From a virus, in IMG/VR virus record IMGVR_UViG_3300042731_003020, positions 1-31,383 of that record: DNA of 31,383 bases. One strand, 5' to 3'. This document shows, piece by piece, positions 1-31,383 of this stretch (its first letter is position 1; each line of letters opens with the position of its first letter). A program made the position numbers and the translations under genes. The notes beneath the pieces are model-generated. The model was not told the DNA's origin. It saw nothing but the letters and a program-made list of their open reading frames with translations, and made no database searches.

Positions 1-47
1 GGCGCTGATCTATAATCAAACAACGTTCACAGTAAGCAGAGGCAAAC
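1..47 (+). promoter_or_regulatory. Leader of the terminase operon with RBS and a -10-like box
   Basis: A TATAAT hexamer lies at 11-16, and an AGAGG ribosome binding site at 38-42 precedes the ATG at 48. A -35 box would fall across the window edge. If the genome is circular it would lie near 31371-31376, where I see no good match to TTGACA. The RBS is well supported, but the promoter is only suggestive. Confidence 0.35.
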
Positions 48-566
48 ATGGGCCGGAACAAGTTACCAACAGAAGTGCATAAGGCAAACGGCAACCCGAG
101 CAAAAAAACCTTTAGCGATAACGAGGTGAGCCCAGAGCAATTCAAGGTCGATGAATTGGCGCCACCGGCGGGATTATCAGCCAGGGCGAAAAAAGTGTGG
201 ATTGAAATTGTTGAGCACTTGCATCGGTGTGGCCTTTACACCGTAGCCGATAAAAATACGCTGATTAAATATTGTGAAGCCTTTGGTGATTGGCAGCACG
301 CACAAAAAATGGTTAATAAGTTTGGCCCGGTTGTTGGTCGCACCGCTGATGGCACGCTGGTGAAGTTTGAGGGCAAGACTGCGGCAACAATTGAGTCATT
401 CCCCCGGATCAATCCATGGGTAAAAGTTTGCAATGACGCATTCAACAAGACTATCAAATTGATTGGCCCATTGGGATTATCACCCGCCGCCCGTGCTGGC
501 TTGACGGTTGTGGTACCACCGAGGGCGCCAGGTGAAGGCGAGTTTGACGAATTCGACGATGATTGA
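48..566 (+). CDS. terS: Phage terminase small subunit, P27 family
   Basis: This 172-aa protein would recognise phage DNA at the packaging start and load the large terminase. The N-terminus is basic. The middle contains the helix-rich segment ARAKKVWIEIVEHL, typical of P27-type small terminases. The C-terminal part has the family's LGLSPAARAGL motif, followed by an acidic tail (FDEFDDD). The length fits the family (about 150-180 aa). The start is set by an AGAGG RBS 5 nt upstream. The large terminase follows after one inserted gene, and position plus motif make the call firm. The exact DNA target cannot be read from the sequence. Confidence 0.88.
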   Translation: MGRNKLPTEVHKANGNPSKKTFSDNEVSPEQFKVDELAPPAGLSARAKKVWIEIVEHLHRCGLYTVADKNTLIKYCEAFGDWQHAQKMVNKFGPVVGRTADGTLVKFEGKTAATIESFPRINPWVKVCNDAFNKTIKLIGPLGLSPAARAGLTVVVPPRAPGEGEFDEFDDD

Positions 567-577
567 GGGAAGAAATT

Positions 578-1321
578 ATGAATATTGTTAGTTGTGGGAT
601 GGGGCGCAATTCAATAGCTATGTTGATTGGTTTGGCTGAAATGTCTGAACCTATTGATCTAATTTTATTCGCAGATACAGGTGGAGAACGTCCAGACACT
701 TATTCATACATCGACATTTTGTCAAAGTGGCTTGCTGAAAATGGAATGCCAAAAATTACAATTGTCAAACAAGATATAACACTTGAAACCGATTGTTTGA
801 CCAGAAAAGCATTACCTAGCATTGCTTATGGATACAAAAGTTGTTCGGATCGTTGGAAGATAAGGCCACAGAATAAATTTCTGAATAATTGGCAGCCAGC
901 AAAAGATATTTGGTTGCAAGGTGGAAAAATAACAAAATTAATAGGATATGATGCAGACGAACATCACAGAACAAAGAAAGATTATTCAGATGATAAATAT
1001 GATGTTTGGTATCCGCTAGTGGATTGGGGTTGGGGTTTGGATGAATGTATAGATGTAATAAAAAGCGAAGGTTTGCCAATGCCTGGAAAATCATCATGTT
1101 TTTTTTGTCCATCAATGCGAGAACATGAAATTAGACAGCTTAAAGTTCAATTTCCTGAATTAGCACAACGCGCAATCGAAATGGAAAGGAATGCAGACCT
1201 GACAAATATCAAAGGGCTTGCCCGTCAATGGTCATGGGAATCATTGCTTTCAACTGATGATATGTTTGAAGGTGATTATTCAAATCATATCGAAATTGCT
1301 TGCGGTTGTTATGACGGCTGA
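578..1321 (+). CDS. PAPS reductase-like PP-loop (adenine nucleotide alpha hydrolase) protein
   Basis: This 247-aa protein belongs to the phosphoadenosine phosphosulfate reductase/DndC-like PP-loop superfamily, which binds a nucleotide and activates it for sulfur chemistry. The N-terminus carries a variant PP-loop (S5-C-G-M-G-R-N-S12), then a strand ending in FADTGGERPDTY (residues 31-42) as in PAPS reductases. C89 sits in the family-like SCSDRWKIRP segment. C174 and C177 (CFFC) plus C242/C244 near the end could hold a metal or Fe-S cluster; that part is inference. The ATG at 578 is preferred over the in-frame TTG at 563 because GAGGGAAG lies just upstream. The gene is visibly more AT-rich than the flanking terminase genes and splits terS from terL, so it looks acquired. 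It overlaps terL by 11 nt. The substrate is unknown. Confidence 0.8.
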   Translation: MNIVSCGMGRNSIAMLIGLAEMSEPIDLILFADTGGERPDTYSYIDILSKWLAENGMPKITIVKQDITLETDCLTRKALPSIAYGYKSCSDRWKIRPQNKFLNNWQPAKDIWLQGGKITKLIGYDADEHHRTKKDYSDDKYDVWYPLVDWGWGLDECIDVIKSEGLPMPGKSSCFFCPSMREHEIRQLKVQFPELAQRAIEMERNADLTNIKGLARQWSWESLLSTDDMFEGDYSNHIEIACGCYDG

Positions 1322-3014
1322 CCCATTCGTTGACCGCGCCAAAACTTATGCTCTCGACATAACCACCGGCGAGATTCCCGCCAATACCTTTGTCAAGCTG
1401 GCGTGTCAGCGATTCCTTAATGATCTAAAGCGCACTGACATTACCCTGTACCCAACACCCGGGAAGCGTTCCCCTGGTTCTAAGTGGTGTTCATTTCTCG
1501 AAAAGTTGCCGCATGTCAAAGGCAAATGGGCCCGCACTGGTCAGCTATTGGTTTTATCTGATTGGCAGGTGTTTTGCGTAGTCAATATTTACGGTTGGCA
1601 CTATGTCGACACCGGGTTGCGGCGATTCAATGAGGCCTACATTTGCGTTGGCCGGAAGAATGGAAAAACCTTCCTGATTGCCGGGCTGGGCCTGGGGCAT
1701 CTTGTCATTGATAATGAATTTGGTGCTGAAGTGTATTGCGGCGCGTCAACCAAGTCACAGGCCATGGAAGTATTCAGCCCGGCGCGGCTGATGCTCAAAT
1801 ACAAGGAAAAGATTTCCAAGCACTTTGGCGTCACTGTCAATAAAACGTCACTTAGCAAACTATCAGACAATTCCCTATTTCAACCGGTCATCGGCAAGCC
1901 TGGTGATGGTGCCAGCCCGTCATGCGCCATTGTTGACGAATTCCATGAGCACGACACATCCGATCAGTACGACACATTCAAGACCGGCATGGCGGCGCGT
2001 GAAAATCCGATGACGCTAATCATCACCACGGCCGGATACAACATGGCCGGGCCTTGTTACGACAAACAACTGGAAGTGCAAAGCATCCTGACCGGTGCCG
2101 TTGAGGATGACAATATTTTCGGGATCATTTACGGCATTGACGAGGATGACAATTGGGATTCTCTCGAAGCATTGAAGAAAGCGAACCCGAATTATGGAAT
2201 AAGCGTTTTCCCTAGATACCTGGAAGGGGAATTGAAAGCGGCCAGGCGGTCACCGTCAAAACAGGTTTCATTCAAAACCAAACACGCGAACATGTGGGTG
2301 GGCGCTAAAGCCGCATGGATGAACATGTTGGCCTATCAAGCCTGCCGGCGAAAGGATGCCGAGCTTGAGCAATTCAAAGGCCGTGAGGCGATTATCGGGC
2401 TTGATCTGGCATCAAAAACCGATATTGCCGACATGGGTGTGCTGATAATGCCGTCCGAAGCGGATCCACTTTGCCACTATTTCTGCAAACATTACTTGCC
2501 CGAAGAAAAGGTGACGGATGGTGAAAATCTCAAATACAAGGAATGGCACGCAAACGGCTGGCTGACCACCACGCCGGGCAATGTCACTGATTTCGCATAT
2601 ATTGAGAATGATTTGAAAGATGCGGTCAAGATGTTCACCGTCAAGGAAATCCCATTTGATCCGTTCCAGGCAACGCAATTCAGCACGCGAATGATCGAGC
2701 TGGGCTTGCCGATGATCGAGGTAGGCCAAACGGTTAAGAATTTCAGCGAACCGATGAAAGAAACTGAGGCCATGATTTTGCGCAAAGACATTCGGTTCAG
2801 TTTTGACCCGGTACTCATGTGGATGATGGGCAACGTGACCGCTCGCATGGATATGAAACAAAACATCTTTCCGAACAAAGAACGCGAAGAAAACAAGATT
2901 GATGGCGTGGTTTCGTTGATAATGTGCGTGAATCGCGTCATTTGGTATCGTGACAACACGCGGGAATCAATCTACACCAAAATGGCAAGGGAGAAAAAAC
3001 AGAATGAAAATTGA
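1311..3014 (+). CDS. terL: Phage terminase large subunit, HK97-type (Terminase_1)
   Basis: This 567-aa packaging motor has an N-terminal ATPase and a C-terminal RNase H-like nuclease. The Walker A region reads GRKNGKT at residues 114-120. The Walker B region IVDEFHEH has D209/E210 as the acidic pair. The nuclease motif IIGLDLASKTD begins at I361 with D365 as a likely metal ligand, and a later segment (VTARMD...KEREENKIDGVVSLIM) matches the C-terminal end of this family. The ATG at 1311 is chosen because homologue-like sequence (DPFVDRAKTYALDITTGEI) begins right after it; the longer in-frame extension to 1218 would only read the other gene out of frame. The overlap with the upstream stop suggests translational coupling, since no good RBS is seen. 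Confidence 0.95.
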   Translation: MTADPFVDRAKTYALDITTGEIPANTFVKLACQRFLNDLKRTDITLYPTPGKRSPGSKWCSFLEKLPHVKGKWARTGQLLVLSDWQVFCVVNIYGWHYVDTGLRRFNEAYICVGRKNGKTFLIAGLGLGHLVIDNEFGAEVYCGASTKSQAMEVFSPARLMLKYKEKISKHFGVTVNKTSLSKLSDNSLFQPVIGKPGDGASPSCAIVDEFHEHDTSDQYDTFKTGMAARENPMTLIITTAGYNMAGPCYDKQLEVQSILTGAVEDDNIFGIIYGIDEDDNWDSLEALKKANPNYGISVFPRYLEGELKAARRSPSKQVSFKTKHANMWVGAKAAWMNMLAYQACRRKDAELEQFKGREAIIGLDLASKTDIADMGVLIMPSEADPLCHYFCKHYLPEEKVTDGENLKYKEWHANGWLTTTPGNVTDFAYIENDLKDAVKMFTVKEIPFDPFQATQFSTRMIELGLPMIEVGQTVKNFSEPMKETEAMILRKDIRFSFDPVLMWMMGNVTARMDMKQNIFPNKEREENKIDGVVSLIMCVNRVIWYRDNTRESIYTKMAREKKQNEN

Positions 3015-3156
3015 TTGGTTGCAGGATGCTTTATTTTTGATCGGGCTGGCGGGGATCGGGTTTGGCGCCTATCATGAATTTGGCCCGGGTTGGGCTTCGC
3101 TGGTTGTTGGGTTTATACTCTTGTCAGTTTCAATCTACGGGTGCCGCGAAACGTGA
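3004..3156 (+). CDS. Small two-helix membrane protein between terL and portal
   Basis: This 50-aa protein consists almost entirely of two hydrophobic segments (about residues 8-20 and 30-46) separated by the short loop YHEFGPG. It starts inside the end of terL and its stop overlaps the portal GTG start, so it is embedded in a translationally coupled series. Small membrane proteins occur at this place in many HK97-type phages, but I cannot assign a role. A holin-like activity or a role at the membrane during assembly is possible and unproven. Confidence 0.65.
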   Translation: MKIDWLQDALFLIGLAGIGFGAYHEFGPGWASLVVGFILLSVSIYGCRET

Positions 3157-4769
3157 TACTGAAAAAACTGTTGAATCGTCCGAAATCAGAGCAACCAACA
3201 AGTCAGCGAGGCGGTATTTTATTCCCGAAACGGGTTGCTGGTGTGCTGGTCAATGATGACACCGCCCTGACTTATTCGGCCGTTTATCTAGCTATCAAGA
3301 TCATTTCTGAAAGCCTGGCATCGTTGCCGACCAACGTTTACACGCGCAAGCCTGGCAGCGATGACCGGCAAATTGCCCGAAATCACCCGCTGGCAAACTT
3401 GCTGAAATACCCAAACCCGGAAATGACCGGGTTTAATTTTTTCCGGACTTTGATCAGTCATGCGGCATTACGCGGCAATGGCTATGCCTACATTGAGCGG
3501 GACAAGGCAAACCGGCCAAGTGAATTGTGGCTGATTACGCCTGACAGGGTAACCAAGACCCGGGACAAGAACACTGGCCGGGTTGTTTATGTGGTGACCA
3601 ATGGCACGGATGACCCGAGCTATTACACCGACGACCAGATTTTGCACTTGCCCGGGATGGGCTTTGATGGAATGACCGGCTATTCAATCGTTGAACTTGC
3701 CGCACGGTCATTTGGCCTGGGCATGGCCGCAGAGCAGTTTGGCGCGAGCTTTTACGAGAATGGCGCTCAACTTGGCACCGTGATTGAAGTTCCGCCTGAA
3801 ATCGAGCTTGACGAAGCTGGCAAGGATTTGTTGCTGACTTCATTCGATGAAAAACACAAAGGCGTCAAGCATCACCACCGCACCGCCATTGTTGACGCCG
3901 GGATGAAAGTCACGTCAATGGGCATTCCACAAAAGGATGCGCAGTTTATCGAATCGCGCAAATTCAGCGTTACCGATGTTGCCAGATGGTTCAACATGCC
4001 ACCGCACAAGCTGAAAGACTTGGAGCGGGCCACATTCAGCAATATCGAAGAACAGAATATTGATTTTGTTCAAGATACACTTATGCCATGGATCATCAAC
4101 ATTGAACAAACAATCAACTGGAAGCTGATTGGCAAAAATAACCGCGTTCAGTTTGTGAAGTTTAACGTCAACGCCCTGATGCGTGGCAATGCCGAAGCCA
4201 GGGCAAACTATTACAACACCCGGTTTCAGATGGGCTCATTAAATATCAATGAAATAAAAGCATTAGAAGATGAAAACGGCATTGGGCCCAAAGGTGACAA
4301 ATATTTCATGCAATCAAATATGGCCACCATTGACAACATCATTGATCCACCAGAACCACCAGCACCAAGAATACCCACCACCACCGACGATGACGCCGAC
4401 AGCGGCGAGGAAGCCTACAACGTGGAGGGCGGGGCCGTTGAAAATTTGGAACGGTTCCGCCCGCTAATCAATGACGCCATTGGCCGCATTATCAATAACG
4501 TCGATGAACGGGTTGGATCAGCAGTTAAAAAAGGCGATGCCAAGAACAAGGCCGAAGCGTTGCCGATCGTACTTGAATCACGCCGGGCATATATCGAAAA
4601 CACGATTAAACACATTGTTTTGGCAATGGTTGATTGCGACCGGGCGCATGTTCGATTGGGCGTAGATTTGATAGTTGACCAATTACAAAACGGTGACCGT
4701 GATGGCCTGGCTGGTGATTTCATGGCATTTTGCGCTACCATTGCCACAACAGAGGCGGCGACCGAATGA
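3153..4769 (+). CDS. Portal protein, HK97 family
   Basis: The portal forms the ring at the single capsid vertex through which DNA enters. The 538-aa protein begins at GTG 3153, overlapping the previous stop (GTGA). The N-terminal segment DDTALTYSAVYLAIKIISESLASLP is a hallmark of Phage_portal (HK97 gp3-like) proteins. The core continues through LRGNGYAYIERD and VTDVARWFNMPPHKLKDL, both typical of the family. The last 130 or so residues are an extension: a proline/acidic linker (PPEPPAPR, then DDDADSGEE), followed by a helix-rich region. A longer in-frame start at 3090 would merely read the upstream gene in another frame. ATGA overlap couples it to the protease gene. Confidence 0.95.
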   Translation: MILKKLLNRPKSEQPTSQRGGILFPKRVAGVLVNDDTALTYSAVYLAIKIISESLASLPTNVYTRKPGSDDRQIARNHPLANLLKYPNPEMTGFNFFRTLISHAALRGNGYAYIERDKANRPSELWLITPDRVTKTRDKNTGRVVYVVTNGTDDPSYYTDDQILHLPGMGFDGMTGYSIVELAARSFGLGMAAEQFGASFYENGAQLGTVIEVPPEIELDEAGKDLLLTSFDEKHKGVKHHHRTAIVDAGMKVTSMGIPQKDAQFIESRKFSVTDVARWFNMPPHKLKDLERATFSNIEEQNIDFVQDTLMPWIINIEQTINWKLIGKNNRVQFVKFNVNALMRGNAEARANYYNTRFQMGSLNINEIKALEDENGIGPKGDKYFMQSNMATIDNIIDPPEPPAPRIPTTTDDDADSGEEAYNVEGGAVENLERFRPLINDAIGRIINNVDERVGSAVKKGDAKNKAEALPIVLESRRAYIENTIKHIVLAMVDCDRAHVRLGVDLIVDQLQNGDRDGLAGDFMAFCATIATTEAATE

Positions 4770-5482
4770 AAAAAGACAAGATTTTCAAAGTATCGAACAA
4801 GGGCAACGGCAAAGCTGAAATCCTGATCTATGCAGAGATTGGCGGCTTTTTCGGTTTGTCATCATTCGAGTTCATTCAAGAAATCAACAATCTTGGCAAG
4901 GTGAATCATGTTGATTTGCGCGTCAGCAGCGAGGGCGGCAGCGTCATTGAAGCGATTGACATGTATAACGCCATTCGCCGACACCCTGCCACCTGGCACG
5001 CGCATATTGATGGCTTGGCCGCGAGCTCTGCAAGCTGGTTAGTGCTGGCCACCGATAAAATCTATATGGCAGAGAATGCGCAATACATGATTCATCGGGC
5101 ATCTACTGGCGCCTGGGGAACCGCTGATGAATTGCGCAAGATGGCTGACCTGACGGAAAGCATTGAACAAACGGCAATGGTCAATGCCTATACCGCTAAA
5201 ACAGGTATGGATGATAAAACCATCATGGATATGCTGAATGCCGAAACATGGTTAACAGCAGATAAAGCAAAGGAATTCGGTTTCGTTGATGAAATCAGCG
5301 AGACTCTACAAATGGCCGCGAGCGTGAAACTATCAGGCCGATATGCTTACGCGCACGCACCAGAAACATTGCTGACAAACAACGACGGTGAGCCCGGCGA
5401 TGATGACAGTGATGACAACAGTAGCAACGTAACGCCACTATTGCAGGCCGCAAGACTGGCAGCAGCAAAATTGAAATATTAA
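4766..5482 (+). CDS. ClpP-like prohead maturation protease
   Basis: This 238-aa serine protease of the ClpP/S14 type probably cleaves the N-terminal domain of the capsid protein during prohead maturation. The motif VSSEGGSV (53-60) matches the ClpP oxyanion region. GLAASSAS holds the likely nucleophile S87, and MIHRAS holds the likely catalytic H110. The segment TWLTADKAKEFGFVDE (about 161-176) is typical of phage ClpP-like proteases. The C-terminus is acidic and low complexity (DGEPGDDDSDDNSS) and may act in scaffolding. ATG 4766 overlaps the portal stop and has GAGGCGG upstream. The capsid gene follows directly, as expected. Confidence 0.92.
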   Translation: MKKDKIFKVSNKGNGKAEILIYAEIGGFFGLSSFEFIQEINNLGKVNHVDLRVSSEGGSVIEAIDMYNAIRRHPATWHAHIDGLAASSASWLVLATDKIYMAENAQYMIHRASTGAWGTADELRKMADLTESIEQTAMVNAYTAKTGMDDKTIMDMLNAETWLTADKAKEFGFVDEISETLQMAASVKLSGRYAYAHAPETLLTNNDGEPGDDDSDDNSSNVTPLLQAARLAAAKLKY

Positions 5483-5500
5483 CTTTTGGAGATTGAGCAA

Positions 5501-7024
5501 ATGAAAATGATCAAACAGTTTTTCGCAATGCTTGCGGCCTTTATTGTGAGCGATCCGGGCCTGATCAAGATGACAAAAGAGCAGCGCCTGGCAGCGGCAT
5601 TGATGGTGAATGATGGTGGCAATTATGCCGAGCGCATCGAGGTTTTGAACGGTCAATTGCGTGACGCGATGGAACAGGCGGAAATCATCACTAATACCGC
5701 ACTGGCCGATAATCGTGACTTATCGCCGGAAGAAAAAACGACTCATGAAACGTTAATGACTACATTTTCAAATCTGAAATCCGAAGTTGTGCGATTGGAA
5801 GAAATGCAGAGCAACGCCGAATTTATGGCCAAGTCTGCCAATCCTTCCCAGCGCCCAGCGCCGAATCAGATTGACGCGCAAAACACTGGCGTGCAAACAC
5901 AGCACCCACAGCAGACACCAAAAAATAATGATCCGCGCATTACGATTGTTGAAAATCGCGGTTCAAACGGTTTCCGCCATTTTGGTGAGTTTGCGCGTTC
6001 GGTTATGGCGGCAAGTAACAAGTCAACCAGCCCGGCCAACTATGATCCGCGCTTATTGGTGAATGCGCCGACCACGTTTAGCCAGGAAAGTGTAGGTGCT
6101 GACGGTGGTTTTCTTGTGCCAACTGAATATCGTGACACGATCATGAAAAAGGTCATGGGTGAGGATTCATTGCTATCTCGTTGTGATGAATTCACCACAA
6201 ACAGCAATTCAATTGTGGTGCCACAAGATACAGCCGAGCCATGGGGCACTGATGGAATCACCGCAAATTGGGAAGGTGAAGCAAGCCAACTGACCCAAAG
6301 CAAGCCCGTGTTTAAGGAAACCCAAAGCCGTCTGGCCAAGCTAACCGCATTGGTACCCGTCACCGAGGAAATGCTAGAAGATTCCGCGCTGATTGGTTCC
6401 TACCTGAACAGCAAGGCACCCGAGGTCATGGGTTACAAGATCAATGACGCCATTGTGAATGGTACCGGTGCCGGTATGCCTTTGGGCTTCATGAACAGCG
6501 GGGCGCTGATCACTGTTGCGAAAGAAACCAGCCAGGTTGCTGATACCATCGTTGCTGAGAATGTCAGCAAAATGTGGAATCGCATGTATGCGCCAAACCG
6601 CGGTAACGCTGTGTGGTTGATCAATCAGGACGTTGAACAAGAGTTCGACAATATGTCCTACAAGGTCAAGAACGTGGCCGGCACCGAGAATGTGGGCGGG
6701 TATCCTGCCTACATGCCGCCTGGTGGTATGAGTTCTTCACCTTACAGCACATTGAAAGGTCGTCCGGTCATTCCGATTCAAAACATGCAGACTCTTGGCG
6801 ACTTGGGTGATATTGCGCTGGTTGATCTCAGCAAGTACATGGCAGCGGTGAAGGCTACTGGCATCAGTTCAGAGGTTTCAATGCACCTTTGGTTTGATTA
6901 TGACATGGCTTGTTTCAAGTTCCGTTTCCGCATGGCTGGCAAGCCTTGGTTTGATTCGGTTATCACACCAGCAAACAGCACTGTTACCTTGTCACCGTTC
7001 GTGACATTGGCCGCACGCGATTAA
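5501..7024 (+). CDS. Major capsid protein, HK97 fold, with N-terminal scaffold domain
   Basis: This 507-aa protein has a helical, coiled-coil N-terminal part (about residues 1-115), followed by a disordered Gln/Pro-rich linker and then the HK97-type shell domain. Recognisable family segments include GADGGFLVPTEYRDTIM at the start of the shell domain, LAKLTALVPVTEEMLEDS, and KINDAIVNGTGAGMPLGFM. The N-terminal domain is probably a delta-type scaffold removed by the upstream protease. The ATG at 5501 follows GGAG with about 9 nt spacing, and the in-frame TTG at 5486 is less likely. A GNRA-loop hairpin terminator follows, fitting the need for a large excess of this transcript. Confidence 0.95.
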   Translation: MKMIKQFFAMLAAFIVSDPGLIKMTKEQRLAAALMVNDGGNYAERIEVLNGQLRDAMEQAEIITNTALADNRDLSPEEKTTHETLMTTFSNLKSEVVRLEEMQSNAEFMAKSANPSQRPAPNQIDAQNTGVQTQHPQQTPKNNDPRITIVENRGSNGFRHFGEFARSVMAASNKSTSPANYDPRLLVNAPTTFSQESVGADGGFLVPTEYRDTIMKKVMGEDSLLSRCDEFTTNSNSIVVPQDTAEPWGTDGITANWEGEASQLTQSKPVFKETQSRLAKLTALVPVTEEMLEDSALIGSYLNSKAPEVMGYKINDAIVNGTGAGMPLGFMNSGALITVAKETSQVADTIVAENVSKMWNRMYAPNRGNAVWLINQDVEQEFDNMSYKVKNVAGTENVGGYPAYMPPGGMSSSPYSTLKGRPVIPIQNMQTLGDLGDIALVDLSKYMAAVKATGISSEVSMHLWFDYDMACFKFRFRMAGKPWFDSVITPANSTVTLSPFVTLAARD

Positions 7025-7031
7025 TTGGAAC

Positions 7032-7055
7032 GCCCCGGCAACGGGGCATTCTTTT
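7032..7055 (+). terminator. Rho-independent terminator after the capsid gene
   Basis: A stem GCCCCG/CGGGGC (7032-7037 with 7042-7047) has a GCAA tetraloop and is followed by ATTCTTTT. It lies 7 nt after the capsid stop codon and would trim or partly stop the capsid mRNA. Confidence 0.75.
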
Positions 7056-7079
7056 AACGAAAAATTTGGAGATAAAATC

Positions 7080-7520
7080 ATGAATCGTTTACCAAGTGAA
7101 AAGGCAGCAGTCGTTGCGACCATTGACCCGGACGCCTACACAGCCGCAACATATTTATCCGATGCTGTTGATATGGCTGACTTTGAATCAATCATGGCGT
7201 TGGTTAAGGTTGGAACAATGGCGTCAACATCAACTGTTGATGCTAAACTGGTACAGGCCACGACCAGTGGCGGCACATACAAGGACATTACCGGCAAGGC
7301 CATCACCCAACTGACTGAGGCCGGCACTGACAGTGACAAGCAAGCGATTATCAATTGTCGTGCCGAAGATTTGGACGTTGCCAATGATTACCGTTATGTG
7401 AAGTTGTCTGTGACCGTGGCGGCCGCTGCTAGTGATCTTGATGGCACCATTCTTGGCTTTAATGCTGCTGTCAATCCTGCCAGTGACAACGATTTGGCCA
7501 GCGTTGCAGAGATCGTTTAA
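7080..7520 (+). CDS. Head-associated protein next to the capsid gene, probable decoration or minor structural protein
   Basis: This 146-aa protein follows the major capsid gene, with a strong TTTGGAG RBS resembling that of the capsid gene. The sequence has alternating strands (VDMADFESIMALVKVG, then TVDAKLVQATTSGG, RYVKLSVTVAAAASDL), giving an all-beta look. It ends in ASDNDLASVAEIV. I recognise this pattern from uncharacterised proteins coded beside HK97-type capsid genes in many prophages. Being flanked by two terminators suggests a high, separately set level, consistent with a capsid decoration protein. The function is inferred from position; no catalytic motif is seen. Confidence 0.6.
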   Translation: MNRLPSEKAAVVATIDPDAYTAATYLSDAVDMADFESIMALVKVGTMASTSTVDAKLVQATTSGGTYKDITGKAITQLTEAGTDSDKQAIINCRAEDLDVANDYRYVKLSVTVAAAASDLDGTILGFNAAVNPASDNDLASVAEIV

Positions 7521-7542
7521 CGGCTAATCCTGGGGGGTGTTT

Positions 7543-7570
7543 GGGGCGGGTCATTCCGCCCCTTTTTTTT
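7543..7570 (+). terminator. Strong Rho-independent terminator
   Basis: A stem GGGGCGG/CCGCCCC (7543-7549 with 7556-7562) with a 6-nt loop is followed directly by eight T residues. It lies 22 nt after the stop of the head-associated gene. Confidence 0.88.
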
Positions 7571-7587
7571 AATTAAAGGGGATAATC

Positions 7588-7785
7588 ATGACGGATGAAG
7601 TCAAAATTGTTTTTACCAGCGAACCAACTGCCCGACAGGGTGGCGATTTTAAAGTGGGCAAGGTTTACAAAATGAGCCCGGCATCAGCAGAGCGGTGGAT
7701 TCGGCGTGGCATTGCAATCACTGAGGCTGACGCGAAAGCGGCCAAAGCTGAAAGCAAGACCGAGGCAAAAGTCGAAACCGAGTAA
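7588..7785 (+). CDS. Small protein with SH3-like core and charged Ala/Lys/Glu tail
   Basis: This 65-aa protein starts at ATG 7588, preceded by AAAGGGGA. Residues 1-48 have a compact beta pattern with DFKVGKVYKMSPASAERWIRRG. The tail after that is made of Ala, Lys and Glu (ADAKAAKAESKTEAKVE). The core pattern (hydrophobic strand, then a W-V/I-x-x-G segment, then A) resembles the 71-aa protein at 9790-10005, so the two may be distant paralogues. It lies between two terminators in the head region. Function is unknown; a minor head or neck component is plausible. Confidence 0.55.
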   Translation: MTDEVKIVFTSEPTARQGGDFKVGKVYKMSPASAERWIRRGIAITEADAKAAKAESKTEAKVETE

Positions 7786-7808
7786 AAAGCTGGACAATGT
7801 AAAATACA

Positions 7809-7844
7809 AACCGCGTGCGCTATACTCAGGCCACGCGGTTTTTT
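7809..7844 (+). terminator. Rho-independent terminator before the lipoprotein gene
   Basis: A 9-bp stem AACCGCGTG/CACGCGGTT (7809-7817 with 7832-7840) ends in a run of six T. It is the third terminator-type hairpin within about 800 bp. Confidence 0.82.
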
Positions 7845-7866
7845 ATTGGACAAAGGGGAAATGATA

Positions 7867-8148
7867 ATGAAACGTTTTTTGATGATGCTGTTTGTTGTGG
7901 TGGCTTTGGTTGGTTGTGACAAGGCATTTCAAATTGACATTGACCCCATCGAGGTGCAAGCCTGTTTTGATGGTGCTGACTTTTCACGAATTCAAGAATA
8001 CTGCATCGGAACGCAACCGCTTGATCCTCTCAATCCGCAACCTGGCGAATTCAACAAAGCCGAATGCGACAAAATACAAGTCAGCCTTAGTTGTGATAAG
8101 CCAGAAACACAAGCGTTGGGTATTTTAACAACTGATGGCCAGCCATAA
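7867..8148 (+). CDS. Small secreted lipoprotein
   Basis: This 93-aa protein has an N-terminal signal (MKRFLMMLFVVVALVGC) ending in the lipobox LVGC, so C17 would be lipidated and the mature protein anchored in a membrane. The mature part has four further Cys residues, enough for two disulfides outside the cytoplasm. ATG 7867 is preferred over ATG 7861 because GGGGA lies at a better distance. It sits in the head module, away from the lysis genes, just after a terminator. Phage lipoproteins of this size can block superinfection (T5 Llp is a known example) or act as outer-membrane spanins. The cysteine pattern and location favour host-surface modification or exclusion, but this is inference. Confidence 0.68.
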   Translation: MKRFLMMLFVVVALVGCDKAFQIDIDPIEVQACFDGADFSRIQEYCIGTQPLDPLNPQPGEFNKAECDKIQVSLSCDKPETQALGILTTDGQP

Positions 8149-8166
8149 ATAAAATTAGGAGGATAT

Positions 8167-8547
8167 ATGAGTAAAAGATATTATTTGAGTGACGTTGAGG
8201 ATTACCCGCAAGAAGATGGGTCAATATTGCGTCGCGCTGTTGTTGCTGAATATGCTGATTATGTGGCGGAAATACTCGGCAATAAAGCATTATGCCTTGT
8301 TACAACAAATAATCACGGGCCGCTGATTAGTGATTCGCGTATTGATGCAATGCCCGTTTTCCCGTTAGATGCGAAAATCAATGCGATGCAATCAAGCGCA
8401 AAAAATCAGATGATTGCTGCGATGAGTGGTCGAGGTTTTTCGACCGGGCTGATTTCTAGTGCTGACGGTTATCGTGACGTGATACGCGGAATTGGTCGAG
8501 AGTTAAATGTTAATTTTGACGAAAATAATTTTGATATATCAGAATAA
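8167..8547 (+). CDS. Hypothetical protein of the accessory head region
   Basis: This 126-aa protein has an excellent RBS (AGGAGG 6 nt before the ATG). It is a soluble, mixed alpha/beta sequence without signal peptide or membrane segment. DARINAM-like text around residues 70-85 and the segment MSGRGFSTGLISSADGYRDVIRGIGRELN suggest a compact fold. I do not recognise a family. The stop overlaps the next ATG (TAATG), so it is co-translated with the lectin/repeat protein and may assist its folding or attachment. It could equally be an unrelated minor structural protein. Confidence 0.6.
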   Translation: MSKRYYLSDVEDYPQEDGSILRRAVVAEYADYVAEILGNKALCLVTTNNHGPLISDSRIDAMPVFPLDAKINAMQSSAKNQMIAAMSGRGFSTGLISSADGYRDVIRGIGRELNVNFDENNFDISE

Positions 8548-9770
8548 TGGCCGAATTTGTAAACGATACCTTTACGGAAACCAGTGATACCAATTTAGGT
8601 AGTCACACTGGCGAAACAGGGGCGTCATGGAATAAAAATAACTGGAATACTACTGTTAATAACGCAAAGGTGGACGCCGCCAGCGATACGTTAATAAATA
8701 CAGTCGATAACTTTGAACATTGGTATGCAAGCGGAACTCCGGCAGGGGCGGAATATGACGTTGAGGCTGATTTTATTATTCAGTCAACAGTCAATTTTCG
8801 ACAAGCGGCTATTCAAGGGAGAATGGCTACAACCACTGGTGACTTTTATCAAGCCGAGCTTGACCCAAATGAAGATAAGCTATATTTAAGAAAATACCAG
8901 TCGGGCACACCGACAGAATTGGGTCAATACACATATTCAGGCACTACGGCGACTTACGCGGTTAAACTCGAAATAAGGAATGCAACAAAAAAAGCGTTTC
9001 TCGATGGAACTGAGCGCATATCGCACAGCAATAACGATATTACAGCCGATGGTAAAGCTGGATTATTTATCCGTAATGTTACAAATTCGGCTGGGCCAGC
9101 ATTAGACAACTTCAAAGCTACGGATGCCGCTGGTGGGCCGATTGTTTTAGTCATTCAAGACGCAACACACGCCCACAGTGCCGACAATATTGTATTGACC
9201 CAACAAAACACGCTTGTCGTTCAAGATGGTGCACATGCACACGCGGCCGATAACGTTGTGCTGACTGGCGTTGGTGTTGATTTGATTATTCAGGATGGTG
9301 TACACGCCCACAGCGCAGATAATCTCGAATTGATCCAGGCCAATGTCTTGACCATTCAGGATTCAACACACGCGCATTTGTCTGACAATCTTGTTTTGAC
9401 GCAACAGAATCAGCTTGTGATTGCTGATGCCTTGCACGCGCACACGGCCGAAAACGTCACGCTGAGTCTATCAACGCTACTGGTCACACAAGACGCCACG
9501 CACGCGCATACAGCTGACAACATAGCATTGACTCAGGCCAATGTTTTAATCATTCAAGAGGCATTGCACGCGCTCAGTTCTGACAATGTTGACCTGACTC
9601 AAGCCAGCACTTTAATCATTGATGACGCGCTTCATGCCCTAATCAGTGACAACGTGACGCTAACCATTCCCAGCGGTGCGGTGACACCGAGGCGGCGAAC
9701 GTTTATCATCCAGCATGACAACCGCACTTTTGTTGTGATGGCTGACAATCGAACCAAAATGATTCATTAG
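8547..9770 (+). CDS. Lectin-like protein with eight HAH-type tandem repeats (probable fibre or surface protein)
   Basis: The 407-aa protein has three parts. Residues 1 to about 195 look like a concanavalin A/LamG-type beta-sandwich (DTFTETSDTNLGSHTGETG at the start, then FRQAAIQGRMATTTGDFYQAEL). Residues 200-374 hold eight repeats of about 22 residues with consensus L-V-I-Q-D-A-x-H-A-H-x-A-D-N-V-x-L-T-Q-x-N. The C-terminal part has two copies of an R-T-F-[IV]-[IV]-x-x-x-[DN]-N pattern before MIH. This layout suggests an elongated surface fibre with a sugar-binding head. Its place between capsid and connector genes suggests a head fibre or an adsorption aid rather than the main tail receptor protein. 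Sugar binding is family knowledge; the location in the virion is inference. Confidence 0.7.
   Translation: MAEFVNDTFTETSDTNLGSHTGETGASWNKNNWNTTVNNAKVDAASDTLINTVDNFEHWYASGTPAGAEYDVEADFIIQSTVNFRQAAIQGRMATTTGDFYQAELDPNEDKLYLRKYQSGTPTELGQYTYSGTTATYAVKLEIRNATKKAFLDGTERISHSNNDITADGKAGLFIRNVTNSAGPALDNFKATDAAGGPIVLVIQDATHAHSADNIVLTQQNTLVVQDGAHAHAADNVVLTGVGVDLIIQDGVHAHSADNLELIQANVLTIQDSTHAHLSDNLVLTQQNQLVIADALHAHTAENVTLSLSTLLVTQDATHAHTADNIALTQANVLIIQEALHALSSDNVDLTQASTLIIDDALHALISDNVTLTIPSGAVTPRRRTFIIQHDNRTFVVMADNRTKMIH
9144..9670 (+). repeat. Eight tandem repeats coding the HAH motif
   Basis: About 66-bp units each code for one copy of a D-[AGS]-x-H-A-H-x-[AS]-[DE]-N-[IVL] block. Copies 1-6 keep HAH, while copies 7 and 8 have HAL. 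The third position of codons varies between copies, so this is an old, protein-level repeat and not a fresh DNA slippage tract. Confidence 0.85.
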
Positions 9771-9789
9771 CAGAAAAGGAGTTGATCCG

Positions 9790-10005
9790 GTGAAAGTGAG
9801 AGCAAAAACGAATATCAAGCATCACCCGTTTTACCCGCTGGAAGGTGATGAAATCACCGTGCCTGATGATGTTGGCGCCAATTGGGTTGCAAACGGCTGG
9901 GCTCGCAATGTGGATACTGGTGAGGATCATGAACCGAATTTAAACCCTGTCACCTTGGAGATTCAAAACAGCGTGCTGGGTCACACTTCGGAGGTTAAGG
10001 GCTAA
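9790..10005 (+). CDS. Small SH3-like protein of the head region
   Basis: This 71-aa protein begins at GTG 9790, fixed by AAGGAG 8 nt upstream. The first 45 residues follow the same order of features as the protein at 7588-7785: basic start, HPFYPLEGDEITVP, then ANWVANGWARN. The rest is acidic and polar. TAATG overlap couples it to the next gene. Its role is unknown; a small connector or minor head protein is plausible from position. Confidence 0.55.
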   Translation: MKVRAKTNIKHHPFYPLEGDEITVPDDVGANWVANGWARNVDTGEDHEPNLNPVTLEIQNSVLGHTSEVKG

Positions 10006-10529
10006 TGTTGATGAAACGAAACTTTGACCGAATCGCGGCCGCAATGCCTGGTTTTGATGTTACAAAACTACCGATTGCCGAAGTGCTCAATCCTGATCAG
10101 CTTTTGAAGTACATGGCGTTGTCACCGCTACAGCGGGGCATGTTCTGTCACATGGTCAATATGGCAAAGTCAGTACACGATGACGTGCTTGACGGCGCCT
10201 TTGATGTGCTTGATCAGGCTGACGAAATGAACGCCTGTTCAGCCGAACCGTTAACGCGCACCGAAGCAATAACGACTTATGCCTTGGCTGACGCCGTGAT
10301 GACGCCTGACACGGATTACACAAAAGCCAACGGCGACACCAGCGGCCGCAAATGTACCGTAGCAGCAAAGGCAACACAGGCAATTGACGCCACCGGCACC
10401 GCTACACATATTGCGCTGACTGATGCCACGCGCTTGCTGTATGTGACCACATGCACCAGCCAGGCGTTAACCAGCGGCGGCACGGTATCATTCCCGGCAT
10501 GGGACGTTGAAATTGCTGATCCGACCTAA
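10005..10529 (+). CDS. Hypothetical structural-type protein
   Basis: This 174-aa protein has an alpha-helical N-terminal half (residues 1-75) with LLKYMALSPLQRGMFCHMV. The C-terminal half is rich in Ala/Thr/Asp with beta character (ATGTATHIALTDATRLLYVTTCTSQ and FPAWDVEIADPT). The latter half is a pattern I recognise from uncharacterised phage proteins coded between capsid and connector genes. The start overlaps the preceding stop, and ATG 10011 is an alternative start. Function is not known. A structural role is inferred from position only. Confidence 0.6.
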   Translation: MLMKRNFDRIAAAMPGFDVTKLPIAEVLNPDQLLKYMALSPLQRGMFCHMVNMAKSVHDDVLDGAFDVLDQADEMNACSAEPLTRTEAITTYALADAVMTPDTDYTKANGDTSGRKCTVAAKATQAIDATGTATHIALTDATRLLYVTTCTSQALTSGGTVSFPAWDVEIADPT

Positions 10530-10539
10530 GGGCTGACCG

Positions 10540-10848
10540 ATGCAAACCTTTCTGATGGACACTGATGCGGTGCTTGATTTCAAGTTTGATTTTGCACCAC
10601 TGACGAATGGCCAAACCGGTGCCGATTCAGATTGGCTTGAATCCGGAGAAACCATTGCCAGCCATACGGTGACCGTTGACACCGGCATTACAAAGGATAG
10701 CGACAGCATCACTGACAGCAACACCAGCGTGACAGTCTGGCTATCAGCACCCACCGCAGGTGAGAAATATCGGGTTAATTGCGAGATTGTCACCAGTGCC
10801 AGCCGCACCGAGCAGCGTTCAATCATGGTCAAAGGGATGAACCGATGA
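10540..10848 (+). CDS. Ig-like small structural protein, possible fibre/tail adaptor
   Basis: This 102-aa protein has a predicted all-beta pattern: DTDAVLDFKFDFAPL, then SDWLESGETIASHTVTVDTG, SVTVWLSAPTAGEKYRVNCEIVTSASRTEQRSIMV. The order 'aspartate-rich start, W-L, tVWLs-GG/AG, nCeIvTSaGRt' is typical of small phage proteins with an Ig-like fold, often labelled fibre-tail adaptor. It ends in an ATGA overlap with the head-tail connector, which supports a virion role near the neck. I am fairly sure of the fold class and unsure of the exact partner. Confidence 0.6.
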   Translation: MQTFLMDTDAVLDFKFDFAPLTNGQTGADSDWLESGETIASHTVTVDTGITKDSDSITDSNTSVTVWLSAPTAGEKYRVNCEIVTSASRTEQRSIMVKGMNR

Positions 10849-11426
10849 TAAAGGCGATAATTTCAGTGACAACGAAGCCGGGCAGCGAACCACTCACCAT
10901 TGAAGAAGTAAAAGACAACATGGGCGGGGTGCTTGGTGTTGATGATTCACGCATTGAACAGGTTATTGCAGCGGCCAGGAAACGTGTTGAACGCACCACA
11001 AACCGCCGGCTGATTGAACAAAGCCTGGCCATTCACTTTGATCATTTCCCCGCTGGATTTGTGATTGAATTGCCCGTTGCGCCCGTGTCTGCCATCTCAA
11101 GCTTGCAATATTACGATGCTGATGGCGTGCTGCAGACATTCGCCGCATCAAAATATCACACCGATTTAGTTAGTGAACCGGGCCGCATTGTATTGAAAAG
11201 CGGTGAAGCCTGGGAAACCACAGAGATTGGCCGGCCTAATGCCGTGGTTGTCAATGTGGTTGCAGGTTATGGCGACAGCGGCGCAGATATACCCGAGGGC
11301 ATTGTCACGGCCATGCTGATGATGATTGAAAAAGCACTTGACCGGCCTGACGAAAACTATCTGAAAGCTCTCGACCGCGTTCAGACAAACGAACTATCTC
11401 CCTACATGTTGCGCCGGTTCCTTTAG
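10845..11426 (+). CDS. Head-tail connector protein, gp6-like family
   Basis: This 193-aa protein would form the adaptor ring under the portal. The N-terminal part (LTIEEVKDNMGGVLGVDDSRIEQVIAAARKRVERTTNRRL) is a helix pair typical of the phage gp6-like/phiE125 gp8-type connectors. The middle has VAPVSAISSLQYYDADG, also typical. The C-terminal helix MLMMIEKALDRPDENY matches the usual end. ATG 10845 overlaps the preceding stop; the longer in-frame reading from 10779 is only a shadow of the upstream gene. A head closure protein follows directly, as in HK97-type phages. Confidence 0.85.
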   Translation: MIKAIISVTTKPGSEPLTIEEVKDNMGGVLGVDDSRIEQVIAAARKRVERTTNRRLIEQSLAIHFDHFPAGFVIELPVAPVSAISSLQYYDADGVLQTFAASKYHTDLVSEPGRIVLKSGEAWETTEIGRPNAVVVNVVAGYGDSGADIPEGIVTAMLMMIEKALDRPDENYLKALDRVQTNELSPYMLRRFL

Positions 11427-11434
11427 GGGGCATC

Positions 11435-11779
11435 ATGCGAAAGACTCGAGCAAGCAATTACAAACATCGCGTCATCATCCAGAAGAACACACCCACCCGC
11501 GGGGCATCCGGTGGCGAGGTCGATTCCTGGGCAACGTTTTTGAATCGCCGGGCATCCATTGAACCGCTGATTGGCCGTGAGCTATTCGCCGCGCAACAAT
11601 TCCAGACTGAAACCAGCGTTAAAATTAAAATGCGATACGATGACGCGCTTGACGTGCTGAATGGTCAAGATTACCGGATCAGTTATAATTCAAACATCTA
11701 CAAATTTGAGGCCGCACCAATCAACATGTTTGAAAACAATCAGGAATTGATGATCATGTGCAGCGTTCACAACGAGTGA
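11435..11779 (+). CDS. Head closure (head-tail joining) protein
   Basis: This 114-aa protein belongs to the SPP1 gp16/HK97 gp7-like head closure group, which forms the ring beneath the connector. The N-terminal KHRVIIQKNTPTRGASGGEVDSW and the following WATFLNRRASIEPLIGRELFAAQQ are close to the family pattern. The RGASGG..... turn and 'a.I.PL.GrE....q' signature are clear. An RBS-like AGGGGG lies 7-12 nt before ATG 11435. It lies in the expected slot between connector and tail completion protein. Confidence 0.85.
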   Translation: MRKTRASNYKHRVIIQKNTPTRGASGGEVDSWATFLNRRASIEPLIGRELFAAQQFQTETSVKIKMRYDDALDVLNGQDYRISYNSNIYKFEAAPINMFENNQELMIMCSVHNE

Positions 11780-11788
11780 TTGACGATC

Positions 11789-12214
11789 ATGGCTGAGGTT
11801 GAGGGGCTCAAGGAACTATCAAACAGGCTGGCCGAGCTAGGGGCTACCCTGGGCGGCAAGGCGCTTAGACAGGCCGCTATGCTTGCCACAACGCCAGCCA
11901 TGAAAGAGATTAAAGCCGCAGCGCCAGTAGGCAAGAGAGCCCACAAAACCCACAAAGGCCGATTGGTTGCGCCAGGATTCACAAAGCGCAGCATCAAAAG
12001 AAAGTCACGCTTGCGCAAAGGCCGCGCTGTTGTGTCGATCGGCGTATTATCCGAAGCGTTTTATGGTGTGCACTTTGTCGACCAGGGCACCGAAAAAATG
12101 GACGCACAGCCATGGTTCAAAAATGTATTTATCCGCAACCGGCAAGCAATGGAAAACGCGCTAGTCATTCAATTGAAAGCTAAAATTCACAAGATAGCGG
12201 CCAAGCGATCATGA
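11789..12214 (+). CDS. Tail completion protein, HK97 gp10-like
   Basis: This 141-aa basic protein matches the HK97 gp10-like group: EVEGLKELSNRLAELG at the start, AAMLATTPAMKEIKAAAPVG in the middle, and YGVHFVDQGTEKMDAQPWF near the end. The last segment (H-F-v-d-q-G-T, then PWf) is the family's most conserved part. It would help join tail to head. ATG 11789 is chosen over the TTG at 11780 because homologue-like sequence begins at AEVEGL. Its stop overlaps the next gene (ATGA). Confidence 0.85.
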   Translation: MAEVEGLKELSNRLAELGATLGGKALRQAAMLATTPAMKEIKAAAPVGKRAHKTHKGRLVAPGFTKRSIKRKSRLRKGRAVVSIGVLSEAFYGVHFVDQGTEKMDAQPWFKNVFIRNRQAMENALVIQLKAKIHKIAAKRS

Positions 12215-12603
12215 TTGACGCCAATGTTTATAACTACCTGAAAGCAGAATCAACGATCATCGCGGTGACCGGTCAGCGCATTTACAACACGATATTGCCC
12301 GCAAAAACCACATACCCGGCCATTACCTTCAGGGCAACGGATCACGACATTGATAACGTGTTTGGCGGTTCTACTGGCTTTGTCCGTTCTGATTATTATA
12401 TTGATGCCTGGGGCGCCAACATCACGGCCGCTGATTCCCTGGCGACTATCATACGCAATGCAATGAAGGATTTAACGGGATCATTCGGCGGGATTACAGT
12501 ACAACAGATTTTTATTACAATGGGCCCGTTGGCGGTATTTGAGGACTCAACGGAAGCATTCCGCGTCACTCAAATGTTTTCAATATGGCACGGTGAAGGT
12601 TAA
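12211..12603 (+). CDS. Tail terminator protein, DUF3168-like
   Basis: This 130-aa protein has the DUF3168 tail terminator pattern: short helix, GQRIYNTILPAKTTYPAITFRA, then FVRSDYYIDAWGANITAADSLATIIRNAM, and a final strand with FRVTQMFSIWH. Such proteins cap the head-proximal end of the tail tube. The ATGA overlap with the previous gene and the tail tube gene 18 nt further on fit this job. Confidence 0.82.
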   Translation: MIDANVYNYLKAESTIIAVTGQRIYNTILPAKTTYPAITFRATDHDIDNVFGGSTGFVRSDYYIDAWGANITAADSLATIIRNAMKDLTGSFGGITVQQIFITMGPLAVFEDSTEAFRVTQMFSIWHGEG

Positions 12604-12621
12604 CAACAGGAGAGCAAGACA

Positions 12622-13041
12622 ATGACAGCAGCATTCACAGGCGGTTTAACCGTCAAGTATGGTGACGGTGCAACGCCCGAAGTGTTCACCGCCATTGAAG
12701 AAATTCAAAGCCTTTCAGGTTTTGGCAAAACAAACCCGCTGATTGATGTGACAAGCCATGACAGCACAGCCCGCGAATACATTGCTGGCCTGGCTGATGG
12801 TTCTGAACTAACGATTGAATGCAATCGCGTACACACGGCGGCGAATATTCAGGATGATGTTATTGCGGAAGTCGATGCAAAGACAACGTTTAACATGCAA
12901 ATCCTGTTGACCGATGGCACCACATTGAAAACGTATGATTTCGCAGCGGTGCCTTTGTCATGGAATGTCGGGCCATCGTATGACGACAAAAACACGCTCA
13001 CGCTCACCGTTAAGATCAGCGGCGCAATCACTGAATCATAA
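12622..13041 (+). CDS. Major tail tube protein
   Basis: This 139-aa all-beta protein has family-like segments: IEEIQSLSGFGKTNPLIDVTSHDS, then REYIAGLADGSELTIECNRV, and LTLTVKISGAI at the end. The 'iDvTsHdS..r.yi.GLadG.el.i.c' signature is characteristic of the small lambda gpV-type tail tube proteins. AGGAG precedes the ATG by 8 nt. It would polymerise into the tail tube around the tape measure. The chaperone genes that follow confirm the placement. Confidence 0.88.
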   Translation: MTAAFTGGLTVKYGDGATPEVFTAIEEIQSLSGFGKTNPLIDVTSHDSTAREYIAGLADGSELTIECNRVHTAANIQDDVIAEVDAKTTFNMQILLTDGTTLKTYDFAAVPLSWNVGPSYDDKNTLTLTVKISGAITES

Positions 13042-13076
13042 TTGATCCATTAACCAAACCGGGAGGGAAAAACCCC

Positions 13077-13385
13077 ATGGAAACTAGCAGCATGTTTGAA
13101 TCAAAAAAAGTTGAAGCGGGCGGCAAAACGTTCACTGTTCATGAAATCACAGTTAAGCAGCGAAAAGAGATTTTTTCACAGCACAAAGAAGATGGTGACG
13201 CAACAACGATGGCGGCCAATCTTGTGTTATTCGGTTGTGACCAGTTCAAAGAAAAATCAATTGATGATGTGCTTGAATTGCCTGGTACTGTTTTCGATAA
13301 GATTTCTAGTGCTGTTGCAGATGTTTCAGGCATGGGCGGCGATGATGCTGACGATGGTGAAGGCGAAAAAAAGCCAGCAAGCTAG
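13077..13385 (+). CDS. Tail assembly chaperone, gpG-like (short product)
   Basis: This 102-aa acidic protein is the zero-frame product of the gpG/gpGT chaperone pair that helps the tape measure and tail tube assemble. It starts at ATG 13077 with GGGAGGG upstream, and ATG 13092 is a possible alternative. FESKKVEAGGKTFTVHEITVKQRKEI and the final VADVSGMGGDDADDGEGEKKPAS are in the style of gpG proteins. Near its end the message contains a slippery A AAA AAG at 13367-13373, ahead of the in-frame TAG. Position between tail tube and tape measure fits exactly. Confidence 0.85.
   Translation: METSSMFESKKVEAGGKTFTVHEITVKQRKEIFSQHKEDGDATTMAANLVLFGCDQFKEKSIDDVLELPGTVFDKISSAVADVSGMGGDDADDGEGEKKPAS
13367..13373 (+). 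promoter_or_regulatory. Programmed -1 ribosomal frameshift site (A AAA AAG)
   Basis: Seven A residues followed by G read A-AAA-AAG in the gpG frame (AAA 13368-13370, AAG 13371-13373). This is the heptamer that is very efficient in E. coli dnaX. A -1 slip reads on from 13373 without a stop to 13684. A GCCAGC (13373-13378) can pair with GCTGGC at 13402-13407 or 13408-13413, a possible stimulatory hairpin, although it sits very close to the slip site. Confidence 0.82.
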
Positions 13386-13684
13386 ACCGCTTTACTTTCC
13401 GGCTGGCGCTGGCATTAGGAATGACGGTGGCGGAATTATCCGCCACTATGTCGGCCAGGGAGTTTGACCAATGGAAGGAATATTATCAATTGGAACCATT
13501 CGGCCAGGAGCGGGACAACTGGCACATGGCAAAACTTGCAACGCTTTACATGCAGGCACATAGCAAAAAGAAAGTGACCACCGATGATTTCATGTACCGA
13601 TCAGCCGAGGAAACAAGAGAAAGGGAAACCCGTGCTACTATGTCAGCGATAGCGGCACTGGCAAAACCAAAAGAGAGTGATTGA
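13373..13684 (+). CDS. T domain of the gpGT-like tail assembly chaperone (frameshift extension)
   Basis: Reading on in the -1 frame from 13373 gives a 103-aa extension beginning ASKLDRFTFRLALALGMTVAEL. 'FRLALALGMTVAEL' is the usual opening of phage tail chaperone T domains (the GP-T part of gpGT), followed by REFDQWKEYYQLEPFG, also typical. Fused to residues 1-99 of gpG the product would be about 202 aa. No credible RBS is seen before the internal ATG at 13421, so frameshifting is the likely way it is made. The stop lies 2 nt before the ATG of the tape measure gene. Confidence 0.85.
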   Translation, partial: ASKLDRFTFRLALALGMTVAELSATMSAREFDQWKEYYQLEPFGQERDNWHMAKLATLYMQAHSKKKVTTDDFMYRSAEETRERETRATMSAIAALAKPKESD

Positions 13685-13686
13685 TC

Positions 13687-15558
13687 ATGGCTAATCTGGC
13701 GAAACTGGTTGTTCAACTTGAAGCACAAAGTTCAAAGCTAACCAGCGAGCTTGAGAAGTCAAATAGACGCGCTCAGAAATGGGAACAGAAAGTCAAGAAA
13801 AACGTCACCAATGTGAAGGGCGCATTTGCCGCCCTGGGCATTGGAATCGCGGCGGTTAAGTTCAAATCATTTGTCACTGAATCAATCGCGGCCGCTGATC
13901 AGATTGCCAAAATGTCTGACGCCTTGGGCCTGACGACGAAAGCCTTTCAGGAATATTCATTCGGCGCCGAACTATCCGGCGTGAATACTTCACAGTTCAC
14001 CAGCAATATGACCGCATTCGTTAAGCGTGTTGGTGAGGCGCGTTCTGAAACTGGCCCGCTGGTTTCCTTCCTGAAAAAGTACGATGAAGAATTGCTCATT
14101 GCCATCCAGCGCACCAAGAGCCAGGAGCAAGCATTAGGATTGATTGCTGATGCCGTCAAGAATGCGGCGACCGAAACCGACCGTGCCGCCATAGCCAATG
14201 CCGCGTTCAGTCGCGCTGGTGTCACGATGGTCAACTTCTTGAAGGATGGTTCAGCCGGCCTGACTGATTTCAGCGACAAGGCGCAAGAGCTTGGCTTGGT
14301 CATTGATGAAGCGATGCTCAGAAAATCAGAGGATGCAAACGACAAACTGACGATCCTTTCGAAGACGTTGAGAATTCAAGGCGTGAATGCTGTTGTTGAA
14401 TACGCTGGCGAGATTCAAACGCTGGCAATGAATTTATTGAACTTTTCAAAAACGGTTGCCCGGGTTCCTGACTTTATTCGCTACCTGTCAGAGAGTTTCG
14501 CCGCCGCTGTTCATGGCCCAGCCGATCCGGTGCGCATTGCTGACAGAATCGACGTTTTAAAGAAAAAATTATTTGAGCTGCAGATTGAGGAATTCAAATA
14601 CAAAGAACAAGGAGGCATTGCAGGCGGTGCTAAGCGTTTGCTGTTCCTCGATGATTACGAAGCAAGAATCAAAACAGTCAAGGATGAATTGCAAAAACTG
14701 ACACAAGCACAAGAATTATTTTTAGCAGCGCCCGCGCCAATCGAATTGCCAAAGCCCGTTAAGCCGCCACAGCGGGAAGATGTTGACGGTGGAAGACTGA
14801 CCACAGGTGAACAACAACTTCAACGCCAGGTTGAAGCCTTAGAGCTGTCATTGCTCACCGAAGAACAAAAGATTGCAGAAAGCCAAGAGCGGCGCACGTT
14901 CATGGTTGAAAATGCTTTTGAAAATGAGCTGATCGGATATGAGCGCCGCGCAGAGTTGTTGTCAGACATTGACAAAAAAGCGGCTGACGAAAGGGTTGCC
15001 ATTGAACAGAGGGCATCGGCTCAAATGTTGTCGATCAGGGCCAGCACAGCAAATGCCGCCATCGGTTTTTTGCAATTGTTCGCGGATAAAAACAAGGCCA
15101 TTGCCAAAGGCATCATCATAGTTCAGAAAGGTTTAGCAATTGCTCAAGCCATCCAGAATACAGCCATTGCGGTCACTTCAATGCTCAAATATCCGCCTGG
15201 CATCCGTGAGGGGCTTATTGCAGAGACTAAACTGCTGGGCAAGGTGCAAGTCGGATTGATTGCCGCAACGGGCCTGGCGCAATTAGGCGGCGCTGGTGGG
15301 GGTGGTGGTGGCGGCGGTTCACCGAGCATTGGGGCCGGTGGTGGCGGTGTTTCGATCGATAATGATTTAACGACACCGGAACAACAGGCGCCAGGACAAA
15401 CAACGATTATCTTTGTGGGTAGTGATAGGCCATCAGATGAATTTGTTGATCACACGATTGCCAGCCTTGGCGAAAGGATCAATGAGGGTTCATTGGTTGT
15501 CATTCGCCGCGATTCACCACAGGCGCAAGAGATAGCATTAGCGGCGGGGTCTTTATAA
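13687..15558 (+). CDS. Tail tape measure protein
   Basis: The 623-aa protein fixes tail length. The N-terminal third is a long coiled-coil-type region (LVVQLEAQSSKLTSELEKSNRRAQKWEQKV). It is followed by a typical tape measure block, IAAADQIAKMSDALGLTTKAFQEY. Later segments include another heptad-rich region (about residues 370-450) and a hydrophobic helix with KGLAIAQAIQNTAIAVTSML. A glycine run then leads into the C-terminal beta-type end. Using the usual 1.5 A per residue rule, the tail would be about 90-95 nm; that number is an estimate. ATG 13687 is chosen over TTG 13681. The stop overlaps the next ATG (TAATG). Confidence 0.9.
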   Translation: MANLAKLVVQLEAQSSKLTSELEKSNRRAQKWEQKVKKNVTNVKGAFAALGIGIAAVKFKSFVTESIAAADQIAKMSDALGLTTKAFQEYSFGAELSGVNTSQFTSNMTAFVKRVGEARSETGPLVSFLKKYDEELLIAIQRTKSQEQALGLIADAVKNAATETDRAAIANAAFSRAGVTMVNFLKDGSAGLTDFSDKAQELGLVIDEAMLRKSEDANDKLTILSKTLRIQGVNAVVEYAGEIQTLAMNLLNFSKTVARVPDFIRYLSESFAAAVHGPADPVRIADRIDVLKKKLFELQIEEFKYKEQGGIAGGAKRLLFLDDYEARIKTVKDELQKLTQAQELFLAAPAPIELPKPVKPPQREDVDGGRLTTGEQQLQRQVEALELSLLTEEQKIAESQERRTFMVENAFENELIGYERRAELLSDIDKKAADERVAIEQRASAQMLSIRASTANAAIGFLQLFADKNKAIAKGIIIVQKGLAIAQAIQNTAIAVTSMLKYPPGIREGLIAETKLLGKVQVGLIAATGLAQLGGAGGGGGGGGSPSIGAGGGGVSIDNDLTTPEQQAPGQTTIIFVGSDRPSDEFVDHTIASLGERINEGSLVVIRRDSPQAQEIALAAGSL

Positions 15559-17015
15559 TGTCAGCAGTCAATTTTACAGCAACACGCGGTTTGTCATTAT
15601 TGGGTGATGAGGTTGGCGCGTGGATGGCAGATACCACGGCGGAAACGTTGGTGGGTTCGGATTTGGTGACTAATGGCGATTTTGCTACTGATACAGATTG
15701 GACAAAGGGAACCGGCTGGACGATTGCGGCGGGCGTTGCAACGCATGTTGCTGGCGTGGGTTCTGATTTAACTCAAGCAATCAGTGTTGAAATAGGGAAA
15801 GCATATATTATTGAATTTGATGTCACGGCAATTACAACTTCACATGATTTATATGTTGTCGGTGCCTCGAATTATGAATTGATGACAAGTTCGCCGTCCG
15901 CCGGAAATTCATATTCGCACACTTTTATTGCCGCAAGTACAACAATTGGCATTCGTGGGTCGAGTATATTTGATGGTTCAATTGACAATATAAAATTACG
16001 GCTGGCAATCCCCGATCTATCCACCGCTGACAACGGACTAGGTGTTCACGGTTCCATTGTCAAAAGCGCCGTGGCTACTGGCGCGGATTTGGTGGGGTAT
16101 TCTGATTTCAGCGCATTGAATTATATCGAGCAACCTTATAATTCTGACTTTGCTCCGGGTATCGGTGCATGGTTTTATGAAGGCTGGGCGCTGTTCTCCG
16201 CGAATACGGTAATTGAATCAATCATGACGCGAGGGAATACGAGCCTTTCCGGTAGCGTTATCACTTTAATTCTGGCGGGAGATGGCACCTTACAGCTTAA
16301 CGTATCAGATGACGGGCTTTTCACTAGCGATTCCGTGATATCCACTATTGCCGTAGATGATGGCATTGGGCATCACATAGCAATTGCAGGCGATGGAACT
16401 AATTTCTATTTGTATATCGACGGCGCATTAAATAATAGTACCGCTATTTCTAACGCGGCGGCATCTCTTGATAATGCAACAGCGACTTTGCGTTTTGGTT
16501 ATCGACAAGATAGTTCGCAACCTTTGTTGTCTGGCAAGCTGGCTCTTTGGAGAGGTGGCGCGGTCAGTCGCACAGCCGCACAAATCAAATCCATCTACGA
16601 CAAAGAAAAACACCTTTTTAAGAAAAATTCTTATTACACACAAGAGGGTGTGGCCTATGATTTAGACATTAAACAAATGTCGCCACGGCCATCAAACCGC
16701 ACACAGAAAAGCACGACAACAACCATATCAGGCAAAAAGCGTTCTATTGTTCACCGCGAGGAAAGAGAGTGGCAGATCAATACATCAGTCATTCACCGCA
16801 CTGATGGAACAACATATTTGCGCCGTTCAGAGTTTGAAGAATTAATGTTTTCGACCAATGGTTCTGAGATATTCACTTATGATCCATATGGCAGCGTAGC
16901 AACGCCAGATGAACCATTAAGTGTTCAGCGCACCAACAATCAATATTCATTGACGCCGGAAGAAAATACCGAATATTACCGGGCGTCATTTACTGCTCAA
17001 GAGGTTGTTGATTAA
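15558..17015 (+). CDS. Modular tail protein: CBM-like + LamG-like + distal-tail-type C-terminus
   Basis: The 485-aa protein looks composite. Residues about 30-150 resemble a carbohydrate-binding module of the CBM4/9 type (LVTNGDFATDTDWTKGTGW, then IRGSSIFDGSIDNIKL). Residues about 185-355 resemble a LamG/concanavalin A-type domain (HHIAIAGDGTNFYLYIDGAL). From about 365 to the end the sequence changes to a tail-tip style domain with KKRSIVHREEREWQINTS and LRRSEFEELMFSTNGSEIFTYDPYG. This end looks like distal-tail-type proteins following tape measures. The two lectin-like parts would decorate the tail tip and may touch host glycans; that is inference. Coupled on both sides by TAATG. Confidence 0.68.
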   Translation: MSAVNFTATRGLSLLGDEVGAWMADTTAETLVGSDLVTNGDFATDTDWTKGTGWTIAAGVATHVAGVGSDLTQAISVEIGKAYIIEFDVTAITTSHDLYVVGASNYELMTSSPSAGNSYSHTFIAASTTIGIRGSSIFDGSIDNIKLRLAIPDLSTADNGLGVHGSIVKSAVATGADLVGYSDFSALNYIEQPYNSDFAPGIGAWFYEGWALFSANTVIESIMTRGNTSLSGSVITLILAGDGTLQLNVSDDGLFTSDSVISTIAVDDGIGHHIAIAGDGTNFYLYIDGALNNSTAISNAAASLDNATATLRFGYRQDSSQPLLSGKLALWRGGAVSRTAAQIKSIYDKEKHLFKKNSYYTQEGVAYDLDIKQMSPRPSNRTQKSTTTTISGKKRSIVHREEREWQINTSVIHRTDGTTYLRRSEFEELMFSTNGSEIFTYDPYGSVATPDEPLSVQRTNNQYSLTPEENTEYYRASFTAQEVVD

Positions 17016-20000
17016 TGCGCAGCGATCCGCGTCATGTTTATGTCATCTCTTTTGACACGGCAAACACTGACCTGAAATATATTGTTAGCCATTCCGACCA
17101 GGTGCTTGATGGTGTTGCGGCCGCTGATATTTTTTATGGCGACATAATCAACGCTTCAACCTATTCGCAGCGATTAAACCCAATCAGGGCCAATGCAGAA
17201 ATTGGCGGCATTGACTTTACGTTTCTTGATACCGATGGCGGCTTGTCATCATTATTGAATAGCAAATTGCTTGCAGGCGATGGCTTGCGTGCAAAGCGTG
17301 TTCAACATTGGGTGGGCGAAAAGGGCGCGGAATGGTCAAGCGGGTATGACCTGATTCAAACGCAACAAATACACGATTCAATCAAGATCACAAATGACGG
17401 CCTGGGTTATCAGTTCACCGGCCGTGATATACAGCGCAGCGAACTTGAAAACATCTTTGAACCCAAAGTCACTACGCTTGCCGCATCACTGAGCAAATCA
17501 GGCATCACCGTTGATGTTGGCAGCACAACCGGCATTGATTTGATTCAGCATGGCCCGAGTTATTCTGATGCGCCAAACGATAAAGTGCTTTATGTCAGGG
17601 TAAAGGATGAATACATCCGGTGCACGGCGAAAACATCAACCACGCTCACCGTAGACAATGCACAAACCACGCTTAGCAGTTCATTGGCGAAAGATGCAAC
17701 GGTGATACTGGTCAATGATTCGACCAATTTTGACACGTCAGGGGTTGGTTACATTTCCGATGGTGGAACGCCCGAAGTGCTGACCGAAATCAAATGGCGC
17801 GGAAAGCTGGCAATGCCCTCATCATTAACCGGCGTGTCAGGAGTCACAGTAGCGCACAGCAGCGGCGACACGATTGTGGGGGCCAATGGCAGGGGTGCAC
17901 TCGGAACGGTGCCAGCGGCCTATGAATACGACTCAGGGGCAACCAGTCGCACGAAGGTGGAAGAACATATTTATTACGAGCTTCCCGCCATGAAGCTGAA
18001 ATATGCCATTCAGACCGGCACGCTTTATGGTTCAGCCGACACCATCCCCGCGCATCATCAATTAGGCATTTCTACCGATTGGATAAGCACAAGCGAATAT
18101 GTGCAATATCCTGATGATATTTGGGATACAACCGATGACACCGCCGGCGTTGTTTTGAGGTTCAGCGGTTTAAAGAAAACTAACGCCAAAAAGTTCATCG
18201 AAGAAGAACTAGATTTTTGGTGTGGTGTATTCAGCCCGGTATTGAATACCGGTGAGCTTGGTTTGCGCAAAATGACCGGCGTTATTTCTGATGCGGCGCA
18301 TTCAGGTATCTTGAATGAAGACAATATTATTAGCATCCAGGGCGCCAAGTTTGACCTGAATGACGTGCACAACAACATCACCGCCGATTGGAACCATGAC
18401 GCGATTCTGAAAGACTACACGCGGCATACGGTACTTTCAGACAGCGATTCGCAGAGCAAATGGGGATCCAGTAAAACACTGGAATTGAAATCGAAAGGGC
18501 TTCACGGATCCCGTCACACTGACAACATTCTGGCCAGCCTGTTCAATATGTGGCGGGATCGTCACGCGGGGCCACCATTCAAAGCAACGCTTGAGCTTGA
18601 TTATTCACAGCGCAATATCAAAGTCGGTGATATCAAGCGATTGCAATTGAATCATATTCCTGAATTCACTGATCAGGATGGCAATTATTCGTCATTTGAC
18701 GCATCGGTTGAAATTCAAAGTGTTCGGCTAAATCCGCAATCTGGAACGGTGACGGTCAGCGTATTTGGCAGTACGCAAAAAGCAACGCCGCTGGTGTTTG
18801 GTTCTGATTCGTCGCCTGCCGCTGATGCCTGGTTCATCGGTGAAGGTTCAGACATTTCCGGCGCAACCACTGGCACGCTTTCGGGTGGTGGCACCATTTG
18901 GACGATTGACGGGAATTCGAGCATTACAGGGGCCGATGATTTAAGCAGCGCAACGGCCACGTCAGACAACGATACAGGTATTTTCTATTGGGATGGTGAT
19001 TTAGTCATTGATTCCGGTGTGACCCTGACAATCAGCAAAAATATTGAATTGCGGGTTAATGGTACATTTACCAACAATGGAACAATTGACGGGGCTGGAA
19101 ATGGCCTGGCGGGTGGTACCACCGGATTATCTGGTGCAATAGGTAATACAAAATCAGTCGGTGGTGTTGAAATCACGCTGGTTACTATTGCCGCGAAAGT
19201 GATCAGTTCCGAATCTGACATTGTTGAGGGCATATATTCAAAGGCTCCAAACTTCATCCTGTCAAATGAAGGCGGAACAGCTTTAAATGGTAGGCCGACA
19301 AACTTGCAAGGCTCTAGCGGCGGCAAGGGTGGCAGCGTCATTGACAACGCTACAGGAACAACAACAGCAGGCGCTAATGGTGGCAATAGTGGCGCTGGGT
19401 TGGCGATTTATTGCAAGGGCGCTGTCGGTGGTATTAGTTCTGTTATTGATTTAAGCGGTGACGATGGCAGCGAGGGAACACTTGTGACCACATCAGATAA
19501 TTTTAAAGTTTATGCAGGAAGTGGGGCCGGTGGCGCCGCTGGAATACTCGCCCTTTACTTGATTGGAAACACTGTCACGGAAACAGCATCAGATTATTTC
19601 ACCGCGATTAATGGTGATACGCCTATATTTGGAACACCGTTAAGTGATCCGCAAACACTTTTCAACAGAGCGATTACTCCGCCACCATTTACAAGCTATT
19701 ACACAGGTATCGGTTCCCGCGATGTTTCCCGGGCAAATCTTCTTGTTGACTGGGTGCCAGACAATTTGACGGTTGAAGCTGACGCCGCACCGCTGGCCGA
19801 TACGCCGGTAAAAATTGAATTCACTGAAAACGTGAATACACCACAAACACCAGCCGAAAACCTGGCAACTGTTGATGTGACTATTACAGCGCCAAGTGAT
19901 ACCAGCTATTCACATTCGTTTATTCGCTATAAGTTGGCATCGGCTGACGATTCTCAGTTTGTGCCATTGCCAAACCCAATAGCCAAAGATGAAACCGTTG

Positions 20001-20797
20001 CTGTGTTGCCTATGGATGGCAGCGAGTACACGTTCAGGGCTTACCCGGTCAACATCGATGGCGTTGAATCAACAGATTTTATTCAGCAGAATTTTACAAT
20101 GTCTGACGCGGTTGGTTATGTTGGCGATCCGGCAACCGGTACACAATTGCAATATGATTCGTCTACCGATGAATTAACCGTTGGTGAACAAACATATTTG
20201 AAAGGCACAAATTCTTATACTGATGAAACGACATTCATTAATATACCTGTTTGGTTTTCTATTGACGGCCTGGACTCTGCAACGGTTGCCGGTGGAACGG
20301 TCACGTTAGATGTATTGACAAGCTCTATCAAAGCAACTGTACCAGCCGCTTCAACATCAGATAATGCCTATATGACTCTCCAGGGCGATAACATTCTTGC
20401 GGGTGTTTCATTTACAAAGAATAGAAAATTCAAGACAAAAATCACCTTTTCAGCCGGTGCCGAGGCTGATCTTTACGCCATTAGCGGCGGCAATGCCACT
20501 GATGGGTTTGGCTTCAAATACAATGCAGCGTCAGCAACTTGGCAGGCATGGAATAGACGCGCATCGGTAACAACCACAAATATTACAATTTCATCCGGTG
20601 ATACTGTTGAAGCTGTTTTTGATGCTGGGACAAATATTAAGTTTTATGTTAATGGATCACTGGTCGCCACCCATACCACAAACTTACCGACGGGGGCGGG
20701 GCAAAGTCTTTTTGCCATTCATGCAGATTGCGTGGCAACGGGAGCATTGAGCCGACAGATAACAGCAGGCGAAACAAAAATCCTTGTGGGATTCTGA
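17015..20797 (+). CDS. Large tail tip protein with C-terminal receptor-binding modules
   Basis: This 1260-aa protein is the longest in the window. Residues 1 to about 590 form a conserved baseplate/tail-tip hub-like part (GIDFTFLDTDGGLSSLLNSKLL, YQFTGRDIQRSELENIF, and FWCGVFSPVLNTGELGLRKM). A beta-rich, Gly/Ser/Thr-rich stretch follows at about 600-830, including NGTIDGAGNGLAGGTTG and GSSGGKGG, which looks like a beta-helix or fibre shaft. A fibronectin type III-like block follows at about 930-1030. The last 130 residues resemble a concanavalin A-type lectin domain (GFGFKYNAASATWQAWNRR, then IKFYVNGSLVATHT). This order fits a central tail tip protein carrying its own receptor-binding end. Exact receptor unknown. 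Confidence 0.75.
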   Translation: MRSDPRHVYVISFDTANTDLKYIVSHSDQVLDGVAAADIFYGDIINASTYSQRLNPIRANAEIGGIDFTFLDTDGGLSSLLNSKLLAGDGLRAKRVQHWVGEKGAEWSSGYDLIQTQQIHDSIKITNDGLGYQFTGRDIQRSELENIFEPKVTTLAASLSKSGITVDVGSTTGIDLIQHGPSYSDAPNDKVLYVRVKDEYIRCTAKTSTTLTVDNAQTTLSSSLAKDATVILVNDSTNFDTSGVGYISDGGTPEVLTEIKWRGKLAMPSSLTGVSGVTVAHSSGDTIVGANGRGALGTVPAAYEYDSGATSRTKVEEHIYYELPAMKLKYAIQTGTLYGSADTIPAHHQLGISTDWISTSEYVQYPDDIWDTTDDTAGVVLRFSGLKKTNAKKFIEEELDFWCGVFSPVLNTGELGLRKMTGVISDAAHSGILNEDNIISIQGAKFDLNDVHNNITADWNHDAILKDYTRHTVLSDSDSQSKWGSSKTLELKSKGLHGSRHTDNILASLFNMWRDRHAGPPFKATLELDYSQRNIKVGDIKRLQLNHIPEFTDQDGNYSSFDASVEIQSVRLNPQSGTVTVSVFGSTQKATPLVFGSDSSPAADAWFIGEGSDISGATTGTLSGGGTIWTIDGNSSITGADDLSSATATSDNDTGIFYWDGDLVIDSGVTLTISKNIELRVNGTFTNNGTIDGAGNGLAGGTTGLSGAIGNTKSVGGVEITLVTIAAKVISSESDIVEGIYSKAPNFILSNEGGTALNGRPTNLQGSSGGKGGSVIDNATGTTTAGANGGNSGAGLAIYCKGAVGGISSVIDLSGDDGSEGTLVTTSDNFKVYAGSGAGGAAGILALYLIGNTVTETASDYFTAINGDTPIFGTPLSDPQTLFNRAITPPPFTSYYTGIGSRDVSRANLLVDWVPDNLTVEADAAPLADTPVKIEFTENVNTPQTPAENLATVDVTITAPSDTSYSHSFIRYKLASADDSQFVPLPNPIAKDETVAVLPMDGSEYTFRAYPVNIDGVESTDFIQQNFTMSDAVGYVGDPATGTQLQYDSSTDELTVGEQTYLKGTNSYTDETTFINIPVWFSIDGLDSATVAGGTVTLDVLTSSIKATVPAASTSDNAYMTLQGDNILAGVSFTKNRKFKTKITFSAGAEADLYAISGGNATDGFGFKYNAASATWQAWNRRASVTTTNITISSGDTVEAVFDAGTNIKFYVNGSLVATHTTNLPTGAGQSLFAIHADCVATGALSRQITAGETKILVGF

Positions 20798-20884
20798 AAA
20801 TTCAACAAACCGATGGTTTTAGGGTAATATTCACGCATGTTCACTTGTGCAATCATTTTTTCTTGTCTGTTTCAGGGGTATGAA
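20798..20884 (+). promoter_or_regulatory. Possible promoter and leader of the lysis genes
   Basis: TTCAAC (20801-20806) and TAATAT (20825-20830) are spaced 18 nt, a weak sigma70-type match. The RBS AGGGG precedes ATG 20885. A TGTTTCAGG motif just upstream of the start is also found before the gene at 26123, where it is likewise followed by a G-rich RBS. No terminator is seen between the tail and lysis genes. Confidence 0.35.
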
Positions 20885-21196
20885 ATGAAAATCAAGCCAG
20901 GCGTCAGAATAACCGGGTTGCGTCCAGAAATGGTTTTAGCCGCAACGATTGCCGATTCAGTGTACAAAAAATATGGTCAAGAGCTTGTCATCACGTCAGC
21001 CATCGAAGGTAAGCATTCAAAAACGTCACGCCATTACCTGGGCTTTGCTATCGATACTCGCACGCACTATTTCACAGAAAATGAAATTCCAAATGTTCAA
21101 CGCGATTTAGTTGAATCCCTGGGTGACGATTTCTATATTCAATATGAAGGAAATCATTTTCACATTCAGTTTTCACCAAAAACAATAACAGGATAA
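20885..21196 (+). CDS. M15-family peptidoglycan peptidase, probable endolysin
   Basis: This 103-aa protein has the signature of the small phage M15 (VanY/L-alanyl-D-glutamate peptidase-like) family: SRHYLGFAIDTR supplies H50 and D57 as zinc ligands, and YEGNHFHIQF supplies a third His (H93) with E88 nearby as the likely catalytic acid/base. It would cut peptide links in host peptidoglycan at lysis. ATG 20885 is chosen because AGGGG lies just upstream; a longer in-frame reading from 20837 lacks a good RBS and adds a hydrophobic stretch not usual in the family. No signal peptide, so a holin would be needed. The following membrane protein is the natural partner. Confidence 0.82.
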   Translation: MKIKPGVRITGLRPEMVLAATIADSVYKKYGQELVITSAIEGKHSKTSRHYLGFAIDTRTHYFTENEIPNVQRDLVESLGDDFYIQYEGNHFHIQFSPKTITG

Positions 21197-21206
21197 AGGG
21201 TTTCAA

Positions 21207-21452
21207 ATGATTGAGGAACGGGTCGCGGTGCTTGAAGCTAATCAAAAAAGAATCGAGGAAGATATTACAAGCCTTTTTAAATTCATGCGCGATCATATGA
21301 AAAAAGAGGACAAAGACCGGGAAGAATTCAAACAAGAGCTTCACGAAATAAACGAAAAATTAAGCAATCAAAAATCATTTTGGGCGGGCATGTTATTCGC
21401 CTTTTCTGGCATTGGGGCCATCATTGGTTCTGGCGTCGCCTATTTTAAATGA
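21207..21452 (+). CDS. XhlA-like coiled-coil membrane protein, probable lysis/holin component
   Basis: This 81-aa protein has a charged, heptad-rich N-terminal 55 residues (VAVLEANQKRIEEDITSLFKFM) and one C-terminal membrane segment (FWAGMLFAFSGIGAIIGSGVAYF). This layout matches the haemolysin XhlA/phage lysis accessory family. AAAGGG precedes ATG 21207 at 6 nt. It follows the peptidase gene by 10 nt. It could be the holin itself or a partner of an unseen holin. No Rz/Rz1 spanin pair is recognisable beside it. Confidence 0.65.
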   Translation: MIEERVAVLEANQKRIEEDITSLFKFMRDHMKKEDKDREEFKQELHEINEKLSNQKSFWAGMLFAFSGIGAIIGSGVAYFK

Positions 21453-21478
21453 AAAAAGGCGGGCCATTATAGCCCGCC
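21452..21478 (-). terminator. Terminator of the leftward recombination operon
   Basis: Read on the - strand, the stem GGCGGGC/GCCCGCC has a 7-nt loop and is followed by six T (seen as A residues at 21452-21457 on +). On + the stem follows the lysis gene stop but lacks a T run, so it acts mainly leftward and perhaps weakly in both directions, where the two converging operons meet. Confidence 0.82.
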
Positions 21479-21488
21479 AACGCTCTCA

Positions 21489-21758
21489 CTATCTCCGATC
21501 TGTTGACCGTCTGTTTTCATTCAACATTTTTATTGCTGCAGTTGACGGGGTGGCACCCTCAAGAAAGCATTGTTTCGCCACCCATGGTTTATAATATTCC
21601 TGGGTACCATGCCGCAATAATTCCCCGTAAACCCGATCTTTATATTTGCTGTACATGCATTTTTGCCAGTACGCCAGCAAGCCAATCAGCACAGCAATAC
21701 ATGAAATAGCCACGCCGACCATCACCATCCAATGTTCAATAAGTTCCTTTTCTACCAT
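21489..21758 (-). CDS. Small single-pass membrane protein
   Basis: This 89-aa protein has one membrane segment near the N-terminus (WMVMVGVAISCIAVLIGLLAYW, about residues 10-31) and a basic cytoplasmic-type tail with RVYGELLRHGTQEYYKPW and CFLEGATPSTAAIKML. The ATG at 21758 follows AAGG, and it lies just after the stop of the RecT-like gene. It is the last gene of the leftward operon. Phage membrane proteins at such sites may affect lysis timing or superinfection, but I see no family signature. Confidence 0.6.
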   Translation of the reverse strand: MVEKELIEHWMVMVGVAISCIAVLIGLLAYWQKCMYSKYKDRVYGELLRHGTQEYYKPWVAKQCFLEGATPSTAAIKMLNENRRSTDRR

Positions 21759-21762
21759 TGCC

Positions 21763-22512
21763 TTAGCTCCCAATAGTGGCGTTTAAATCATCAGCGCTGG
21801 CCATACCATCGTCGATTTCACCCTCGATGATGTCATGAAGTTCATCGGCCGACTGCATGCCCATCAGAATATCGGGCGCGTACAACTTGCCAAAGAATGA
21901 CGCGGCACGATAGCGCAGCATCAAATCTGGCATGGTCTGCCATTTTGAACCGTTTTTGCCAAACCATCCCTCAGCCTTAGCCATGGCAATTGTCACTTCC
22001 GGGCCTTCCAACAGCTCACCGGTGGCCAGTTCGATTGCCGAAGCCTTGCACGCCACGTTATTTCCCTCGGGATCCTTGCCCATGGTGAAGCGCAAAGGCG
22101 AATAACGGCCGCATGAATTCAGGCTGGCGATGATGAATTGCGCCGACCATCCAGGCTTACCATGCACGATATACAGATTTTGCATGACGGCCAGTGGGCT
22201 TGCACCAATCCGCTGGGCCATTTCAAGAGCTATGACAGCGTTTGGAATGTTGTTCTGGTATTCCTTTGGGATCAGGCTAGACGCCGCCATTAACCCGGCC
22301 ATGCGTTGCACGCTCTCAAATGATGCCATGCTTGAGAATGCCGAAACCATATCAGGCGAAATCTCAGCCTGTTTAAGCGGCTTTTTATCCTCACGCACAA
22401 CAACGGCCGCTTGCGGTTCCGTTTCGTGCGGTGCTTGGTCGTGTGTTAGCGGGCGGGTGCCTTCTGTATTATTTGGCCCTGGTTCTGTGATTGGTTTTTG
22501 CTTTGTGGTCAT
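21763..22512 (-). CDS. Probable RecT-like single-strand annealing protein
   Basis: The 249-aa protein has a low-complexity N-terminal 45 residues (rich in Pro, Thr, Glu), then a conserved core. Segments such as NAVIALEMAQRIGASPLAVMQNLYIVHGKPGW, then FIIASLNSCGRYSPLRF, and KWQTMPDLMLRYRAASFFGKLY are characteristic of a phage recombinase group related to RecT. The MLRYRA-a-fF..ly-p segment is the most typical. It would pair complementary single strands after the RecE-like nuclease has made them, and both genes lie in one operon. I am fairly confident of the RecET link because of the nuclease neighbour, less so of the exact family. The acidic C-terminus may bind partners. Confidence 0.75.
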   Translation of the reverse strand: MTTKQKPITEPGPNNTEGTRPLTHDQAPHETEPQAAVVVREDKKPLKQAEISPDMVSAFSSMASFESVQRMAGLMAASSLIPKEYQNNIPNAVIALEMAQRIGASPLAVMQNLYIVHGKPGWSAQFIIASLNSCGRYSPLRFTMGKDPEGNNVACKASAIELATGELLEGPEVTIAMAKAEGWFGKNGSKWQTMPDLMLRYRAASFFGKLYAPDILMGMQSADELHDIIEGEIDDGMASADDLNATIGS

Positions 22513-22544
22513 GATCGTGTTTCCTTTTTTAATGAATTAATTTT

Positions 22545-22740
<196 letters not shown>

Positions 22741-22748
<8 letters not shown>

Positions 22749-23076
22749 GCCAATCACCGCATTCGATCATTGAAATATAAGATTCAAAATAAACAGATGA
22801 TGATATTCGATCAATTTTGTCATCATCTACCGGGCCTTTGTCTGCAAATTCAGGCAACCCACTCTCTCTGGTTTTCCAGTAACGCAGATTGCTTGCATTT
22901 GTTAGCTTAAAAGAGCCGCATTCTTGCTCTAATAGGCCAAAATAGATGAATCCATTTGGCAAAATTGCGAGCACTTTCTTTCCAATTAATGGGTGGATTT
23001 TTGGCTGACTTTCACCACCAAACAGCGCTGCAATTTGTTTGATGTCGCCAAGTTTCATTTCATTTATATCGGTCAT
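22741..23076 (-). CDS. DUF6948-like hypothetical phage protein
   Basis: The 111-aa protein has the core HPLIGKKVLAILPNGFIYFG followed by FKLTNASNLRYWKTRESGLPEFADKGP, a pattern I recognise from phage proteins of the DUF6948 type. It ends CGDWHE, directly overlapping the start of the repeat peptide. The RBS AAAGGGAAAC lies within a motif shared with neighbouring genes. The beta-rich core suggests a small barrel. Function unknown. It lies in the recombination operon, so a role in DNA metabolism or host takeover is possible. Confidence 0.65.
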
Positions 23077-23111
23077 GATCGTGTTTCCCTTTGGTTGTGG
23101 TTGGTCAATTA

Positions 23112-23429
23112 TTAACGGCTACCTAGCCAAGCGCCGAAGCGCGTTGCAATAGTTAATTCAGTGCGATCCCATGATGGCATTTCCTCTGTTCCTGTCTTTC
23201 GCGGAATCGGATTCGGGACATTATCAAGAATGCAATGCAGCTGTTCAATTTCCTTGTTTCGATCGTTTAAGTTGTTGTAGTGCGATTCCCTGCTTGATTT
23301 TTCAGATTCCAGTTTTTTTTCAAGATCAGCAAAATCATTGCGCATTAACTCAATGAGATTGTTTTTTTCTTCAATCTCAAGCATAGCGGCTTTATATCGT
23401 GTGATTAATGCCGGTTTTTTTGTAGCCAT
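23112..23429 (-). CDS. Coiled-coil hypothetical protein
   Basis: This 105-aa protein has a long heptad-rich region at about residues 12-68 (AAMLEIEEKNNLIELMRNDF, then LEKKLESEKSSRE) and a short C-terminal part with LTIATRFGAWLG. The AAAGGGGAA RBS lies 6 nt before the ATG. It lies between the RecE-like nuclease gene and the DUF6948-like gene, all on the - strand. No family recognised. The coiled coil suggests that it forms dimers. Confidence 0.6.
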   Translation of the reverse strand: MATKKPALITRYKAAMLEIEEKNNLIELMRNDFADLEKKLESEKSSRESHYNNLNDRNKEIEQLHCILDNVPNPIPRKTGTEEMPSWDRTELTIATRFGAWLGSR

Positions 23430-23457
23430 GATGTTCCCCTTTGGTTGTGGTTAAAAA

Positions 23458-24426
23458 TTAACTAAACTTTCCGCGCTCAGCCCACGGTGGGAGAATGAGT
23501 TCTCTGACGTGCGGCGGAAAACTAGGCCATTCGTCTTTCGTTTTGCATTCGTCATAAAGCCGCATATCCTGACGCCACATGGTATGTCCGATATGCCTGG
23601 CCTGGGCGTCAAGCGTGTAAATACCAATGGCGTAGGGTGGTTTTTTCTCCACCACCACAAAACAAAATGCCTTCACAGGGACGCCGACAGCTTTCAGGCC
23701 GGCCGTGTACATGGCGGCTTGCACATGATATCGGAAATCGCTGACGGTTCGCAGGAAGTCAGAATAACGGGCGCTGGCCGCTGTTTTTAAATCAATCGCC
23801 AGCCCGTGCGCCTCATTGAAGAAATCCACGCGAGAGCGGCAAAGTCTGGCCGTTTCCTTGTCCATCCAATACGGTGACCGTTCCGCCCATCCCTGTTCAG
23901 GATCGAGCAATATCGACGCCACGGGATGCGCCCGCACCGCGTCACGAATATTGTGGATTGTCTGCCAATCGCCAGGCGACCAAAACGGATCATTACCGGG
24001 ATTGTCTTTGATGATGGTCTTTCCGATAGTCTTTGCCTGCCATGCTCCATAGGCGGCAACCTGAGCCTGAGTCTTTGGTGTGATGGTTTTGGCATTCAGT
24101 TGTGCCGCGGTTGGCTTTTTCGGCTTGTCTGAATCGGGCATGTATTCCGCATCGAATAGCTCAGGCGTCAACACCAGGCAATGCAACGCTGAACCAAGAA
24201 TCATGGGCGGCGTTGGCGGTTCCGGGTGTTCCTTGCGCGTTTTGTACTCGAGCGGGCTGACGGCGATCTGGTCAAGAGCGTGCTTGCTGATGCCCGGTGA
24301 GCGGTGATAAATATGCTCGGGTATATCGTCGCGTAATCCCAATTTACTGAAATCATACTCAGGTTTTGCTAATTCCGTGCCGCTTTCCCCAGCATCGGTT
24401 TCCGGTTTGTCTGCTATGCTTCCCAT
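23458..24426 (-). CDS. RecE-like PD-(D/E)XK exonuclease
   Basis: The 322-aa protein resembles the exodeoxyribonuclease 8/PDDEXK-like domain (DUF3799 type). The N-terminal segment YHRSPGISKHALDQIAVSPLEY is typical. GSALHCLVLTP holds H82. RVDFFNEAHGLAIDLKTA holds D201, D212 and K214, the last two as the D-x-K of the nuclease core. FRYHVQAAMYTAG holds the conserved Y and Q. It would resect double-stranded ends 5' to 3' and hand the 3' strands to the RecT-like protein coded downstream. The start has GGAAGGTG upstream and overlaps the preceding gene by 13 nt, so the two are coupled. The catalytic residues look intact. Confidence 0.85.
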   Translation of the reverse strand: MGSIADKPETDAGESGTELAKPEYDFSKLGLRDDIPEHIYHRSPGISKHALDQIAVSPLEYKTRKEHPEPPTPPMILGSALHCLVLTPELFDAEYMPDSDKPKKPTAAQLNAKTITPKTQAQVAAYGAWQAKTIGKTIIKDNPGNDPFWSPGDWQTIHNIRDAVRAHPVASILLDPEQGWAERSPYWMDKETARLCRSRVDFFNEAHGLAIDLKTAASARYSDFLRTVSDFRYHVQAAMYTAGLKAVGVPVKAFCFVVVEKKPPYAIGIYTLDAQARHIGHTMWRQDMRLYDECKTKDEWPSFPPHVRELILPPWAERGKFS

Positions 24427-24848
24427 CGTTCACCTTCCCCATTTGAGACACGATCTACAAAATCGGCGCATTTTCTTAATGATTCAGAAATATTAAGACA
24501 ATGTTTTTTCACATCGTCATCGTCCATGGCTTCTCTGGCATCAAATAAAAGCCATTTTCTCAAATCAAATTCTTTTGAAATTGACCCATTGCCCAATAGA
24601 TCAAAACAAATTTCAATAAACAGGCCGTCATCGCCGTTTTTGTTTTTTGTTTTCAGATATGCGTGCGTTTCGCTGTCTGATTCAAGGATAGTTTCAACCA
24701 CGCTGGCCGTTAAAGTTTTTACATCTTGTTCCAATAGCCTTAACACTTCCGGTTCATGGTTGAGATCCCATTCATCAAGCAAAACAAGTGGGCCGCAATT
24801 TGGGCCTTTTTTTATTGTTTTAAAGTATGTTTCCGGTTTGTCTGTCAT
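24414..24848 (-). CDS. Acidic hypothetical protein upstream of the RecE-like nuclease
   Basis: The 144-aa acidic protein begins MTDKPETYFK; a similar DKPET string occurs near the N-terminus of the RecE-like protein (residues 6-10), perhaps reflecting a local duplication or recombination. The rest is helical (VLRLLEQDVKTLTASVVETIL, then KHCLNISESLRKCADFVDRV). Its end overlaps the nuclease start, which suggests related work; an accessory or DNA-mimic-type protein is conceivable given the acidity, but nothing proves it. Confidence 0.6.
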   Translation of the reverse strand: MTDKPETYFKTIKKGPNCGPLVLLDEWDLNHEPEVLRLLEQDVKTLTASVVETILESDSETHAYLKTKNKNGDDGLFIEICFDLLGNGSISKEFDLRKWLLFDAREAMDDDDVKKHCLNISESLRKCADFVDRVSNGEGERWEA

Positions 24849-24916
24849 TTTATTCCCCTTGTTTTAATCCCATAACATCTTGATAAGCGGGACGCCATGC
24901 GCCCACTATCGCTATG

Positions 24917-25177
24917 TTATACGTCGTATTTGTACCAGCGTTCCATAACTGATTCGATCATCGCGCGCCCTTGTTCAACATAGCTTTCCGCCTTAGCCAG
25001 TTTCAGCTCTAATTTTTCAATTTCCTTACGCATGTTCGCCTCATCTTCTTCGCGCACCCTTTCCCTCAGCGCGGCAACACAAAAAGAATTTATCAGCTCT
25101 TTTTTCGTCATCTTGTTTAGCGCGTCGGCAGTCTCCTTACCAAGGCGTACTTCAACATCTACCATTTCTTCAGCCAT
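24917..25177 (-). CDS. Possible ribbon-helix-helix-type protein with coiled-coil tail
   Basis: The 86-aa protein starts at ATG 25177, set by GGGAG 8 nt upstream. The N-terminal part (VDVEVRLGKETADALNKM, then INSFCVAALRERV) has the strand-helix-helix order of ribbon-helix-helix DNA-binding proteins, although the spacing is not perfect. The C-terminal 45 residues are a charged helix (KEIEKLELKLAKAESYVEQG) likely to be a coiled coil. It could regulate the divergent promoter region, which lies two genes upstream. The DNA-binding assignment is tentative. Confidence 0.55.
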   Translation of the reverse strand: MAEEMVDVEVRLGKETADALNKMTKKELINSFCVAALRERVREEDEANMRKEIEKLELKLAKAESYVEQGRAMIESVMERWYKYDV

Positions 25178-25208
25178 TCTAGTTCTCCCGTATAACAATC
25201 AAATTAGC

Positions 25209-25232
25209 AGCCGACCGCCTTCGGCGGCGGGC
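25209..25232 (-). other. GC-rich hairpin inside the leftward operon
   Basis: CCGCC (25215-25219) pairs with GGCGG (25223-25227), and AGCC (25209-25212) can pair with GGCT (25229-25232), giving an interrupted hairpin. No run of T follows on the - strand, so it is at best a weak attenuator or an RNA-processing/stability element between the 58-aa gene and the RHH-like gene. Confidence 0.4.
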
Positions 25233-25243
25233 TATTACTAGCG

Positions 25244-25420
25244 TTATTCTTTCAACGCCAACATGTGCCGATACATAAAAACCTGACCAGCGCCCAGCAC
25301 ATCAACACTGACGCGGGTTCCGCCGTCATCCTCGATCACTTCCCCGTCAAACGTTTCCCCGTTGATTTCAAACCAGACTTTCTGGCCTGGCAGGTAGTCA
25401 ATTTCATGTTCTTCGTTCAT
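25244..25420 (-). CDS. Small SH3-like protein, first gene of the leftward operon
   Basis: Reading the - strand from ATG 25420 gives 58 aa: it begins MNEEHEIDYLPGQKVWFEI, continues GETFDGEVIEDDGG and ends MYRHMLALKE. The strand order V-W-F-E-I, G-E-V-I-E, T-R-V-S-V-D-V fits a small SH3-like barrel of the kind often seen in phage proteins. A CAGGGA/AGGA RBS is close to the start. It is the first gene after the divergent promoter. Function unknown. Confidence 0.6.
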   Translation of the reverse strand: MNEEHEIDYLPGQKVWFEINGETFDGEVIEDDGGTRVSVDVLGAGQVFMYRHMLALKE

Positions 25421-25533
25421 TCCTGATTCCCTGTTTTGGTTGTTTTCCCGTCTTTCTGAAATTAATCCTAGACGAATATAAAATAAAAAGCTAGACTTGT
25501 TTCAAATTATTTATTCAAAGGGAGGCAAGTAAA
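25421..25533. promoter_or_regulatory. Divergent promoter region with paired CTAGAC sites
   Basis: Rightward: TTTCTG (25453-25458), 18 nt, then TATAAA (25477-25482). Leftward: TTGAAA (25505-25500 on -), then a -10 such as TATATT (25480-25475) with 19-nt spacing, or TTTATA with 17. Two CTAGAC copies (25468-25473 and 25491-25496), 23 bp apart and flanking the shared -10 area, are candidate operators. GGGAGG precedes the rightward ATG. The region is very AT-rich. Confidence 0.62.
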
Positions 25534-25800
25534 ATGACGGCAATTGAACAATTAGCAGCAAAAACACCGGTAATCGGTTTTGAGGAAGTCAAGGTTATCC
25601 AGCGTTTTTTTGAGAAAGGGGCGCTTTTGTCCAGGGCGTGCAAGGAAACCGGGCTTGATGTTCAGGCGGTACGCCGGAATCTGAAAGGCGACTCGAAAAA
25701 CGTCAGGCTGATGTATGCTGTGATTCTTGGCGAATGGTTGCGTATGTGGCGCCGTCAGGAGGAACAACGCAAGGCGATAGCTGAACAGGTGGGGAAATAA
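25534..25800 (+). CDS. Small helix-turn-helix-type protein, probable regulator
   Basis: The 88-aa protein is all-helical and basic at the end. Residues about 28-50 (KGALLSRACKETGLDVQAVRRNLKG) look like a helix-turn-helix: 'l-s-r-A-c-k-e-t-G-l-d-v-q-a-V-r-r'. The rest includes a Trp/Arg-rich helix (LGEWLRMWRRQEEQRK). It is the first rightward gene from the divergent promoter and has a strong GGGAGG RBS, the usual place for a Cro-like or early regulator. Binding to the CTAGAC sites is a natural but untested idea. Confidence 0.6.
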   Translation: MTAIEQLAAKTPVIGFEEVKVIQRFFEKGALLSRACKETGLDVQAVRRNLKGDSKNVRLMYAVILGEWLRMWRRQEEQRKAIAEQVGK

Positions 25801-25923
25801 AAACCGGGCCATCGAGGGAAGGCGACAGCCCGGCAACCTTGCAAGGCGTTGGTATCAGCCCGAACCGGGACGGGCTACACGATCCAACAGGCCGAAGCAT
25901 AGCACAGCGGAAAGGGGATAAAA
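25801..25923 (+). other. Non-coding leader with three dyads
   Basis: Three inverted repeats lie in 123 bp: CCGGGC/GCCCGG (25804-25809 with 25828-25833), a perfect palindrome CCTTGCAAGG (25837-25846), and AGCCCG/CGGGCT (25857-25862 with 25871-25876). No T run follows on +, so they are not ordinary terminators. They may be operators or an RNA leader of the following small gene. Confidence 0.4.
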
Positions 25924-26082
25924 GTGAAAAACCTGCAACCAGACAACGAAAAAACCGCTGAAATCGAGCGTAGACGTGAGCTGAAACGCGCCAGAGACAA
26001 GCGGAACTATAAGCGAAAAAAGGCCAATGACGCCAAAGAAAAGCTGATTAACAAGATTGTATTTCACACGGCGTGGGTGTAA
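25924..26082 (+). CDS. Small basic coiled-coil protein
   Basis: From GTG 25924 (AAAGGGG RBS about 6 nt upstream) a 52-aa reading frame runs to TAA 26082. It is rich in Lys, Arg and Glu (IERRRELKRARDKRNYKRKK) and ends KIVFHTAWV. It may bind nucleic acid. Short length and GTG start keep confidence moderate; the good RBS and fit between neighbouring + genes support it. Confidence 0.5.
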   Translation: MKNLQPDNEKTAEIERRRELKRARDKRNYKRKKANDAKEKLINKIVFHTAWV

Positions 26083-26122
26083 TGTCCGCCTTCACACTCT
26101 TAATCTGTTTCAGGTGGGGAAC

Positions 26123-26308
26123 ATGAAAAAAACGCGATCAAAAGCCATTGAATCAGGCGATTCATTCTACAAAACCGGGAAACCTTGTAAAAAAGGGCAT
26201 TTTTCAAAGCGCATGACAATTGACGGGTCATGTACGGAATGTCGAATTGTCAATCAACGCACAGAGCGGGCAAAAATAAGGGAAAGGATTGCGACAAATG
26301 TACGGTAA
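26123..26308 (+). CDS. Small zinc-finger protein (C-H-C-C type)
   Basis: The 61-aa basic protein has the pattern YKTGKPCKKGHFSKRMTIDG, then SCTEC: C22, H26, C37 and C40 would hold one zinc. This 'G-x-P-C-x-x-G-H ... G-x-C-x-x-C' finger is common in small phage proteins and in the zinc-binding part of some HNH/endonuclease VII-type proteins, but here no nuclease domain follows. GGTGGGG lies upstream of ATG 26123. Its last 11 nt overlap the replication gene start. Confidence 0.65.
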   Translation: MKKTRSKAIESGDSFYKTGKPCKKGHFSKRMTIDGSCTECRIVNQRTERAKIRERIATNVR

Positions 26309-27092
26309 AATTTTTACCTCAATCTATGATGGGACACTGGTTGAAGATTGGCGGGCGTTGATCACATTTCAGCAATTGATTGTTTTGTCTGATGCGGATG
26401 GTGTTGTCGATATGACACCAAACGCAATATCCAGGCGAACAGGAATACCGATTGAACATATCACCAAAGGATTGAAAATACTGGAAAAACCTGACTTATG
26501 TAGCCGCACAGAGGGCGAGGAAGGACGGCGTATAATCCGCATGGATGAGCACCGGGAATGGGGGTGGCACATTGTCAATCATTCAAAGTACAAGCTGATC
26601 ACCAGCTCAGTCTCCAGACGCGAACAAAACCGGATTAATAAGCAAAATCAGCGAAAAAGACAGGCCGAAAAGTCAGAAAAGGTCAGCGAATGTCATCAAG
26701 TGTCATCAATGTCAGCGCATACAGATACAAATACAGATACAAATACAAGTAAAGACAAAACACTCGTCAATCCTGGCGGATCGACGGGCCCGGCCAAAGT
26801 TTCAATTCCCTATCAAAAAATACTCGACCTGTTTCACGAAAAACTTCCAGCATTGCCAAGGACTGAAAAACTAACCGAAAAGCGGCGCAGGTATATCAAG
26901 CGGTTATGGGTCGAGGACTCATTGCCAGACCTAGAAAATTGGGGAAACTTTTTCAGCTACGTTAGCCAGTCTGATTTTCTAATGGGAAGGGCGGCAAGCA
27001 ACGGGGATCGAAAACCATTCAAGGCAACACTGGAATGGATAACCAAACCGGAAAACTACATTAAAATTCTTGAGGCCAATTATCATGGGTGA
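26298..27092 (+). CDS. Phage replication initiator-like protein (winged-helix N-terminus, O/DnaD-like layout)
   Basis: The 264-aa protein has an N-terminal domain (1 to about 105) resembling phage replisome organiser winged helices: MYGKIFTSIYDGTLVEDWRAL, then SDADGVVDMTPNAISRRTGI, ITKGLKILEKPD. A polar linker (about 106-160) contains the DNA-level repeat array. The C-terminal domain (about 165-264) has the familiar phage order YQKILDLFHEKLPALP, RRRYIKRLW, NWGNFFSYVSQSDFLMGR, FKATLEWITKPENYIKI. Such proteins bind the origin and bring the host helicase loader. ATG 26298 has GGAAAGG upstream. As in lambda O, the origin may lie inside this gene. Confidence 0.8.
   Translation: MYGKIFTSIYDGTLVEDWRALITFQQLIVLSDADGVVDMTPNAISRRTGIPIEHITKGLKILEKPDLCSRTEGEEGRRIIRMDEHREWGWHIVNHSKYKLITSSVSRREQNRINKQNQRKRQAEKSEKVSECHQVSSMSAHTDTNTDTNTSKDKTLVNPGGSTGPAKVSIPYQKILDLFHEKLPALPRTEKLTEKRRRYIKRLWVEDSLPDLENWGNFFSYVSQSDFLMGRAASNGDRKPFKATLEWITKPENYIKILEANYHG
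26672..26754 (+). repeat. Candidate replication origin: iterons plus AT-rich 12-bp repeats
   Basis: Five 9-10 bp units follow head to tail: GTCAGAAAAG (26672), GTCAGCGAAT (26682), GTCATCAAGT (26692), GTCATCAAT (26702) and GTCAGCGCAT (26711). A further partial copy (TCAGCGAA) occurs at 26648-26655. Directly after comes ATACAGATACAA twice in tandem (26719-26730, 26731-26742), then a third imperfect copy to 26754. The 10-bp period does not keep the codon frame, so it cannot be a protein repeat. The AT-rich 12-mers would make an easily opened element. Confidence 0.6.
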
Positions 27093-27642
27093 TTTTAGGG
27101 AAAACAAAGCGATTGAACCGAGCAACGCCATGCCGCCCACATTCAGCGGGCTTGCAGATGATTTGAAAACCATGATCGAAACACGCTGGTCATCACGCAA
27201 AAAGCCATTCCCGGCTTGTGTGCCTGGTGATCCATACGCCGCGATTGATTGGTTCATCAAGATGATGCCAGGTCAAAAGCCATACGAGGCTGTCAGACAA
27301 ACATCAACCGTGAAGGGAACAAAATTCTGGATATGGCCATATGCCGACCGCATGAAATACCTGGCGCGAAAATTTTTTGATGCTGATACCGATTTGCAAA
27401 ACTTTGTCATCGCAGCACGTCAAGACCGCATTGAATGGCGTGGCGATGATATGAAAACCTTTTTGATGATCATTGAAGAAACCGAGGAAATGCACCGCAT
27501 TGGTGTTGATGCATACCGCAAGAAAATCAGACCACCAATCAGGGAACTAATCATGAAAATGCACGGGAAAGTAAAACAGGATCAAAAAAGCATTGAAGAA
27601 AATCGTCAAGAAGCGATGGCCTATGTGGAATCGCAATCATGA
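27085..27642 (+). CDS. Hypothetical protein of the replication region
   Basis: The 185-aa protein starts at ATG 27085 inside the end of the initiator gene (GAGG RBS). It is mostly helical, with FSGLADDLKTMIETRW, DPYAAIDWFIKMM, FWIWPYADRMKYLARKFF and a basic C-terminal helix. The position directly after the initiator is the slot where helicase loaders (lambda P-like) often lie, but I see no nucleotide-binding loop and no family signature. Its stop overlaps the next start (ATGA). Confidence 0.58.
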   Translation: MGDFRENKAIEPSNAMPPTFSGLADDLKTMIETRWSSRKKPFPACVPGDPYAAIDWFIKMMPGQKPYEAVRQTSTVKGTKFWIWPYADRMKYLARKFFDADTDLQNFVIAARQDRIEWRGDDMKTFLMIIEETEEMHRIGVDAYRKKIRPPIRELIMKMHGKVKQDQKSIEENRQEAMAYVESQS

Positions 27643-27860
27643 GCGGCTTAAGCGGTGTGGATTACAATGCGCCTGAGTCGGTCGCTGATTTGATCGAGCC
27701 TAAACCCAAAGGCCATGCGTTTAAATTTAAATTGAGTGACGGTACCGGTGGCACATACCGCACGCCAGACGCAACCGACGAGGACGGCATTAAAGATCAG
27801 CTATTTAAAAAATTTGGCCTAACAGTTAAAACGGTTGAGCTTGTTGGTGGTGAGTCATGA
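27639..27860 (+). CDS. Small hypothetical protein
   Basis: The 73-aa protein is coupled by ATGA to both neighbours. It has a possible small mixed fold (AFKFKLSDGTGGTYRTPDATDEDGI, then LFKKFGLTVKTVELV). No motif is recognised. Its tight packing between replication-region genes supports that it is real. Confidence 0.55.
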   Translation: MSGLSGVDYNAPESVADLIEPKPKGHAFKFKLSDGTGGTYRTPDATDEDGIKDQLFKKFGLTVKTVELVGGES

Positions 27861-28297
27861 GCCAAAACGCAAACAGATTCAAAAGCCGTAATCACGCATT
27901 CCAATCCGCTCAAAAGGTGTGGGCCTGTAAATCGTGCATTACCTGGCACACGCCAAAGAAGCCGATCACATGCACACAATGCGGTTTTGATGATTTTTAT
28001 TATTTCGCCAGTAAGTTTGAAGCCAAACGATTTGGTGAACTTGATCTGCAGCGTAAGATTGGCCACATCACCGAGCTTGAAACTCAGGTCACCTATCCGC
28101 TGGTAGTAAACTCTATGCCGATCTGCAAATACATTGCTGATTTTCAATACAAGGATTTGGCTGGCAATCTGATCGTTGAAGACACCAAGGGCCACGAAAA
28201 AGCGGTGACGGACGTTTTCAAATTGAAGCGCAAATTGATGGGGGCGATTCATGGAATTGATGTAAAACCAATCTATCAGTCGAGGAAACGAAAGTGA
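27857..28297 (+). CDS. DUF1064-like nuclease with N-terminal zinc ribbon
   Basis: The 146-aa protein starts with a zinc ribbon (C24-x2-C27 and C39-x2-C42). The core has the DUF1064/PD-(D/E)XK pattern: EAKRFGELDLQRKIGHI (E55), then ICKYIADFQY (D95), then LIVEDTKGHEKAVTDVF with E108, D109 and K111 as the D/E-x-K part, and a helix LKRKLMGAIHG. Related phage proteins resemble T7 endonuclease I-type and Holliday-junction-acting nucleases. It would act on branched DNA in replication or recombination. The zinc ribbon is an addition to the usual domain. Confidence 0.78.
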   Translation: MSQNANRFKSRNHAFQSAQKVWACKSCITWHTPKKPITCTQCGFDDFYYFASKFEAKRFGELDLQRKIGHITELETQVTYPLVVNSMPICKYIADFQYKDLAGNLIVEDTKGHEKAVTDVFKLKRKLMGAIHGIDVKPIYQSRKRK

Positions 28298-28944
28298 CAA
28301 CGAAAACAAGATACGGAACAGATCACAGAAAAATTAACGTTGATTATTACAATGAAATTCGAGGCATGACGGAATTAGGCCGAAAATATATTGCGGATAA
28401 GTTGGCCGGTCAGTTTTGTGAGAATATCAAAGTACCATCAACGGCAATCAATCCGCCCGGCCAAGTCTCTGACCCAAACGTTGAGGCAACATCGGGACTG
28501 TTGTTGTTTGATGGCACCAAAACAGAATTGATTTATGCCATAGTTCAAATGCCGTACAGGTGGCAACTTGGCACAGACATTCACCCGCATATTCACTGGG
28601 AGAAAACAACCAGCGAAGCCGGAAACGTTGCGTGGCAAATGAGATATAAAAAAGCGCCCGTCAATGGTGTGCGTGATGCTGACTGGACTGATTTAGGGAT
28701 TGTTGATACGCCGACACAATTAACGCCTGATACTGACACGGCTGACTATCAGATCGTCACACAATGGGATGAAATCGATATGACGGGCCTGAATGTTGAG
28801 CATTCTGTTTTGTTCGAGTTATCGCGGGCCGGTGGTGACGCTTTAGACACTTACAACCAAGATGCACGATTAATTTCAATTGATATTCACTATCTAATCG
28901 ACTCACCAGGAGGAATCAGAGATTTTCAAAAACAAACGTATTGA
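28294..28944 (+). CDS. Hypothetical structural-type phage protein
   Basis: The 216-aa protein starts at GTG 28294, overlapping the preceding stop. Its centre has the pattern LGTDIHPHIHWEKTTSEAGNVAWQMRYKKAP and its end has DARLISIDIHYLIDSPGGIRDFQKQ. I recognise this order from uncharacterised phage proteins that usually lie with virion genes and look like jelly-roll-type beta proteins. Here it lies among replication genes. It might be a displaced structural gene, or the family may not be structural. No catalytic motif seen. Confidence 0.6.
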   Translation: MTTKTRYGTDHRKINVDYYNEIRGMTELGRKYIADKLAGQFCENIKVPSTAINPPGQVSDPNVEATSGLLLFDGTKTELIYAIVQMPYRWQLGTDIHPHIHWEKTTSEAGNVAWQMRYKKAPVNGVRDADWTDLGIVDTPTQLTPDTDTADYQIVTQWDEIDMTGLNVEHSVLFELSRAGGDALDTYNQDARLISIDIHYLIDSPGGIRDFQKQTY

Positions 28945-28977
28945 TATTTTTAATCACAACACCAAGGAGAAAAACCG

Positions 28978-29439
28978 ATGAATGCAGTCACACAACTTGA
29001 CCAGGGCCGCGAGGCTTTAGATTTGACCGAAGCGGATATGACCGATCCGGAAACAGTGCTTGATGGTACCACAGACCATGACGATTCTCTTGGCGGCACT
29101 ATGTCAATGGGCGACACTGACGAAGAAAAGGAGGAACGCAGCAAAAGCCGCGAAACACGCATGGCCGAGGCTGGTGCAACTGAATTGCAAGCCAGATGTG
29201 CACAAGCGATCAAAGAAATTGGTATTTTTGAAACACGTCGAGCCGAAATCAATCATCAGGTGCAAGCAGTACGCGAACAGCTTGAAGCCGTTGGTATTAG
29301 CAAAAAGGCGCTGGCGATGGTTGTTCAAATTGGAAAAATGAATGAGGATGAATTGGAAGGATTCGACACCGCTTATCTGATTTTGAGAAAGGCAATCGGT
29401 CAGCCCGTTCAATCGGATATGTTTAATTTCAAATCATAA
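28978..29439 (+). CDS. Possible GapR/DUF2312-like DNA-binding protein with acidic N-terminus
   Basis: The 153-aa protein has an acidic, low-complexity N-terminal 60 residues. The C-terminal half (RRAEINHQVQAVREQLEAVGISKKALAMVVQIGKMNEDELEGFDTAY) has the order of the GapR/DUF2312 helical domain: 'ei...i..v...a...G...kal..v....k....e'. That family binds overtwisted DNA. The end QPVQSDMFNF is also like many phage versions. AAGGAG lies before ATG 28978. The match is by pattern, so the family is a suggestion. Confidence 0.52.
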   Translation: MNAVTQLDQGREALDLTEADMTDPETVLDGTTDHDDSLGGTMSMGDTDEEKEERSKSRETRMAEAGATELQARCAQAIKEIGIFETRRAEINHQVQAVREQLEAVGISKKALAMVVQIGKMNEDELEGFDTAYLILRKAIGQPVQSDMFNFKS

Positions 29440-29445
29440 TCAACC

Positions 29446-29461
29446 GCCCCCGATAGGGGGC
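29446..29461 (+). terminator. Hairpin after the GapR-like gene, weak terminator
   Basis: GCCCCC (29446-29451) pairs with GGGGGC (29456-29461) around a GATA tetraloop, 7 nt after the stop. There is no T run, so it may be only an RNA-stability element or a leaky terminator. Confidence 0.4.
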
Positions 29462-29483
29462 AATTAATCGGAAAGGAAAAATC

Positions 29484-29750
29484 ATGAACAAAGTAAAATT
29501 GGGTGACCAAGTAAAAGATAAAGTCAGCGGGTTCACTGGCATCATTGTTAGCCAGCATGATTATCTCAACGGTTGTACAAGATTTAGCTTGCAGCCGTCA
29601 GTTGATAAAGATGGCAAATTGCCCGACACAGCCACATTTGATGAACCTCAACTTGAGATAGTTGAGGTTGACGTTGCAGAAAGCGAACCGAAAGAAGGTC
29701 GAACCGGTGGCCCTGAAAAATATTCAGATTCAATAAGACCTGGCGAATAA
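29484..29750 (+). CDS. Small SH3-like phage protein
   Basis: The 88-aa protein has an SH3-like first half (VKLGDQVKDKVSGFTGIIVSQ, then RFSLQPSVDKDGKLPDTATFDEPQLEIV) and an acidic, polar tail (VAESEPKEGRTGGPEKYS). This kind of protein is frequent in phage early regions. A GGAAAGGA RBS precedes ATG 29484. The stop overlaps the HNH start (TAATG). Confidence 0.6.
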   Translation: MNKVKLGDQVKDKVSGFTGIIVSQHDYLNGCTRFSLQPSVDKDGKLPDTATFDEPQLEIVEVDVAESEPKEGRTGGPEKYSDSIRPGE

Positions 29751-30109
29751 TGCCTACCGGCGCACCTAAAATTTGCGCCAAGTCTGGATGCTTCGCACTG
29801 GCGACAAAACATCACCGGTGCGAAGCACATCAGCCAAAGCAAACGCATGGTTGGTCAAAGGAATATGACAGTAAACGAGGAAACCGGCATCAACGCGGTT
29901 ATACCTCGAAATGGGACAGAGCAAGCAAGAATTATTTAAAAGCAAATCCGCTGTGTACGGAATGCTACAAAAACGGGAAACGAAAACCGGCAACGTTGGT
30001 TGACCACATCGAGCCACACAAAGGCGACCAAGTGTTATTTTGGAAAATCAGCAATTGGCAGGGGCTTTGTGTGCCGTGTCATGCACGGAAAACGGGTCAA
30101 GGGCAATAA
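29750..30109 (+). CDS. HNH endonuclease
   Basis: The 119-aa protein has a zinc-binding HNH fold. C69/C72 (CTEC) and C107/C110 (CVPC) are the zinc pairs. VDHIEPHKGD holds D85-H86 and H90, and NWQGLCVPCHARKT holds N102 and H111. In HK97-type phages an HNH gene lies just before the small terminase and helps DNA packaging. Here it is at the right end of the window, with a few small genes between it and the end; in a circular map it lies near terS. It could also be a homing-type nuclease, but its place favours packaging. Confidence 0.88.
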   Translation: MPTGAPKICAKSGCFALATKHHRCEAHQPKQTHGWSKEYDSKRGNRHQRGYTSKWDRASKNYLKANPLCTECYKNGKRKPATLVDHIEPHKGDQVLFWKISNWQGLCVPCHARKTGQGQ

Positions 30110-30184
30110 CGCCGAGATAGTGCGGTGAGCGTAGCGAATCCCACTCATTGAGCTGTTATGAATTAACTGGAAGGGGAAAGGGAA
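30110..30184 (+). other. Short gap after the HNH gene
   Basis: These 75 nt have no reading frame of note. An imperfect dyad may lie around GTGAGCGTAGCGAATCCCAC (30125-30144). A G-rich RBS (AAGGGGAAAGGGAA) precedes the next small gene. Confidence 0.35.
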
Positions 30185-30364
30185 ATGAAACAATTATTGA
30201 AAGATACAATTTCTGATCTGGTCACAGATTTTTTATATTACGACCGTAAAGTGGATGATCAAATCGGTCGTGGCGATATAGAAAAAATGATTGAGAGCAA
30301 GGAAACAAGCGTTGACGAAATCGTTGAAGAATTTAAAGCGAATATTGAAAGGGCGCTAAAATGA
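30185..30364 (+). CDS. Small acidic helical protein
   Basis: ATG 30185 opens a 59-aa frame with a strong AAGGGGAAAGGG upstream. The protein begins MKQLLKDTISDLVTDFLYYDRK and continues GDIEKMIESKETSVDEIVEEF. It is entirely helical in character. The stop overlaps the oxygenase start (ATGA), so the two are co-translated. No function seen. Confidence 0.6.
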   Translation: MKQLLKDTISDLVTDFLYYDRKVDDQIGRGDIEKMIESKETSVDEIVEEFKANIERALK

Positions 30365-30858
30365 AACAAATCGGAAAAATATTCACACATCAATTCACCA
30401 TCGACGAAGCAAGGCGCAATCGTATGGTTGAAATCATCAATGAGAATGCCGCGCATTCATCACGCCTGGCAGCACAAACAAACGGATGGTCAACAATTAA
30501 GTTCAAGCAAGGCACGCATCAAGAATGGCCTATGGCTGAGTATGTTGGAATGATTGCCGTTATGTTGGATGAAATCACCGGTCGTGCATTGCCTGTCAAG
30601 TATTGGTTTGTTGCATTGAATAAGGGTGGCCGTGTGATGATGCATAACCATAACCAATCTGATTGGTCAGCGGTGTTTTATCCACATGGTGTGAACTACG
30701 ACAGTGGTGGTGCAATCATGTTTGAGGATGGCACCACCATCAGGCCGAGGGCTGGGCTTGCGGTGTTCTTTCCTGGTACGTTAAATCATAGAGTCAGGTT
30801 GTACGAGGGTGAGAGCACGCGGCTTAGCGTTGCGTTTAATCGAGAACAGGGGGAATAG
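30361..30858 (+). CDS. 2OG-Fe(II) oxygenase-like protein
   Basis: The 165-aa protein matches the 2-oxoglutarate/Fe(II) dioxygenase superfamily, probably the 2OG-FeII_Oxy_5 type. KGGRVMMHNHNQSDWSAVFYPH supplies H95, H97 and D101 as candidates for the proximal iron ligands. GLAVFFPGTLNHRV supplies the distal H143, and STRLSVAFN supplies R154, the residue that usually binds 2-oxoglutarate. The short length means a minimal double-stranded beta helix. Such enzymes hydroxylate proteins, nucleic acids or small molecules; the substrate is unknown here. The last residues are coded by a 33-bp repeat. Confidence 0.72.
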   Translation: MKQIGKIFTHQFTIDEARRNRMVEIINENAAHSSRLAAQTNGWSTIKFKQGTHQEWPMAEYVGMIAVMLDEITGRALPVKYWFVALNKGGRVMMHNHNQSDWSAVFYPHGVNYDSGGAIMFEDGTTIRPRAGLAVFFPGTLNHRVRLYEGESTRLSVAFNREQGE

Positions 30859-30863
30859 TTATG
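30831..30863 (+). repeat. 33-bp direct repeat, copy 1
   Basis: This covers the end of the oxygenase gene, its stop, the RBS and the next ATG. It differs from the copy at 31101-31133 at a single base (G at 30851, A at 31121). The copies are exactly 270 bp apart. Confidence 0.95.
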
Positions 30864-31088
30864 CGAACAGATATTGGATTTTCGTTGGTATGTTCAATTT
30901 GCGGTGGTGCATTAGAGGCAGACAGTGACAAATCAGGTTTTGAATACAGCAGCGCATACAAAGCAACGGCATCAATGAAAATAAAACCATGCAGACAGTG
31001 TTACTCAAAGGCAAAAGAACCAGCGCGATTAATTGCAAGAGCAATAAGCATTATTGCCAATGAAGAAGACGACATAATCAAATTATGA
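30861..31088 (+). CDS. Small zinc-finger protein
   Basis: The 75-aa protein carries two CxxC pairs (LVCSICGGAL at about 11-14 and PCRQCYS at about 44-47) and so probably one zinc ribbon; the rest is helical and charged. The RBS GGGGGAA lies 6 nt before the ATG. A 33-bp repeat brackets the gene, indicating a cassette-like insertion between the oxygenase gene and the next small gene. Function unknown. Confidence 0.6.
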   Translation: MRTDIGFSLVCSICGGALEADSDKSGFEYSSAYKATASMKIKPCRQCYSKAKEPARLIARAISIIANEEDDIIKL

Positions 31089-31100
31089 TCGTTTCTGTGA

Positions 31101-31133
31101 TGCGTTTAATCGAGAACAGGAGGAATAGTTATG
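31101..31133 (+). repeat. 33-bp direct repeat, copy 2
   Basis: This is the second copy, placed just before and including the ATG at 31131. It carries a fragment equal to the end of the oxygenase gene but not in an oxygenase frame, since the upstream gene has already stopped. It provides the AGGAGG RBS of the last gene. Confidence 0.95.
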
Positions 31134-31319
31134 GCAAAAGATTTTAAAGTTGTGAACATAAGCAAACTAAACAAACAGCATACAATCACAGTTCGGGTTG
31201 TTGTAACTAAAAGAATGAAAACCAGATTATTCATTGCCAAACAATTATTTAAAGCAGCAGCGCTTGTGCTTGGTTGTAACGTCGATGTTATTGAGCCTGA
31301 CCCAGCATCGGTTGATTAG
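31131..31319 (+). CDS. Small hypothetical phage protein
   Basis: The 62-aa basic protein (VVNISKLNKQHTITVRVVV, then RLFIAKQLFKAAALVLGCNVDVIE) has a strand pair followed by a helix and a final strand. This pattern, ending in A-a-x-V-L-G-C-x-V-x-V-I-E, occurs in small phage proteins of unknown role. The AGGAGG RBS comes from the repeat. It is the last gene of the window. Confidence 0.6.
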   Translation: MAKDFKVVNISKLNKQHTITVRVVVTKRMKTRLFIAKQLFKAAALVLGCNVDVIEPDPASVD

Positions 31320-31383
31320 TTTGAGCAGCGCACACGCACACAGGGGAGGGTGGGTGCTATCTCTGAGAAGGTGCCGAGAAGTA
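31320..31383. other. Right end without a gene
   Basis: These 64 nt hold no reading frame of note. If the ends join, this and 1-47 form a 111-nt gap before the small terminase gene, the usual location of a cos or pac site in HK97-type phages. I see no terminal repeat shared by the two ends. Confidence 0.4.

Follow-up and report, generated by a model that had tools for sequence, protein, structure and literature searches.

The window, by which we mean the whole 31,383-nucleotide stretch of viral DNA analyzed here, carries a replication initiator gene at 26298-27092 on the plus strand (ATG at 26298; 264 aa). The initiator matched PHROG 345, 'replication initiation O-like' (E 1.9e-25), PHROG 10469, 'DnaD-like helicase loader' (1.1e-22), and also PHROG 5810; a Pfam search gave nothing above the cut-off. 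An AlphaFold model, built from a 14-sequence alignment, predicts an N-terminal winged-helix-like domain, a long charged helix, a disordered linker, and a helical C-terminal domain. The pLDDT is below 50 at residues 129-166 and mostly 75-97 in the flanking domains. Comparing the model with the PDB by Foldseek, we obtained weak matches, mostly to winged-helix regulators and none with E ≤ 0.001, and sequence searches of the PDB gave no matches. Most of the repeat array described below lies in the part of the gene that codes for the disordered stretch, and a linker of this kind, as modeled, can tolerate a repeat-imposed sequence. The initial annotation had placed the array in the polar linker of an O-like protein. 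The inter-domain, disordered position and the PHROG 345 label agree with that description, but an hhalign comparison of the C-terminal domain with lambda O was not significant.

The next gene in the operon (27085-27642, plus strand) codes for a 185-aa product with no match in Pfam, PHROGs, or NCBIfam; its position alone would suit a helicase loader. In the early region, 30361-30858 codes for a 2OG-Fe(II) oxygenase-like protein (Pfam 2OG-FeII_Oxy_5, 1.8e-13). On the minus strand, 23458-24426 codes for an Exonuclease VIII-like PDDEXK protein (PHROG 412, 1.7e-79; DUF3799), a recombination gene that lies upstream of a strand switch near 25.5 kb. A change of sign in the GC skew had been predicted near the array, and the skew does turn near 25.5 kb. 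Gene orientation, however, switches at the same place, and the skew therefore gives an origin no independent support.

Inside the initiator gene, at 26672-26720 on the plus strand, lies an iteron array of five GTCA-headed direct repeats of 9-10 bp. Reading the sequence directly, we find the GTCA cores at 26672, 26682, 26692, 26702, and 26711, at spacings of 10, 10, 10, and 9 bp, which bears out the five tandem units of 9-10 bp first annotated. The cores occupy all three codon frames of the gene (2, 0, 1, 2, and 2, respectively). Tandem Repeats Finder delimited the iteron part as 26682-26717 with a period of 10. The first iteron, GTCAGAAAAG, shares little beyond GTCA with the other four, and the last one runs two bases into the following tract (AT, 26719-26720). 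All five are direct repeats, and a check for dyads found no inverted repeat in the array. When synonymous codons were redrawn for the same protein, a five-long GTCA chain arose in 14 of 20,000 trials. Among the chains of five 4-mers at 8-12 bp spacing in the 31-kb window, the only one besides GTCA belongs to a TAGCCG hexamer array at 22549-22741. That array holds about 32 copies of TAGCCG/GAGCCG/TCGCCG and, on the minus strand, codes for a Gly-Tyr-Ser-Asp repeat peptide of ~67 aa (GSGYGSGYGYG...) with an ATG near 22748.

Directly after the iterons, the plus strand reads ATACAGATACAA ATACAGATACAA ATACAA at 26719-26748, a tandem repeat with ACARA every 6 bp and a candidate DNA-unwinding or single-strand loading element. 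Tandem Repeats Finder returned 26719-26747 as 2.4 copies of ATACAGATACAA with a 100% match, which bears out the two perfect 12-bp units and partial third noted earlier. The ACARA units start at 26721, 26727, 26733, and 26739, with a spacing of 6, and share a single codon frame. Half of them are ACAAA, the tract being a mixed ACAGA/ACAAA version. A 12-bp-period run of at least 17 arose in 62 of 20,000 synonymous redraws of the same protein. The repeats of the iterons and of the tract are real, and their origin by chance is unlikely.

The least stable 41-mer of the initiator gene begins exactly at 26719, and it stands at the 99.7th percentile of the window. The name 'AT-rich opening element' given to the tract by the initial annotation captures this low stability but undersells the sequence, in which a specific unit, ACAGA/ACAAA, is present. 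The accompanying argument, that a 10-bp period breaks the codon frame and points to selection on the DNA, holds for the iterons but not for the tract, whose 6/12-bp period keeps the frame. Because the tract keeps the frame, DNA-level selection on it rests on the comparison with other phages.

Linker repeats in relatives of the initiator

We collected eleven relatives of the initiator from viral contigs, eight of which are in the alignment, at 30-49% identity overall; none was a close relative of this phage. The N-terminal domain is conserved among the relatives, and the C-terminal domains vary between members. Their linkers carry GTNRC-type cores at 10-bp spacing, usually with a last step of 9 bp. 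The 10, 10, 10, 9 bp spacing of the window recurs in L007. The cores are spaced by five steps of 10 and then 9 in L003, by 10 and 9 in L005, by four steps of 10 and then 20, 9, and 9 in L008, and by 10, 10, and 10 in L011. In three relatives (L002, L004, and L012) the linker repeats are of another kind or less regular. As to the tract, L011 is without one and L008 carries GAA repeats instead.

Across the window and the relatives, 19, 14, and 12 cores fall in the three codon frames. Because all three frames are occupied, the encoded peptides rotate, as in VADCRKMSQ (L008) and VSECHQVSS (window). Conserved 10-bp units with drifting residues had been anticipated for related phages. In the eight relatives it is the spacing that recurs, in all three frames, and the core itself drifts. 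The repeats are conserved as DNA spacing while the peptide drifts, which is the pattern of an intragenic phage iteron origin.

The ACAGA unit across phages

Scanning for (ATACAG)4, we found at least 120 stretches, most of them in initiators. Among the matches listed, the stretches lie mostly on the coding strand, at a linker end read as TDTDTD, right after repeats that differ from phage to phage. These listed matches include 101 distinct proteins, of which 50 match PHROG 10469 (DnaD-like helicase loader), 41 a primosomal-protein family, and 40 a replication-initiation family, with overlapping counts. Repeated 6-mers (at least three copies) occur in the 110 bp upstream of 53 of 89 (ATACAG)4 stretches among the matches listed; the count is 20 of 89 for sequence lying farther upstream and 9 of 89 after shuffling. 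A scan for the pentamer form, (ACAGA)5, gave 54 contigs, mostly the same initiators with iterons and a tract read as QNRTEQ; iteron-like motifs lie within 40 nt upstream in 34 of the 54. Matches to named phages were few and mostly from Proteobacteria, and a genome scan found the layout of iterons and ACAGAT tract in Firmicutes and Actinobacteria genomes as well. The two-part layout, iterons followed by an ACAGA-type tract, recurs in at least about a hundred other phage contigs.

An unbiased initiator family was drawn by N-domain peptides only, independently of the tract, and comprised 41 genes after near-duplicate removal. Counting its members, which are related by descent and are not independent events, we find Thr coded by ACA in 113 of 113 cases in the tract, versus 160 of 529 in the rest of these genes. 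Ala is coded by GCA in 10 of 10 cases in the tract and in 252 of 880 outside it, and the GC3 of the genes ranges from 0.23 to 0.80. In the window's own family, the third base of Thr codons is A in 26 of 26 cases in the tract versus 34 of 116 outside. At least three ACAGA within 40 nt are present in 33 of 40 genes of the N-domain-drawn family, versus about 25% of synonymous resamplings. The tract of this family starts 14-15 bp after the last iteron core in 25 of 38 genes and 8 bp after it in 7 of 38. Members that have no TDTDTD read EQNRTEQ, that is, ACAGA at 5-nt spacing. ACAGA stays constant as the peptide changes from TDTDTD to QNRTEQ, and it is thus the DNA that is conserved and not the peptide. 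Melting alone was rejected as an explanation of the tract. The nearest-neighbour stability of ACA.GAT and ACT.GAT repeats is equal (-1.163 kcal/mol per bp for both), and the strict ACA preference is therefore not a melting effect.

Checking the hexamer alone in three frames, we find that initiators carry ACAGAT almost always in the TDTDTD frame; it is the pentamer form that tells DNA from peptide. Other proteins write TDTDTDTD with mixed codons, ACC, ACT, and ACG included. In initiator-like proteins, not all of which matched a PHROG, AEAEAEAE is mostly GCAGAA/GCAGAG. A GC-rich clear initiator (L237) has a GCCGAA tract. Four members of the KKSFxLYxD initiator group, which has another N-domain, carry an ACTGAT tract in place of ACAGAT (L175, L195, L199, and L201), and another member, L440, carries ACAGAT. 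The ACAGA unit is widespread, not universal.

Phage, plasmid, and bacterial origins compared

The lambda origin is annotated inside O and the P22 origin inside 18. In lambda, the minimal unwinding unit consists of two iterons and the AT-rich region, which is dispensable for O binding; the iterons are imperfect inverted repeats of ~19 bp that bind O dimers (PMC7466680). The window resembles both phages in having direct iterons in the linker-coding part of the initiator gene and then an AT-rich stretch on the coding strand. As in lambda, the array lies in the inter-domain linker, and a low-stability region is directly beside the iterons. The window differs in its 9-10 bp units without dyads, as against the ~19-bp inverted repeats of lambda. 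The AT-rich part of P22, ACAAAAGACAATATACAAAAGACAATAAATACAAATACC, contains three ACAAA units and that of lambda, ACAAAAGACACTATTACAAAAG, contains two. The units are present in P22 and more weakly in lambda, and they are less regular than the tandem tract of the window. Going by its published description, SPP1 oriL is alike in carrying repeats within the initiator's own gene (direct repeats inside gene 38, bound by gp38) with an adjoining AT-rich DUE (PMC6316719).

RK2 oriV, with its TrfA protein, shares with the window iterons in helical phase and repeated DUE units. In iteron plasmids such as RK2, however, the origin is outside the rep gene; the DUE units of RK2 are 13-mers, and the initiator belongs to another family. 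Binding of plasmid Rep proteins to a single DUE strand is sequence-specific, and none of the repeats is dispensable (PMC4081077). At oriC, the DnaA-trio and the DnaD recognition element are strand-specific opening or loading elements, according to two reports (PMC6669920, PMC8287927), and the DnaD element consists of pairs of 5'-TnnT-3' on one strand (PMC10201434). The likeness lies in a repeated short motif next to double-stranded binding sites, which at oriC guides strand-specific opening and loading. In contrast to the DnaA-trio, the units of the window and of the other phages are 5-6 nt long and not trinucleotides, and DnaA is not implicated. By inspection, TnnT is absent from (CTGTAT)n, the complement of the canonical (ATACAG)n, and present as TTGT in the ACAAA units of the window. 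The ydaU gene of Rac-SA53, a homologue of one initiator group, has a linker with repeats and GATACAGATACAGAT. An active origin, oriJ, is known in the E. coli Rac prophage (PMC3945230); in the K-12 copy of ydaU the units are decayed.

Reading of the array and its possible working

One could read the repeats as having no DNA function, a polar disordered linker having tolerated short repeats grown by slippage. The linker is predicted to be disordered, slippage accounts for identical codons within one gene, and TDTDTD also arises in unrelated proteins. Slippage would not, however, pick one unit in genes that differ so widely in GC3, with ACA at every Thr codon of the tract. Such a reading is also at odds with ACAGA/GCAGA being constant under varying peptides (TDTDTD, QNRTEQ, and AEAEAE), with the 10-bp spacing of the relatives' iterons in all three frames, and with the nearly fixed distance of the tract from the last iteron; we hold it to be very improbable. 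The array might, alternatively, be a regulatory site (initiator autoregulation, copy control, incompatibility, or an operator) and not an origin. Plasmid iterons can also serve copy control, and an array of binding repeats is not in itself proof of an origin. Yet the array is within the coding region and not at a promoter, and its pairing with a low-stability tract, at an almost constant distance, matches the layout of the function-tested origins of lambda and SPP1 (oriL). A purely regulatory role appears unlikely to us.

From the sequence comparison, we consider it well supported and probable that an intragenic iteron origin lies inside the initiator gene, with the ACARA tract as its opening or loading element. 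The initial annotation had proposed such a candidate phage origin, iterons and then an opening element, and the proposal is strengthened by relatives that keep the spacing and by a tract at a nearly fixed distance. In the working that we envisage, the N-terminal winged-helix domain of the initiator would bind the five GTCA iterons, whose spacing of about one helical turn would align the bound copies along the same face of the helix. Strain from this complex would fall on the adjoining ATACAGATACAA tract and open it, no other stretch of the gene being less stable. While the helicase is loaded, the strand exposed in this way, with its ACARA repeats, might be held by the initiator itself or by some factor that many phage-host pairs share.

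The recurrence of the layout across phage contigs points to a shared DNA-opening signal that seems so far undescribed. Tentatively, we suggest that phages whose initiators differ in both terminal domains, and whose iterons differ too, may have one sequence-specific single-strand element in common: ACAGA, repeated at 5-6 nt intervals on the coding strand immediately after the iterons. It would be the phage equivalent of the DnaA-trio and would be read by a shared factor. Candidates would be a host replication protein (for example primase, helicase, or loader) and some feature that the initiators share. Searching the open-access literature for the tract sequence, we retrieved only unrelated papers, and in that literature the shared ACAGA unit seems undescribed. 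What is new here would be the evidence from comparison for an ACAGA repeat, sequence-specific and independent of reading frame, as a second origin element. The known intragenic origins are those of a few model phages, with a second element described only as 'AT-rich'. Our comparison suggests a defined, strand-specific repeated unit in many unrelated-looking phages, beyond what duplex stability and the peptide would call for. If this is true, origins in uncultured phage genomes could be found by a simple sequence signature. It would also make testable a long-open question, namely the way in which lambda-like initiators open DNA and direct the helicase to one of the strands.

The origin reading could be right and ACAGA could still be kept for its complement, TCTGT, which contains a 5'-CTG primase start; the tract would then serve mainly for priming and only in second place for opening. 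DnaG starts at 5'-CTG in E. coli and at 5'-CTA in Bacillus and Staphylococcus (PMC5429622). Opposite each ACAGA or GCAGA, the complementary strand contains CTG, and opposite the ATAGA units of the relative L522 it contains CTA. Against this, the ACAAA half of the units in the window has no CTG, CTG is absent from the lambda and P22 tracts, and the ACAGAT tracts extend to Firmicutes and Actinobacteria genomes. A host-phylum comparison (PHROG 186 and 345, phylum of a Brevibacillus genome; PHROG 10469, class of an Azotobacter genome) yielded mostly DnaD-like or weak matches and very few tracts, and it speaks neither for priming nor against it. We regard priming as an improbable main reason for the unit.

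A scan for ATAGA pentamers gave 12 contigs, and these are few because the unit contains a stop codon. A scan with the C-domain of the initiator led to six loci, and ATAGA units are present at one. The locus L522:985-1785 shares the C-domain, has another N-domain, and carries an ATAGA/AGAGA tract after GTCCCGACA repeats. Several contigs of the ATAGA scan (L660 ~3080; L661 ~1233; L664 ~2487; L666-L668) have TAGAA-type pentamers after iteron-like repeats, exactly at the end of the reading frame, and these tracts seem to be non-coding.
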